53,205 nt of DNA from Clostridia bacterium (GTDB lineage: Bacteria > Bacillota > Clostridia > Lachnospirales > JAOARL01): NCBI GenBank assembly GCA_025210555.1, contig JAOARL010000030.1, positions 1 to 53,205 of the forward strand. The letters run 5' to 3'. This document shows positions 1-53,205 of the stretch, piece after piece. The position numbers were made by a program, and so were the translations under genes. Positions within the stretch are counted from its first letter, which is position 1; every line of letters begins with the position of its first letter. The notes beneath the pieces are model-generated. The model did no database searches. It was not told the origin of the DNA and saw only the letters and a list, made by a program, of their open reading frames with translations.

Positions 1-56
1 GTGCAGTGCAATGAATACAACATATAACACTCTATATTCGATTGCTTATAGTTAAC

Positions 57-86
57 AAAAAAAGATTGACCTAAGCCAATCTTTTT
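57..86 (-). terminator. Rho-independent terminator after the micro-ORF cassette
   Basis: On the minus strand AAAAAGATTG pairs with CAATCTTTTT around a small loop, followed by a T run. The A run on the other side means it could act in both directions. It lies about 70 bases after the 69-codon ORF. I see no gene in bases 1-157 apart from this hairpin. Confidence 0.75.
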
Positions 87-157
87 AAAATAGTACTTCA
101 TTATATTAAAAAATCAAATCCCAATAATTCTTTACACTAACCCCTTAGGCTCTTAAC

Positions 158-367
158 TTATAAAGTTATTTCATTATCCTTTTTTGCTTCAAATTTAGGT
201 GTTTCTATACTAGCACCACTATCACATATACAACCATTTTTTTGAATATCATTCTTTTTAACTCCAACTGTATTTCCATCAAACATGTGCTTATATCCAA
301 AAGGATCTCCACCACGCATTGCATTTCCTTTACTCTCAACTTTTATTCCATATTTATCCATTGCCAT
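158..367 (-). CDS. Small orphan protein, 69 aa
   Basis: I do not recognise this family. The start is supported by GGAGG seven bases upstream of ATG, and the SD begins only two bases after the stop of the preceding 23-codon ORF, so the two are probably translationally coupled. The protein has no signal peptide or membrane segment. It is Gly- and Lys-rich in its first two thirds (GGDPFGYKHMFDG at about 19-31) and has a single C-x-C pair near residue 46 (NGCICDSGAS), then a charged tail. A modified-peptide precursor, a small regulator and a metal-binding protein are all possible; nothing in the sequence decides. It is the last gene before the terminator. Confidence 0.6.
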   Translation of the reverse strand: MAMDKYGIKVESKGNAMRGGDPFGYKHMFDGNTVGVKKNDIQKNGCICDSGASIETPKFEAKKDNEITL

Positions 368-381
368 TTCAATTCCTCCAT

Positions 382-453
382 TTATTTTATTTTTTTATTT
401 AGGCACCTAAATGCCCACTCCCTTGCTTCTTCATCTTCACTTTTCCTTCGCAT
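382..453 (-). CDS. Micro-ORF, 23 codons, strongly charged peptide
   Basis: The ORF starts at ATG 453 with an AGGAGGTG Shine-Dalgarno seven bases upstream and ends at TAA 382-384. The peptide starts MRRKSEDEEAREW and ends CLNKKIK. It is highly charged, with one Cys and one Trp. It lies between a hairpin/T-tract upstream and the SD of the 69-aa gene downstream, so it is either a genuine small protein or a coupling leader. No homology is claimed. Confidence 0.5.
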   Translation of the reverse strand: MRRKSEDEEAREWAFRCLNKKIK

Positions 454-468
454 TTAAATGCACCTCCT

Positions 469-504
469 AAAAAAATAAAAAAGACCCATAATTTAATATG
501 AGCC
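469..504 (-). terminator. Hairpin and T-tract between leader ORF and micro-ORFs (possible attenuator)
   Basis: On the minus strand GGCTCATA pairs with TATGGGTC (two G-T wobbles) around a six-base loop and is followed by TTTTTTATTTTTTT. It lies 22 bases after the stop codon of the 24-codon leader ORF and directly before the SD of the 23-codon ORF. Position and form fit either a plain terminator or an attenuator. A second small stem (TATGCT/AGCATA) covers the leader stop codon. Confidence 0.7.
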
Positions 505-525
505 TTACGTTTCAATTATGCTATC

Positions 526-600
526 TTAATTAAGCATACTCAGAAAGGCTCTAACTATACGTCTTCTTCTATTTAATTCTCTATTTGCAACTAAATTCAT
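526..600 (-). CDS. Leader-type micro-ORF, 24 codons, Arg-rich
   Basis: ATG at 600 follows AGGAGG with a short spacer, about 25 bases after a consensus promoter. The stop TAA is at 526-528. The peptide contains NRRRRIVRAF, a run of four arginines, and ends SMLN. The arrangement of promoter, strong SD, short basic ORF and terminator hairpin is that of leader peptides that control resistance or stress genes by ribosome stalling. Established work on macrolide-sensing leaders names +X+ (Arg/Lys-X-Arg/Lys) stalling motifs, which this peptide contains. No resistance gene follows, so the regulatory reading is inference. Confidence 0.55.
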   Translation of the reverse strand: MNLVANRELNRRRRIVRAFLSMLN

Positions 601-627
601 AACGTGCCTCCTAAGTAATTTTTAACA

Positions 628-656
628 AGTATACTCTTATTTATATTACTTGTCAA
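628..656 (-). promoter_or_regulatory. Sigma-A promoter for the micro-ORF cassette
   Basis: TTGACA (651-656) and TATACT (628-633) are separated by exactly 17 bases on the minus strand, close to full consensus. The -35 box lies within the last codons of recN, and no terminator separates recN from it, so read-through from recN is also likely. Confidence 0.85.
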
Positions 657-2325
657 TTTTTTTGTATTCTTTAGCAATATCTTTCATTTCTTTAGCAGCT
701 ATAAGTGTATTTTCAGTTATACTAACACCACCTAAGAGTCTTGCTAATTCTTCATTAACTTCACTATCATCTAATTTCAAAACATTTGTCTTTCTATCTT
801 CTTTTATAATTTTATAATGATTATCTGCCATAGCTGAAATCTGAGGTAGATGAGTAACACTTATTATTTGCGAGTTATTAGCTATACTAATAATTTTTTC
901 AGCAACTTTTTGTGCTGTTCTACCACTTATCCCACTGTCAATTTCATCAAATATTAATGTTTTAGCTTCTTCTTTAAAACTACCAACAGTTTTAAGTACT
1001 AACATCAATCTTGAAAGCTCTCCTCCTGAAGCAATTTTACTAAGACTATCTACATTTCTTCCATTTGTACCTATTAAAAATTCTACTTTATCTTTTCCAC
1101 TTGCAAAAAATTCATCTGCTGTTTCAACTCTAATATTAAATTTAGCACCTTCCATTTCAAGTTCATTCAAACTATTCTCAATGCTTAATTCTAAATCACG
1201 CGAAATTTCTTTTCTCTTTTTAGAAATTTTAAAAGCTATATCATTTAATATTGTTTCCTTATCTTTAACTATCCTATTTAACTTTTCTATTTCTTCATTT
1301 ATATTAATTAAAACATTTAATCTTTCCTCACTTTTTTCTAAATACATTAAAATTTCTTCTACTGAATTACCATATTTTCTTTTAAGATCATTAATTAAAA
1401 ACAATCTTTTTTCAAGATCATGATATTTTTCTTCATCAAAATACATTTTATCTATATATGCTCTTAACTCTAATGACGTATCTTCAAGTATTATAGATAC
1501 ATTTTCAATAGTATTATATATTGATTTAATTTCTTCATCTACCGTTGATATGTTTTCTAAATAATTCCTAGCATTTATAATATTATCAACTGCTGATAAT
1601 TCCTCTTCACCCTTATATATATTATTATATGCATCCATAACAGCTTGATTAACCTTCTCATAATTGCTCATTTTTTTGTATTCATCATAAACTGTTTCTT
1701 CTTCAGACTCTTTTAAATCAGCTACCTTTATTTCCTTTACTTCGTGAGATAGTCTGTCTATTTCACGTTCCTTTTTCTCATTATCAAGCATTAAAAGTTC
1801 CAATTTGTTTCTTGTTTCTTTATATTCAACAAGTTCCTTTTTGTACTCCATAATATTTTGTTTATGTATATCATCACAAAAGAAATCCAAATAATTAATA
1901 TGTCCACTTTTATCAAATAACTTTTGATGTTCATGCTGACCATGTATATCAATTAAATCTTTTGTTATTTCTTTAACTATACTTAAAGTAGATGGCCTTC
2001 CATTTATTTTAACTGAAGTTTTACCATCTTTTGTTATTTTTCTAGATATTATTATGTTACCTTCTGACAACTCAATATCATTTACCTTGGCAACTTTTTT
2101 TGTTGTTTCATTTATGTCTACAAATAATAAATCAACAAATGTATCTTTTTCTATATCTTTACATAGATTACTCTTAACTCTTTCTCCTAATGCAAAATTT
2201 ATAGCACCTAAAATAATAGATTTACCTGCACCCGTTTCTCCGGTCATAACATTAAACCCTTTTTCAAAATCAATTGTAAGTTCATCTACTAATATGAAAT
2301 TTTTAATATAAACACTACTTAACAT
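646..2325 (-). CDS. recN: DNA repair protein RecN
   Basis: SMC-like ABC ATPase of double-strand-break repair; it gathers and protects broken DNA ends in the cytoplasm. The N-terminal half-ATPase has Walker A GETGAGKS at about residues 29-36. A long coiled coil fills about 150-370. The C-terminal half has the ABC signature ASGGELSRLML (about 432), Walker B LIFDEIDSGISG (about 457) and the switch His in SVTHLPQISAMADNH. At 559 aa it has normal length. Unlike the usual Firmicute arrangement there is no argR next to it. It appears monocistronic upstream, with an extended -10 promoter after the preceding operon's terminator, but it has no terminator of its own and runs into the micro-ORF cassette. 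Confidence 0.97.
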   Translation of the reverse strand: MLSSVYIKNFILVDELTIDFEKGFNVMTGETGAGKSIILGAINFALGERVKSNLCKDIEKDTFVDLLFVDINETTKKVAKVNDIELSEGNIIISRKITKDGKTSVKINGRPSTLSIVKEITKDLIDIHGQHEHQKLFDKSGHINYLDFFCDDIHKQNIMEYKKELVEYKETRNKLELLMLDNEKKEREIDRLSHEVKEIKVADLKESEEETVYDEYKKMSNYEKVNQAVMDAYNNIYKGEEELSAVDNIINARNYLENISTVDEEIKSIYNTIENVSIILEDTSLELRAYIDKMYFDEEKYHDLEKRLFLINDLKRKYGNSVEEILMYLEKSEERLNVLININEEIEKLNRIVKDKETILNDIAFKISKKRKEISRDLELSIENSLNELEMEGAKFNIRVETADEFFASGKDKVEFLIGTNGRNVDSLSKIASGGELSRLMLVLKTVGSFKEEAKTLIFDEIDSGISGRTAQKVAEKIISIANNSQIISVTHLPQISAMADNHYKIIKEDRKTNVLKLDDSEVNEELARLLGGVSITENTLIAAKEMKDIAKEYKKIDK

Positions 2326-2355
2326 ATAATCACCATCTATAATTTAATTATCTTC

Positions 2356-2364
2356 ATTATATCA
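2356..2364 (-). promoter_or_regulatory. Extended -10 promoter of recN
   Basis: TGATATAAT on the minus strand, 31 bases before the recN start, is an extended -10 element (TG-N-TATAAT). No good -35 is visible because the upstream terminator U-tract occupies that position. Confidence 0.5.
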
Positions 2365-2373
2365 AAAAACAAA

Positions 2374-2400
2374 AAAAGTTGTATATATAATACAACTTTT
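2374..2400 (-). terminator. Terminator of the padR operon
   Basis: AAAAGTTGTAT pairs with ATACAACTTTT and is followed by seven Ts on the minus strand. The stem begins in the stop codon of the DUF4097-like gene. Confidence 0.85.
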
Positions 2401-2926
2401 ATTTTATATCTATTTTATCAAAATAAATATTTCCATTTCCTACAGTAACATCTAGCTTAAATGTATTACCTTTTGGTATTGACACATATATTTTACCATT
2501 TGCATCTTTGTTTTCAGCTCCTGAAACGATTTTAGATCTATAATCCCAATCATCATCAATTTTCAAAACATATTCTTTCTTGTCTTTACTTTCTTTCACT
2601 TCATATTTAACTATAGGTTCTTTAATATCTTCTACATGTTTTACATATACATCATCATAAATTGATACCACTTTTATTGTTTGGTGTTCTTTAAGATTAA
2701 GTATAGTTTCCTCGTTTCCATTTAAAGTTCTGGTATTATATGAACTTACGTATGTTAAATATTCCATTTTTTCTTCCATTTGCTCTCCAGCTTTTTCAAG
2801 GCTCATTTCAATTGTTTTCCAATCCCCTTTAAACTCATCTCTGAATCCCACACTACTTAGACTTATTATAACTGCTGCAAGTGAAGTTATAAATATTATT
2901 CCAAATACAATTAATACCTTTTTCAT
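2399..2926 (-). CDS. DUF4097-like membrane-anchored protein
   Basis: 175-aa protein with one N-terminal membrane segment (VLIVFGIIFITSLAAVIISL, residues 4-23) and a mostly beta C-terminal part rich in short alternating hydrophobic strands (IYVSIPKGNTFKLDVTVGNGN, about 148-168). This resembles the end of the DUF4097 (adhesin-like, right-handed beta) family that commonly follows a PadR/DUF1700 pair. It is shorter than typical DUF4097 proteins, so it may be a reduced version. Its ATG overlaps the stop of the DUF1700 gene (TAATG). The usual role proposed for such cassettes is envelope-stress sensing; function here is inferred from context. Confidence 0.6.
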   Translation of the reverse strand: MKKVLIVFGIIFITSLAAVIISLSSVGFRDEFKGDWKTIEMSLEKAGEQMEEKMEYLTYVSSYNTRTLNGNEETILNLKEHQTIKVVSIYDDVYVKHVEDIKEPIVKYEVKESKDKKEYVLKIDDDWDYRSKIVSGAENKDANGKIYVSIPKGNTFKLDVTVGNGNIYFDKIDIK

Positions 2927-3510
2927 TATTTATCAATCCCTCTCTTAACTAAGTTAACATTATATCTTAAATATTTTAGAAGTACTTTATATAAATATTT
3001 TGTGAATATTATTCCTAAAATAAATACTATTACACCAAGTGAAAATACCATTAATCCTGTAAAGAATATTAAATAAACACTAACTCCTACTAACACTTGC
3101 TCAACTACTAATGATACAAATGGATATGCCATTGCAGATATCATTATTCCAATACCTGTAGCTGCAATGCCTCCTGCAACTGCAAAACCACCAACAAGAA
3201 TTGATATTATTATTGCAACTGGCCCCATTACTAAAAATAAGTTCAATAAACCCAAACTTATAACTGAAGCAATTGCTTTTAGAATTGCTACAACACTCAT
3301 TTTTTCTTCTGCTTTACTAACCATCAGTGAAGCATTATATTGCATAGCAATATCTTCTGGGCTACCAAGCTCTTCAATTATTTCTGAGTCACTCTTTCCA
3401 TTTTCATTTCCTATATCAAAATGCTCCTTATAGTCATATATTATTTCACCTTTTTCTGGAACTCCTTCAAGAAGCTCTTCTAATTTTTTCAAAAAATCTT
3501 TCTTATTCAT
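2926..3510 (-). CDS. DUF1700 (HAAS domain) membrane protein
   Basis: The N-terminal part, about 75 residues ([18 protein letters not shown], then a conserved [10 protein letters not shown] stretch), matches the HAAS/DUF1700 helical domain. Three to four hydrophobic helices follow. I place the start at ATG 3510 because GGGAGG lies just upstream inside the padR tail; a TTG at 3528 in the same frame would place the SD inside the coding sequence. The gene overlaps padR by eight bases. HAAS proteins are usually coupled to PadR-type repressors and probably sense or transmit an envelope signal. Confidence 0.85.
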
Positions 3511-3826
3511 TTTCTTCCTCCCTATCAATTATGTTATCAACTTTACTAATAAAATTTTTCCACTCAACCTTTAAATCTTCTAACATCTTTCTTCCTTCTT
3601 TAGTTAGCTTATAATATTTTCTACTTGGTCCTTCAGTAGACTCTTTTAAATAAGTCATAAAATAACCTTCTTTACTAAGTCTTCTAAGAAGTGGATACAT
3701 AGTCCCTTCTGAAATCTCAATGTTTTTTGATATTTCATTTACAAGTTCATATCCATAGCAATCTCTCTCCGAAAGTATAGATAATACACATAACTCAACT
3801 ACACCTTTTTTAAATTGTATATTCAT
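3503..3826 (-). CDS. PadR family transcriptional regulator
   Basis: 107-aa winged-helix repressor with the PadR core: [38 protein letters not shown] and [13 protein letters not shown] (about residues 11-80), followed by a dimerisation helix. It is first in a three-gene operon with DUF1700 and DUF4097-like genes. A 19-base inverted repeat overlaps the -35 region of its own promoter, so autorepression is likely. The ligand is unknown. Confidence 0.95.
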
Positions 3827-3860
3827 AATTCACCTCTCTTTGCTATAATATAACACACAC

Positions 3861-3879
3861 TACCTTTTTATACAAGGTA
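3861..3879 (-). promoter_or_regulatory. Probable PadR operator overlapping the padR promoter
   Basis: TACCTTTTTATACAAGGTA (plus strand) is an inverted repeat TACCTT/AAGGTA. On the minus strand its centre holds a possible -35 TTGTAT, with TATATT 17 bases downstream as -10. A repressor bound here would block its own promoter. Confidence 0.65.
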
Positions 3880-3893
3880 CTATTTTAAAAATA

Positions 3894-3913
3894 ATACTCT
3901 GCAATGCAGAGTA
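3894..3913 (-). terminator. Terminator after comEC
   Basis: TACTCTGCA and TGCAGAGTA form a near-perfect stem on the minus strand, followed by TTATTTTTA. It ends the long xerD-to-comEC run. The U-tract is imperfect. Confidence 0.65.
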
Positions 3914-3925
3914 CTTATATTTTAT

Positions 3926-5986
3926 CTATTTCTTGTATTCTATCATACCATTAATACTAGTTACAAACACTTCACCATCAAGTCTTCTCATAACTTCTTT
4001 GTGTGGATGCCCATATTTATTATTAAGACCTGCACTAATAAAATATTTGTTTGATTTAAACTTATCTAAAAATGATTCTATGGTAGAAGTTTTCGACCCA
4101 TGATGACTTACTTTGAAATAATCCAACTTTATTTCTTTTTCTATTTCTTTTAGTATCTCAACTTCTTCATTTTTTTCTATGTCTCCTGTAAATATTCCTC
4201 TAAATTTATCATCATCAAATAATAATACTAATGAGTTACCATTTTCATTTTTTGCCTTATATTCTCTATATGGATGAATAACTTTTGCCTCAATATTCCC
4301 TAATTTTATTACATCTCCTTTTTCAACGAAAATAATTTCTATATTAAGTCCTCTTCCTTTATTTGTTAAGTCATTTTCTTCAAATGATATTATTGCTTTA
4401 ACTTTTATATCTCTATATTCTAACAGCTCCAAAAGTCCTTTTATATGATCAGAGTCTTTATGCGTAACTAATAAATACCTTATTTCTTTTATTCCTCTGT
4501 AATTCAAATAATCATAGATTACTTTGCCTTTCCCTTTATTCCCACCATCTATAATCATAGTTTCTTCATCAGCTGTCACAACAAAACAATCACCTTGACC
4601 TATATAAGGTGCATCAATTCTTATGTTATAACCTTTGAAAAAAAGAAGAAATAGAAAAATTGGTATGACCATTATTAATTTCTTGATTTTTTTAACTACT
4701 ACTAAGTAAATTATAAATATTATTGTGTAATATATAAATATTTTATATACATCTTGGCTTCCTGTTTCAATTTTAAAAAACTCACATTCTAATAATTTTT
4801 TTCCAACCACTTCATAAATATCAATAAAAACTTCTGGCACTCTCATTATTAGCTCTGATATTTCTCTGTTTATATATCCAAATAATATACCTATAATGCT
4901 ACTTATCATAACTATTGGAACCGTTGGTATAACTATAAAATTCAATATAAATCCAATTAAATTTATATTATAAAAATAATACATATTTATAGGTAGCATT
5001 CCTATAAATATAGCAAGCATTGGTGATAATATTCTTCTGATTTTTTCCTTCAAAAAATACATCTTATTAAATATCGGAGTAATAAATATTAGTGAACCCA
5101 CAGCAGTATATGACAGAACAAATCCATTATCATAAATATATAAAGGATTTATGATAATAATGCTTAGCATAGATGCAAAATACACTTGAATGCTATCCGT
5201 ATCTCTTCCTAATTCCCTTGATAGAATATACATACTTATCATTATAAATGCTCTTAAACTTGAAACATTAATACCTATAAATAATATATATGCAAATAAT
5301 ATAACTATTAAATATTTCTCTTTAATCATTTTTCCAAATATATAAGCAATTATTCCCATATGAAGCCCTGACACTACAATCATGTGACTTATTCCTATGT
5401 TAGAATATAATTCCTTTGTTTCCTTTGTAAGTTTACTTTTATCACCTAGCAGCATGGCCCTAATTATATCTTCTTTTTTCGAATAAATATTTATATTATT
5501 TGCGGCACTCTTAACAATTTCTACTTTTCCATATAACTTATGCTTAATACCTCTAATTTTTAAATAAATCTCTTCATTAAATCCAAATGGGTTAAGATTT
5601 TTATTAAGCTTAGTTAATTTACCACTTATTTTAACTATATCACCTCTTTTAAGTCCCTCTTCATAAATAACGACTCCTAATTTGTTATTTTTTGCTAGTG
5701 CCATTTTAGAGCTGACATAACCAACTTTAACTACTTCATTTCTTACATATTTTACACTTTCATCTTTTATCATATTTTGCATGTTTAAAAATGTGATGAT
5801 AATAATCATTAGTCCTAAAACCACTTCTCTCATATCTTTAATTTTAATTAATGAAACAAAGATAAAAAACCACAAAAATAGAACACTAAAATATACATTG
5901 TCGTGTCCTATTATAATTAAAACGTTTATAAATAATATAAATACCAAATATCTTTTAATATTCTTCGCTTCTTTCAAAAGGCTCAT
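3926..5986 (-). CDS. comEC: ComEC/Rec2 DNA uptake channel
   Basis: Polytopic membrane protein that carries transforming single-stranded DNA across the cytoplasmic membrane. Visible domains are an N-terminal hydrophobic region with an OB-like extracytoplasmic segment (about 1-160), the Competence domain with VVSGLHMGIIAY near 204 and several helices to about 445, and a C-terminal metallo-beta-lactamase-like domain with THKDSDHIKGL (about 520) and VSHHGSKTS (about 623). At 686 aa it is full-length although slightly short. Its start overlaps the gerMN gene by 32 bases with a weak SD, suggesting coupling. ComEA lies four genes upstream in the same run, which supports a complete uptake step. Confidence 0.95.
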   Translation of the reverse strand: MSLLKEAKNIKRYLVFILFINVLIIIGHDNVYFSVLFLWFFIFVSLIKIKDMREVVLGLMIIIITFLNMQNMIKDESVKYVRNEVVKVGYVSSKMALAKNNKLGVVIYEEGLKRGDIVKISGKLTKLNKNLNPFGFNEEIYLKIRGIKHKLYGKVEIVKSAANNINIYSKKEDIIRAMLLGDKSKLTKETKELYSNIGISHMIVVSGLHMGIIAYIFGKMIKEKYLIVILFAYILFIGINVSSLRAFIMISMYILSRELGRDTDSIQVYFASMLSIIIINPLYIYDNGFVLSYTAVGSLIFITPIFNKMYFLKEKIRRILSPMLAIFIGMLPINMYYFYNINLIGFILNFIVIPTVPIVMISSIIGILFGYINREISELIMRVPEVFIDIYEVVGKKLLECEFFKIETGSQDVYKIFIYYTIIFIIYLVVVKKIKKLIMVIPIFLFLLFFKGYNIRIDAPYIGQGDCFVVTADEETMIIDGGNKGKGKVIYDYLNYRGIKEIRYLLVTHKDSDHIKGLLELLEYRDIKVKAIISFEENDLTNKGRGLNIEIIFVEKGDVIKLGNIEAKVIHPYREYKAKNENGNSLVLLFDDDKFRGIFTGDIEKNEEVEILKEIEKEIKLDYFKVSHHGSKTSTIESFLDKFKSNKYFISAGLNNKYGHPHKEVMRRLDGEVFVTSINGMIEYKK

Positions 5987-6776
5987 CTATATCCACATGT
6001 ACAAAAACATCTGTAGTTTTACCTTCAATTTGAAATTGAACTTTTTCAATTTCTTCTAATTCTGTTAATGAATTTACAATTGAGTATAATAATAATAATT
6101 CATCATCTGTTCCTAAGTTTTGATTTGACCTAAATAATTCATTCAAATCTACATAAGCTATCTTACCAATTAGCTCAACTTTATTTACTTTACTTCCTTC
6201 AGGTATAGGTGAAATATTCCCCTCTATTTCACTCCCCCTTATTAATTCATTAATAATAATAGTAGGTATTTCCTTTTCATCAAAATATTTTACCATCCTA
6301 TCTTCTTTTACTAATTCTGAATTTTCTTCTGAAACAAAATATAGTGATACACTAACTTCTTTTTCTTCCGCTGAATAAACTGTATCATTTACAAGAAGTG
6401 TTACTTTCTCAAGTAAGTTCATATCTTCAAAAGTTTTTTGAATTGCTTCATTGAATAACTTATAATTTGAAAATATATCAGTCTTATAATTCAAAACTAA
6501 TTCTTTTCCATCAAACTCTTCAACAACTACTGGAACTTCAATAAAATCAGATTTTTCCTTAATACTATCAACAACCTTTATAGCAAAATCTTTATCTTCC
6601 CTTATTAAAAACTTTTCCTTACTAGCTTTTATTTCATCCATTTCAACATAATATATATTTATATTTCTTTTTGCAACATCATCACTATTTCTAGCAATCA
6701 TATATCCTATTATTAAAACTAGCATTATTATCCAAAATATTAAGTTCATAGGTTTAACAATTTTAATTTTTCTCAC
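5955..6776 (-). CDS. GerMN-domain protein, membrane-anchored
   Basis: 273 aa with an N-terminal membrane anchor (LIFWIIMLVLIIGYMIA, residues 13-29) and a C-terminal GerMN module at about 140-260 (TIIINELIRGSE, SKVNKVELIGKIAYVDLNELF, TDDELLLLYSIVNSLTEL). GerMN domains occur in the sporulation/germination protein GerM and in envelope lipoproteins; no lipobox is present here. The start is GTG with GGAGG upstream. It follows walK by 12 bases and overlaps comEC, so it belongs to the walRK transcription unit and may be an extracytoplasmic partner of that system. Its exact role is not determined. Confidence 0.8.
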   Translation of the reverse strand: MRKIKIVKPMNLIFWIIMLVLIIGYMIARNSDDVAKRNINIYYVEMDEIKASKEKFLIREDKDFAIKVVDSIKEKSDFIEVPVVVEEFDGKELVLNYKTDIFSNYKLFNEAIQKTFEDMNLLEKVTLLVNDTVYSAEEKEVSVSLYFVSEENSELVKEDRMVKYFDEKEIPTIIINELIRGSEIEGNISPIPEGSKVNKVELIGKIAYVDLNELFRSNQNLGTDDELLLLYSIVNSLTELEEIEKVQFQIEGKTTDVFVHVDIDEPFERSEEY

Positions 6777-6788
6777 TTTGCTTTCCTC

Positions 6789-8141
6789 CTAATCATTTTG
6801 TTTTAAAGGTATTCTTACTACAAATGTAGATCCTTCTCCAACTTCACTAGTTACCTTAATATGTCCCTTATGCAGTAAAATCGTTCTATATGTTATAGAT
6901 AATCCAAGTCCAGTTCCTCCTGTTTCTCTATCACGCATCTTATCTACTCTATAAAACCTTTCAAATATCTTTTCAACATCTTCCTCTGGTATACCAATAC
7001 CATTATCTTCAACTGTTATATATGCATTTTGATGATCTGAATCAAGCTTAACATTTACAAACCCATCTTCCTTATTATACTTAATAGCATTTTCTATCAA
7101 GTTTGTTATCGCAAGACTTAATTTCACTTCATCAATATCTGCTTGTATTTCTTTTACTTCTTCATAATTTATTTCAACATTTCTTTTGTTAGCTATTGGA
7201 TTAAGTCTTTTTACTACATCTTCAACAAGCCTATTTAAATATGTTGTCTTAAATGTTACTCCTACTTCTTTTCTATCCAATCTAACTAACATTAGTAAAT
7301 CTTCAATTATTTCTGTAAGTCTATCTACTTCTGAAGTAATGTCCATTAAAAACTCTTTATGCATTTCTTCTGGAACATTTTCTTGTATAAGAAGAGATTC
7401 ACTTAGTACTTTTATAGAACTAAGAGGTGTTTTAAGTTCATGAGAAACATTAGAAACAAACTCTTGTCTTATTGAATCTATATGCTTTAATTTATCACTC
7501 ATTTGATTAAAAGCATTAGAAAGTTCTCCAATTTCATCTCTACTGTTTATTGGGATTTTTTGCTCCATATGACCTGCTGTCATCTTTTCAATAACTTTAA
7601 GTATCTTTTTTAAAGGTTTTATTATTATTCCTGAAACCATAAAGCTTAATATCCCAACAATAAAACTACTAACAACACTTAGCATATATAATATTCTTTT
7701 AGTATTTCTTAAAAATTTAAATTCTTCATATATACTTTTGTAAATAATTATATACGTTCCATCCTCATTAGATAACTTATTTGTTATCAAATGTTCTTTT
7801 TCATTAATATTAATTTTTTCATTAACACTATGTACAAAATTTTCATCAATTGCACTTGTGTATATTATTTTATTATCATAACCCAAAACAGCTATGTCTA
7901 CATTCATATATTTACTTGCTTTTTCAAGTTCTTCATAATCAGTTTGAATTTCACTAACAATGTTCATATTGTTAGCTATTTCAATCATTTCATTTCCAAG
8001 TGTATTTTTCTTTAGATTTTCGTATGTTGTTATTGAGAAAAACATTAATGGAAAAAAACTTACTATTACATAAGTTACTAATAATTTCCATCTTAAACTA
8101 TGTATCCATACAAGTTTATTACCTAATTTATCCTTTAAAAT
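6789..8141 (-). CDS. walK: WalK-type sensor histidine kinase
   Basis: Membrane kinase partner of the adjacent WalR. It has an extracytoplasmic sensor region between two membrane helices, HAMP at about 190-240 (coordinates for the extended protein), HisKA with SNVSHELKTPL, and HATPase_c with N, G1 and G2 boxes (LIENAIKYN, VEDNGIGIP, GGTGLGLSI). The usual WalK PAS domain between HAMP and HisKA is absent. The first ATG (8045) would remove the first membrane helix: the open frame continues upstream with LLVTYVIVSFFPL. The frame is closed at a TAG (8145-8147) and contains no ATG, GTG or TTG before 8045. ATT at 8141 or 8144, with GGGGAG six to nine bases upstream, is the best candidate start. It overlaps the end of walR. 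Confidence 0.85.
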   Translation of the reverse strand: MLKDKLGNKLVWIHSLRWKLLVTYVIVSFFPLMFFSITTYENLKKNTLGNEMIEIANNMNIVSEIQTDYEELEKASKYMNVDIAVLGYDNKIIYTSAIDENFVHSVNEKININEKEHLITNKLSNEDGTYIIIYKSIYEEFKFLRNTKRILYMLSVVSSFIVGILSFMVSGIIIKPLKKILKVIEKMTAGHMEQKIPINSRDEIGELSNAFNQMSDKLKHIDSIRQEFVSNVSHELKTPLSSIKVLSESLLIQENVPEEMHKEFLMDITSEVDRLTEIIEDLLMLVRLDRKEVGVTFKTTYLNRLVEDVVKRLNPIANKRNVEINYEEVKEIQADIDEVKLSLAITNLIENAIKYNKEDGFVNVKLDSDHQNAYITVEDNGIGIPEEDVEKIFERFYRVDKMRDRETGGTGLGLSITYRTILLHKGHIKVTSEVGEGSTFVVRIPLKQND

Positions 8142-8814
8142 AATAACCTACTCCCCACTTTGTAAATATAAATCTTGGGTCACTTGGATTACTTTCGATT
8201 TTTTCTCTTAATCTTCTAACATGAACATCTACAGTTCTTACATCACCTGGATAATCATAACCCCATACTATATCTAATAGCTGTTCTCTACTATAAACTT
8301 TACCCGGGTTTTTTAGCAATAACTCTAATAAGTCAAATTCCTTAGCTGTTAAATTTATTTCATTGTTATCTACAAATACTCTTCTACTATCGCAATTAAT
8401 TTTTAAACCTTTAACTTCCATAACGTTAACTTTAGCATTATCCTTTTTAATATTAACTCTTCTAAGAATAGCTTTTATTCTTGCTTTAAGTTCCAATATG
8501 TTAAATGGTTTTGTCATATAATCATCTGCTCCATATTCAAGACCCATTATCTTATCCATATCTTCACCTTTAGCTGTTAACATAATTATAGGAACTTTTG
8601 AAAACTCCCTAATTTGCTGACAAACTTCTAAACCATTTAATTTTGGTAACATAACATCTAAAACTATAAGATCATAGTCATTATTTTTTGCAAAATTAAG
8701 TGCTTCTTCTCCATCATAAGCAGCATCTATTTCCATTCCATCTTGTTCCAAACTAAACTTAACACCTTTAACTATTAACTTTTCATCATCAACAACTAAT
8801 ATTTTTTTTGCCAT
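8128..8814 (-). CDS. walR: WalR-type OmpR-family response regulator
   Basis: 228 aa. The receiver domain has DDEK (about 10-13), phospho-acceptor Asp in VLDVMLPK (about 53) and KPF (about 102). A winged-helix DNA-binding domain follows (LTAKEFDLLELLLKNPGKVYSREQLLDIVWG; DVRTVDVHVRRLREKIE). It controls cell-wall metabolism in Firmicutes when paired with WalK. It follows comEA by eight bases and overlaps walK. It lies here in a competence/recombination cluster, away from the usual yycHIJ accessory genes, so the WalRK name rests on domain similarity and pairing and not on synteny. Confidence 0.9.
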   Translation of the reverse strand: MAKKILVVDDEKLIVKGVKFSLEQDGMEIDAAYDGEEALNFAKNNDYDLIVLDVMLPKLNGLEVCQQIREFSKVPIIMLTAKGEDMDKIMGLEYGADDYMTKPFNILELKARIKAILRRVNIKKDNAKVNVMEVKGLKINCDSRRVFVDNNEINLTAKEFDLLELLLKNPGKVYSREQLLDIVWGYDYPGDVRTVDVHVRRLREKIESNPSDPRFIFTKWGVGYYFKG

Positions 8815-8822
8815 AAACCCTC

Positions 8823-9128
8823 CTATTTACACACAACTATTTCTTTTAAACTGTTACACTTTTTTTCTCCAATACCTTTCACATTCATAAGTTCCTCTAC
8901 CGTTTTAAAATTACCATTTTTTGATCTATAATCTAATATTTTTTTTGCAGTACTTGGCCCTATTCCTTTTAAGGTTATTAGTTCATCATAGGTTGCATCA
9001 TTTATATTTATTTCTTCTTTTTGTTTTTCAATTTTTGTTTCTGTAATAACTTCATTATCCATATTAACATAAAAGATTGAAGTTATTACTATGCCCATTG
9101 CCAGTACTATTATTTTTGCTACCTTAAT
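8823..9128 (-). CDS. comEA: Short ComEA-type DNA-binding competence protein
   Basis: Two helix-hairpin-helix motifs (ININDATYDELITLKGIG and KTVEELMNVKGIG) make up the C-terminal half, as in the ComEA DNA receptor. The SLBB domain found in full-length ComEA is missing. The first ATG is at 9098, but the frame extends upstream for ten more codons to ATT 9128, preceded by GAGGTG and AGG at good spacing. That version begins with Lys and a hydrophobic helix (KIIVLAMGIVITSIFYV), giving a proper membrane anchor, while the ATG has no visible SD. I therefore favour the ATT start. ComEA presents incoming double-stranded DNA to ComEC. Confidence 0.85.
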   Translation of the reverse strand: MKVAKIIVLAMGIVITSIFYVNMDNEVITETKIEKQKEEININDATYDELITLKGIGPSTAKKILDYRSKNGNFKTVEELMNVKGIGEKKCNSLKEIVVCK

Positions 9129-9143
9129 AGTACCTCACCTCTA

Positions 9144-10517
9144 TTATTCTGCTAATTCTTTTGCTTTCATGTAATTTTCTTTTGCTTCTTCATCTAATCC
9201 CATTTTTTCTAATACTTTTGCTTTATCAAAATATATACTTGCATTAATGTATCCCATCTCAAGGATTTCATCATATACTTTTATAGCCTCATCATATTTT
9301 TCAATTTGAGTTAATGTTGCTGCTTTTAATATATAAATATCTGCATTATCTTTAACAAATTTTAATTCCTCTTCAATATGATTAATAGCAACATCAAAGT
9401 TTCTTATTTCATATAAAGCCATTGCCTTATTATAATTAGCACCTTTGAAGTTTGGACTAATTTCAATTGTTCTATCATAATTTGAAATTGATTCTTCTAC
9501 TTCTCCTAATTTTCTTAGCACATCAGCCTTATTTTTATAACCTGCTGGATTATTAGGGTTAATTAGAATTGCTTTTTCATAACATTCGTGCGCTTCATCA
9601 TTTTGATTTAAAACTTCTAGCACCATACCTTTGTTTATGTATGCTTGTTCAAAATGACCATTAAGCTTTATTGCTTTATCATAATTATCAATAGCTTCTT
9701 TATACATACCTAACTTTTTAGCGGCAATACCTTTATTGTTATATGTATATTCATTTCTTGGATTTAATTCTATTGATTTATCAAATGCATTTATTGCCTC
9801 TTCATATTTCTTAAGCTTTATAAATATAATTCCTTTGTTATTTAATGCTTTATCACTATATGGATTGTATTTGATTGCTTCGTCAATACATTCTATAGCA
9901 TCTTCATATCTTCCAAATTCTGAAAGTATAGTCCCTAAATTAGAATATGCCTTCCCATCTTCTGGCTTAATCTCAATAGCAGTTTCTAACATTTTAACTG
10001 CTTGCTCATAATTACCAAATTTTTCAAGTAAAACACCTTGTGCATTATATGCATCATAATTTTTACCATTAATTTCTATTGCTTTATCATAAGCATTTGA
10101 TGCATCTTCATATCTTCTTAATTTTTCAAGTACAGCTCCCTTATTAACATAATAATCATCTGCTGCTTCTTTAACTTCTTTTAATTTAATCGCCACTTCA
10201 TAAGACTCAAGTGCCTCTTCATATCTTCCAAGTTTTTCAAGAACAATCCCTCTATTATTAAAAAACTTGAAGTTTGTATTATTTAGATTTATTGCTTCAT
10301 TAAAACTATTTAAAGCTTCTTCAAATCTATCTAAATAATAAAGCATATTACCTCTATTAAAGTGCGCATTTACATATTCATTATCCAATTTTATAACTTC
10401 ATCAAAAGACTTTATTGCTTCTAAATATTTTCCTTCTTCTGCAAACGCTTTCCCTTCGTTATAATATTCAAATAAATCTTTTCCATTATTACTATTTGTA
10501 TTATATTTTTTAAACAT
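9144..10517 (-). CDS. Tetratricopeptide repeat protein, about 13 TPRs
   Basis: 457 aa made almost entirely of about 13 consecutive 34-residue TPR units (for example GIVLEKLGRYEEALESYEVA and GIAAKKLGMYKEAIDNYDKA), with no signal peptide, membrane segment or catalytic domain. It is therefore a cytoplasmic scaffold or adaptor whose partner cannot be read from the sequence. It lies 17 bases after punA and 15 bases before the preferred comEA start, inside the xerD-to-comEC run. Repeat 11 onwards is more divergent. Confidence 0.85.
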   Translation of the reverse strand: MFKKYNTNSNNGKDLFEYYNEGKAFAEEGKYLEAIKSFDEVIKLDNEYVNAHFNRGNMLYYLDRFEEALNSFNEAINLNNTNFKFFNNRGIVLEKLGRYEEALESYEVAIKLKEVKEAADDYYVNKGAVLEKLRRYEDASNAYDKAIEINGKNYDAYNAQGVLLEKFGNYEQAVKMLETAIEIKPEDGKAYSNLGTILSEFGRYEDAIECIDEAIKYNPYSDKALNNKGIIFIKLKKYEEAINAFDKSIELNPRNEYTYNNKGIAAKKLGMYKEAIDNYDKAIKLNGHFEQAYINKGMVLEVLNQNDEAHECYEKAILINPNNPAGYKNKADVLRKLGEVEESISNYDRTIEISPNFKGANYNKAMALYEIRNFDVAINHIEEELKFVKDNADIYILKAATLTQIEKYDEAIKVYDEILEMGYINASIYFDKAKVLEKMGLDEEAKENYMKAKELAE

Positions 10518-10534
10518 TTTTTATTTCCTTTCTA

Positions 10535-11353
10535 CTACAAATTCTTTACTAATTCCTTCATATAACTTGAAAACTTACTTTTTACTCTTGCTGATGTTTC
10601 AAGAACTTCTTCATGATTAAGTGGTTGATCTAGTATTCCTGCTGCCATGTTAGTTGCACAAGATATACCTAGCACCTTCATTCCAGAATGATTAGCCACA
10701 ATAACTTCTGGTACTGTACTCATTCCAACAACATCTGCTCCAAGTATTCCAATCATTCTTACTTCTGCCGGTGTTTCATATGTAGGGCCTCCCATACATG
10801 CGTAGACACCTTCTCTTACGTCTATATTTATATTTCCAGCCACTTCTTTAGCATATTGTCTTAACTCTTTATCATATGCATTTGTCATATCTGAAAATCT
10901 AGGTCCAAATTCATCTAAGTTTTTCCCTCTTAAAGGACTTTCAAACAACATATTTATATGATCTTTAAGTATAACTAAGTCTCCAGGATTATATTCTTTA
11001 TTAGTTGCTCCTGCTGCATTAGTTACAATCAACTTATCTATTCCAATATTTTTAAATACTCTTATAGGAAATGTAACTTGCTTAAGTGTATATCCTTCAT
11101 AAAAATGAAATCTACCTTGCATCATTACAACATCTTTTCCCATAAATTTCCCAAATACAAGTTGACCTTTATGCCCTTCTACTGTAGAAACTGGGAAATT
11201 AGGAATATCACTATACTTAATTATAGTTTTCTCCTCTACTTCTTCCGCTAAATCTCCTAATCCTGATCCTAAAACCAAAGCAACACTAGGCACTGCTTTA
11301 ATATTATTTGATATATACTCACTCGCTTCTTTTATCATTTTTAATTCTTCCAT
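10535..11353 (-). CDS. punA: Purine nucleoside phosphorylase (PNP-I)
   Basis: Trimeric-type PNP that cleaves inosine/guanosine and deoxy forms with phosphate to base plus (deoxy)ribose-1-phosphate. Family features are VLGSGLGDLAEEV (about 26-38), GHKGQLVFG, QGRFHFYEGY (about 80), VTNAAGATN (about 112), CMGGPTYETPAEVRM (about 185) and GMSTVPEVIVANH (about 210). At 272 aa it has normal length. In Bacillus, xerD (ripX), drm and pupG are neighbours; here drm is missing but the xerD-PNP order remains. deoC, the next enzyme of deoxynucleoside salvage, lies near the other end of the window. Confidence 0.96.
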   Translation of the reverse strand: MEELKMIKEASEYISNNIKAVPSVALVLGSGLGDLAEEVEEKTIIKYSDIPNFPVSTVEGHKGQLVFGKFMGKDVVMMQGRFHFYEGYTLKQVTFPIRVFKNIGIDKLIVTNAAGATNKEYNPGDLVILKDHINMLFESPLRGKNLDEFGPRFSDMTNAYDKELRQYAKEVAGNINIDVREGVYACMGGPTYETPAEVRMIGILGADVVGMSTVPEVIVANHSGMKVLGISCATNMAAGILDQPLNHEEVLETSARVKSKFSSYMKELVKNL

Positions 11354-11366
11354 TTTAACCCCCTAT

Positions 11367-12248
11367 TTAAGCTCTTGGATGAGCTTTTCTATATACATCT
11401 GCTACTTTACTCTTTACCATCTTTGCATATAACTGTGTTGCTGCTATATCTTTGTGCCCAAGCATTTCTTGCACAGCATCAAGTTCCGCACCATTTTGCA
11501 CCAAATGCATTGCAAAAGAATGTCTTATCATATTTGGTGTTATATCTTTTTCATCTGTAACATGTTTTCCGTATTCCCTAACAATTTTCCATATTCCTTG
11601 TCTTGTCATATTTTTACCATTTAAATTAACAAATAGATAATTATTTTCTTCTTTTATTATCTTACTTCTAAAGTTTTCAATGTAATTATTTAAAACTTTA
11701 TTTGCTTTGCTACCAAATGGAATTATTCTTGGTGTGGATGCATTTCCACACTTAACAAAACTTAAATCTAAATTTATATCATCTAACTTTACTTCCATAA
11801 TCTCAGAAACCTTTATTCCAGTTGCATATAAAAGTTCCATCATAGCTTTATCTCTTACACCTTTAACCTTAGATGTATCTGGCATATCTAACAATTTATT
11901 AATTTGTTCCTGACTTAGAATTTCAGGTGGCTTTTTCTCTTGTTTTGGTAGCTCAATATCCATTGATGGATCTACTTTTATTTTCCCACTTCTAAACATA
12001 TAGTCAAAATATCCTCTAATTGTAGAAATATTTCTAAGTATAGTTGATTGTGCTTTATCATTATTTTTCATATATATTAAATATGAACTAAGCACAGTAG
12101 TAGTTATATTCTCTACCTTATTTATGTTTTGTTCTCTTAAATAATTTTTAAAAAACTTTAAATCTCTAGAATAAGACATTATAGTGTTCTCGCTAAACTT
12201 ACCTCTATTCCGTATATATTCTAAAAATTCCTCTATTGATATTTCCAT
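11367..12248 (-). CDS. xerD: XerD-like tyrosine recombinase with altered active site
   Basis: 293-aa XerC/D-type protein. It has an N-terminal SAM-like core-binding domain (ENTIMSYSRDLKFFKNYL) and a C-terminal catalytic fold ending in AHPRA, as in XerD. I chose ATG 12248 (SD GGGTGA) over an upstream TTG. Compared with the known RHRY set, the first Arg (G-x-R-V-S-E) is Lys (GIKVSE), the beta-hairpin Lys (K-E-R-I-I-P) is Thr in STPRIIPFG, and the first His of H-x-x-R is Asn (TPNMIRHSF). The second Arg, the LGHKD His and the nucleophile Tyr in QLYAKM remain. It heads the long operon. Either it is a divergent active XerD or a DNA-binding paralogue. Confidence 0.85.
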   Translation of the reverse strand: MEISIEEFLEYIRNRGKFSENTIMSYSRDLKFFKNYLREQNINKVENITTTVLSSYLIYMKNNDKAQSTILRNISTIRGYFDYMFRSGKIKVDPSMDIELPKQEKKPPEILSQEQINKLLDMPDTSKVKGVRDKAMMELLYATGIKVSEIMEVKLDDINLDLSFVKCGNASTPRIIPFGSKANKVLNNYIENFRSKIIKEENNYLFVNLNGKNMTRQGIWKIVREYGKHVTDEKDITPNMIRHSFAMHLVQNGAELDAVQEMLGHKDIAATQLYAKMVKSKVADVYRKAHPRA

Positions 12249-12330
12249 ATTCTCACCCTTTACCCTCAATAATCACTACTTTTAATTATAGATTATGTAA
12301 CCCCAAAAAACAACAAATTCCAATAAAAAA

Positions 12331-12346
12331 AGCACTTTCAAGTGCT
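12331..12346 (-). terminator. Terminator of the recG-rsmD unit
   Basis: AGCACTTTCAAGTGCT hairpin with a T-run on the minus-strand 3' side, touching the stop codon of the coiled-coil gene. Confidence 0.8.
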
Positions 12347-12849
12347 TAATTTTTTTTACCTCTAAGTTCTTCTCTATTTGTATGAATTGTTGCTGCTGTT
12401 TCAGTTAAATGATCTTCCATATTAACAAATTGATGGTGAACTTGTTCCATAGCAGATTTAACCGATTTTTCCATTTCATATAATACATTATCAGCATACT
12501 CAATAGAACCAAGTCTCATCTCTCTTGCCGTTTGGTTAGCATCTTCAATTATTCTCTCTGCTTCATCCATAGCTTTTTTAGTTATTTCATTATCTGCAAC
12601 TAATCTTGCTAATTCTCTTTCAGCATCTGCAATTATAGTATCAGCCTCTTTTTTAGCATCTAACAATATTTTATTTCTTTCTTCAACAACCCATTTGGCT
12701 TGTTTAATCTCTGTAGGCAACTTAAGCCTTATATCAGTTAAAGTTTCGTAAAGTTCTTCTTTGTTAACAAGGACTTTATCAGTAAACAGCACTGCATTTC
12801 CTTTTTCTAAAGACCCTTCAAGTTTTTCTAATAACTCTAATATTTCCAT
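12346..12849 (-). CDS. Coiled-coil 'ATPase-like' protein
   Basis: 167 aa, largely helical with heptad-like Ala/Glu/Lys repeats (about 45-120), resembling the small clostridial proteins annotated as ATPase or V-type ATPase subunit E/DivIVA-like. No nucleotide-binding motif is visible, so the ATPase name should not be taken literally. In related Clostridia a protein of this kind follows coaD after rsmD; here it follows rsmD directly (13 bases) and coaD is not between them. A structural role at the membrane or division site is possible but not shown. Confidence 0.6.
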   Translation of the reverse strand: MEILELLEKLEGSLEKGNAVLFTDKVLVNKEELYETLTDIRLKLPTEIKQAKWVVEERNKILLDAKKEADTIIADAERELARLVADNEITKKAMDEAERIIEDANQTAREMRLGSIEYADNVLYEMEKSVKSAMEQVHHQFVNMEDHLTETAATIHTNREELRGKKN

Positions 12850-12862
12850 AATATCCCTCTTC

Positions 12863-13405
12863 CTATTCTCCTCTTCTTATAAAGCTTAAAGTTGTCGTCT
12901 TATATTTTTTCTCTCTATAAACAGTATAAAGAGAATTACTAGTTATTTTAACGTCTGTTAAATGCTCTAAAATAATATATCCGCTTTCTTCTAATATATC
13001 ATTTTCAAAAATACCCTTTAGTAACTCATTTTCAAATCCTGCATTATACGGAGGATCTATATATATTATGTCATATTTTTCATCAGTACTTTTTATAAAT
13101 CCAAATACATCTAACCCTTTTACATCTGCTTTATCAATAAGTTTTGTATGTCTCAAATTTTCATTAATAACTTCTACACATTCTCTATTAAGTTCTACAA
13201 AAGTTGAAATTTCAGCTCCTCTACTTAGAGCTTCTATTCCCATGCCACCAAAACCACTAAATAAATCTAAAAATTTAATATCATAAATATCCATTCCTAT
13301 AATATTAAAAACCGTTTCTTTCATCCTATCTAATGTAGGTCTTGTGTCTAATGTTTCAAGTGTTTTTAGTTTATGTCCTCTTGCACTTCCAGAAATTACG
13401 CGCAT
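12863..13405 (-). CDS. rsmD: 16S rRNA (guanine966-N2)-methyltransferase RsmD
   Basis: 180-aa Rossmann methyltransferase that modifies G966 of 16S rRNA. It shows the family N-terminus MRVISGSARGHKL, RPTLDRMKETVFN (about 22-34), SAM motif LDLFSGFGGMGIEA (about 46) and catalytic IDPPYNAGF (about 116). Full length. It has its own promoter between rubrerythrin and its start, and a clear AGGAGG SD. Confidence 0.96.
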   Translation of the reverse strand: MRVISGSARGHKLKTLETLDTRPTLDRMKETVFNIIGMDIYDIKFLDLFSGFGGMGIEALSRGAEISTFVELNRECVEVINENLRHTKLIDKADVKGLDVFGFIKSTDEKYDIIYIDPPYNAGFENELLKGIFENDILEESGYIILEHLTDVKITSNSLYTVYREKKYKTTTLSFIRRGE

Positions 13406-13435
13406 TTGAGCCTCCTACTTATGTTTATCACTTAT

Positions 13436-13463
13436 ATTATATACCAATTTGCAATATTTTCAA
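13436..13463 (-). promoter_or_regulatory. Promoter of rsmD
   Basis: TTGAAA (13458-13463) and TATAAT (13436-13441) are separated by 16 bases on the minus strand, directly after the rubrerythrin stop codon. Confidence 0.65.
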
Positions 13464-13470
13464 TATTTTT

Positions 13471-14052
13471 TTAATAATTTTCAACAAAAAGCTCAAAGTG
13501 TTCTGTAGCATGTGCACAAGCAGGGCAAAGTTCTGGTGCTTCACTTCCAGTATGTATGTATCCACAATTTCTACATTTCCACTCTTTTTCTTCTTCTCTT
13601 TTAAAGGTTTTATCATTTTCTATATTAGCTAAAAGCTTTCTGTATCTAGCTTCGTGTCTAGCTTCAACTTCACCAATTAATTTGAATGATGCTGCAACTT
13701 CCATGAAACCTTCTTCCTCAGCAACTTTTGCAAATTCTGCATAAAGTTCTGTCCACTCTTCGTTTTCTCCATCTGCTGCTGCTTTTAAATTTTCTACTGT
13801 AGTTCCTAAATTAGTTGGATAAGATGCTGTTATATCAACCATTCCATCTCCATATCCATTTTGAATATGCTTTAAAAATACTTTCGCATGTTCTTTTTCA
13901 TTTTCAGCCGTTTCCATAAAAATTGCTTCAACTTGTCTATAACCTTCTTTTCTAGCCTTTGATGCATAGTAAGTATATCTTGTTCTTGCTTGACACTCAC
14001 CTGCAAAAGATTTCATTAAATTTTCTAACGTTTTACTTCCTTTTAAATTCAT
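13471..14052 (-). CDS. rbr: Rubrerythrin
   Basis: 193-aa non-haem iron peroxidase that reduces hydrogen peroxide in anaerobes. The N-terminal ferritin-like four-helix bundle carries Glu/His di-iron ligands (GECQAR at about 19, ENEKEH at about 52, [11 protein letters not shown] at about 128). The C-terminal rubredoxin centre has C-x2-C twice (CRNCG and CPACA). Full length. It starts 11 bases after recG, an unusual insertion between recG and rsmD, and would be transcribed with recG. No PerR-box-like sequence is visible. Confidence 0.97.
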
Positions 14053-14063
14053 ATTTTTTCCTC

Positions 14064-16088
14064 CTAAAGTAATATTTTACTACTAAACATTTTATCTAAT
14101 TTTTCAATTATTTCAATACTTAACTCTGGATTTTCTCCCAAATAATTTTCTGCTTCTTTTTGTGCTAGTTTTAATATGTTTATATCCTTGTATAAATTAG
14201 CAATTTTAAACTCAGGTATACCATGTTGCTTTGTTCCAAAAAACTCTCCTGGTCCTCTTATTTCTAAATCCTTTTCTGCTATAACAAATCCATCGTTTGA
14301 GTTTTTCATTATATCCATTCTTTGGCTACATACTTCTGTCTTACATTCTGTCACTAACATACAATATGATTTGTGCTCACCTCTTCCAACTCTTCCTCTT
14401 AATTGATGTAGCTGAGCAAGCCCGAATCTCTCTGCATTTTCAATTATCATTATAGTTGCATTTGGTACATTTACTCCTACCTCTATAACTGTAGTTGAAA
14501 CTAATATATTTATCTTATTATCCAAGAATTCTTCCATTATTCTATTTTTCTCTTTAGTTTTTATTTTACCATGTAGATATTCTACATTGAATTCACTAAA
14601 TACACTCTTAAGCTCTTCTGAATATTCTATTACTGATTTAAGTTCTTCGTTTTCTTCTGACTCTTCAACATTTGGACAAACAAAATATATTTGTCTTCCC
14701 TCTGAAACTTCTTTTCTAATAAATTCATACATTCTTTCATAATGAGTTTTATTAACTATATGTGTATCAATTATTTTTCTGCCCTTTGGCATATCTCTCA
14801 TAGTTGATATATCTAAGTCCCCATATAATATAAGGGCTAACGTTCTTGGAATCGGTGTAGCTGTCATTACTAATACATCTGCCATCTTACTCTTGCTAGT
14901 AAACTTCTCTCTTTGTCTTACACCAAATCTATGTTGTTCATCTGTTATTATGAGCCCTAAGTTTTTAAACTTAACTCCATCTTCAATAATTGCATGCGTT
15001 CCTATTACAATATCCACTTTTCCCTCTTCAATTTCTTTATATACATTTTCTTTTTCTTTTTTTGTAAGAGATCCAACAAGTAATGCTATGTTCATGCTTT
15101 TAAAGTGTTTTTTAAGTTCTTTGTAGTGTTGCTTTGCTAGAACCTCTGTTGGAACCATAAATGCCCCTTGGTAACCATTTAAAACACAATTAAGTAGGGC
15201 TACCATAGCAACCAGGGTCTTCCCTGATCCAACATCTCCTTGCAATAATCTATTCATACTTTTAAATTTTTTCATATCGTCTAATATTTCAGCAATAACT
15301 TCTGTTTGAGAATTAGTTAATTCAAACGACAATGAATTTATAAAATCATTTATTTCTTGCCTCTTTTCAAAACTTATACCATAACATCTTTTATCATTTA
15401 TTTTTCTCTTTAATGCAAACATACCCAGTTCCATAAAAAACAATTCTTCAAAAACCAATCTATCTCTTGCAGCATAAAAGTCTTTTGTTGATTTTGGAAA
15501 ATGTATGTTATTAAGCGCAAAATTATAGTCACACAGTCTATATCTATTTCTTATACTCTCAGGAATATAATCTCTAACTTCTCCTATTTCATCTAAAGAA
15601 CTTTTAATGCTCTTTCTAAGTAATTTCTGAGTTATTTTATATGTAAGACTATATATAGGTACTATGCCACCAAAATCTTCTAATTCTTTGTCTTGTATTA
15701 TTTGTGGGGATTGTATTGCGATACTTCCATATTTATTGGTTACTTTACCTACCAACGTAATATGTTTACCAATACTTAATATATTCTTTAAATATGGCTG
15801 ATTAAACCATGTCACATCTATCGTTCCTGTTTCATCAGATATTTTTGTTTTAGTTAAGGTAATTCCTTTTCTCCTAATATTTTCAACTGGTGTCTTTATG
15901 TATCCAGAAATTATATTCTTCTCATTTAAAATAACTGATCCAATTTTATTTGTTTTACTTCTATCCTCGTAATCCCTTGGAAAGTAAGTTATTAAATCAT
16001 CTATAGTATCTATTCCTAATCTTAATAGTTTTTCTTTTCTTTCTCTTCCTATTCCACTTATTCTTAATACATCTTCTTCTAGATTCAT
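14064..16088 (-). CDS. recG: ATP-dependent DNA helicase RecG
   Basis: 674-aa fork-reversal and Holliday-junction helicase. It has an N-terminal HhH-like start ([19 protein letters not shown]), wedge/OB domain (about 60-150), helicase motif [13 protein letters not shown] (about 285), the DExH-type motif [13 protein letters not shown] (about 380), motif [14 protein letters not shown] (about 408), and motif [13 protein letters not shown] (about 580). Normal length. Strong SD AAGGAGG. Confidence 0.97.
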
Positions 16089-16130
16089 AAAGCACCTCCT
16101 TAGTAACTAGTATATCTTTAGTGGCAAAAA

Positions 16131-16155
16131 AAATAAAGGTTATTCACCTTTATTT
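16131..16155 (-). terminator. Terminator of the stalk-domain lipoprotein gene
   Basis: AAATAAAGGT pairs with ACCTTTATTT around five bases and is followed by a T-run on the minus strand; it overlaps the stop codon. Confidence 0.85.
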
Positions 16156-17493
16156 CTCTATCACATATTGTCCGTTAACATTTCTTACATTTAAATACTC
16201 TGATCCTACTAAACTATTAATATCAATGTAAAATTTATTATCTATAAGCTTACCTGTAAGCATATATTTAATTTTATTATTTATAACATATAACTGCTTT
16301 GTTTTTCCATCCCAAGCCATATTCATGTTTAATGCTCCAAACAAATCTCTTGCTGATATATAGTTACCCTTTATATCAATTTTACTATCTATGTTATATT
16401 CTGAATACATGTTATAAGCAGGATTTATAACTAATATCTTCTTATTCCCTAAAGTTAATCTTTTAAAATCCGTAACTTTTCCGTATAATTCTTCATCAAC
16501 AATTAAATCGTTTTCTACTAACTTAAAAGTTCCTTCTGCTTCAAATTCATATTCATTTTCTGTAAATGAAAATTCAAAGTCTCCTTTTATATATTTTGAC
16601 TTATTTTCTAAATTAAAGTCTAAATTAAAGTTTTTGATAAAATCAAATACATTTGCCTTGTTTTGCATCATATTATATTCAAATATAACTCTCTTATCAT
16701 TTGCTACTTCTTTATCCACTGGGAATATTAAATTAACATCTCTTTTTATATCTTTCTTCTTAGCTTCATCTGTTTTACCAACAAATTCATCATTTAACTC
16801 TATAAAATATTCTTCAAGAGCTTTATTAGATTCAATATTTTTGTCATACGACGCAACAATTAATTTTGTTATTACGTTAAATAAAGTATCTTTTTCAAGT
16901 TTTATATTAATACTGTCACCAATATTTTTAACTTCCTCTATCTCTATTTCATCATATATTCCCTTTTCTTTTAAAACATCTACAACATCATAGTTAAGTC
17001 CATATATTATAGATATATATGACATGTAATCTCTTATGAACATAGATTGCTTAAGATCTCTATATTCAACTTTAAGCCAGTTAAAATCTTTAACATTATT
17101 TTCCATTTCTTTATTTAAAAACTTTTTTGCCTCATCAATATTTACATATATTGCATCATCTTTAAACAAAGCTTTAAGTATAGTCTTTCTTTCTTTAGTT
17201 ATATTGTTTTCAAAAATAACTATAAGTTTTTCTCTCTTATTAACTTTATCTACATATAACTTAGTTGATACTTTATTATTCATAAGTGCATATCTTAATC
17301 TTTCAACATTTAAAAACTTAGTTGCGCTTGAATCAACTACATAACTACTTCCAATAGTACCTTCTGTTTCAATAACATAATTCTCCATACTTCTAACTTC
17401 TTTAATTGTTTTGTAAACTTTTTCTTCACTAACTTTACATCCTGTCAGTGTCATAGATGCCGCTAAAGCAGCAAATAAAATAATTTTTTTCAT
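16150..17493 (-). CDS. Lipoprotein with C-terminal stalk (copper amine oxidase N-like) domain
   Basis: 447-aa exported lipoprotein: signal MKKIILFAALAASMTLTGC with lipobox LTGC. The middle (about 30-360) is unrecognised, acidic and mixed alpha/beta, with repeated Lys/Asp-rich segments. The last 90 residues (GNYISARDLFGALNMNMAW, then a KQLYV and KYMLTGKLIDNKFYI pattern) resemble the 'copper amine oxidase N-terminal' stalk repeats found on clostridial surface proteins. It is monocistronic between two terminators. Function unknown. Confidence 0.75.
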   Translation of the reverse strand: MKKIILFAALAASMTLTGCKVSEEKVYKTIKEVRSMENYVIETEGTIGSSYVVDSSATKFLNVERLRYALMNNKVSTKLYVDKVNKREKLIVIFENNITKERKTILKALFKDDAIYVNIDEAKKFLNKEMENNVKDFNWLKVEYRDLKQSMFIRDYMSYISIIYGLNYDVVDVLKEKGIYDEIEIEEVKNIGDSINIKLEKDTLFNVITKLIVASYDKNIESNKALEEYFIELNDEFVGKTDEAKKKDIKRDVNLIFPVDKEVANDKRVIFEYNMMQNKANVFDFIKNFNLDFNLENKSKYIKGDFEFSFTENEYEFEAEGTFKLVENDLIVDEELYGKVTDFKRLTLGNKKILVINPAYNMYSEYNIDSKIDIKGNYISARDLFGALNMNMAWDGKTKQLYVINNKIKYMLTGKLIDNKFYIDINSLVGSEYLNVRNVNGQYVIEK

Positions 17494-17555
17494 TGTCTTC
17501 CTCCTTAATCATTCTATTAATAATTTATCATTTTATAATGAATATGGCAACAAAA

Positions 17556-17575
17556 AAACACCCCTAAGGGTGTTT
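17556..17575 (-). terminator. Terminator of the 712/137-aa gene pair
   Basis: AAACACCC pairs with GGGTGTTT, with a T-run after it on the minus strand. Confidence 0.85.
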
Positions 17576-17580
17576 AAGTT

Positions 17581-17994
17581 TTATTTTTCATATTCACTTG
17601 CTGGTAATTCTTTAGTAAAAGTTCTTACTCCTTTACAAAATAAATCATTTAAAACATCACCTTTAAATGTTATATTTTCTATTGTTCCCAGCTGTACTTT
17701 TTTATATTTTTGCTCTCTAACATAATATTCTAATTCATTATCTTCAAATACTCTTTCAAAAAATTCTACTTCATCTGTTAATTTTTTATCAACATTACCA
17801 GTTAAAATACTTTGAAATCTATCTCCTAATATTACATTAGTTTCACCTTCATTAACTGCTGCCGTTACATAATCAAGCATACCTATACTTTGTTTTCCAA
17901 ATCCACTAAAAGTATAACTCACTCCATCTGCAACAATATTTATTTCAGCACCCTTTTCTTCATAATCTACTTCATCAAATAACTTATCACTCAT
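17581..17994 (-). CDS. Conserved-looking hypothetical protein, 137 aa
   Basis: I do not recognise this protein. It is acidic, without signal or membrane segment. It opens with an EINIVADGVSYTFSGFG beta-rich segment, then an alpha-rich part. It starts 20 bases after the 712-aa gene, with SD AAAAGGAG, and ends at a terminator, so the two genes form a unit. A partner or chaperone role for the 712-aa protein is only a guess from context. Confidence 0.65.
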   Translation of the reverse strand: MSDKLFDEVDYEEKGAEINIVADGVSYTFSGFGKQSIGMLDYVTAAVNEGETNVILGDRFQSILTGNVDKKLTDEVEFFERVFEDNELEYYVREQKYKKVQLGTIENITFKGDVLNDLFCKGVRTFTKELPASEYEK

Positions 17995-18013
17995 CTTGTC
18001 TCCTTTTAATGTC

Positions 18014-20152
18014 TTATTCTGCTTCTTCTTCTCCTATTGTTTCTTCTACTGAAAAACTTTCAATTTTCCCAACTACATCTCCAACAACCTTTACACTAGT
18101 TATATCTAAAAATCTTGCTCTCTCTTCTTCTCCATCTTTAAAATAACTATATTTTAATATACCTTTTATATATTCATCATTTAGTCTTTCTTCTAATAGT
18201 TTGTTTTTTTCTTCAGTGCTTATATCCTCTTTGATTCTTAATATATCATCAATTTTATCTTTACTAAAATTAGTAACCTCTGCACTCAACATTCCTTCTA
18301 ATTGCTTAGTTTCATTACCTTCTTCTTGTATTTCAATTTTAGCACCTATTACACTTCTATCTCTTTTACTTGAGTTAAACTGTTTGCTAATATCGCTAGT
18401 GTCAACATATATAACACTTTTATATTCTTTCAAATCATAAAAACTTATGACTTTGTTGTGGTTATTAACTATTATTTTAGGTTCTTCATTTTTTATTTTC
18501 TCAACTTTTTCCTCAATCTTTTGAACATCTTCTACAACTGTAATTTCTGTATCAAAAGCATTTTCATTTTCACTAGTAACTTCTTCAGCTTTTACTGTTG
18601 TTTCTTTATTTTTTCTTCCAAATAATGAAATTACTCCACTTATTGCTTGCTTTACAGCACTCTTTTCTGTTTTTACTTCATTTGATTCATTATTAACTGT
18701 ATCTTCAGCATTTTCTGCTTGATTATCTTCTTCAATTAATTTAAGCTTTTCTAAAGCACCTATCCCTTTATCTAAAATACTCTTCTTAACTTTAGGCTCA
18801 TTTATAACTTCTGGCATATCATTTTTCATAGCAAGCTGACTCTCAATCAACTTTCTTCTGCTATGAACTAACATTGGAATCAGGACTTCTTTTCTAAAGT
18901 TCATGAAAGCTCCATTTAATTGTTCTTTATAATTAAGCGCCCCACTAAAAATAGGCGTGATTTTTGAACTGCTCTCAACTTTAATTTTTCTAAATACTGA
19001 TTCAGGAATTTTTAGATTTTCATCAAAAACAGAACTGTATTTATATTCTTCTTTTTCTATATTTTTCTTTTCAGGCTCATTATTAGCTTCTTCAACCTGA
19101 ACTTCTTCTAATGCCTCATCACTATTTTCAACTACCGCAACATTAGCTTCTTCAACTAATTCATCCTCAGCATTTATTCGCTTTTCAGTAACTTCTGTAT
19201 CAACTACTGCTTCCGTTTCCGCTTCCTCTAAAGAAACTGGCTCGCTTTCTAATTTACTCTCTACATTTTCTTCAATAGTTTGTTTAATTTCTTCTTTATC
19301 AGGTTCTGCTAATTCAATATCTCCAAATATCCCTATAATAAGATCTTTGGCTTTTTTAGTTGCAATTGCAATAAGATTAGCCTTTGCTTCTTTTGCTATA
19401 TCTTCTTTTACTTTCGCTTCTTTAACATCTAAATTAGCTTTTGCTTCTTCTGAAATATTTTTAACCCAATTAATTTTTTCGTCCATTTTAATTTGCTTTG
19501 GCTCTTCTTTTGAATATTCTTTCATAACTTCAATGTTACGCTCAAAGTTATTAAAATCTGGCTTAGCATCCATAGTATAATAACTAAAAGATTCTTCCAT
19601 CATTCTTTCCTCTTGAGTTTTTAACTCATTAGTTAAGACCTCTAAATTTTCTTCTAAAACTACTGCTCTAGCTTTTAATTCTTCTAAAACTTTTTTAGCA
19701 GAATCAGTTCTTGAATTAGCCATCATCTCAATATCTGACCAATAATCATCTAACTCACTTTTATTCACTTCAATTTTGCTCAATAACTCTCCTCTTAACT
19801 CTAAATCAGACTCAAATAAATACTCTTCCTGAATACCTTTTGAATAAAACTCTTCCTTAAAAGTTTTAAATCCGTCTTCTAATTGATCAAGACCCTCTTC
19901 TGTAAAAGGATTTTTCACAACTGTTTCTCTTGATTTAAACCTTTCCACTAATCTCTCTGTCCTTTTGACATTAGCTATTCTTTTCTCTTCAATACGTTTA
20001 AGTTCTTTAGATTCTACTTGAGCTTTTTCTATTACAGAATCTAACTTTTCAAGTTCCTCAACTTTTTTTAGTTCTTCAAGCCTTTTCCTATCTTTTAGCA
20101 TTCTTTCTAAAATTTGTTCTTCTTCACTTTTAGGTCCGTTATTTCTAGACAT
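18014..20152 (-). CDS. Large Glu/Lys-rich coiled-coil protein, 712 aa
   Basis: Unrecognised. The first 280 residues are almost continuous charged helix (EEQILERMLKDRKRLEELKK). Residues about 280-370 are low-complexity acidic linker, and two further acidic linkers lie at about 465-500 and 530-560. The final 150 residues (from NHNKVISFYDLKEYKSVIYV) look folded and beta-containing. No signal peptide, membrane segment or catalytic motif. SD GGAGGTGG is excellent. It shares a transcription unit with the 137-aa gene. It could be a cytoskeletal or spore-associated scaffold, but nothing proves this. Confidence 0.65.
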   Translation of the reverse strand: MSRNNGPKSEEEQILERMLKDRKRLEELKKVEELEKLDSVIEKAQVESKELKRIEEKRIANVKRTERLVERFKSRETVVKNPFTEEGLDQLEDGFKTFKEEFYSKGIQEEYLFESDLELRGELLSKIEVNKSELDDYWSDIEMMANSRTDSAKKVLEELKARAVVLEENLEVLTNELKTQEERMMEESFSYYTMDAKPDFNNFERNIEVMKEYSKEEPKQIKMDEKINWVKNISEEAKANLDVKEAKVKEDIAKEAKANLIAIATKKAKDLIIGIFGDIELAEPDKEEIKQTIEENVESKLESEPVSLEEAETEAVVDTEVTEKRINAEDELVEEANVAVVENSDEALEEVQVEEANNEPEKKNIEKEEYKYSSVFDENLKIPESVFRKIKVESSSKITPIFSGALNYKEQLNGAFMNFRKEVLIPMLVHSRRKLIESQLAMKNDMPEVINEPKVKKSILDKGIGALEKLKLIEEDNQAENAEDTVNNESNEVKTEKSAVKQAISGVISLFGRKNKETTVKAEEVTSENENAFDTEITVVEDVQKIEEKVEKIKNEEPKIIVNNHNKVISFYDLKEYKSVIYVDTSDISKQFNSSKRDRSVIGAKIEIQEEGNETKQLEGMLSAEVTNFSKDKIDDILRIKEDISTEEKNKLLEERLNDEYIKGILKYSYFKDGEEERARFLDITSVKVVGDVVGKIESFSVEETIGEEEAE

Positions 20153-20211
20153 GTTACCACCTCCAGATTTTTATATAATTAAACCCATGATATCATTCTT
20201 TCAGTTTATTG

Positions 20212-21483
20212 TCAATTTTCTGATAATTTTATTTTCTTCATATATTCTTTTGACGCTTGTTCAAATTTATTGTTACCATAATCATAATATATACTTCCCT
20301 CTATTTCATCTGGTAGATACTGCTGATCAATATAATTATTTGGATATGCATGTGGATATTTATATTCATTACCATTTCCAAGTTTCTTAGCTCCACCATA
20401 ATGTCCATCTTTTAAATGTTTTGGTATATCTCCTATTTCAGCAATGTCTATTTGATGTAATGCTGCATCTAATGCAGTATAAGCACTATTAGATTTAGGT
20501 GATGTAGCTAAAAGTATTGTAGCTTGTGCAAGTGGTATCCTAGCTTCTGGAAATCCGAGTTCCTTTGCTGCATCTGTACAGCTCTTAACTATGCTTATAG
20601 CACTTGGATATGCTAATCCTATATCTTCTGATGCTATAACTAAAAGCCTTCTACATATACTTATAAGGTCTCCTGCTTTAACAAGTCTTGCAAGATAATG
20701 AATAGCTGCATTAGCATCAGACCCTCTTATAGACTTTTGAAATGCTGAAAGAATATTGTAGTATTCATCTCCAAACATATCAAAACTCATCTTTTTGCTA
20801 TTAAGTATCTCTTCCAATCCTTCTAATTTTATATTTATATTTCCATCTTTATCATGTTTTGTTAAATTTATGACAAGTTCTAATAAATTTATAGAATATC
20901 TTACATCCCCATCTGATAACTTACTTATTTTCTCTAGAACCTCAGCTTCTATGCTAAATTCTACTGGCTTATAATCTTCTTTAAGATCACTTCCAATTCT
21001 ATTAAGCCCTCTAAGTATTTCTTCACTGCTCACTTTATAAAATTCAAAAACTGTACTTCTGCTTAGTATGGCTTTATATACATAATGATAAGGATTCTCA
21101 GTAGTACTTGCTATAAGCGTAATCTTACCATTTTCTGTAAACTCTAATAGTGATTGTTGCTGCTTCTTATTAAAATTTTGTATCTCATCTAAATAAAGCA
21201 AAACTCCATCTTTAGTAAGTAACGTATCTAAACCTGCTATTATTTCTTTTATATCTTTAACAGATGCTGTTGTAGCATTTAATTTGTACAATGTTTTATT
21301 TGTCTTATCTGCAATAATATTCGCAACAGTCGTCTTACCTACTCCAGGCGGTCCATAGAATATCATATTTGGGATATTTCCTGTCTCAAGTACCTTGTTT
21401 ATTATTTTACCTTCTCCTACTATGTGATTTTGACCTATTACATCACCAATACTCTTAGGTCTTATTTTATCTGCTAATGGCAT
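20212..21483 (-). CDS. rarA: Replication-associated recombination protein A (RarA/MgsA)
   Basis: AAA+ clamp-loader-like ATPase acting at stalled forks. It has the RarA N-terminus PLADKIRPKSIGDVIGQ, Walker A YGPPGVGKTTVA (about 45), Walker B YLDEIQNFNKKQQQ (about 101), sensor 1 STTENPYH, and the C-terminal tetramerisation domain (GSDANAAIHYLARL; EDIGLAYP). Start is ATG 21483: AGGAGG lies between it and an upstream in-frame ATG. It begins one base after the stop of the M16C peptidase gene. Confidence 0.95.
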   Translation of the reverse strand: MPLADKIRPKSIGDVIGQNHIVGEGKIINKVLETGNIPNMIFYGPPGVGKTTVANIIADKTNKTLYKLNATTASVKDIKEIIAGLDTLLTKDGVLLYLDEIQNFNKKQQQSLLEFTENGKITLIASTTENPYHYVYKAILSRSTVFEFYKVSSEEILRGLNRIGSDLKEDYKPVEFSIEAEVLEKISKLSDGDVRYSINLLELVINLTKHDKDGNINIKLEGLEEILNSKKMSFDMFGDEYYNILSAFQKSIRGSDANAAIHYLARLVKAGDLISICRRLLVIASEDIGLAYPSAISIVKSCTDAAKELGFPEARIPLAQATILLATSPKSNSAYTALDAALHQIDIAEIGDIPKHLKDGHYGGAKKLGNGNEYKYPHAYPNNYIDQQYLPDEIEGSIYYDYGNNKFEQASKEYMKKIKLSEN

Positions 21484-21484
21484 A

Positions 21485-24295
21485 TTATCCCTCCTCATAT
21501 AATATTTTTTCTTTGTCTGATATAACTCTAAACAAATCTTTATTATCCATTAATATATTTTCATTACCGTATGAACAATAATATTTTTCATCTATTATTT
21601 CTAAAATTTCATCTAAATAATCATAAAACCCTTCTATAGTTGTCTCTTCATAGCTTTTCAAAACACCTTCTCTAAATTCTTTGTCCACACCATCAAAATA
21701 TCCATTCATCGTATTGTCTATTTCATCAAGCTTATATTTAAATGGATAAACTTCCATCTTACTAACATACCTCATATACTCTCTTAACTCTTCATTTAAT
21801 ACATCTTTAGATTTTATATTTATAATAAATGCCTTCAATTTGCTAGTAATATCTTTTATATCTGGCAAATCTCCAATACACATGTAAAATATTTTTGTTG
21901 AAAAGCATCTCATATCTACACCATAGGCTCCAAGTTCTGCTCTACAAAAATTATAAAAAAACATATTGTATAAGTAGCTATTATATACTCTATATGTAGG
22001 TTTATACCTTTTAAATTTACCTGTCATTTCGAATGTAACTGTTCTTATAGAGGTAACTATCCCTTCCCTGGATCCATAAGGAATATAATCCATCCTATTA
22101 GTTGCTTTATCTTCACAAAGTTTGTTTTCTATACTCTTTAAATATTTTCTCATGTTATCATTAAAAACCTCTTTATAATTTTCTTTTCTTCCTATATATT
22201 TGAAAACCAAATTTTCTTTTCTTATAACTTCATTTAAATTTTTATTTAATAATTCTAAGATTTCTTTTGTTTTAAGTTTTAACATTCCTTCATACATTTT
22301 CAGTATTTCTTCATCTCTTCTTGCTAAAAACACTTCAGTTTCATGATAGTATTTTAAACTTCTCGCTGATTTTTTATCTAATAGCCTGTTTTCTTTAATA
22401 ACTTTTTTCAATTCCTTGTATTCATCATTTATTTTCTTTCTAACAGTTTTTCCATTTTTAAATTTAATATTTCCATTTAGAAAATCTAAAACCTCATATA
22501 TGTAGCTTATACATCTTTTACTTGTTCTAAAATTTATATTATAGTTAGTAACTAAATTTTTACCATCTACACAGAAAATTGTTTTAACATAATGTTTTAA
22601 ATTTAACTTTTTAATTTTTTTCTTAAGATCTTCACTACAATCAATTTCTTTATATAATAAGTCTAATAATTTCATCATGAAATATTTAGATATATCATTT
22701 GAATCAAAATTGTATACTAGCTTTATAATAATATTAGAATCATAATAATCAGAATACAAAACAGTTACTCCGTCAATTTTTCTTTTTTCAATATCATTTA
22801 CTTCAAAATCATTTAAAGAGCTCTTAGTATCTAATTTTATTTTTTTGTTATATTGTAATTCATTCCATTTCAGGTATTCGGCTGCTTCACCTTTGATTTT
22901 TGCTTTTTCATCATCTGAAAGTCTATCTTTATATTTTTCAATTTTATTTTCTAATTTTTTTTCAATATCTTTAACATATTTTAATTTAGGAACTTGTACA
23001 ACTATAGAGTAATCTTCAATATCTAATATGCTATCTAAATAATCTTTTACAACATCTATATTTTCCCTATTTATTTTCTCAATATTTTTATAAAATCCGG
23101 CTAAATCTTCTATTCCTTTCCCAAAATTTAACAGGTGCTCAATTTCTGAAGCAATAAACTCATTAAGTTCATTGTTTACTTTGTGCATCTTAGTATGTGC
23201 CTTTTTAATCAAAATTATTTCTTCTTTTAATTTAGTTTTACTCCATTTGTGATTAATAAGTTTTTCTTTAATTTCTTTTAACACTTCATCTGGATCATCA
23301 CTTTTAGAAACCTCTAAAGATATATTAAAGTTTAAGTTATCGTTTATACAATAATCGAACTTCAATAATTCATCTCTTATTTTTATATTTTTTGAGTTTA
23401 AATATTCAGTTATTAAATACATATAGGCAAAATCTTCATAATTAAAGTTTTGCTTAAAATAATTTATCTTTATATTCTTTTTATTTTTTATTATTTTATC
23501 AACGCTTACTTTTAATTCTACTATCTTGTTTTTATTTTTATTAACATAACCTTTTCTTAAATCAATATCTTGATACTTAAATTCATCATAATATTCTTCA
23601 AGTACATTCAAAAAACTATTTATATTTATATCCCCTGATAAGTATATTGTTGAATTACTTGGAAGATAATATTTTTTATAATAGTCTATAGTCTCCTCAT
23701 ATTTTAAATTTATAATTGCTTCTGGAACACCTCCTGAAACAAGCACATCGCCCTCACTTCTATTGATGGCCTTATTATGTTTCATTATTTCATGTGATTG
23801 TCTTTTCATTTCATTAAATACTGTTCCATTTATTAAAAGTTTTTCAGATTCTTCGTCATAATCAAACCTAATTCCTTCCCTCAAAAAAATATTTTTGTCG
23901 CTTAAAAAACTCGGTTTATATATACAGTCTATCAATACTTTAAAATTAAGTAGCATGTCACTTTCAAAAATGCTATCAAAATAATACTTAGTGCTTTTTT
24001 TGTCTGTAACAGCATTATGACCCCTTGAATACGTTTTTCCATTTAATATTGAAAATATAGCTGTGCTAGGGTATTTTTCACTTCCATCTAATACCATATG
24101 TTCAATAACATGTGTTATTCCTTTATCATTGATAGGTGGTGTATTAAAAGCTATTTCGGTAAACATTATTTTATGATTTGTTTTAATCCAAAAAATCTTT
24201 GCTTTTGTTTCAATGTGCTCAATTTCAAAAATTGTAGCATTATACCTATCATATTTAACTTTTTTAGCTATCCTAAATTTATTATTTATTTTCAT
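21485..24295 (-). CDS. M16C family zinc metallopeptidase
   Basis: 936-aa insulinase-family peptidase of the presequence-protease type, which degrades unfolded peptides inside a closed two-half chamber. The inverted zinc motif is HVIEHMVLDGSEKYP at about 62-76, and the third ligand lies in VFNEMKRQ near 160. The M16C-associated linker and an inactive C-terminal half follow (RPTYRVYNS-type region at about 760). It overlaps tcdA by 14 bases and abuts rarA. The start has only a weak SD, consistent with translational coupling. No signal peptide, so cytoplasmic. Confidence 0.88.
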   Translation of the reverse strand: MKINNKFRIAKKVKYDRYNATIFEIEHIETKAKIFWIKTNHKIMFTEIAFNTPPINDKGITHVIEHMVLDGSEKYPSTAIFSILNGKTYSRGHNAVTDKKSTKYYFDSIFESDMLLNFKVLIDCIYKPSFLSDKNIFLREGIRFDYDEESEKLLINGTVFNEMKRQSHEIMKHNKAINRSEGDVLVSGGVPEAIINLKYEETIDYYKKYYLPSNSTIYLSGDININSFLNVLEEYYDEFKYQDIDLRKGYVNKNKNKIVELKVSVDKIIKNKKNIKINYFKQNFNYEDFAYMYLITEYLNSKNIKIRDELLKFDYCINDNLNFNISLEVSKSDDPDEVLKEIKEKLINHKWSKTKLKEEIILIKKAHTKMHKVNNELNEFIASEIEHLLNFGKGIEDLAGFYKNIEKINRENIDVVKDYLDSILDIEDYSIVVQVPKLKYVKDIEKKLENKIEKYKDRLSDDEKAKIKGEAAEYLKWNELQYNKKIKLDTKSSLNDFEVNDIEKRKIDGVTVLYSDYYDSNIIIKLVYNFDSNDISKYFMMKLLDLLYKEIDCSEDLKKKIKKLNLKHYVKTIFCVDGKNLVTNYNINFRTSKRCISYIYEVLDFLNGNIKFKNGKTVRKKINDEYKELKKVIKENRLLDKKSARSLKYYHETEVFLARRDEEILKMYEGMLKLKTKEILELLNKNLNEVIRKENLVFKYIGRKENYKEVFNDNMRKYLKSIENKLCEDKATNRMDYIPYGSREGIVTSIRTVTFEMTGKFKRYKPTYRVYNSYLYNMFFYNFCRAELGAYGVDMRCFSTKIFYMCIGDLPDIKDITSKLKAFIINIKSKDVLNEELREYMRYVSKMEVYPFKYKLDEIDNTMNGYFDGVDKEFREGVLKSYEETTIEGFYDYLDEILEIIDEKYYCSYGNENILMDNKDLFRVISDKEKILYEEG

Positions 24296-24968
24296 ACTTA
24301 ATCAGATCCTTAACAACCTCAGATGCTATTATAAGTCCCGCAACTGAAGGCACAAAAGAAATGCTTCCCGGTGTACTTGAACCAGTTTTTACAGGTTTTT
24401 CTTTTGAATATAAAACCTTTAGTTTTCTTATTCCTCTATTTTTAAGCTCTTTTCTCATAACCTTAGCTAATGGACACATCTCTGTTTTGTATATATCCGA
24501 AATTTCAAACATTGTAGGATTCATTTTATTACCTGTTCCAAGAGATGTTATTAATGGCACCTTTTTATTTTGAGCCCTCATTACAATTTCAATTTTAGCT
24601 GTCACTGTATCTAATGAATCAACTACATAATCAACATCATCCGTTATTATTTCTTCACTATCCTGCAAAAAGAAAACCTTCTTAACTTCAACATCCGCAT
24701 CTTTATTTATAGATAATATTCTTTCCTTCATAACGTCTACTTTATTTTTTCCTATAGTATTATTTGTTGCATGTATTTGTCTATTAAGATTAGTTTCATC
24801 AATAGTATCATTATCAACTAGTACAAATTTCCCAATTCCAGCTCTAACTAGCCCTTCAACTACAAATCCACCAACTCCACCTATTCCAAATATTACTACT
24901 TTACTATTTTTTAATATATTTAATTTTTCTTCTCCTATTATCATTTCTGTTCTTTGAAATATATTCAT
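24282..24968 (-). CDS. tcdA: tRNA threonylcarbamoyladenosine dehydratase (TcdA/CsdL)
   Basis: 228-aa ThiF/E1-like enzyme that cyclises t6A at position 37 of tRNAs reading ANN codons. It has a nucleotide-binding loop FGIGGVGGFVVEGLVRAGIG (about 28-47), VDNDTIDETNLNRQ (about 52-65), and the C-terminal SSTPGSISFVPSVAG (about 196-210) typical of TcdA. It has a good SD (AAGGAGTG) and is first of the tcdA-M16C-rarA unit. Confidence 0.93.
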   Translation of the reverse strand: MNIFQRTEMIIGEEKLNILKNSKVVIFGIGGVGGFVVEGLVRAGIGKFVLVDNDTIDETNLNRQIHATNNTIGKNKVDVMKERILSINKDADVEVKKVFFLQDSEEIITDDVDYVVDSLDTVTAKIEIVMRAQNKKVPLITSLGTGNKMNPTMFEISDIYKTEMCPLAKVMRKELKNRGIRKLKVLYSKEKPVKTGSSTPGSISFVPSVAGLIIASEVVKDLIKYENK

Positions 24969-25020
24969 ATCAACACTCCTTATTCATAATTGCTATTATT
25001 TTAACATTTTTACCATCTAA

Positions 25021-25043
25021 AAAGAAAGGCATAGCCTTTCTTT
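25021..25043 (-). terminator. Terminator of the MerR-family gene
   Basis: AAAGAAAGGC/GCCTTTCTTT stem with a three-base loop, followed by TTTTT on the minus strand, overlapping the stop codon. Confidence 0.85.
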
Positions 25044-26211
25044 AATTTGCAACTATATTAATTTCAAAAAGATCTTTTGATATTTCTTTTCTCTCTCCTA
25101 AATAGAAATTTATAGATTTATTATTATCCTGCTTTATATAACTCTCTAATTCATCTATTATATCTAATTCATTTATTATAAAAGTTATACTCTCACCATC
25201 AATATTTATATTATCAAGTATTGCATATAACATTAATAAATTTTCATCTTTTTCACCGTTAACATATAACGCTGTTTTTTTCATTCTAAGCATTTTAGGA
25301 TGAAATAACTGTTGTATTTTTGCTTTATACATTCTTTTACCATCTTTTTCAATTTTGTCAAAAGGAATTTCATAACATTCTTTTTTCAAAATCTCTAGCT
25401 TAGTTTTAACTTCTTCTCTAACTTTTAAATATTCTCCATTATCTATATCTAAAATATGCATCTCTTCATTAAGTCCTTTAATCCACTCATTAAACAATTC
25501 TATCGTATTATTTTCTTCTAAAACTAATAAAATATCTTTTATATTTTTCCTTTTTGCATTTTTTAGCGTTATAATAAGTATCATTTCTAATAGTCTTCTA
25601 GAATATTTCTCACAAAATTGTAGTTTTTCAACTAACTTTGTCACATTGCTTGCCCCATAAATAAGGTGAATTACTGCATTAAGGTCAAAGTCATTCCCTA
25701 TCTGTTTTACATCATACCCGTTATCTTCTAGTATATTTTGTTTTTGCTGTTTTTCATCATCATTAAAATTAACTAATACTAATGAATTATTCATATTTTC
25801 CTTTAACTCCATTTCAAAATATTTATTTCTTTTATTTTTATCTTCACTCATAACAATCATATTATTCATTTTAAATTCACCACTCTTCTTCAAACTTAGT
25901 ATTCTTTCTAATTTATTTTTCACTTGCTCATCTTTATAAATTTTTTGATTAATCATATTTATTTTTATAGAAAGTTCTTTTTTCAGTTCATCTAAAGAAA
26001 AATCTTGGTATTTTTTTATTTCTTTTAATGTAAAACCGTACGATTTTAGTTCTAGTATTCTATTAAGATTAACCTCTTGCTTGCTTGAATAATATCTATA
26101 ACCGGTATTTTCATCGATATATTCTGGTTTTATAAGCTCAAGTTTTTCATAATGTCTCAAAGTTTTTTGAGTTACTCCTATTTTATTCGCGAATTCACCA
26201 ATACTGTACAT
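25042..26211 (-). CDS. MerR family regulator with long unrecognised C-terminal domain
   Basis: 389 aa. Residues 1-105 are a classic MerR DNA-binding domain and dimerisation coil (SIGEFANKIGVTQKTLRHYE, GYRYYSSKQ). The remaining 280 residues are not the GyrI-like, TipAS or metal-Cys effector domain; I see an alternating alpha/beta region containing helices with Lys/Asn-rich segments, no Cys cluster and no membrane segment. The gene is monocistronic with a MerR-type promoter of 19-base spacer and an operator palindrome, so it probably controls itself. No adjacent target gene is evident. Confidence 0.85.
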   Translation of the reverse strand: MYSIGEFANKIGVTQKTLRHYEKLELIKPEYIDENTGYRYYSSKQEVNLNRILELKSYGFTLKEIKKYQDFSLDELKKELSIKINMINQKIYKDEQVKNKLERILSLKKSGEFKMNNMIVMSEDKNKRNKYFEMELKENMNNSLVLVNFNDDEKQQKQNILEDNGYDVKQIGNDFDLNAVIHLIYGASNVTKLVEKLQFCEKYSRRLLEMILIITLKNAKRKNIKDILLVLEENNTIELFNEWIKGLNEEMHILDIDNGEYLKVREEVKTKLEILKKECYEIPFDKIEKDGKRMYKAKIQQLFHPKMLRMKKTALYVNGEKDENLLMLYAILDNINIDGESITFIINELDIIDELESYIKQDNNKSINFYLGERKEISKDLFEINIVAN

Positions 26212-26242
26212 TTTTCCCTCCTACTTAACTTTCTATAAATAT

Positions 26243-26273
26243 ATCCTACACCTTTACCTTAGGTCAAGGTCAA
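26243..26273 (-). promoter_or_regulatory. MerR-type promoter and operator
   Basis: Minus strand: -35 TTGACC (26268-26273) and -10 TAGGAT (26243-26248) are separated by 19 bases, the over-long spacer characteristic of MerR-activated promoters. The spacer is filled by a near-palindrome, ACCTTGACCT and AGGTAAAGGT around one base (26250-26270). It drives the MerR gene itself. Confidence 0.85.
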
Positions 26274-26291
26274 GCGTTTTCAATAAAAAAA

Positions 26292-26310
26292 TTGAGAGCT
26301 ATGCTCTCAA
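26292..26310 (-). terminator. Terminator of the 108-aa gene
   Basis: TTGAGAGC/GCTCTCAA perfect stem with a three-base loop, followed by seven Ts on the minus strand. Confidence 0.85.
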
Positions 26311-26313
26311 CCT

Positions 26314-26640
26314 CTATAAATGCTTTAAAACATCATCTATTGATCTTTCATAACATTCTTGTCCCTTCATCTTTTCATGAAGTTTTTTAAGTTCTTTTTT
26401 GTCATTTCCAGAAAGTTCTACTAAACTACTTAAAGTTTTATAGCACCCTTTGCCGCATTTGATTTTTTCAACTGCCCAATCAATAGATTCTGTCCTATAA
26501 TCCCCTTTTAACTTTTTTTCAAGTAGCTTTTTTACATCTCCCCTTGTCTTAACACCATATTTTTTTCTTAGTAATAAAAGTCCTTTGTCCCGTTCTTGAT
26601 ATACATAACTAAATGCCATATCTTTATAAATTTTTTCCAT
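26314..26640 (-). CDS. Hypothetical protein, 108 aa, basic and helical
   Basis: Unrecognised. It is Lys-rich and mostly helical (GLLLLRKKYGVKTRGDVKKL), with a small cysteine group (KCGKGCYKT near 62 and ECYE near 95). No signal peptide. SD GGGGGAG is excellent. It is flanked by terminators on both sides and is therefore its own unit. The Cys spacing C-x3-C could bind metal, but two further ligands are not obvious. Confidence 0.65.
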   Translation of the reverse strand: MEKIYKDMAFSYVYQERDKGLLLLRKKYGVKTRGDVKKLLEKKLKGDYRTESIDWAVEKIKCGKGCYKTLSSLVELSGNDKKELKKLHEKMKGQECYERSIDDVLKHL

Positions 26641-26669
26641 ATAACTCCCCCTTTTATTATATAAAAAAA

Positions 26670-26696
26670 GATAGTACTAATTGACATAGTACTACC
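26670..26696 (-). terminator. Terminator of ndk
   Basis: GGTAGTACTA pairs with TAGTACTATC (one G-T) and is followed by seven Ts on the minus strand. Confidence 0.85.
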
Positions 26697-26703
26697 CTTA
26701 AAT

Positions 26704-27111
26704 TTAACTTAACTCTGGGAAAAATCTCTTTAATTCAATTTCTGCTGTTTCTTCACTATCAGATCTATGTATAACATTGAATCCTGTATCTAATACATAA
26801 TCTCCTCTGATTGTTCCTGGAACGCACTCATTCCATTGAGTCGGTCCACATAAAATCATCATTGCTTCAATTGCATTTTGACCTTCAACAACCATAGCTA
26901 ATACTGGTCCTGAAGTCATGTTTTCTAAGATTTCTGGATAAAATGGCTTACTTGTTATATGTGCATAATGCTCATTTACAAGTTCTTCAGATAACATCAT
27001 AGTTTTAACATGAGATACTTTAAGCCCTTTTCTCTCAATTCTAGAAATAATATCTCCCATGATGTTTCTTTTAAGTGCTTCTGGTTTTAACATTACGTAA
27101 GTCTTTTCCAT
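26704..27111 (-). CDS. ndk: Nucleoside-diphosphate kinase, variant active site
   Basis: 135-aa NDK fold transferring gamma-phosphate between NTPs and NDPs through a phospho-His. Present: LKPEA (about 8), HYAHITSKPFY (about 48), PGTIRGD (about 101) and catalytic NVIH-SDS (about 112). Two departures from the family are visible. The Arg four residues before G-x-T in the usual R-x-L-x-G-x-T is Met (MILCGPT), and the residue after the catalytic His is Arg rather than Gly (NVIHRSDS). It follows two glycosyltransferase genes by 25 bases and closes their operon. Confidence 0.92.
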   Translation of the reverse strand: MEKTYVMLKPEALKRNIMGDIISRIERKGLKVSHVKTMMLSEELVNEHYAHITSKPFYPEILENMTSGPVLAMVVEGQNAIEAMMILCGPTQWNECVPGTIRGDYVLDTGFNVIHRSDSEETAEIELKRFFPELS

Positions 27112-27136
27112 ATTCTCTCTCCCTTGTTTTGTTTTA

Positions 27137-28828
27137 TTAATATTGAGTCATTGACTCATTTTTAACTATTAGTTCAGAATGAAGCTTATTTATATTTCCA
27201 AGTTTCTTGTGCATCTTTTCTAAGAAAATCTTAAGTATCTTAGCTTCAAGGTCTAAATCATCTTCAAACATTGCTTTTAATGTATCTTTATTTATCTTTG
27301 TAACAACAACATCTGTATCTGCTATTGCGTTAACATTATATAAGTCATTAACAAAAGTTGTTTCTCCTATTACTTCATTATCTCTAATTGTACCAATTAA
27401 AATCTCATCTTTGTCTTCTGTATATTTAATTATTCTTATTTCACCTTTTAAAACAAAATACACACTATTGTTTTTGTTACCTTCTCTAAATATAATATCA
27501 TTTTCCTTAAAGTTGTATATATTCATATTTGTAACAATTTCTTTAAGTTGTAAATCGTTTAATATATCAAAGCCTTCTATATTTTTAATAATATCATACT
27601 TATCTAACTCTTCGCTATCAATTTCTGATTTACTTATCATATTTATATTTTTTCTAATATCTTCAATCTTTTCATTTGCAACTTTTATAAGTGATACCCA
27701 CGCTTTTTGAAATTCTACATACTCATCAAAAACATCATAATCTGCTTTGGCATCGTATTTACTCATATATATATTTTCAAGACACGCTTTAACACCTTCG
27801 TTGTCACCATTTGTCATATAGTCAAATGCTAACATCATGTTAGTTTTAAATATTCTTTCTTCAAGATCATCCTTTAAGAATTCTCCAGGATATGGATCAA
27901 ATTCTGTTGCTAAAACTTTTCGCATATTTGGAAGATCTTTTTGCGAGTCAATTTTAGCTTTCTCATATAAAAATCTATACATATCTTCTCTAAATCTTTT
28001 CCATATTGGATGATTTTTCTTAGGTGGTAAATGCTTAATTGATAACCTATTATCTAAAAAGAAGTCATATCCAAACATCTTTGAATTTAATAAATAGTCA
28101 ATATCTTCTCCTCTTGTTACTCTTGGATCAAAAGGAACTGTTCTAAATAAATTTTTATGAATTATCATAGCTCCTCCAAAAGCAAATGGAGTCTTTTTTA
28201 TAACTGGATCTTTACCAATTATCTCATCAAAGGCTTTTCCCTTAGCCCCAAATCTATCCCAGTATGTCATCCATGGCAAAATCTCTACATCATCATAATA
28301 CTTACCATATTTATTTAAATAATAACCAGCAACTCCATATATAGTCTCACCATATATTCTTGTTCCCATATGTTCTTTTGCCATATCTATAAATTTAGGA
28401 TTTTCAAAAACTTCATCATCATCTATTAACATTGCTACATCTGATCCCATTATGTGAGATACAAATAAACACATATTTCTAACATTAGAATATCCTTTCA
28501 TTGATAAGCTATCAAAAGCTATATCTAAATTTTTTATTGCATTTAAATGCGCATCTGTGAAAAGAATAACTTCTATGTTAAGATTTGCTTTATTTATTAT
28601 ATTTCTAACCTTTTCTTCCGCTTCGTTAAATATTTCATTGGTAGTAGTACAAAGAAGTATTGCTAATTTATACTTTTTATTTTCTAGATTTTTCATACTC
28701 TCTAGAGTTCTAAGTAATGTGCCCTCTTCATCTACAGGAGTTGGGTGATCATATATAACATCACCTTCTTTATGTCCTTCATCTCTAGTTCTTGACCAAT
28801 AAGTAGGTATTACAACTGTCGTTTTCAT
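27137..28828 (-). CDS. GT-A glycosyltransferase fused to a cyclic-nucleotide-binding-like domain
   Basis: 563 aa. Residues 1-300 are a GT-A fold: TTVVIPTYW start, metal-binding Asp triad LIDDDEVF (about 138), the acceptor region PFAFGGAMIIHKNLF and RGEDIDYLLN (about 245). A helical spacer follows (about 300-420). The last 125 residues are a CRP-like cNMP-binding beta barrel (FKENDIIFREGNKNNSVYFV; GEIRIIKYTEDKD; NEVIGETTFVND). The phosphate cassette keeps GE but the usual Arg (R-x-A) appears as Tyr, so ligand binding is uncertain. ATG 28828 is chosen over a GTG two codons upstream because AGGAG would lie too close to the GTG. No membrane segment. It lies between a GT4 gene and ndk in one operon. 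Confidence 0.85.
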   Translation of the reverse strand: MKTTVVIPTYWSRTRDEGHKEGDVIYDHPTPVDEEGTLLRTLESMKNLENKKYKLAILLCTTTNEIFNEAEEKVRNIINKANLNIEVILFTDAHLNAIKNLDIAFDSLSMKGYSNVRNMCLFVSHIMGSDVAMLIDDDEVFENPKFIDMAKEHMGTRIYGETIYGVAGYYLNKYGKYYDDVEILPWMTYWDRFGAKGKAFDEIIGKDPVIKKTPFAFGGAMIIHKNLFRTVPFDPRVTRGEDIDYLLNSKMFGYDFFLDNRLSIKHLPPKKNHPIWKRFREDMYRFLYEKAKIDSQKDLPNMRKVLATEFDPYPGEFLKDDLEERIFKTNMMLAFDYMTNGDNEGVKACLENIYMSKYDAKADYDVFDEYVEFQKAWVSLIKVANEKIEDIRKNINMISKSEIDSEELDKYDIIKNIEGFDILNDLQLKEIVTNMNIYNFKENDIIFREGNKNNSVYFVLKGEIRIIKYTEDKDEILIGTIRDNEVIGETTFVNDLYNVNAIADTDVVVTKINKDTLKAMFEDDLDLEAKILKIFLEKMHKKLGNINKLHSELIVKNESMTQY

Positions 28829-28838
28829 ATACACACTC

Positions 28839-30011
28839 CTATTTAGTTAAAATTTTATTGTATAATGCTTCTACTTTATCTATAAAACTTGAAAGAGAAA
28901 AATTTTCAAAAGCATATTCATGACAATTATCTGCTCTTTTAAGTTTATCTGTTCTTGTTAACTCATCTATAATTTTTTCTGCTAATGCTTCATAATCATC
29001 TTGATCTATTAAAGCACCAACTTCTTCTGTTATAAAATCTACTGTTCCACCTTCTTTTGTTGCCACTACTGGAGTCCCACAAGCAATTGCTTCTATTGCA
29101 ACAAGTCCAAAAGGCTCTTTCCTTGATGGCATAGTACTTACATCTGATACATTATATATTGACACTAATTCATCTTGATTTACATGTCCTAGCATAAAAA
29201 CGTTTTTAAGTTTAAGTTCATTACTAAGTTTTGTCATTGAATCTTTTTCTTCACCATTTCCAGCTAAGATAGTAACCACATCAAAATTTAATTTTTCTTC
29301 ATAAATTTTAGCTGCTCTTAAAAGCACATCTATTCCTTTAAATTTAGTGAACTTACCTGCAAAACAAACAATATATTTAGGATTAATATTTATGTCATAT
29401 CTGTCTAATACCTCTTTTTTGCTTATACCAGTTGGAAAAAATAAATCTTCATCATATCCATTTAATATTAAACTAGATTCACTATACCCATAAACTTTTT
29501 CAATTTTCTCTTTTATATGTTCTGATATAGCAATTATACCATTTGCATTCTTAACAGCTTCCTCTACATATTTATGATATCTACTATCATTTTCATATCC
29601 CATTAAATCAGTACCATGTGCTGTTATTATATAAGGTATTCCTGTTTTGCTAGCTGCATATGCACCTACCCAAACGTGACCCGTATGTATTATATCTGGA
29701 TTAAAGTCCGTTGATATATTTTTAACTCTCTCAGTAAAAGCAGTAACATACTTTTCAAGTTGATTATCGCTTAAGTTATAAAAAGTATTACTACTTTTTG
29801 GATGGGTAGTAAAGCAAGGAAAATCAAAAGATAATTCCTCTGTATTAAACTTAATAACCTCTGTATCAAACTCATATTCTTTTTCTTCATTATCTATATA
29901 TATAACTTTTACATCGTGTCCTTTTCTATATAGCCTCTCGGCTAAGTTCTTAGTATATATTCCACTTCCTGAACCTTCTAAAGGAAAGTGATTTATTAAA
30001 AGTACTTTCAT
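28839..30011 (-). CDS. GT4 family glycosyltransferase
   Basis: 390-aa GT-B enzyme. N-terminal acceptor domain begins MKVLLINHFPLEGSGSGIYT; donor domain has CFAGKFTKFKGIDVLL (about 211) and the E-x7-E motif EPFGLVAIEAIACG (about 299). Probably retaining and using a nucleotide-sugar. The start is ATG 30011 with GGGAGG upstream; a TTG 12 bases earlier would lie within the SD. First gene of an operon with the GT/cNMP fusion and ndk. Acceptor unknown; cytoplasmic, no membrane helix. Confidence 0.92.
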   Translation of the reverse strand: MKVLLINHFPLEGSGSGIYTKNLAERLYRKGHDVKVIYIDNEEKEYEFDTEVIKFNTEELSFDFPCFTTHPKSSNTFYNLSDNQLEKYVTAFTERVKNISTDFNPDIIHTGHVWVGAYAASKTGIPYIITAHGTDLMGYENDSRYHKYVEEAVKNANGIIAISEHIKEKIEKVYGYSESSLILNGYDEDLFFPTGISKKEVLDRYDININPKYIVCFAGKFTKFKGIDVLLRAAKIYEEKLNFDVVTILAGNGEEKDSMTKLSNELKLKNVFMLGHVNQDELVSIYNVSDVSTMPSRKEPFGLVAIEAIACGTPVVATKEGGTVDFITEEVGALIDQDDYEALAEKIIDELTRTDKLKRADNCHEYAFENFSLSSFIDKVEALYNKILTK

Positions 30012-30079
30012 AATACCTCCCAATATTTACACGTATTATAAATATTATAAAGCAAATTTCATTTTTTTCAAATACAAAA

Positions 30080-30108
30080 TTGAAATGAACGGCGTTTTAT
30101 TATATACT
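30080..30108 (+). promoter_or_regulatory. Promoter of the DUF342 gene
   Basis: TTGAAA (30080-30085) and TATACT (30103-30108) are 17 bases apart, followed by the SD AGGAGTG and the ATG at 30133. Confidence 0.8.
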
Positions 30109-30132
30109 CTATTTAAAGTTAGGAGTGATTTT

Positions 30133-31824
30133 ATGTCAGATCTATTAAATGAAAGTTCAGAAGAACTTGTAGAAGAAAGCATTGACGAAATAGATACTAG
30201 TGAAGATAAAAACGAAGAAGATAGTTCAGAAACAGAAGAATTAATTATTCAAAATGTTATTTATGAAAATGATCACATTAAAATAATTCAAGATGATGAT
30301 GCCTTTCAATTATTAACATTAAAAGTTGGATTTCCCTTTGATAAATTCAAAGAAATACTTAAGGACTTCCCTCAAATTTCTGTTCCAACAGATGCCACAG
30401 TAAAAGGATTACTTGGGAAAGTTTCTGACGTCCCTCAAGTTTTTGGTGTTATTCAACCTAGAATTGAAATTGAAATGTCTGCTGACAAAATGGAAGCTTA
30501 TATAACACTTCATCTTGATGAAAAAGAATATAAAACAAAAGAAGGTCTGCAGTCATTACTTGACGAAATCAGAACTGAACTAAATACATTCGGAATTGTT
30601 CATGGGATATCCCTTGAAGACAAAATTTCATTTAACACTCCTATTGATGAAAAAATATTAATTGCAATTGGTACAGAAGTAATTAATGGTGAAGATTCTA
30701 TTATAAAAATGTATGAAGTAGCACCTCCAAAACCTGAAATAAAAGATGATGGAACTGCTGACTTCTACTCAATCAACCTTATTCACTCAATTAAAGAAGG
30801 TGATTGGCTAGGTGAAAGATTAGATGCAACTTCAGGTACTCCAGGCACTACTGTAGATGGTGTTAGCATTGTTCCAAATTCTGGAAAACAACTTAATTTA
30901 GATTATGATAAAAAAAGCGTTTCTGAAGTTTACGATGAGGAATCAAACAAAACAACTCTTTATTCTTTAAAAACTGGAGCTATTTTTTATAATAATAATA
31001 CTATTGAAGTTAAGGAATGCTTTACAATAGATAAAAACCTTGACTATTCTACTGGAAATATAGATTTTAATGGCTTTGTCATTGTTAATGGTACTGTAGA
31101 TGATAACTTTGAACTAACAGCGACAAAAGATATAGAAATCAATTCTCAAATGGGAGTTGGAAAAATCAAAAAAATTGAAAGTACAGATGGGTCTTTATCA
31201 ATTCAAGGTGGAATAGCTGGAAAAAATGAAGCAGTTATACAAGCAAAACAAAATATTTATTTAAAATTTGCTACTGAAACTAAAATTAGATGCGAAGGAA
31301 CCCTACATGTAGGTTTCTACTGCTATAACTGTGATATTGAAGCTAAAGAAGTTATCCTTGAAGGATCTCATACTAGACTGATTGGCGGTAGAGTTGTTGC
31401 AAAAACAAGAGTTACAACTGATGAGATTGGAAATAACACCGCAGCATTAACATATGTAAAAGTTGAAGGTTACGATAATGAGGAATTTAAAAAAGAACTT
31501 GAAAAAACAACTGCTGAAATTGAGAAAATAAATGAAACTATTGAAAAAATCAAAAATGAAACGACAAAAGAAAAAGACAAAGTAAAGGTAAATGAACTTA
31601 AAAATTCCATTAATCAAGCAAAAGGTAACTTAAAATACCTTAGAGAACTTGAAAAAGAATATAAATCTTACATAAAAGATCCTGGTGAAGGCTCTATACA
31701 TATTAAGAAAAAGATACATTCAAATACTATTCTTGAAATAAAAGAAAAGATGAAAATGTATCGAGATGATGTTGATTCTCAAACAACCTTATACTACGAA
31801 AATGATGATCTTCATGAAGGTTAA
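30133..31824 (+). CDS. DUF342/FapA-type polymer-like protein
   Basis: 563-aa protein of the FapA/DUF342 family. A very acidic N-terminal tail (about 1-45) precedes a domain with EIKDDGTADFYSINLIH, the G-E-x-L-x-x-xx-GxPGxxVDG region (ATSGTPGTTVDGVSIVPNSG, about 245-265), and a beta-helix of short repeats (GNIDFNGFVIVNGTVDDNFE; TKIRCEGTLHVGFYCYNC). The C-terminal 110 residues form a coiled coil. ATG 30133 has AGGAGTG upstream; an earlier ATG would extend it but lies before the SD. Family members bear on flagellar or signalling processes, but no specific activity can be assigned. Divergent from the GT operon. Confidence 0.85.
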   Translation: MSDLLNESSEELVEESIDEIDTSEDKNEEDSSETEELIIQNVIYENDHIKIIQDDDAFQLLTLKVGFPFDKFKEILKDFPQISVPTDATVKGLLGKVSDVPQVFGVIQPRIEIEMSADKMEAYITLHLDEKEYKTKEGLQSLLDEIRTELNTFGIVHGISLEDKISFNTPIDEKILIAIGTEVINGEDSIIKMYEVAPPKPEIKDDGTADFYSINLIHSIKEGDWLGERLDATSGTPGTTVDGVSIVPNSGKQLNLDYDKKSVSEVYDEESNKTTLYSLKTGAIFYNNNTIEVKECFTIDKNLDYSTGNIDFNGFVIVNGTVDDNFELTATKDIEINSQMGVGKIKKIESTDGSLSIQGGIAGKNEAVIQAKQNIYLKFATETKIRCEGTLHVGFYCYNCDIEAKEVILEGSHTRLIGGRVVAKTRVTTDEIGNNTAALTYVKVEGYDNEEFKKELEKTTAEIEKINETIEKIKNETTKEKDKVKVNELKNSINQAKGNLKYLRELEKEYKSYIKDPGEGSIHIKKKIHSNTILEIKEKMKMYRDDVDSQTTLYYENDDLHEG

Positions 31825-31825
31825 A

Positions 31826-31857
31826 AAAAGAACTTACTAATATTAGTAAGTTCTTTT
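31826..31857. terminator. Bidirectional terminator between convergent genes
   Basis: AAAAGAACTTACTAA pairs with TTAGTAAGTTCTTTT almost perfectly; T-runs on both sides. It serves the plus-strand DUF342 gene and the minus-strand 302-aa gene. Confidence 0.85.
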
Positions 31858-31862
31858 CGTTT

Positions 31863-32765
31863 CTATGATTCAAGACACTTATTTAAATTTGATTTTATTT
31901 CTTCAAAATTATATCCATCTTTTATAATTTCTTCATTACTCATTACATAATCTTCAACTGTAAGTTTTCTATCTTCAAAATCCAAAATATCTTCTATCGT
32001 TCTATCTACGCAGTATCCTGTTTCGAAAATTGGAAATAGTGTACATCCAATTACTTTGTCCGCTTCTTCGTTAGACAATTCTTTTTCTAAAATAATTTCA
32101 GCTAATTTTCTATCTCTTCTTTTAGCTATTATTGCTCTTTCCCCTACAACCTTATGCATTTCATCAAAAGGTGTCGCCTCTGTTAATCCAAACTCTTTTT
32201 GCGTTTTATCAAGGAAGTCATTTGATATCCAATCTCCTATTGCCTCTATAAGCTTAGGTCTCTTATCAATACTTATTCTCGCTTTTTTATCTTTTCTCTT
32301 TTTTTCTTTTTTCCTTAAATCTTCATTTCTCATTTTCTTTTTCGTTAAATAGTTTGATGGTGATATTCTATCTGGTGGCTGACTTGCTAAGTTAGCAGTA
32401 ACTGTATTAGACCTTCTATGATACTTAGTTATTCTAACTATTTCTGATACTATTCCACCTATTTTGTTTTCTGGCATCTCTATAATGTCAAACATTATTG
32501 ATTTGCTTCCATTTTCCTTACCAAATTCTTTTTCTATTTTTTTCACAGCAACTACAACCTCTTTAAGCTCTAATCGCTCACCTGTTTTTTCTTCTATAAA
32601 GTCTCTCGTTTTTTCTATTTCTTTCTTTATAACATTTGCTGCGATATATATTTTATCCTCATCTGTCCCTTTTAGATACCCCAACACTTCTTTTATTTTA
32701 TCATCAGATATATCTAATAAGAGCTCTCCTCTTACATCTCTAATCATCTTTTGTAATTTGTCCAT
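31863..32765 (-). CDS. Hypothetical protein, 300 aa
   Basis: Unrecognised. It is basic and helical in the middle (MRNEDLRKKEKKRKDKKARI near 147) and acidic near the C-terminus (DIEDILDFEDRKL-like helix near 265). Short conserved-looking segments are SQPPDRISPSNYLTKKK and EKELSNEEADKVIGCTLF. No signal or membrane segment. The ATG at 32765 has AGGAGG six bases upstream, preferable to a GTG at 32771. It follows the 143-aa gene by 29 bases and they probably form a two-gene unit. Confidence 0.65.
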   Translation of the reverse strand: MDKLQKMIRDVRGELLLDISDDKIKEVLGYLKGTDEDKIYIAANVIKKEIEKTRDFIEEKTGERLELKEVVVAVKKIEKEFGKENGSKSIMFDIIEMPENKIGGIVSEIVRITKYHRRSNTVTANLASQPPDRISPSNYLTKKKMRNEDLRKKEKKRKDKKARISIDKRPKLIEAIGDWISNDFLDKTQKEFGLTEATPFDEMHKVVGERAIIAKRRDRKLAEIILEKELSNEEADKVIGCTLFPIFETGYCVDRTIEDILDFEDRKLTVEDYVMSNEEIIKDGYNFEEIKSNLNKCLES

Positions 32766-32794
32766 TTTCACCCTCCTAGCTAATTTATCATTAA

Positions 32795-33226
32795 TTATTT
32801 TAATATTTCAAGAACTGCATCTCTTATTTCTTTTGGTGTTACATCATTTAATACTTTATCTTCTTTTGCCATATCATTTGGAATAGTATAATCCTTTATG
32901 TCTAATGATATAGCAACATCATCTTTCCTTTTTTGTTCGTCAATTTCCATATTTTCTCCAACTATATTTTGTGATTCAAGTAGCGGATATACTAATGAGT
33001 TTGATACCTTATAAAGTTCTTCCCTATCAACTTTTATCATAAAGTCCTCTAGAAGAAACATATCTCTTCTTTCTTGTTCTTCTATATTTGAAACAACATC
33101 CTTTAAAACATCTTTATCTCTTTTCACAAATCCACTTACTCTTTTAATTTCTCTTTTAATAATTTCCTCCGGAACTAATTTCATCTTATCTTTTATTTCT
33201 TCAAAAACATTTTCATATAATCCCAT
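32795..33226 (-). CDS. Hypothetical protein, 143 aa
   Basis: Unrecognised, acidic and helical. Starts MGLYENVFEEIKDKMKLVP with an AGGAG-type SD; ends DVTPKEIRDAVLEILK. No signal, membrane helix or Cys cluster. Its terminal helix and that of the 300-aa neighbour have similar Glu/Lys composition, but I see no convincing repeat between them. Confidence 0.55.
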   Translation of the reverse strand: MGLYENVFEEIKDKMKLVPEEIIKREIKRVSGFVKRDKDVLKDVVSNIEEQERRDMFLLEDFMIKVDREELYKVSNSLVYPLLESQNIVGENMEIDEQKRKDDVAISLDIKDYTIPNDMAKEDKVLNDVTPKEIRDAVLEILK

Positions 33227-33254
33227 TTCAACTCTCCTAGTAATTTTTTAGTCT

Positions 33255-33287
33255 AAAAAATAGAAGCACAAATGCCTCTATTTTTTT
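33255..33287 (-). terminator. Terminator of the methyltransferase gene
   Basis: AAATAGAGGCA pairs with TGCTTCTATTT (one wobble) and is followed by a T-run on the minus strand. Confidence 0.8.
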
Positions 33288-33336
33288 CAAAATGTATTAC
33301 CATTATATAAAGTTTTCAGATTTTTTGCAATAGTTT

Positions 33337-34446
33337 TTATATATTTTTTTCAATAAATATATCTTTTAAATTCCATGTAGCTTTAAATGCTTCATACTCT
33401 TTACTAGAAACCTTTTTATTATTTTTTGTAGCTCTTATTAAAATATTTTTTGGAGTATGAGTTATATCTATAAATTCCATCATATCAACTTTGTATCCTT
33501 CTTTTTCAAGATACAAACTCCTAAGCGTATCTGTTACAAGACTTGATAACTTTTCTTTAACTATCCCATGTTTTAGCATAGGTGCTAGCGCCTCATTTTC
33601 AATCTTACCTAAAAATTCATGTTGGCAGCAAGGCACTGTAAGAATAACTTCTGCATCCCATCTTATCGCTTTTAATATTGCTGCATCAGTTGCATTGTTA
33701 CATGCATGAAGTGTTACAACCATATCTACTTTATCTATACCTTCAAATTCATTTATATCTCCATTTATAAATCTAAGTCCTTCATACTTTAACTTTTTAG
33801 TTACATCATTACAAAGATTTATTACATCTTTCTTAAGATCTAAACCCATTATATTAACATCATAACCTAATATTTTAACTAAATAATAATAAAGCCCAAA
33901 TGTAAGATAAGATTTCCCACAACCAAAGTCTATAATATTTATAGTTCTACCTTTTTCTAATTTATCTACAACAGTCTTAACAATCTCTAAATACTTATTT
34001 ATTTGTCTAAACTTATCATATTTCTTTTTATATACTTTTCCTTCTTTGTCCATTACTCCAAGTTCTATTAAGAAATCGCACTTTTCTCCTTCAGATATTA
34101 CATATGCTTTTTCTTTATTATGACTTAAACTTCTCTTATCCCTAGATGCTTTGCCCTTCTTTATATTCATATCACCTTTTTTAGAAACTAATACTTGATA
34201 ATCACTATCTTCTGAATATATGTTAAATTGCTTATAATCGTTCTTATACTCATTTAACCTAGTAATGATATCATCCTTATCAAGATTCTCATGATAAGCT
34301 TTATTATCTCTTATATATTCCACCTGATATAATAATTCTTCTTTTATAATAACTGGAACAACTTTTACTTTTTCAACTTCTAAACTTTTCTTCCTTCTAT
34401 TGCTTATTACTATCTCTATTAACTTTTCATTTATAAACTTTTCCAT
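33337..34446 (-). CDS. Class I SAM-dependent methyltransferase (Methyltransf_32 type)
   Basis: 369 aa. The N-terminal 150 residues are unrecognised and basic; the C-terminal Rossmann methyltransferase has SAM motif NIIDFGCGKSYLTFGLYYYL (about 170) and acidic loop GLDLKKD. The motif LTVPCCQHEFLGK (about 269), with the paired Cys and His, is characteristic of COG2520-like/Methyltransf_32 enzymes thought to act on RNA. No tRNA or rRNA target can be assigned from sequence. Monocistronic between terminators. Confidence 0.8.
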   Translation of the reverse strand: MEKFINEKLIEIVISNRRKKSLEVEKVKVVPVIIKEELLYQVEYIRDNKAYHENLDKDDIITRLNEYKNDYKQFNIYSEDSDYQVLVSKKGDMNIKKGKASRDKRSLSHNKEKAYVISEGEKCDFLIELGVMDKEGKVYKKKYDKFRQINKYLEIVKTVVDKLEKGRTINIIDFGCGKSYLTFGLYYYLVKILGYDVNIMGLDLKKDVINLCNDVTKKLKYEGLRFINGDINEFEGIDKVDMVVTLHACNNATDAAILKAIRWDAEVILTVPCCQHEFLGKIENEALAPMLKHGIVKEKLSSLVTDTLRSLYLEKEGYKVDMMEFIDITHTPKNILIRATKNNKKVSSKEYEAFKATWNLKDIFIEKNI

Positions 34447-34494
34447 ATTATCACCTACTTCATTATATATTATATGTTCTAATTACCAATAAAA

Positions 34495-34514
34495 AAAGTG
34501 TTAATTAACACTTT
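34495..34514 (-). terminator. Terminator of the 143-aa secreted-like gene
   Basis: Perfect 20-base palindrome AAAGTGTTAA/TTAACACTTT with a T-run; overlaps the stop codon of the gene. Confidence 0.8.
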
Positions 34515-34932
34515 CTTCTATATACACATTATCAAATTTATTTTTACATTTGTTTATAGCCTTTTCTTCTACACTTTTATCTATAAACAAACTTTTTTCA
34601 CCATCTATTACAACAACACTACATTTCTTTATATTTTCGCTATCCATATAATCTTCAAGCTCTTTCTTTATTAACATATCCTCATAGTAGTCAGATATTT
34701 CCTCTTTATCTAGTGTAACTGTAAATTCTACGCCATCTTCATCTTCTACTCTTATATATTTACCCATTCCATCTAGAGTTAAAACTCTTTTTGCTTTAAT
34801 AAATTTACACTCTGGATACTTTTCAGTTAGATACTTTACTGCTTTTAACTCAGCATTAACGCTTGTTATATTTATAGCAGCAAAAATAACTAGTGAAACC
34901 ATTAATATAATCATCCCAATTTTTTTATTCAT
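34501..34932 (-). CDS. Hypothetical membrane-anchored protein, 143 aa
   Basis: Unrecognised. The N-terminal helix MIILMVSLVIFAAINITSV (residues 7-25) would anchor or export it; the rest is a small alpha/beta domain with many Glu/Asp/Lys residues. SD GGGAT is weak. No lipobox. It lies next to rnpB. Confidence 0.6.
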   Translation of the reverse strand: MNKKIGMIILMVSLVIFAAINITSVNAELKAVKYLTEKYPECKFIKAKRVLTLDGMGKYIRVEDEDGVEFTVTLDKEEISDYYEDMLIKKELEDYMDSENIKKCSVVVIDGEKSLFIDKSVEEKAINKCKNKFDNVYIEESVN

Positions 34933-34998
34933 AATTATCCCTCCATATATCCAGTTTAATATACTTAAAAATATTTTGTTTTACAAAAAAGTAAAAAA

Positions 34999-35326
34999 GA
35001 GCAAATCGTAAGCCGAGTTCTGTCTAGGGTAATCATCTATCTAGGCTTATTGTTACCAATAAGCTCAAGCGACATAACCCGAAAGCGAAGCGAGCAACTC
35101 CATATGCCTTCTTTTCGTCTTGCACCAGGTGGGGTTTACATGGACCCCCTCTATCACTAGAGAAGCGGTGAGCTCTTACCTCACCTTTCCACCCTTACCA
35201 CATAAGTGGCGGTTTATTTCTGTTGCACTATCCTTAAGATCACTCTCACTGGCCGTTAACCAGCACCCTGCTCTTTGGTGCTCGGACTTTCCTCTTGCAT
35301 AAAGCAAGCGATTACCTGATTTACTC
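34999..35326 (-). ncRNA. rnpB: RNase P RNA
   Basis: Catalytic RNA that matures tRNA 5' ends. On the minus strand the conserved GAGGAAAGTCCGAGC lies near the 5' end and AGACAGAACTCGGCTTACG near the 3' end. The 5' end GAGTAAATC pairs with the 3' end GATTTGCTC to form P1, giving a 328-base RNA. A -10 TATAAT lies about eight bases before the 5' end, and TCTTTTTTAC after the 3' end is a terminator-like T-run. No protein-coding reading of this stretch is supported. Confidence 0.96.
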
Positions 35327-35334
35327 CTTTATGT

Positions 35335-35340
35335 ATTATA
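35335..35340 (-). promoter_or_regulatory. -10 box of rnpB
   Basis: TATAAT on the minus strand, eight bases before the predicted 5' end of the RNA. The matching -35 is weak. Confidence 0.5.
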
Positions 35341-35360
35341 CTATAATTTTCACTCTTTAT

Positions 35361-36524
35361 CTACTTAACTTTTATAAAACATACTTTTAAGTAATTGCCT
35401 TCTTTAAATTCTTTTAATGTTTTAAAATCTCTAGGCAAAGTTTCACTTTCAAGTATTTCATACTCTTTGTTACTTTCTTCAAACGCTAATTTTATAAATT
35501 CTTTAAACTTAGTCATATTGAAAAGTGCACAATTAGTAGATGCTACTATTACTCCATTTTTTCTAGTTATCTTTATTATCTGCTTTAGAAGATCTTTATA
35601 ATCTTTATTCGCACTAAATTTAAATTTCTTGCTTCTAGCAAAACTCGGTGGATCAAGAACTATAAGATCATACATCAAGTTCTTCTTTTCAGCATATTTA
35701 AAATAATTAAATACATCTTCAACAATAATTTCGTTTGCATTAAAGTCCACTCCATTTAATGCGAAATGTTCTTCTGTCTTTTCCCTACTTCTATTTGCTA
35801 AATCAACACTAACCGTCTTCTTAGCTCCTCCCAGTGCTGCAAACACTGAAAACGCACCTGTATATGAAAAAGTATTAAGTGCTATTTTATTATTAGCATA
35901 TCTTTCCATTATTTTTCTTCTAACATCTCTTTGATCTAAAAATACTCCTACCATAGCGCCATCATCAAAATAAATCGCAAAGTTAACATTATTTTCCTTT
36001 ACTATAATAGGAAAACTAGCTCTATTTCCACAAACGAATTCATCTTCTTCAACATAAGTCCCGCTATCGCCAAATCGCTTCTTTTCATATATACCTTTAT
36101 ATTTTATATTATTTTTTATGGCTTTTAGAATTTCTCCTCTAAATTTTATTATTCCTTTATTATACCAATTAATAAGAACAAAACCATCAAAGTAATCTAT
36201 TGTCATTCCTCCAATACCATCACCTTCATTGTTAAATACTCTAAATGCATTAGTTACTTCTGATTCAAAAAATGACTTTCTATACTTAACTGCCTCTTTT
36301 ATTTTTTTATCAAAAAATTTATCATCAATTCTTTCTTCTTGGTCAAGCGTTAAAATCCAGCCAGTTCCTTTATTTTGTTTTCCTGCATAACCTCTAGCTA
36401 AGAACTTACTATTTTCATCAACTAAAGTTAGGATATCTCCATTTTTAGACTTTGTTTCTTCATTGATTAATGGATATCCTTTTTTATATTTACTTACATA
36501 TTTACTTTTTATAATTATCTTCAT
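35361..36524 (-). CDS. RlmI/YwbD-like 23S rRNA methyltransferase
   Basis: 387 aa. N-terminal PUA-like domain (about 1-75: ILTLVDENSKFLARGYAG), then the RlmI EEHD/RRM-like and Rossmann parts: VGVFLDQRDVRRKI (about 196), SAM motif ALNTFSYTGAFSVFAALGG (about 218), catalytic VLDPPSFARSKKFKF (about 300). RlmI forms m5C at 23S position 1962. Full length. No strong SD is visible. Confidence 0.88.
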   Translation of the reverse strand: MKIIIKSKYVSKYKKGYPLINEETKSKNGDILTLVDENSKFLARGYAGKQNKGTGWILTLDQEERIDDKFFDKKIKEAVKYRKSFFESEVTNAFRVFNNEGDGIGGMTIDYFDGFVLINWYNKGIIKFRGEILKAIKNNIKYKGIYEKKRFGDSGTYVEEDEFVCGNRASFPIIVKENNVNFAIYFDDGAMVGVFLDQRDVRRKIMERYANNKIALNTFSYTGAFSVFAALGGAKKTVSVDLANRSREKTEEHFALNGVDFNANEIIVEDVFNYFKYAEKKNLMYDLIVLDPPSFARSKKFKFSANKDYKDLLKQIIKITRKNGVIVASTNCALFNMTKFKEFIKLAFEESNKEYEILESETLPRDFKTLKEFKEGNYLKVCFIKVK

Positions 36525-36598
36525 TTTTCACAACCTCTTGTTTTTATACTTTTAATAACTTATCATATTATATATAAATATACAATAAGGAGCAAACT

Positions 36599-37030
36599 AT
36601 GTCTGATTTAGAAAAAGCAAAAAGCTACTGCTTTAAATATTTATCAAAGTGCCTTATATCTGAAAGTTCTATGTGTAAAAAACTTAAAGATAAAGGCTTT
36701 AATGATGATGTAATAAATAAATGTATTGATATATGTATTGATTATGATTACTTAAACGACTCTACATATACAAGTAACTTTATTTCAAATTCTTTAAACT
36801 TCAAAAATTGGGGTTATTTTAAAATTAAACAAAAGCTTATTGAAAAGGGAATAAAATCTAATATAATAGAAAAATCATTAGACATGATAGACTTTAAGAC
36901 TAAAGCAATAGATGTCGCTGAAAGAAAATTTAGTAGTTACGATGATAGAGATAAAACTTTCAAATATATGCAAAATAATGGTTTTAAAACATCTGAAATC
37001 TTATATGCATTTAAAGAACTGGAAATATAA
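36599..37030 (+). CDS. recX: Regulatory protein RecX
   Basis: 143-aa inhibitor/modulator of RecA filaments. Three tandem three-helix RecX repeats are visible: ESSMCKKLKDKGFNDDVINKC, GYFKIKQKLIEKGIKSNII and the C-terminal KTFKYMQNNGFKTSEILYAF. Short but typical in Firmicutes. recA is not in the window. SD AAGGAGC. Confidence 0.9.
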   Translation: MSDLEKAKSYCFKYLSKCLISESSMCKKLKDKGFNDDVINKCIDICIDYDYLNDSTYTSNFISNSLNFKNWGYFKIKQKLIEKGIKSNIIEKSLDMIDFKTKAIDVAERKFSSYDDRDKTFKYMQNNGFKTSEILYAFKELEI

Positions 37031-37063
37031 AAGGATATATATGCTATTCATATATATCCTTTT
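37029..37063 (+). terminator. Terminator of recX
   Basis: AAAAGGATATATATG pairs with CATATATATCCTTTT around a five-base loop; overlaps the stop codon. It could also act for the convergent lipoprotein gene. Confidence 0.8.
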
Positions 37064-37072
37064 ATGTTAAAT

Positions 37073-37816
37073 TTACTTTTCGTCATTTTCTATTTTAATC
37101 ATTTTGCTTGCATTTAACTGCATTGGATAACTTTCCATTACTGATGTTGCATAAACCCCCAATGTATCTCCAACTTCTAGTTCTGATATATCAAACATAA
37201 GTCTTCCCTCTGGCGCAAAGTTATATTCTCCACCATCTTTATCTTTACCTGATAATAACATTGCTCCATTTTCACCTCTTGAGATCTCACTAATAGTTAT
37301 ATTTATAACAAAATCATTATTATGTACACTAACTACATTATCACCTTCTCCAAAGTTCAAATATTCCACTGTTACGTTTGTGCCTTTTACAATATCTTGT
37401 GTTTCATATGTATTATATTTTTTTCCATTAACTTTGATATACTTTTCTGTTACTTCTTCAACTTTACCTGTAACTTCGCTTATCATATGTCCCATATTAG
37501 TATGATTTATATCAAATCCTGTTTCCTTAATATCTTCAAGTGAAAGCTTCCCTTCTTCACCTTTTATTACACCAACCTCCTGACTTAAATAAAAGTCATT
37601 TTCATTATCCACTTTAAATATATCTATTACATCCCCAGACATAATATGTACCCCTTCTGCTTCAAATCCTACAATTTTACCAGCCCACTCATATTTTTCA
37701 TAATTTGTTACACTAGCTGGCTCTATTACGTCAATACCATTATTTCTTGGCGCCTCTGTACCGCATGCCGTTAAAATCAACATAGATGCTAATGCACCTG
37801 CCATTATTATTTTCAT
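37073..37816 (-). CDS. Lipoprotein of unknown function, 247 aa
   Basis: Signal MKIIMAGALASMLILTAC with lipobox LTAC at about 15-18 marks an exported lipoprotein. The mature part has two related beta-rich halves: VEEVTEKYIKVNGKKYNTYE and MLLSGKDKDGGEYNF, reminiscent of small OB-like or DUF3221-type domains. No ligand is evident. SD AGGAGATGATAA. Confidence 0.75.
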   Translation of the reverse strand: MKIIMAGALASMLILTACGTEAPRNNGIDVIEPASVTNYEKYEWAGKIVGFEAEGVHIMSGDVIDIFKVDNENDFYLSQEVGVIKGEEGKLSLEDIKETGFDINHTNMGHMISEVTGKVEEVTEKYIKVNGKKYNTYETQDIVKGTNVTVEYLNFGEGDNVVSVHNNDFVINITISEISRGENGAMLLSGKDKDGGEYNFAPEGRLMFDISELEVGDTLGVYATSVMESYPMQLNASKMIKIENDEK

Positions 37817-37871
37817 ATTATCATCTCCTATTTTTTATTGTATATATACTTAGACTAACTTAATTAAAAAA

Positions 37872-37888
37872 AGTTCCATAAAAGAACT
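37872..37888 (-). terminator. Weak terminator of the GIY-YIG gene
   Basis: AGTTC/GAACT stem followed by a T-run on the minus strand; the stem is short. Confidence 0.6.
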
Positions 37889-38131
37889 CTATTTTAATTT
37901 TATTAACTTCTCTTTTTCAGATTTAGTCATTTTTTTAATTGCATATTCTCTTTTCATTGCTTCTTTTTTATCTTCAAACTCTTCAAAGTACAAAAGCTTT
38001 ACAGGTCCTCTTCCTTTTGTATACTTTGCCCCTTTTCCTTCATTGTGAGCTTCTATTCTTTTTTCTAAATTGTTGGTCCATCCTGTATATAAAGTTTTAT
38101 CTTTACATTCTAATATATATATATAATTCAT
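37889..38131 (-). CDS. GIY-YIG nuclease family protein (UPF0213/YhbQ)
   Basis: 80 aa: [28 protein letters not shown] gives the GIY-YIG-type core (YIY...YTG), the catalytic Arg in [10 protein letters not shown] and the conserved Glu in [15 protein letters not shown]. Typical single-domain length for UPF0213. These are small stand-alone nuclease-like proteins, with repair roles suggested in other bacteria. Confidence 0.9.
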
Positions 38132-38171
38132 ATACGCTCCCTTTATTTGTATTTATACATTATTATACAAA

Positions 38172-38199
38172 AAAAGAGCGTACATTTGTACACTCTTTT
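38172..38199 (-). terminator. Terminator of the first MCP gene
   Basis: AAAAGAGTGTACA pairs with TGTACGCTCTTTT (one G-T) and is followed by further Ts on the minus strand. Confidence 0.85.
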
Positions 38200-38203
38200 A
38201 ATA

Positions 38204-40243
38204 TTATGCTTTAAATTTATTTATTTCATCATCTAAATCTTTAGCTAAATGGCTAAGTTCAGTAGATGAATTTGCAACTTCATTCATAGCACTTGTTTGT
38301 TGTTCCATTGATGCATTTATTTCTTCTGCTGAAGCAGATGCTTCTTCAGATATAGCTGAAATATTTTCAATTGAACTAACAATTTTATTTTTAAACCCAT
38401 TAACAACTTCAACTGTTGCATCTATATTATTAATTTTTTCAATTATACTATAGATTTCTTCTTTAATATTTCCAAATGATTCGCTAGCTTCTAAAACTGA
38501 AGCATTTTGTGCTTCTGCTTTTTCTTTTAACTCTTTCATTACAGCAACGTTGTTATCTGATGTTTCACTTATATCATTAACTATATTTGCAATCTCATCT
38601 GTTGCTTCATTAGAATTCTCTGCAAGCTTTCTAATTTCATCTGCAACTACCGCAAACCCTTTTCCATGTTCTCCTGCTCTTGCCGCTTCAATTGACGCAT
38701 TAAGTGCTAAAAGATTTGTTTGCTCTGTAATACTCTTAATAGTCTCAAGTATATTACTAATATTTGCTGATTTAGATTGTAGCTCTAATATAGCTTCTTC
38801 AATTTTTATAATTGATTCATTATTTTCTGTTGTTTTAACTCTTAGGTCTGTAACAACTTTTATCCCACTCTCATTTGCTTCTGACACTACTTTTGATGAA
38901 TCTAACATTTCTTTACTATTTGACACCAAGTTATTCATTTCACTATCAAGTTTAGATGCAACTACCGCTCCATCTTGAGCACTTGTAGCTTGATCAACAA
39001 GTCCTGTTGATATTTCTTCTACTGATCTTCCAACTTCTTCTGAAGAAGCGTTTACCTCTTCTGAAAGTGCTGCTAAATTTGTAGAAGATGATAGTAAATT
39101 ATTACTTATTGATTTAGATGTTGTAACTAAACTCTTTAAATTTACAAGCATTTTATTAAAACTGTCTGAAATCTCACCAATTTCATCATCTGATTTTATG
39201 TCGACACTAACATTTAAATTACCATCAGCAACTGTTTTTAGCCCATTAACAAGTTTTGGTACATCTTTAAGTGATTTTCTAGCTATATAATAGATTGATC
39301 CTACTATGATTATCGCAGTTAATAAATAAATAACCATTACTGTATTCCTAAGTGCGTTAACTTCTCCATATACATCTGCTTCATCCATAGTCATAGCAAC
39401 TGACCATCCAGTTGATTCTATTGGATTAAATGCCATATACTTCTTTATTCCATTATATTTGTATTCTTCTAATCCACTTTTTCCACCTATCATTTTTTGT
39501 TCGATAGTTGCAAGTGCAGAGCTTAAGTCTGATACATGCTTCTCAAGAATATATTCTGAATTTGGATGATAAATAAATTTACCCTCACTATCAACTAGTA
39601 CTGCATAACTATTACCTTGCTTATAGCCTTCCATAACTTCAGCTATTTTAGCAATATCAATATCTACAGCTACTGTTCCTAATATTCTATTTCCATCGTA
39701 CATTGGTGTTGATGCTGTAACAACAAGTTCTCCTGTCATAGCATCATGGTAAGGTGATGTTACGTGAGAATCTTTTTTAGCTAATGTATCTATATACCAG
39801 CCTCTTTTGTGAAGATCAAAATCATCATTTACTTTATAATCAATATCCTTAGTTACAAGGTTATTGTTTTCATGTAATCCAATGAAGACCATTCTTAAAT
39901 TCTCATCCATACCTCTTAAGTTTTTCATTGTTTTAGCTACAGTAGGATATAAAGAAACTCTTTTTGATGCTTCCCTATCCTTGCCTACCTCTTCAGTTTC
40001 CATTACATATTTTCTAAAAATATTACTTTGTGCTATTGATTTAGTATAAGCAACTTTCTCCTTAAAATATGCATCAATTTCTTCTGAAATCCCTTTAACC
40101 TGATTAACTGTAGATGTTCCTGATATATCAGAAACAACCATGCTAACCTTGTTTGTTATATACGCTCCTGATATTAAAAACGCAATAACTGTTACTACTG
40201 TTAAAACCCCTACTAACTTTCCTGCTAAACTTTTTCTATTCAT
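38204..40243 (-). CDS. Methyl-accepting chemotaxis protein with dCache sensor
   Basis: 679 aa transmembrane chemoreceptor. TM1 at about 10-30, extracytoplasmic dCache-type sensor ([48 protein letters not shown]), TM2 at about 295-315, HAMP at about 318-370 and the signalling hairpin with [20 protein letters not shown] (about 515). Signals to CheA/CheW; these are not in the window. It has its own promoter. Confidence 0.95.
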
Positions 40244-40269
40244 GTCTCCCCCTTTTTAGTGTCCCTAAT

Positions 40270-40298
40270 ATGATAATATAAAATTTTTCTATATTCAA
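40270..40298 (-). promoter_or_regulatory. Promoter of the first MCP gene
   Basis: TTGAAT (40293-40298) and TATCAT (40270-40275), 17-base spacer on the minus strand: sigma-A-like. I do not see a sigma-28 motaxis-type sequence. Confidence 0.6.
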
Positions 40299-40303
40299 GA
40301 AAA

Positions 40304-40330
40304 AAATACTAACTTTTTTAGTTAGTATTT
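40304..40330 (-). terminator. Terminator of the coaE-PDT unit
   Basis: AAATACTAAC/GTTAGTATTT stem, loop seven bases, then Ts on the minus strand; overlaps the stop codon. Confidence 0.85.
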
Positions 40331-40860
40331 CTCCTCTTAAACAACATGAATTTAGTCGCATTTTCTTCATTATCATTCATATTTTTATGAATTAAATTCA
40401 AGCCATATATTTCGCCAGCTTTTGTACTACAAAGAACTGCTTCATCTCTTCTTAATTCTTTAGCTGCTATCGCTGTATCTTTTTTTTCTTGTGTTTCAAT
40501 GTTTTTATATATCTTTTTAATTTTCTCTTTGCATTGTGCCAATGCTTGAGAATGTGAAACAATTTTCACAAAATCATTAGTCCTTGCATATAAATTATGC
40601 TCTATTTTAAGCTCATACTCATATATTTTTTCTACTTTATCGTAATTTATGACTTCTTCAGTTTCTGTCACAATACCGGCTGTATTATTTGATATAGCAC
40701 AAAGCCCTATATCAATTTTTCCTCTAACTAAATTTTCATAAACACTTTCACTTGTTACTAACCCAACAAATTCAACATCATATATCTTAAGTTTATCTAT
40801 TATTTTTTCAGCAGCTATATGACTATAACTACCTTCTATGCCCTGGTAACCTAATTTCAT
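40318..40860 (-). CDS. Orphan prephenate-dehydratase-like domain
   Basis: 180 aa covering only the prephenate dehydratase fold: GYQGIEGSYSHIAAEK (about 4-19), SHSQALAQC (about 101-109) and ENATKFMLF near the end. In active enzymes the last motif is T-R-F; here it is T-K-F. The E-N-S-x-x-G-S-V motif is replaced by SNNTAGIV. The C-terminal ACT regulatory domain is missing. It starts two bases after coaE and is therefore an odd partner. Could be an active short dehydratase or a ligand-binding relative. Confidence 0.75.
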   Translation of the reverse strand: MKLGYQGIEGSYSHIAAEKIIDKLKIYDVEFVGLVTSESVYENLVRGKIDIGLCAISNNTAGIVTETEEVINYDKVEKIYEYELKIEHNLYARTNDFVKIVSHSQALAQCKEKIKKIYKNIETQEKKDTAIAAKELRRDEAVLCSTKAGEIYGLNLIHKNMNDNEENATKFMLFKRRNTN

Positions 40861-40862
40861 TT

Positions 40863-41447
40863 TTATATTATTTCCTCTAACAATCTTTTATATAATTTTT
40901 CTTTAGATGCTGAGTTGTTTATTATTATATTTGCATATCTTACTTTTTCTTCCATTGGAATTTGCATTTCGACTCTCTTTGTGGCTTCTTCTTCACTTAT
41001 TTTATTTTTTTCCATAAGTCTTTCAATCTGAAGTTTTTTTTCTGTATTTACAAGCCATATTTCATCCACTATTTTTTGTATTCCACTTTCAATTAAAAGT
41101 GGTGCATCTACAAAAATAACTTTTTCACCAAAATTCACTCTATACATTTTAATTTGCTCAGATATTAATCCTTCTATTTTGTTATGTGTTATCTCCGTAA
41201 GTTTTTCAAATTTACTATTACTAGAATAAACAATATGTCCAAGTTTCTTATTATCTATCCAATTATCCTCATTTAATACCTCTTCACCAAATTCTCTTAA
41301 TATTTCATAATACGCATGACTACCCTTACTCATTACATATTTTGATATTACATCTGCATCAATTACAATAAATCCATTTTCTCTTAAGAAACTTGTTATC
41401 GTACTCTTACCAGTAGCAATACCTCCTGTTATTCCAATTACCTTCAT
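40863..41447 (-). CDS. coaE: Dephospho-CoA kinase
   Basis: 194 aa. It phosphorylates dephospho-CoA at the ribose 3'-OH to give CoA. P-loop GITGGIATGKSTI (about 5-17), DADVISKYVM (about 30), VDAPLLIESG (about 112) and the C-terminal RVEMQIPMEEKVRYANIII region are family features. It is followed directly by the PDT-like gene. Confidence 0.95.
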   Translation of the reverse strand: MKVIGITGGIATGKSTITSFLRENGFIVIDADVISKYVMSKGSHAYYEILREFGEEVLNEDNWIDNKKLGHIVYSSNSKFEKLTEITHNKIEGLISEQIKMYRVNFGEKVIFVDAPLLIESGIQKIVDEIWLVNTEKKLQIERLMEKNKISEEEATKRVEMQIPMEEKVRYANIIINNSASKEKLYKRLLEEII

Positions 41448-41491
41448 CTAGCCCTCTCCTTTATAATCTAGTTCACTTAAAGTTTACATTG

Positions 41492-41538
41492 AAAAAGAGC
41501 TTATTTCAATAATTTTAACCAAATTGAAATAACCTCTT
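41492..41538 (-). terminator. Strong terminator after the CHC2 gene pair
   Basis: About 15 paired bases (AGAGGTTATTTCAAT against ATTGAAATAAGCTCT) followed by TTTTC on the minus strand. It overlaps the stop codon of the second zinc-finger gene and separates the pair from coaE. Confidence 0.8.
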
Positions 41539-42328
41539 ACTCATATAATTGTATTTCATTTTCAATTTTCTTCTTTTCATATTCAAAGGCAACAATATCT
41601 TCAACTGAATTAATGTCATATATTGATAACCCAGTATGGTTTAGATTGTTAAAATCAAGATGATTCTTTATATCTTCATGTGTAGTTGTCATTTTATCCT
41701 TTAATTCCTCATAAGAACTATACTCATAGTCACTAAGAGTATTATAAAAAATCTCATCCAGATTGTTTTCTTCAATGCCTATCTCATATTTTTTTTCTTG
41801 TTTTCTTTTTGTTGCATTCCACTGAAATAAAGAATCTCTCCTTCTAGGCTCATTTGGCAATTTGTTTTCATACTCCTCATAAGTATGTGATCCTATTTCA
41901 TGCTCCAAATATCCTAGGTGTAGTGCTCTTGCTTCAAGGTATGCTAAAGTAGCTCCAAACTTTAAATTTTCTACCCTCTCAATAAATTTAAAGACACTTC
42001 CTGCTGCCCCACATCCAAAGCAGTGATATAATTGTTCCTTTCTGCTTATAGTCAAAGACGGTGTTTTTTCATTATGAAAAGTACATATCATATATATATT
42101 TTGTGATTCTTTGCTATGTAAGGTTGTTCCATATTCCGAAATAACCTCAACTATGTCATTTGCTTTCCTTATACTTTCAACTTCCTCATCTGTATAAAAC
42201 TTTTTAAATATCCTATATCCTTTATTTATACCTTCTTGAAAGAATTCCAATTCTTTCTTTGAAAACTTTCCTTCTATATCTAACCAGCTTTCTTTTCTGT
42301 ATTTTTCTCTGTTTTTATACTTCTTCAT
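41537..42328 (-). CDS. DnaG-type CHC2 zinc-finger protein without catalytic domain (second copy)
   Basis: 263 aa. A unique N-terminal 50 residues leads into YTDEEVESIRKANDIVEVIS, the helical start of DnaG primase, and the zinc ribbon CTFHNEKTPSLTISRKEQ...CFGCG (C-x2-H, C-x2-C) at about 83-107. The following FKFIERVENLKFGATLAYLE is also DnaG-like. The primase TOPRIM and helicase-binding domains are absent; instead there is an acidic unrecognised tail (about 150-263). SD GGAGGTG. It is a diverged paralogue of the gene 45 bases upstream. Confidence 0.8.
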   Translation of the reverse strand: MKKYKNREKYRKESWLDIEGKFSKKELEFFQEGINKGYRIFKKFYTDEEVESIRKANDIVEVISEYGTTLHSKESQNIYMICTFHNEKTPSLTISRKEQLYHCFGCGAAGSVFKFIERVENLKFGATLAYLEARALHLGYLEHEIGSHTYEEYENKLPNEPRRRDSLFQWNATKRKQEKKYEIGIEENNLDEIFYNTLSDYEYSSYEELKDKMTTTHEDIKNHLDFNNLNHTGLSIYDINSVEDIVAFEYEKKKIENEIQLYE

Positions 42329-42373
42329 TTTTACACCTCCTTTATTAAAATAATATTTTATTTATATCTTCTA

Positions 42374-43213
42374 TTATCTTTCAAAATTATTCTTTGCTTT
42401 TTCAAACTCAACAAGATCTTCTGTATCATAAAAATCATATTGAGTATCTCCTGAATTGTTAATATCAATTGACTCAGAAAACTCCCACGTTTCTAAGTGT
42501 TCCTGTATATCAGATTCTGCTGTTCTCATCTTTGGTTTAATATAATCAAAAAAATTAACTAAATGTATATTTCTAGTCTGAGTATAAAAAAGCTCTGACA
42601 TTTTACCTTCATCCATAGCCCTTTCATAATCATTTTCTTCTGTCTTGATTTTTTCTAATTTAGGTTTTAGATTTTCAATTTTTCTACCTATGGCTAACTT
42701 TTGAAAGTTCGAATCCCATCCCACTGCATTAAATGGCAATCTCTCTTTATGTTCTTTATAGCTATATACCCCAAGTTCTTTTTCAAGATAACCAAGATGA
42801 AGAACTCTAGTTTCTAAAAGAGTTACTGCTCTTCTAAAATTTAAATTTTCAATCCTCTTAATAAAATCAAACACATTACCAACTGCGCCACACCCAAGGC
42901 AATTATATAATTCCCTATCAGAAGCTTTAAAAAGACTCATCGAAGGCGTTTTTTCACTATGAAATGTGCATATAGCGTGTACACCTTCTCCTGTTCTACT
43001 TTTATATACTTCTTGATATTCCGCTATTACATCAACTAATCTATTTGATTTCATAATTTCGTCTATTTCTTCATCCGTATAATACTTATTAAATATCTTA
43101 TAATCATTTTTTATACCTTTCATAAAAAGGCTCAACTCTTTTTTTGTAAACTTACCAGGTTTCAGGTACCAAGGAGTCTTTTTAACCCTTAATCTATTAG
43201 AATACTTACCCAC
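42374..43213 (-). CDS. DnaG-type CHC2 zinc-finger protein without catalytic domain (first copy)
   Basis: 279 aa starting at GTG 43213 with AGGAGG eight bases upstream; an earlier in-frame GTG falls inside the SD. Layout equals the second copy: W-x4-GKF-T/S-KKEL N-terminal motif, YTDEEIDEIMKSNRLVDVIAEY, the zinc ribbon CTFHSEKTPSMSL...CLGCG (about 83-110), NVFDFIKRIENLNFRRAV, then a different acidic tail containing a DLVEFE helix. No TOPRIM. Both copies share one consensus promoter upstream of this gene. Function unknown; nucleic-acid binding is the most likely role. Confidence 0.8.
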   Translation of the reverse strand: MGKYSNRLRVKKTPWYLKPGKFTKKELSLFMKGIKNDYKIFNKYYTDEEIDEIMKSNRLVDVIAEYQEVYKSRTGEGVHAICTFHSEKTPSMSLFKASDRELYNCLGCGAVGNVFDFIKRIENLNFRRAVTLLETRVLHLGYLEKELGVYSYKEHKERLPFNAVGWDSNFQKLAIGRKIENLKPKLEKIKTEENDYERAMDEGKMSELFYTQTRNIHLVNFFDYIKPKMRTAESDIQEHLETWEFSESIDINNSGDTQYDFYDTEDLVEFEKAKNNFER

Positions 43214-43243
43214 TATAAACACCTCCTTTTAATAATTACTATT

Positions 43244-43272
43244 ATTATACCTCTCTAAAAATGTTTATTCAA
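43244..43272 (-). promoter_or_regulatory. Promoter of the CHC2 gene pair
   Basis: TTGAAT (43267-43272) and TATAAT (43244-43249) are 17 bases apart on the minus strand; close to consensus. Confidence 0.8.
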
Positions 43273-43300
43273 GAATTTTCTGATAATTGTTCATTCTAAA

Positions 43301-43324
43301 AAAGGCGCTGTTTTCAGCACCTTT
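43301..43324 (-). terminator. Terminator of the Nudix gene
   Basis: AAAGGTGCTG/CAGCGCCTTT stem with a four-base loop and T-run on the minus strand. Confidence 0.85.
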
Positions 43325-43327
43325 CAA

Positions 43328-43810
43328 TCAACTAAACATAACTATATCACTTGATATTTTCTCTTTATTTATGATTTTTTTAGCAACAACTAATAATGGT
43401 GAAGAATTTTTATCATTAAGATTATCTATACTAATCCACTTAATTCCAGCAGAGTCGTTAACTTCATTTTCATCTATCATTTCTGAAATATTTACTCTTA
43501 TCTTATTTTTCAAAGCTTCTTCTATAATAAAAAAATTAGCTATATGATGGGTGTGAGTATGTCCATTATATGGAGCTTCTGCTAAAAAATCATATGTTCC
43601 TTTATTTACTATCTTACTTATTTCATAACCTGTTTCTTCAAGAATCTCCCTTTTTATTCCTTCTAGTATGGTTTCATTATCCTTTATTCCTCCACCTGGA
43701 AGGTCGTATCTACCCGCATAAGGACCTGTTACTTTCTTTATAACCAAAATTTCACCATTTTCAGCACATATACCATAACTACCTATATGTCTATGCCAAT
43801 TTCTTTCCAT
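43328..43810 (-). CDS. Nudix hydrolase
   Basis: 160 aa. The Nudix box GGGIKDNETILEGIKREILE-ETG (about 38-60) is complete (G-x5-E-x7-R-E-x2-E-E-x-G). It would hydrolyse a nucleoside-diphosphate-linked substrate; specificity is not readable. I use ATG 43810 (SD GAGGTGG); an earlier GTG overlaps the SD. Confidence 0.9.
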   Translation of the reverse strand: MERNWHRHIGSYGICAENGEILVIKKVTGPYAGRYDLPGGGIKDNETILEGIKREILEETGYEISKIVNKGTYDFLAEAPYNGHTHTHHIANFFIIEEALKNKIRVNISEMIDENEVNDSAGIKWISIDNLNDKNSSPLLVVAKKIINKEKISSDIVMFS

Positions 43811-43916
43811 TAAAACCACCTCACTTGAATTTTTCTTGCATTCGCAAGTAAAACCATTATACCATCATTAAGAGCTCTCACAATGTCACATACATTAATA
43901 TACAATTACATATTTG

Positions 43917-44981
43917 TTACTTAGCAAATATTTTTAACTCCATTATTATTTTTCTTAATAAATAACTATACATGATTTTAGATTTTATATTCTTATATAG
44001 TATATTTATTTTTATACTTACTGCCTTTCTTCTATATTTTTTTAATATTTCTTTTTTATTATTAATTGCATCTGCAAGAATAATTGCGCTTTTAAACGCA
44101 TAACTAAAACCTTCTGCTGAACTCGGACTTATAAACCCTGCCGCTTCACCTATCAAAAATTTATTTTCAAAACCAAGTTTTATATTACTACTTCTAGTTG
44201 GTCTTGTTATAAAAGCCCCTTCTTTTTTTATTAAACCATCTAAATTAAATCCTTTTTCTTCAAGAAAATTTTCAAGCACAACAAATTTTTCATTTGCTTT
44301 TATGTTTTCTTTAGCTTTTATAGCAGTTCCTAAAACGAGGTATTCACCTTTTGGAATCATCCAAGAGTAAAAATCAGTGACATTATTATTAAAAACTGCT
44401 AAATAATGATCTATTTTATCACTTGATTTATACCACTTTTGCATTGCAATATATTTATCTACAGCTCTATCTTCATCTGGATAAATAAGGCTTCTAACTT
44501 TTGAAATTGATCCATCTGCTCCTATAATATTATTAGTTTTAATCTTTTTTGTTTCTCCATCTTTATAATAAAAAACTTCATAAATATTATTTTCATACTT
44601 AAAACCTTTAAAAACCGCACTATATTCTTTTTTTACCCGCTCTGGTATTATTGATGCCATCCACCTATCATACTTTTCTCTATCTATATTAATATAATTT
44701 TTCTTATATATATTTTGTTTTTTTATTTTGCTATCTATAGTTTTCACAGTATTAAGTTGAGGCGATACCAAAACACTATTAGGTATCTTTAATTCCAGTT
44801 TTTCAAGCACCTTTTGAGCAGCTGGTGCTATTAGTCCTCCACAGCATTTCGAACTCAACCATTTTTCGTTTTGATCTAAATTTCGCCTATCCAATATAAT
44901 AACATTATTAGTTTTATCGATAAGACGCGCTATTGTACTTCCAGCTGGTCCAGCTCCTATTATCGCATAATCATATATCAT
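43917..44981 (-). CDS. FAD-dependent oxidoreductase, geranylgeranyl-reductase-like
   Basis: 354 aa flavoprotein with GxGxxG dinucleotide motif YAIIGAGPAGSTIARL (about 5-20), the pair CCGGL (about 46), NIIGADGSISKVRSLI (about 151) and the second FAD motif KFLIGEAAGFISPSSAEGF (about 270), which is typical of GGR and of related FAD-dependent reductases. ATG 44981 follows GAGGTG with a good spacer; an upstream ATG lies before that SD. Substrate unknown. No terminator is seen right after it. Confidence 0.85.
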   Translation of the reverse strand: MIYDYAIIGAGPAGSTIARLIDKTNNVIILDRRNLDQNEKWLSSKCCGGLIAPAAQKVLEKLELKIPNSVLVSPQLNTVKTIDSKIKKQNIYKKNYINIDREKYDRWMASIIPERVKKEYSAVFKGFKYENNIYEVFYYKDGETKKIKTNNIIGADGSISKVRSLIYPDEDRAVDKYIAMQKWYKSSDKIDHYLAVFNNNVTDFYSWMIPKGEYLVLGTAIKAKENIKANEKFVVLENFLEEKGFNLDGLIKKEGAFITRPTRSSNIKLGFENKFLIGEAAGFISPSSAEGFSYAFKSAIILADAINNKKEILKKYRRKAVSIKINILYKNIKSKIMYSYLLRKIIMELKIFAK

Positions 44982-45049
44982 TTTATTCACCTCTTTATAC
45001 AATTATATATGAACCTAAGTTTTAAAGTTTACATTAAAACAACAAAAAA

Positions 45050-45081
45050 ATAACTATATCTATTATAATAGATATAGCTAT
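45050..45081 (-). terminator. Terminator of the peroxiredoxin gene
   Basis: ATAGCTATATCTAT pairs with ATAGATATAGTTAT, with a T-run after it on the minus strand. Confidence 0.85.
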
Positions 45082-45086
45082 TTTAA

Positions 45087-45752
45087 CTATAGTGACTTAT
45101 AAGTAAACCACCAATCTTTGTATTCTAACTCTCCTTTTTCTGCTTGCTTTTTTCTCTTTTCTGCAAGTTCTTCTGTTCCAGCTGGTGGAACAATGACTTT
45201 ATCTCCAAGCCAAGCATTATTAGGATAATTTTCAGGAGCAGCAACTCCATGTTTATCAGAAACTTGAAGTGCATTTAGTGATCTTAATACTTCATCAACA
45301 CTTCTACCTACTTCTTGAGGATAATACATCATAAGTCTTAACTTACCTTTAGGGTCTACAATAAATACTGCTCTTACTGTATTTGTTCCTTTTCCAGGAT
45401 GTAGCATACCTAAAGTTTTAGCAACTATTCCAAGTTCATCTGCTATTACCGGGAAAGGTACCTTTACATCCGTATTTTCATTAATCCATTCTACCCATTT
45501 TATATGTGAAAATACCTGATCAACTGATAATCCTATAAGTTCTGCATTTAACTTTTTAAATTCATCTGCTCTTTGTGAAAAAGCAACAAATTCTGTAGTA
45601 CATACTGGTGTAAAATCACCTGGGTGACTAAATAATACAAACCACTTTCCTTTATAATCATCTGGTAATACTCTATTACCATGTGTTGTTTTTACTTCCA
45701 TCTTAGGAAATTCATCTCCTAATAAAGGTAATTTACTTTCAAATTTTTCCAT
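45087..45752 (-). CDS. Peroxiredoxin, 1-Cys (Prx6) type
   Basis: 221 aa thiol peroxidase. The peroxidatic Cys is in [16 protein letters not shown] (about 38-53). The Prx6-type C-terminal arm is present ([19 protein letters not shown] near 175-193), and no resolving Cys is evident in the usual C-terminal position. It sits next to trxB and could use thioredoxin-type electrons. Good SD AGGAGTG. No PerR-like box is visible upstream. Confidence 0.93.
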
Positions 45753-45823
45753 TTACATCACTCCTTCTATGAAGATTTTTCTTCACAATTTCATTCTACT
45801 CTTAGTAATATATAGTGTCAAAT

Positions 45824-46789
45824 TTATCTCTTTTGTCCAATCAACTGTGCGCTACTTTCTAATCTTTCAATATATTTTTCTGCTTCTACTGCTGCTATTG
45901 CACCATCTGAAGTAGCAGTAACAACTTGTCTTAAATCCTTAACTCTTACGTCCCCTGCTGCATATATTCCATCTACACTAGTTTTCATTTTTTCATCAGT
46001 TATTATATATCCTTTTTCATCTAAATCTAACAAAAGACTAAATAGTTCAGTATTAGGCTTTCTTCCTATAAATATAAATAGTCCATAATTATCATTTTTC
46101 CCACCTAGTAATTTTTCTTCTCCAGTTTCTTTATTCTCTACTAAAATTGATTCTATACCATTTTGGCCATTTACCTTTTTTATTTCTACATTTGAAATAA
46201 TATCTATTTTTTCATTCTCTTCGGCTCTTGCTATATAATACCTACTTGCTTTAACCTTTTCGCTTCTATTTAATATTGTTACCTTCTTTACAAATTTTGT
46301 TAAAAATATAGACTCTTCTATTGCTGAGTTCCCAGCACCAACTACAAAAACCTCATAATCTGAAAAAAAGACTCCATCACAAAGAGCGCAGTAGCTTATA
46401 CCTCTACCTATTAATTTTTCTTCTCCTTCTGCTCCAAGTTTTTTTGCTCTATTTCCTGTAGCAATTATTATAGTTTTAGCTAAATATTCTCCTTTGTTTG
46501 TAAAAATTTTTTTAAGCATTCCTTCTTTTTTTATTTCTACAATCTCTTCATATATAAAATGTACATCATTTTCTTCACACTGTACCTGCATTTTATTTAC
46601 TAACCCTGCTGCATTATTTTTTTCAGTATATCCTGGATAATTAGCCATATTTGAAGTTAAGCTCACCTGTCCACCTACAAATCCTTTTTCAAATATTGCT
46701 ACTTTCAATTTTGCCTGAGACCCATATAATCCTGCTGAAAGTCCAGCTGGTCCTGCCCCTATTATTATTAAATCAAATTCTTTACTCAT
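45824..46789 (-). CDS. trxB: Thioredoxin reductase
   Basis: 321 aa. FAD motif LIIIGAGPAGLSAGLY (about 7-22), redox centre YCALCDG (about 135), NADPH loop VVGAGNSAIEESI (about 150) and IYAAGDVRVKDLRQVVTA-type FAD end (about 275). The redox pair is CALC rather than CATC or CAVC. ATG 46789 follows GGAGGGG; an upstream ATG is less likely. It precedes the peroxiredoxin gene by 71 bases. Confidence 0.94.
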   Translation of the reverse strand: MSKEFDLIIIGAGPAGLSAGLYGSQAKLKVAIFEKGFVGGQVSLTSNMANYPGYTEKNNAAGLVNKMQVQCEENDVHFIYEEIVEIKKEGMLKKIFTNKGEYLAKTIIIATGNRAKKLGAEGEEKLIGRGISYCALCDGVFFSDYEVFVVGAGNSAIEESIFLTKFVKKVTILNRSEKVKASRYYIARAEENEKIDIISNVEIKKVNGQNGIESILVENKETGEEKLLGGKNDNYGLFIFIGRKPNTELFSLLLDLDEKGYIITDEKMKTSVDGIYAAGDVRVKDLRQVVTATSDGAIAAVEAEKYIERLESSAQLIGQKR

Positions 46790-46883
46790 ATAATCCCCTC
46801 CAGTTTTAATTCCTAGCATTTCACTTGGTTTTCATGTTTATCATACATTCTTTAAATGATGGATGTCAACTTCATCTAAAAAA

Positions 46884-46906
46884 GAGCCTATTAATCTTTA
46901 AGGCTC
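46884..46906 (-). terminator. Terminator of the EEP-family gene
   Basis: GAGCCT/AGGCTC stem with an eleven-base loop and a T-run on the minus strand. Confidence 0.75.
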
Positions 46907-47763
46907 AAATCTACTATTACTGGATAATGATCGCTCACTGGTTTACCATTAAATAAGTATGAATTATCAACTCTATATTTTTTAACTCTAACTTTTTCTT
47001 TACTTACAAAACAAAAATCTATTGGTTTAAGATGCTTAAAATTAAAGTTATAAAACCAATTTATTGTTCCATAAGACATTGTATCTTCTGCTAAATATTT
47101 ACTATCCTCAACTTCTTTATTTCTAATCATCATTTTATATGCTATTGTCCCCTCCATAAAATTAAAATCTCCCGTTAATATGTATGGAGTTTTTATTTCT
47201 TCCAGTCTCTCTAAAACAAGTCTTACACCCTCTACTCTTGCAACATCGCCCTTATGATCAAGATGAAGATTAAAATGCGTATATATTTCTCCAGTCTTTA
47301 CATCTTCTAAAGTAACCCATGTACATATTCTATTACATACTGCATCCCATCCAATTGACGGTTTATCTGGTGTCTCTGATATCCAGAATGTCCCCGAATC
47401 TTTTATTTTATATTTATCTGTTTTATAAAATATTGCTGCATATTCTCCTTTTTTATCACCATCATCTCTTCCGACTCCTACATATGAATATCCTTTGAAA
47501 ATTTTAGGCAAACCGTCTTCTTCATTCATCCAAATAGAATCTGCTTCTTGAACTCCTATTGAATCTGGATCATACTTTAATACTTGCTTTGCAATAATAT
47601 CTTTTCTAATCTTCCATTCATCATAGTTACTACTCCCATATTTTAAATTATACGATACAATCCTTAGGTCTCCTATTTTTTTCTCTCCTACTGGTTTTAA
47701 ACTTGGAATATAAACAAAAAAATATATAAGCAATATAATTAATAAATATACTATTTTCTTCAT
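46891..47763 (-). CDS. Membrane-anchored endonuclease/exonuclease/phosphatase family protein
   Basis: 290 aa with an N-terminal hydrophobic anchor (IVYLLIILLIYFFVYIPSL) followed by the EEP catalytic fold: IVSYNLKYGSSN (about 36), VQEADSIW (about 66), FNLHLDHKGDVAR (about 163), TGDFNFMEGT (about 196) and the final SDHYPVIVDL (about 278). All catalytic acids and His are in place. It acts outside the membrane; DNA, inositol-phosphate or phospholipid substrates are all possible for this family. ATG 47763 has SD GGAGAGG. Confidence 0.88.
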   Translation of the reverse strand: MKKIVYLLIILLIYFFVYIPSLKPVGEKKIGDLRIVSYNLKYGSSNYDEWKIRKDIIAKQVLKYDPDSIGVQEADSIWMNEEDGLPKIFKGYSYVGVGRDDGDKKGEYAAIFYKTDKYKIKDSGTFWISETPDKPSIGWDAVCNRICTWVTLEDVKTGEIYTHFNLHLDHKGDVARVEGVRLVLERLEEIKTPYILTGDFNFMEGTIAYKMMIRNKEVEDSKYLAEDTMSYGTINWFYNFNFKHLKPIDFCFVSKEKVRVKKYRVDNSYLFNGKPVSDHYPVIVDLSLKD

Positions 47764-47829
47764 TTCACACCTCTCCTTCATCTATAATACGATATACTCT
47801 TAAAATTTCGTTCAATTTCAAAAAAATAA

Positions 47830-47859
47830 AAGAGCTTTTTAGTTATACTAAAAGCTCTT
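47830..47859 (-). terminator. Terminator of the second MCP gene
   Basis: AAGAGCTTTTAGT pairs with ACTAAAAAGCTCTT around a three-base loop, followed by a T-run on the minus strand. Confidence 0.85.
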
Positions 47860-47865
47860 AGTTTT

Positions 47866-49923
47866 TTATATCTTAAATTGTGAAACTTTATTTGCTAATT
47901 CCTCTGACATATTTGCAAGTCCAGTAGTTGCTGAAGTTTGCTCTTCTACTGATGCTAATTGTTCTTCTGTTGCAGCTGCTATTGAAGCTGCTTCTTCAGC
48001 TGATTTGTCAGTTAGAGAACTTAATTTTTTAGCTGACTCATTTGATTCAGTTGAATTAATCTGTATCTTTTTAGCAAGATCATCTGCTGAAACTGCTAAT
48101 TTATTAACCTCTGAAACACTAGTTATTATATTATTAAACGTTTCTTTAACTTCTGCTAAATCTTCTTTTCCTTTAATAATAGAACTTACAACTGATGTAG
48201 TTGATTCATTTGCTTCTTGAGTCGCTTCTGAAACACTACTTATAATATTAGAAATATTATTTGCTGATTCAGATGACTGCTCTGCAAGCTTTCTTATTTC
48301 ATCTGCAACTACTGCAAATCCTTTTCCAGCTTCGCCTGCTCTTGCAGCCTCTATTGAAGCATTAAGTGCTAATAAATTAGTTTGATTTGAAATCTCTTGT
48401 ATAGTATCAACTATAGTATTAATTTGACTAGAGTGCTCTCTTAATTCTGTCATAACTTTAGATAAATCATTTGCATCTTCAAATATCTTTTCCATTGATT
48501 CAATTAATACTTTTACTAAACTTTCACTTCTTTGAGAAAGTCCATCTACTTCATTTATAGAAGTACTTATATTAGTCATTTCCCCTTCTATATTTTTAGA
48601 TAAGTTACTTACATAATCTATTAGTTCATCTAAATTTTGTGTTACTTTTGCTATATCTGAATTTGAACTAGATATCTCTGTTGCTGCTGTTGCAACCTGC
48701 TCTACAGCTAATCCATTTTGATTTGCTGAAGCCTCAAGTTCTTCTGCTGTATGTGCTACATTTTGTGAAGTTTCTAAGATTTCTCTTATTGTTCCTCTTA
48801 AATCTGCTGACATCTTGTTTATTGCTATAGCCATTTCTCCTATTTCATCTTCAGATTTTACTACTATATTTTTAGAAAAATCACCTTTTGATATTCCCTC
48901 TATATCTTTCTTTAACGGTATTAAAGGTTTTGTTATGTTTTTTGATATCAATACTATTAAAGCTGATAACATTGCTACTGATATAAGTGTTATCATAAAT
49001 ATATCAAATCTCATTTTATTAATAGCTCCAACATATTCTTCTTCTGGTATAGTAAGCATTACTATCCATCCAGTTTCATCAATAACAGAATATTTTACAA
49101 TGTTTTTTCCATTATTATCAACAAATCTTCCTTCTCCATTAAGATTGATAATTGCTTCTTTCCCTAATTTAGATAAAGATTCATTTTCATCATCTATAAT
49201 CTTCTTAAAACTTCCATCATCGTTTACTTTAAGTTCTTCTGTACCCTTACTTAAATAAGATCCATCTGAAGTCAAAAGAATTGCATATCCGTTGCTTCCT
49301 ACCTTTATACTAGATACAATTTTTTGGACATTAGTAAAATCTAAATCTCCAGTAGCAATTCCAATCCATTTACCTTTAGAATTTCTAATAGGTGAAGCTG
49401 CCGTTATCATTGTTATATTAGAAGCTGCATCATAGTATGGCTCTGACCATGCTACATCTTTTTCTGTATTTCCTATTATATACCAACCTTCATTAGTATT
49501 ATCTGCAAAATAATCTTCTGTATATACTATTCCGTCATCTGTTTTATATGCGTATGGACAGAAATAACTTCCGTTATATTTATCTGCCATAAATATACCA
49601 TTTCCCAACGTTTCTTCATTGGCATTAGATATTACCTTTATTAAACCTATATACCCATTTTTATTATTTTCCTTTATTCCCATGTTTTCAACCATTTTGG
49701 CTAATGATATAGGCAATTTTTTATGTGTATCCAATTTTGAAACTATTTCTGATTTTGCTAATCCAACTTGATTTTCAACTTTTTCATTAATTTCTGTAGT
49801 TATAATTTTCCTTGAACTTTCAATAACCACTGCAGCAACAATTGTAAAAGCAATTATAACTACTGGTATTGTCCCAACTAAAATCTTGTTCTTAACTGTC
49901 TTAAATCTCTCAAGCATATTCAT
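47866..49923 (-). CDS. Methyl-accepting chemotaxis protein with Cache sensor
   Basis: 685 aa chemoreceptor: TM1 at about 12-32, dCache sensor ([46 protein letters not shown]), TM2 at about 310-330, HAMP and signalling domain with [20 protein letters not shown] (about 520). Different sensor sequence from the MCP at 38204, so a different ligand. A sigma-A-like promoter (TTTACA, 17, TATTCT) is possible upstream. Confidence 0.94.
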
Positions 49924-50027
49924 TCTCCCCTTGTAATAGTTTTAATATGAATATTTCATATCTATTTTAGAATAACATACTGATATTTACGTGTAAATAA
50001 TGCTTTTAAATTTAAAATCAAAAAAAT

Positions 50028-50056
50028 AAACCGAATACTTATTTTCATATTCGATT
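50028..50056 (-). terminator. Terminator of deoC
   Basis: AATCGAATA pairs with TATTCGGTT (one G-T) and is followed by a T-rich tail on the minus strand. Confidence 0.8.
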
Positions 50057-50065
50057 CATTATATA

Positions 50066-50725
50066 TTAATAACCTGTTCCCTCTATACCTTTCACAATAG
50101 CAATTCCCGAACTAGTTCCTATTCTATCTGCTCCTGCTTTAATCATTTGCATTGCTGTTTCATAATTTCTAACGCCACCTGACGCCTTAACCTTAGCCTT
50201 TTTCCCTACTACTTTTTTCATTAACTTCACATTTTCAATAGTTGCTCCGCCACTTGAAAATCCGGTTGATGTTTTTACAAAGTTCGCTCCTGCTTCTAAA
50301 GATAATTTGCATGCTTTTATAATTTCTTCCTCTGTCAAAAGACAAGTTTCTAATATAACCTTTACTACTCTACCTTTAGCGGCTTCTACTACACTTTCAA
50401 TATCAGCTTTTACATTTTCATATTTTTTATCTTTAATATATCCTATGTTTATAACCATATCAATCTCATCTGAACCTAACTCTATTGCTCTTTTAGTTTC
50501 AAATACTTTTGCATCAGTATCCATTGACCCTAATGGAAATCCAACAACAGTACAAACTTTTACTTCTGAATTTTTTAAGTTTTCATATACATGTTTAGTA
50601 TAACCACTATTGGTGCATACAGATGCAAACCCATATTCTTTTGCTTCATTACAAAGTTTTATTATATCCGCTTCTTTTGCATCGGCTTTTAATATTGTAT
50701 GATCTATATATTTTGCTATATCCAT
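50066..50725 (-). CDS. deoC: Deoxyribose-phosphate aldolase
   Basis: 219 aa TIM barrel that splits 2-deoxyribose-5-phosphate into acetaldehyde and glyceraldehyde-3-phosphate. Schiff-base Lys in FVKTSTGFSSGGAT (about 150), second Lys in KVKASGGVRNYE (about 180), and N-terminal IDHTILKADA are family features. Good length and SD. It follows lysS after a terminator. Together with PunA (which can release deoxyribose-1-phosphate) it supports deoxynucleoside catabolism; the intervening phosphopentomutase is not in the window. Confidence 0.96.
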   Translation of the reverse strand: MDIAKYIDHTILKADAKEADIIKLCNEAKEYGFASVCTNSGYTKHVYENLKNSEVKVCTVVGFPLGSMDTDAKVFETKRAIELGSDEIDMVINIGYIKDKKYENVKADIESVVEAAKGRVVKVILETCLLTEEEIIKACKLSLEAGANFVKTSTGFSSGGATIENVKLMKKVVGKKAKVKASGGVRNYETAMQMIKAGADRIGTSSGIAIVKGIEGTGY

Positions 50726-50770
50726 AAATATCCCCTCCTATATAACATCTTAACTTTTAAATAAAAAAAA

Positions 50771-50796
50771 TGCTACTAATATATAAATTAGCAGCA
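50771..50796 (-). terminator. Terminator of lysS
   Basis: TGCTGCTAAT/ATTAGTAGCA stem followed by eight Ts on the minus strand. Confidence 0.85.
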
Positions 50797-50813
50797 CCAT
50801 TTTTACTTTATTT

Positions 50814-52295
50814 TTAACTATTTGGTCTCATTAATGGGAAGAATACACATTCTCTTATTGGTCTATCCATCATTACTGAGAATAATCTTTCTGATACACC
50901 AAATCCAAATGCTGGTGGCATACCATATCTTAAAGCTTCGATAAATGTTTCGTCATGCTCATGAGCTTCTTCATCTCCAGCTTCTCCCATTGCACGTTGT
51001 TCTTTAAATCTTTCTTCAAGATCAAGTGGGTTATTAAGCTCTGTATAACCGTTTCCAAGCTCTGATCCTGCTAAAATAATTTGCATTTGAGCAACTTTTC
51101 TTGGATCTTCTTTAGATCTTTTTGGAAGTGGGTTAAGTTGAACTGGTTGCCCTACTAGGAAACCTGGTCCTGAAAGTTCTTTTCTTACAACTTTCCATAA
51201 TACATCGATAAGTCTCCAGAAACCTGCGTTCTTATCATACTCAACACCATACTCTTCTAGTTTCTTTATTAAATCTGCTTCTGAAATATTAAAAATATTT
51301 ACTCCTGTTTTTTCTTCTATTATAGCTTCAAAATCATATACTTCCCATTCTTTGTCCATATCAATTTCAAATCCACGAGAAGTAAATTTAGAACTTCCCA
51401 TAACAGCTTTTGTCATTCTTCTATATAGTTCTTTAGTAAATTCCATACCATCATTTACATCTGCATATGCCCAGTAGAATTCCATTTGTGTATAATCTTG
51501 AAGATGCTCATTACTCATACCTTCATTTCTAAATTGTCTACCTATTTCAAATGTTTTTTCATACCCTGCTACTAAAAGTTTCTTTTGCCATAATTCACCC
51601 ATTGATATTCTTAAGAATACATCTATATCTAATGCATTATGATGCGTTTCAAATGGAGTTGCTGCTGCTCCTCCTGCTGAAGTTTCAAGTATTGGCGTTT
51701 CTACTTCTAAGAAATCATTTTCAATTAAGAAGTTTCTAGCTGTACTCCAAAACTTTTGCTTCTTTAAGAATATATCTCTTACTTCTCTATCCATTATTAT
51801 GTCTAGATATCTTTTTCTAAATTTAGTTTCTTCATCAGAAATTCCATGGAATTTTTCTGGAAGTGGTTTTAATGATTTTGTTAAGTGATCATAACTCTTA
51901 GCCTTAACACTAACCTCTCCTGTATTTGTTTTAAATACAATTCCTTTTATTCCTATAATATCTCCAATATCACATTTTTCAAATAATGTGAATTCCGTTT
52001 CTGCTAACATATCTTTTCTAAGGTAAATTTGAATTCTACCTTCATTATCTTGAATATGCATAAACCCAGCTTTACCTTTACCACGTTTAGTCATTATTCT
52101 CCCAGCAACAGATACTTCTATTTGTTTCTCTTCTAATTCCTCTTTTGTAGTATCTTCATATTTTTCATGTAATACCCCCGAATAGTCCGTTACGTCAAAT
52201 CTATGACCAAATGGATCTACTCCTAATTCTTCTAACATTTTTATTTTTTCCATTCTTATAAGCTCTTGTTCACTATATTTTCTAGCATCACTCAT
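50814..52295 (-). CDS. lysS: Lysine-tRNA ligase, class II
   Basis: 493 aa. N-terminal OB-fold anticodon-binding domain (VSVAGRIMTKRGKGKAGFMH) and class II catalytic core with motif 1 (KRYLDIIMDREVRDIF), motif 2 EIGRQFRNEGMSNEHLQDYT (about 255) and a motif 3 region ending FGVSERLFSVMMDRPIREC...FPLMRPN. This differs from the more usual motif 2 tail and motif 3 of bacterial LysRS (typically GLGIGIDRL); the enzyme belongs to a divergent LysRS subgroup by eye. It is preceded by a T-box. Confidence 0.92.
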   Translation of the reverse strand: MSDARKYSEQELIRMEKIKMLEELGVDPFGHRFDVTDYSGVLHEKYEDTTKEELEEKQIEVSVAGRIMTKRGKGKAGFMHIQDNEGRIQIYLRKDMLAETEFTLFEKCDIGDIIGIKGIVFKTNTGEVSVKAKSYDHLTKSLKPLPEKFHGISDEETKFRKRYLDIIMDREVRDIFLKKQKFWSTARNFLIENDFLEVETPILETSAGGAAATPFETHHNALDIDVFLRISMGELWQKKLLVAGYEKTFEIGRQFRNEGMSNEHLQDYTQMEFYWAYADVNDGMEFTKELYRRMTKAVMGSSKFTSRGFEIDMDKEWEVYDFEAIIEEKTGVNIFNISEADLIKKLEEYGVEYDKNAGFWRLIDVLWKVVRKELSGPGFLVGQPVQLNPLPKRSKEDPRKVAQMQIILAGSELGNGYTELNNPLDLEERFKEQRAMGEAGDEEAHEHDETFIEALRYGMPPAFGFGVSERLFSVMMDRPIRECVFFPLMRPNS

Positions 52296-52325
52296 AATTT
52301 ACCTCCTTCTTAAAATTTGTTATAT

Positions 52326-52514
52326 AAAAAAACTCCTTGCATAATTGCAAGGAGCGTATATACGCGGTACCATCCTATTTTTAACTTAATTAGATAACGG
52401 CTTCCACCGGCCATATGGCAACTCATGAGTCTTTATCCATGCCTGTTCATATTAGTTTTCACCATCCACTAACTCTCTTTAAATCACTCAGCACTTCACT
52501 TCTCAATCACAGTT
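52326..52514 (-). promoter_or_regulatory. T-box riboswitch of lysS
   Basis: The minus-strand leader holds the conserved T-box AGGATGGTACCGCG (52363-52376) and the terminator CTCCTTGCA/TGCAAGGAG with seven Ts (52326-52354). Upstream are the stem I elements AGAGAG and GGTGAAAAC. An AAA/AAG triplet at 52431-52434 is a candidate lysine specifier, but I did not fold stem I to prove it. Uncharged tRNA-Lys should stabilise the antiterminator and turn lysS on. This accounts for the non-coding stretch between lysS and the plus-strand gene. Confidence 0.93.
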
Positions 52515-52520
52515 TTCTGA

Positions 52521-52549
52521 AGTTTATCAAATTTAAATATATTTGTCAA
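52521..52549 (-). promoter_or_regulatory. Promoter of the lysS leader
   Basis: TTGACA (52544-52549) and TAAACT (52521-52526), 17 bases apart on the minus strand. Confidence 0.85.
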
Positions 52550-52620
52550 TAGCTACTTATTAAAACATAATATAATAACTACCCTTTAACTTATTTGTAA
52601 CTCCATACTAATAATAGCTA

Positions 52621-52641
52621 TGCTATAATTATTTTAGGAGG
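52621..52641 (+). promoter_or_regulatory. Extended -10 promoter and SD of the small secreted-protein gene
   Basis: TGCTATAAT (52621-52629) is an extended -10 box; AGGAGG (52636-52641) lies seven bases before the ATG at 52649. With so short a leader the -10 box is close to the SD, so transcription would start at or very near it. Confidence 0.45.
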
Positions 52642-52648
52642 TATTTTT

Positions 52649-53068
52649 ATGAAAAAAATTATTATTGTACTAGCTATATGTTTAACTACTATCTATACTA
52701 TTAGTTTAGTTAATCAACGAAATAGTGATGTTAATTTAGTTAAAGAAACAACTAAATCTACTGAAGAAACATGGAATAAACTGATTAATACTGAATGGTC
52801 AAACTATGATGACTGGGCTGGTAGTGGATTGAAATTTTTTGAAGAAAACAATGAGAAAAAATGTACTTTTATGATTTATGGAAGCGGTCTCCCTGTTATA
52901 AAAGAGCATACTTCTATAGTCACTCTAGAATCTGATAATATTACAATTAATGTTCCTAATCTATATGATGAAAATTCTAAAGATGAAAGTGTGGAAATCA
53001 TTAAATTTACAGATAAACAAATTACATTTATGGATAAAATCTTTAAAAATAATAAAAACCTAGATTAA
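52649..53068 (+). CDS. Small exported or membrane-anchored protein, 139 aa
   Basis: Unrecognised. Signal-anchor MKKIIIVLAICLTTIYTISL is followed by a small soluble domain with WSNYDDWAGSGLKFFEE and a beta-rich C-terminal region (SIVTLESDNITINVPN; EIIKFTDKQITFMDK). No lipobox. It is on the plus strand, next to an IS3-type end. The neighbouring IS begins a few bases after its stop. Confidence 0.7.
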   Translation: MKKIIIVLAICLTTIYTISLVNQRNSDVNLVKETTKSTEETWNKLINTEWSNYDDWAGSGLKFFEENNEKKCTFMIYGSGLPVIKEHTSIVTLESDNITINVPNLYDENSKDESVEIIKFTDKQITFMDKIFKNNKNLD

Positions 53069-53079
53069 GGCAGTGCACC

Positions 53080-53127
53080 CCATTTAGTAGACAACAAATA
53101 AAAAAAGTTTGTTAAAATACTAAATGG
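53080..53127 (+). repeat. Inverted repeat upstream of the transposase start
   Basis: CCATTTAGTA (53080-53089) and TACTAAATGG (53118-53127) are perfect 10-base inverted repeats; the second arm abuts the SD AGGTG. An RNA reading in from outside the element could fold here and hide part of the SD. Confidence 0.7.
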
Positions 53128-53140
53128 AGGTGCTATTTTA

Positions 53141-53205
53141 ATGGCAAAAAAAGGACAAAAATTTAATAAATATGAAAGAGATTTTATATTAAAAGTAACT
53201 CTCGA
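53141..53205 (+). CDS. IS3-family transposase OrfA (partial, N-terminus)
   Basis: ATG 53141 with GGAGGTG upstream opens MAKKGQKFNKYERDFILKV, the typical basic start of an IS3/IS150 OrfA with its helix-turn-helix beginning. The window ends after 21 codons. Confidence 0.7.
   Translation, partial: MAKKGQKFNKYERDFILKVTL

Follow-up and report, generated by a model that had tools for sequence, protein, structure and literature searches.

A probable trp-type transcription attenuator ahead of two small orphan ORFs behind recN in a Clostridia-like lineage

Enterobacterial transcription attenuators of the trp/his type are built from a leader peptide gene and three RNA structures, a protector (1:2), an antiterminator (2:3) and a terminator (3:4). 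Short leader ORFs have also been described in other settings. The leader of yxjB (tlrB) in Bacillus subtilis ends in a C-terminal arrest motif, and the stalled ribosome itself prevents termination ahead of an rRNA methylase gene (PMC6851288). Its RYR motif acts as a macrolide arrest motif (PMC6851288). The toiL upstream ORF (uORF) of the Escherichia coli topAI-yjhQ operon senses several ribosome-targeting drugs, including by arrest at the start codon (PMC12121999), and a DUF1127 leader of Sinorhizobium meliloti attenuates, in a uORF-dependent way, the transcription of a small gene whose function is not known (PMC12218461). The locus presented here shares elements with all of these, and we consider it probable that it is a trp-type, ribosome-mediated transcription attenuator, which would hold two small downstream ORFs (ORF2 and ORF3) off unless a ribosome is delayed early on the leader.

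The window, i.e., the whole stretch of DNA analysed, is one entire contig of 53,205 bases from a genome of 1.56 Mb that is 99.57% complete, with a G+C content of 27-30%. The host appears to represent an isolated Clostridia-like lineage, since the best named match to its RecN, found in Fervidicella metallireducens by scanning genome contigs with RecN, shares only 43% identity. The closest kin among the genomes drawn as relatives belong to the same order at best, and the gene behind recN in Fervidicella is not that of the window.

Two other regions of the minus strand were noted in passing. Positions 41537-42328 and 42374-43222 encode two neighbouring proteins (263 and 282 aa). In both, a DnaG-type CHC2 zinc finger (PF01807) is the sole Pfam match, which makes them a tandem primase zinc-finger pair lacking a primase domain. 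The protein encoded at positions 27137-28834 (565 aa) carries a cyclic-nucleotide-binding domain (PF00027) at its C terminus and has a long N-terminal part without a Pfam match that is glycosyltransferase-like in look; its gene adjoins a glycosyltransferase-like gene.

The proposed switch region follows the DNA-repair gene recN on the minus strand, close to the contig end, and consists of the following parts:

646-2325, minus: recN (TIGR00634)
656-628, minus: promoter TTGACA-17-TATACT, 11/12 matches, overlapping the 3' end of recN
617-537, minus: protector 1:2, SD region 617-606 paired with codons A18-S21 (549-537) and 605-601 paired with 563-559
612-607, minus: Shine-Dalgarno sequence (SD) of ORF1, AGGAGG, 6 nt before the ATG
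600-526, minus: ORF1, putative 24-codon leader peptide MNLVANRELNRRRRIVRAFLSMLN, recognised by SD and ATG statistics
569-477, minus: antiterminator 2:3, GAGCCUU 551-545 paired with AAGGCUC 506-500
538-517, minus: stem around the ORF1 stop codon, inner hairpin of the antiterminator
506-475, minus: terminator 3:4, a 10-bp hairpin (506-481) and U-tract, -10.9 kcal/mol
468-463, minus: SD of ORF2, AGGAGG, immediately 3' of the U-tract
464-401, minus: hairpin hiding the ORF2 start, arms 464-450 and 414-401
453-382, minus: ORF2, 23 codons, MRRKSEDEEAREWAFRCLNKKIK, at an SD-ATG site
379-375, minus: SD of ORF3, GGAGG, beginning 3 nt after the ORF2 stop
367-158, minus: ORF3, 69 codons, hydrophilic orphan with a CxC motif and gene-like codon usage
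59-86, minus: closing terminator, arms 59-68 and 77-86, -11.6 kcal/mol

Transcription would presumably start near 621. The consensus promoter proposed in an earlier, sequence-only reading of this DNA is present, but its score alone is within chance, as the window contains eight promoter-type sites with at least 11 of 12 matches against 5.9 expected; the window is A+T-rich, and sites with 11/12 matches are not rare there. Terminator-like sites are more conspicuous, with two observed in positions 1-3000 against 0.3 expected. The hairpin 506-481 is the first terminator behind recN, none being found before 506, and the closing terminator is symmetrical and could serve the plus strand too. There is no room for a separate promoter between the hairpin and ORF2, and the SD of ORF2 stands directly behind the U-tract; ORF2 and ORF3 would therefore be transcribed through the hairpin.

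The ORFs were assessed by a census of strong SD-ATG sites ([A/G]GGAGG-N4-9-ATG) on both strands of the window (106 kb of strand). Seventeen sites were found: 14 at the starts of long ORFs, one within a gene, and those of ORF1 and ORF2, the only ones located outside long genes over this length of strand. At this rate about one false site would turn up per 100 kb of strand, so that a pair of AGGAGG-ATG sites less than 150 bp apart is far beyond chance. The 24-codon ORF with a full SD described earlier can thus be retained, and ORF1 is presumably translated. The codon usage score of real genes is 0.32 ± 0.13. ORF3, at 0.43 bits per codon, reaches a value seen in 0 of 2000 shuffles and counts as a real gene on this measure, while ORF1 (0.12) is intermediate and ORF2 (-0.13) is not gene-like. 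The three rarest codons of ORF1, CGT14 (2%), GCC18 (3.6%) and CTG20 (1.7%), all fall within the stretch engaged in RNA pairing.

Folding yielded three mutually exclusive leader structures, the protector, the antiterminator and the terminator, so the attenuator layout noticed from the sequence holds; the stem over the ORF1 stop, the hairpin and the U-tract named with it are all real. Beyond its core, the antiterminator continues where the Arg-codon stretch 569-554 is paired to 492-477, i.e., to the terminator 3' arm and U-tract; here GAAGAAGAC, which encodes the Arg core, pairs with GUCUUUUUU. The SD of ORF1 is open until RNA polymerase passes approximately 540 and closed after that, the unpaired probability being 0.84 with RNA to 560 and 0.00 with RNA to 535. 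A short SD-bearing leader ORF behind a promoter, and an antiterminator and terminator that exclude each other and are joined by a protector, are features of trp-type attenuators.

In the ribosome-position model, a ribosome was placed at each codon by deleting all RNA 5' of its leading edge, and the remainder was folded at equilibrium, an approach that ignores pausing and kinetics. With RNA to 481, the terminator probability was 0.95 when no ribosome was present. It fell to 0.02 when codons 1-7 were occupied, was 0.31 for codon 8 and lay at 0.93-0.96 for every position between codon 9 and the stop. In the model, the position of the ribosome thus decides the outcome, as in a trp-type attenuator. 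Varying the leading edge from +12 to +17 moved the threshold by about one codon. With the transcript ending at 484, the switch point was less sharp and lay at codons 10-14, and with the whole U-tract out, untranslated RNA favoured the antiterminator (terminator probability 0.17).

The chance of such behaviour was estimated by substituting other sequences for the 115 nt that precede the terminator and seeking the same three-state logic, defined as a terminator probability of at most 0.1 for stalls at the start and at codon 6 and at least 0.9 without a ribosome. The real leader gives 0.022, 0.021 and 0.946, respectively. The logic appeared in two of 6000 dinucleotide shuffles, 0/6000 natural 115-mers from the window, 12/6000 synonymous recodings and 10/6000 codon permutations; these controls were devised after the structure had been seen, so the rates are rough and optimistic. 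The most telling control is the synonymous recoding, in which the peptide was left unchanged and other codons of this genome were used. Because such recodings nearly always lose the switch, the codon choice of ORF1 appears to be tuned at the RNA level. The folding energy of the whole leader is mildly unusual (z = -1.87, 9/200 shuffles). Its energy gain gave no separation from shuffles, owing to the strength of the 1:2 structure, and the three-state test was used instead. Regulation by translation of the leader, as suggested from the sequence, is well supported in silico, both by the ribosome-position model and by the rarity of the logic in four kinds of control.

These results suggest the following course of events. 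Without translation, the leader SD would pair with codons 18-21 and the terminator would form. During smooth translation, the ribosome, once past codon 8, would cover the antiterminator strand, and the terminator would again form. A ribosome arrested anywhere from the start codon to about codon 7 would allow the antiterminator to form, with read-through into ORF2 and ORF3. The likeliest signals would be uncharged tRNA-Arg, with R7 in the A site, or ribosome stress causing arrest at initiation or in early elongation.

The Arg-rich core of ORF1 does not fit the role first suggested for it. The sequence-only reading took it for a +X+ stall motif that switches the downstream genes on, but in the model a ribosome on R11-R17 leaves the terminator free to form (P ~0.95). 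A stall in the Arg core would therefore lead to termination, the AGA codons being the antiterminator strand. The core is most parsimoniously regarded as a by-product of RNA pairing, given that UCUUUUUU in the terminator and U-tract is a pairing partner for (AGA)n. For freeing the antiterminator in the trp manner, the model favours R7 as a sensor codon and disfavours R11-R14. R7, the first Arg codon of the leader, is the only one at a useful position and marks the end of the stretch where a stall gives read-through; codon 6 would occupy the P site of a ribosome that awaits Arg-tRNA at R7. In the model, arrest at the start codon is equally able to give read-through.

The genome content bears on the first of these signals. 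No match to argG or argH was found in the genome of the window (99.57% complete), while both models matched in 14 of 14 control genomes, and an arginine deiminase is encoded (C36:88932-90134). With argG and argH missing and the deiminase present, the host is predicted to be an arginine auxotroph that relies on external arginine and catabolises it. As context, though not as proof, this makes arginine shortage a plausible signal. The alternative would be early or start-codon arrest by drugs, for which toiL offers an analogy (PMC12121999).

Two further small ORFs with strong SDs had been placed in the segment 382-656; both are present, although ORF3 (367-158) lies outside it. As claimed earlier, no resistance gene follows, since neither ORF2 nor ORF3 matched a Pfam, NCBIfam, PHROGs or PADLOC family. 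The ORF3 protein has the sequence MAMDKYGIKVESKGNAMRGGDPFGYKHMFDGNTVGVKKNDIQKNGCICDSGASIETPKFEAKKDNEITL; its AlphaFold2 model, made without an alignment, is uninformative (pLDDT 49). At ORF2, a 14-bp hairpin has its second arm (414-401) within the ORF's own codons (z = -2.35, 3/200 shuffles), and the ORF2 AUG has an unpaired probability of 0.00 once this arm has been transcribed; the start of ORF3 is mostly open. The four Arg codons of ORF2 are all non-AGA (CGA and three AGG), AGA making up 83% of Arg codons. Because its start is hidden and its Arg codons avoid AGA, ORF2 may be a second leader and not a product.

Searches for relatives returned the window itself only, bar weak matches, for ORF1 (398 genomes from the phylum, 295 from the order), for ORF2 (295 genomes of the order) and for the DNA in phages. 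Bar weak matches, ORF3 likewise had no relative in 295 genomes of the order, 391 of the class, viral contigs or plasmids, i.e., in any collection searched, and one further search gave no significant match. Comparison of the leader with Rfam covariance models gave no match. The DNA matches examined (L002 and L003) arose by chance, inside unrelated genes or at their ends, and the weak ORF3 matches L021 and L023 overlie or sit inside other genes. The one ORF1 look-alike, L026 (NRELSRRRRVTRGF), is also a coincidence, being a THF riboswitch (RF01831) read in one frame. This riboswitch (G217, 1485-1580, minus) has a frame 59% identical to the Arg core of ORF1 and illustrates how a structured RNA can generate a false peptide homologue.

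The region can also be explained without a switch. Hairpin 506-481 might simply end recN, with ORF1 incidental or independent and ORF2 and ORF3 expressed by leaky read-through. Many intrinsic terminators leak, recN has no terminator other than this hairpin before 506, and the whole-leader fold stands out only mildly. We nevertheless regard this explanation as unlikely, for a promoter, SD and ORF precede the hairpin, no promoter fits between it and ORF2, and the three-state logic is rare in the controls, synonymous recodings included. Reading the promoter-to-terminator transcript as a non-coding leader or small RNA, stable, of ~145 nt, ending at 475, active in its own right and with ORF1 untranslated, agrees with its predicted size, which is that of an sRNA. 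This is very improbable given the perfect SD, the ideal spacing and the ATG of ORF1, a class of site otherwise seen at real genes in the window, and given that no Rfam family was matched.

Macrolide-like drugs could stall ribosomes at +X+ motifs of the Arg core and so switch the downstream genes on. R/K-X-R/K is a macrolide arrest motif, ORF1 contains RRRR, and R11 is borderline at the earlier transcript end 484, where the switch lies at codons 10-14. This is very improbable too, as ribosomes on R11-R17 are predicted to give the wrong sign, unless the stalled ribosome stops RNA polymerase, or prevents terminator action, by some other route, and the downstream region is free of resistance genes. 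The trp-type attenuator released by early delay accordingly stays our preferred reading, and termination at the hairpin in the cell, the signal and the role of ORF3 are what we infer from it. A more specific version is possible, and we offer it tentatively: an attenuator responding to arginine starvation or early arrest in a host that depends on arginine and degrades it. Its Arg codons would serve at the same time as antiterminator strand, pairing with the U-tract of the terminator itself, and it would control a lineage-specific 69-residue stress protein, with a second, start-hiding hairpin at ORF2.

If the attenuator works as proposed, an isolated lineage contributes a compact ribosome-operated switch that is fully legible, and switches of this kind also guard tiny orphan genes overlooked by annotation pipelines. 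The stall signal of the leader would then tell when the cell needs the small protein. The case also advises caution, as Arg-rich leader peptides are not necessarily arrest motifs when RNA pairing explains the codons.

Among the described systems, orf34-speF of Salmonella (PMC6386406) and rbfL of Staphylococcus aureus (PMC13009471) resemble this leader in that a ribosome is slowed at Arg codons under arginine shortage. They act via Rho, RNase G or RBS blocking and on other downstream genes, and no sequence relation of either to this leader was found. As in the DUF1127 leader (PMC12218461), the RBS of the uORF pairs with the uORF's own codons; read-through there comes from impaired initiation or masked C-rich codons and not from a stalled ribosome, and sequence, phylum and architecture differ. 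With toiL (PMC12121999) the locus shares a uORF ahead of non-resistance genes, toiL using SD occlusion and Rho where an intrinsic terminator and an antiterminator are found here. The yxjB (tlrB) leader (PMC6851288) is similar in its short leader ORF, its attenuator combined with a hairpin at the start of the next gene, and its +X+ residues, whereas a stall in the Arg core is here predicted to terminate.

The logic of the trp/his type is reproduced by the model: termination without translation, read-through upon an early stall and termination upon full translation. Unlike in that type, the Arg run lies inside the antiterminator strand, past the stretch where a stall would be useful, the sensor would be the single R7, and the genes controlled are small orphan ORFs and no biosynthetic operon. 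The proposed switch is of a known sort.

Follow-up and report, generated by a model that had tools for sequence, protein, structure and literature searches.

The question raised by this locus is what two adjacent genes for DnaG-type zinc-ribbon proteins, neither with a TOPRIM catalytic domain, do in a small clostridial chromosome that also has a normal primase gene. On current understanding, priming in bacteria requires that the polymerase domain of a primase be acted on by the zinc domain of a second molecule; a free zinc domain occurring naturally alongside an intact DnaG would put that trans model to a ready test. We analyzed a stretch of 53,205 nucleotides from this genome, hereafter the window, in which the two genes lie in tandem.

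42374–43213, minus strand: p2, the first gene of the pair, encoding a 279-residue CHC2 protein (GTG start, AGGAGG upstream)
41537–42328, minus strand: p1, the second gene of the pair, encoding a 263-residue CHC2 protein (ATG start, GGAGG upstream)

Both frames are intact, with 45 bases between them and a strong ribosome site ahead of each; p2 would measure 282 residues if the mechanically called GTG at 43222 were taken as its start. A BLASTP alignment of p1 with p2 (E 3e-68) has 41% identity over 276 columns, within a range of 41–44% over the whole length. Identity at the three codon positions is 58/72/50% (257 aligned codons), so the proteins, and not merely the DNA, have been kept, which fits selection on protein. 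The pair is the product of an old duplication, and the two members share one architecture over their whole length, namely a basic arm, a zinc ribbon and an acidic tail. An earlier reading made from the sequence alone (the sequence-only reading) had described tandem paralogues of 263 and 279 residues with different acidic tails. The paralogues are as described and the tails are indeed acidic (p1, 117 residues, net charge −12; p2, 133 residues, net charge −9), but they are not unrelated: the BLASTP alignment carries the homology to residue 256 of 263.

The central domain of each protein is a zinc ribbon.

42806–43078, minus strand: CHC2 zinc ribbon of p2 (ligands C82, H85, C105 and C108; Asn104 precedes the third ligand)
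41930–42190, minus strand: CHC2 zinc ribbon of p1 (ligands C82, H85, C103 and C106; His102 precedes the third ligand)

Pfam assigns the ribbons to Zn_ribbon_DnaG (PF01807) with E-values of 1.1e-23 and 1.2e-20 for the pair, above the cut-off. No second family rises above the cut-off in either protein, TOPRIM and reverse transcriptase being absent from the Pfam matches, and the whole-protein scores against the DnaG primase model TIGR01391 (83.6 and 67.4 bits) do not reach the curated 283.6. The sequence-only reading had raised the question of a known family with a described role; searches of Pfam, TIGR01391 and PHROGs found none that covers p1 or p2 over the whole protein. An AlphaFold model of p1 built from a 9-sequence input is confident at residues 47–135 only, which correspond to the zinc ribbon; a 2-sequence input gave a useless model with a mean pLDDT of 38.6. 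The predicted p1 ribbon matches the fold of the Bacillus stearothermophilus primase zinc domain (1d0q) with a target TM of 0.82, an rmsd of 1.5 Å, an E-value of 3e-8 and 41% identical residues, and that of the Aquifex aeolicus primase zinc domain (2au3) with an E-value of 1.5e-5. An intact CHC2 ribbon, a DnaG start helix in both paralogues and the lack of a TOPRIM domain had all been noted from the sequence; the ribbon and the missing TOPRIM are borne out by the Pfam results and the four ligands, the helix by alignment, and structure prediction, proposed at the time, agrees on the ribbon of p1.

We compared the two ribbons with those of 62 DnaGs, which are deduplicated frames of 560–720 aa nearly all from the same phylum. 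All four zinc ligands are kept in p1 and p2, together with most of the residues conserved in the 62 DnaGs. There are also departures: CPFH becomes CTFH in both proteins, at a site that is proline in 62/62 DnaGs, two residues are inserted after Tyr66 in both, and CFGC becomes CLGC in p2 only. Immediately ahead of the third zinc ligand, p1, the host DnaG and 1d0q have His, 2au3 has Lys and p2 has Asn; the 62 DnaGs have His (33), Tyr (22), Arg (3), Lys (3) or Gln (1) at this position, and Asn in none. In Clostridium difficile DnaG, changing Lys70 to His lowers starts at CCC and raises starts at CTA, and the Lys70 position is occupied by His in Geobacillus stearothermophilus and by Lys in A. aeolicus (PMC5204125). 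In 1d0q and 2au3, this position is the one directly ahead of the third ligand. The start-site preferences of p1 and p2 may differ, because at this position p2 carries Asn in place of the His of p1 and the host DnaG.

Outside the ribbon, the two proteins share an N-terminal arm and a segment after the finger.

43133–43156, minus strand: GKFTKKEL in the basic N-terminal arm of p2 (residues 1–46, net charge +11)
42248–42271, minus strand: GKFSKKEL in the basic N-terminal arm of p1 (residues 1–46, net charge +7)
42728–42817, minus strand: LExRxLHxGxLxxE segment after the finger of p2, common to the G043 protein described below
41849–41938, minus strand: LExRxLHxGxLxxE segment after the finger of p1, common to the same protein

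The motif GKF(S/T)KKEL is present in both arms, as had been noticed, and the arm has no significant family match. The helix after the finger had been called DnaG-like; this does not hold, the segment having a motif of its own. Queried separately against PHROGs, arm and tail give nothing below E 0.01, and the tails have no match in Pfam. PHROG 11992 apparently spans p1 to residue 219, but the tail contributes about 4 bits and alone gives nothing of note, so this match was discarded as whole-protein kinship. The tails likewise have no Pfam match to the C-terminal helicase-binding domain, a variable domain that a sequence search may miss, and neither p1 nor p2 has an SSB-like tip at its C-terminus. 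In comparison with DnaG, whose zinc-binding domain (PF01807; 1d0q) they resemble in zinc ligands, fold and start helix, p1 and p2 lack a TOPRIM/polymerase domain and a recognized helicase-binding domain, and have an extra basic arm and acidic tail, CTFH in place of CPFH and their own helix motif after the finger.

In the genome from which the window comes (1.56 Mb, 99.6% complete), CHC2 is matched three times: by p1, by p2 and by a full DnaG. This host DnaG is intact and 579 aa long; from names read off the sequence, its gene presumably follows dgt and an S4-like gene and precedes rpoD. No other protein of this genome matches Toprim_2 (PF13155), which makes the host DnaG the obvious catalytic partner for the pair. 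We aligned the tails with a profile of the DnaG polymerase domain built from 66 DnaGs (deduplicated, 560–720 aa); the hhalign E-values of 0.13–0.16 fall within the range of the 10 column shuffles, of 60, that were compared. An intact DnaG elsewhere, a homologous arm and tail in both proteins, and a tail with no detectable similarity to the polymerase domain led us to reject a broken primase. The sequence-only reading had regarded the genes as orphan paralogues and had pointed to a full DnaG elsewhere and to frameshifted primase pieces as the things to look for; the open frames, the intact DnaG and tails that do not detectably derive from primase support its view.

Promoter-like and terminator-like elements around the pair include the following.

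43244–43272, minus strand: promoter-like TTGAAT-17-TATAAT upstream of p2 (a consensus match only)
41491–41536, minus strand: hairpin with T-run resembling a terminator, between p1 and coaE (−12.9 kcal/mol, z −4.5)
43292–43329, minus strand: hairpin with T-run resembling a terminator, following the NUDIX gene that lies upstream of the pair (−15.5 kcal/mol, z −5.1)

For each flanking hairpin, 0/200 shuffles fold as well; a consensus scan for terminators called neither. The pair looks like a transcription unit of its own. A single shared promoter, as had been proposed, is likely from the site before p2, and is unproven because another site, TTGAAA-18-TAAAAT (42384–42355, a 10/12 match), precedes p1 and makes separate expression possible; the region has 16 promoter-like sites, compared with 11.0 ± 3.1 in shuffles. 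The neighbors of the pair are genes for a NUDIX hydrolase, coaE, a prephenate dehydratase and a chemoreceptor-like protein, and no replication, mobile-element or defense gene was seen adjoining it. There are no Rfam matches at window positions 36000–48000. Third-position GC content is 0.24 and 0.21 for the pair, somewhat higher than in nine other window genes (0.13–0.19).

We searched three overlapping sets of genomes with a profile of the pair: 392 from the order, 391 from the class and 398 from the phylum. Whole-length matches, of at least 490 bits, occur in the window's genome only, whose family has no other member in the sample; matches in all other genomes score about 105 bits or less, and the full p1/p2 architecture is confined to the window's genome in all three draws. 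A scan of 84,980 named genomes returned three loci, and the short protein with the arm was seen in none; two of the loci have complete frames and are ordinary DnaGs, and the third (L065) is cut by a contig end. None of the matching phage or plasmid records covers 80% of p1 (0/161 and 0/160), none of the 113 matching phage records covers 80% of p2, and scans of viral contigs with p1 and with p2 found no relative. A first tree placed a viral-contig protein, L086, with the pair (97/86), at the end of a very long branch. We rejected it as kin, as the grouping disappeared once the motif columns were omitted and its segment scores are like those of shuffles (1214/5000 as high for p1, 2296/5000 for p2). 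The first tree excluded L013, L064, L090 and rows of fewer than 80 residues; the second also excluded L066, L067, L084, L085, L087, L088, L089, L092, L093 and rows of fewer than 70 residues. In an AU test, whose tree used every second DnaG and also excluded L065 and L086, a clade of the pair with its own DnaG was not rejected (p 0.278).

A partial relative was found in G043, a genome of another family in the same order, as a single-copy 437-aa CHC2 protein (L068:7325–8638). Its last 150 residues resemble p1 and p2 in having LExRxLHxGxLxxE behind a CHC2 ribbon; it differs in its single copy, in an SSB-like tip and in a 280-residue N-terminal extension that has no Pfam match. The kinship rests on the motif, which was picked after being seen. 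By local BLOSUM score, the G043 segment reaches 68 against p1 and 52 against p2, with 0/5000 shuffles as high in each case, and the best of 64 DnaG segments (deduplicated frames, 560–720 aa) reaches 31. A profile of the segment, run over 363 genomes of the order, gives E-values below 1e-17 for p1, p2 and the G043 protein only; a further match in G006, at E 0.002, was taken as chance. When just the ribbon core is used, support for the kinship is weak (81/85, not starred), and another tree did not recover it. The G043 protein ends in EDEGLDYVPF, resembling the SSB tips DDDDLPF and EDDSLPF of G043 and the window's genome (G000), and among 557 distinct frames of at least 150 aa such a tip occurs in this protein and one SSB only; it hints at single-stranded DNA and SSB.

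The G043 gene adjoins jetD2 in a Wadjet type II cluster (L068:397–9983), where jetC2 and jetD2 are separated by the CHC2 gene and a transposase, which we take to be IS3-like. Such adjacency was seen at 1 of 30 jetD loci. The window's genome has no match to PF09664 (DUF2399) at E ≤ 1 (0/1 genome) and none to a JetD protein, and with both observations in hand we rejected membership of the pair in a Wadjet system. Membership in a DRT system (RT_UG29, RTasDnaG-like) was also rejected: the PADLOC matches center on the zinc ribbon, and the proteins have no reverse transcriptase domain.

Stand-alone ribbons are known from phages. PMC7824862 describes stand-alone primase-type zinc ribbons in jumbo phages, and was the one paper in our literature search on this architecture to mention such ribbons. 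In phages, separate genes encode the ribbon and the helicase or TOPRIM. Ruminococcus gnavus phage phiRg507T2_3 encodes a stand-alone CHC2 protein, gp41, directly before its helicase gene, and many structural matches in BFVD also point to stand-alone CHC2 proteins being common in phages. Two viral contigs (L084:354–1019 and L089:6895–7518) each encode a stand-alone CHC2 protein, 221 and 207 aa long, after an apparent replicative helicase gene and before an apparent DNA polymerase III alpha gene. The phage proteins (PHROG 11992 and others) are like the pair in having a separate CHC2 ribbon, about 100–260 aa and no TOPRIM. They are encoded by phages and, where their context was inspected, within replication modules, whereas the pair is chromosomal, duplicated and isolated, with an arm and tail that have no significant PHROG match. 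The literature searched did not yield a form that is chromosomal and duplicated, has arm and tail, and lies away from any replication module.

What, then, might the pair do? One primase may act through its zinc domain on the polymerase domain of a second (Corn et al. 2005, as relayed in passages of PMC12418098 and PMC6783573). This reported trans action and the residue at the start-site position therefore lead us to favor, tentatively and at somewhat less than even chances, free zinc domains working in trans, either on the DnaG–DnaB primosome or on SSB-coated DNA. Of the roles suggested by the sequence-only reading, a regulator or partner of primase is, we infer, the best. In such a scheme, p1 and p2 would act in trans at the replication fork, using the zinc ribbon to bind single-stranded template and the arm and tail to dock. 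They could serve as a second template-recognition module for the host DnaG polymerase domain on the DnaB ring, or they could compete with DnaG's own zinc domain; either way, the place or frequency of primer starts would be altered. Against this, no replication gene adjoins the pair, and a helicase-binding domain was not detected, nor an SSB-like tip on p1 or p2. Moreover, the changes at near-fixed DnaG sites mean that template reading could be lost or altered, and the trans action known so far links full primases; we found no description of a naturally free zinc domain acting in this way. A more specific version, in which two differently tuned free zinc domains dock on the primosome and redirect primer starts as interchangeable specificity subunits, with p2 (Asn104) preferring a trinucleotide other than that of DnaG and p1 (His102), is improbable as it stands. 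If trans action is true, accessory subunits could be shown to change priming specificity.

The ribbon may instead have been reused in DNA- or RNA-binding regulators or accessory proteins unrelated to priming, such as single-strand sensors or transcription factors. The isolated chromosomal setting, the apparent transcription unit of its own, the substitutions at sites near-invariant in the 62 DnaGs and the unmatched arm and tail would all fit, but so close a retention of the primase ribbon (41% identical to 1d0q) would be needless for an unrelated use, and we hold this reading unlikely, if a serious competitor. Were it correct, the pair would be a case of reuse of the primase zinc ribbon. Decoys or adaptors that disturb an invader's priming, or domesticated phage replication proteins, are brought to mind by the stand-alone CHC2 proteins common in phages (gp41, the BFVD matches), by the G043 relative beside jetD2, with jetC2 and the transposase on its contig, and by the raised third-position GC content of the pair. 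The mobile or defense system suggested by the sequence-only reading has indirect support at most, from the G043 relative. A phage, mobile or defense origin or membership is nevertheless distinctly unlikely, given that no mobile-element or defense gene was seen beside the pair, that the jetD adjacency is confined to one locus in 30 and the window's genome has no DUF2399, and that phage and plasmid records for p1 and phage records for p2 all fall short of 80% coverage and the viral-contig scans yielded no relative.

The separate zinc-ribbon and helicase or TOPRIM genes of phages also lend some color to a split primase whose catalytic subunit, other than DnaG, is encoded elsewhere. We consider this very improbable: in a 99.6% complete genome searched for two families, the sole Toprim_2 match is DnaG and DUF2399 is missing. 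As for decaying fragments of a duplicated dnaG, about 100 residues do align with the DnaG zinc domain and the AU test tolerates a clade with the host's own enzyme, but frames that remain open with ribosome sites, 41–44% identity through arm and tail, a tail unlike the polymerase domain and an intact DnaG make this explanation scarcely tenable.

Elsewhere in the window, positions 27137–28834 encode a 565-aa protein that, by eye, resembles a glycosyltransferase with a cyclic-nucleotide-binding-like C-terminus.
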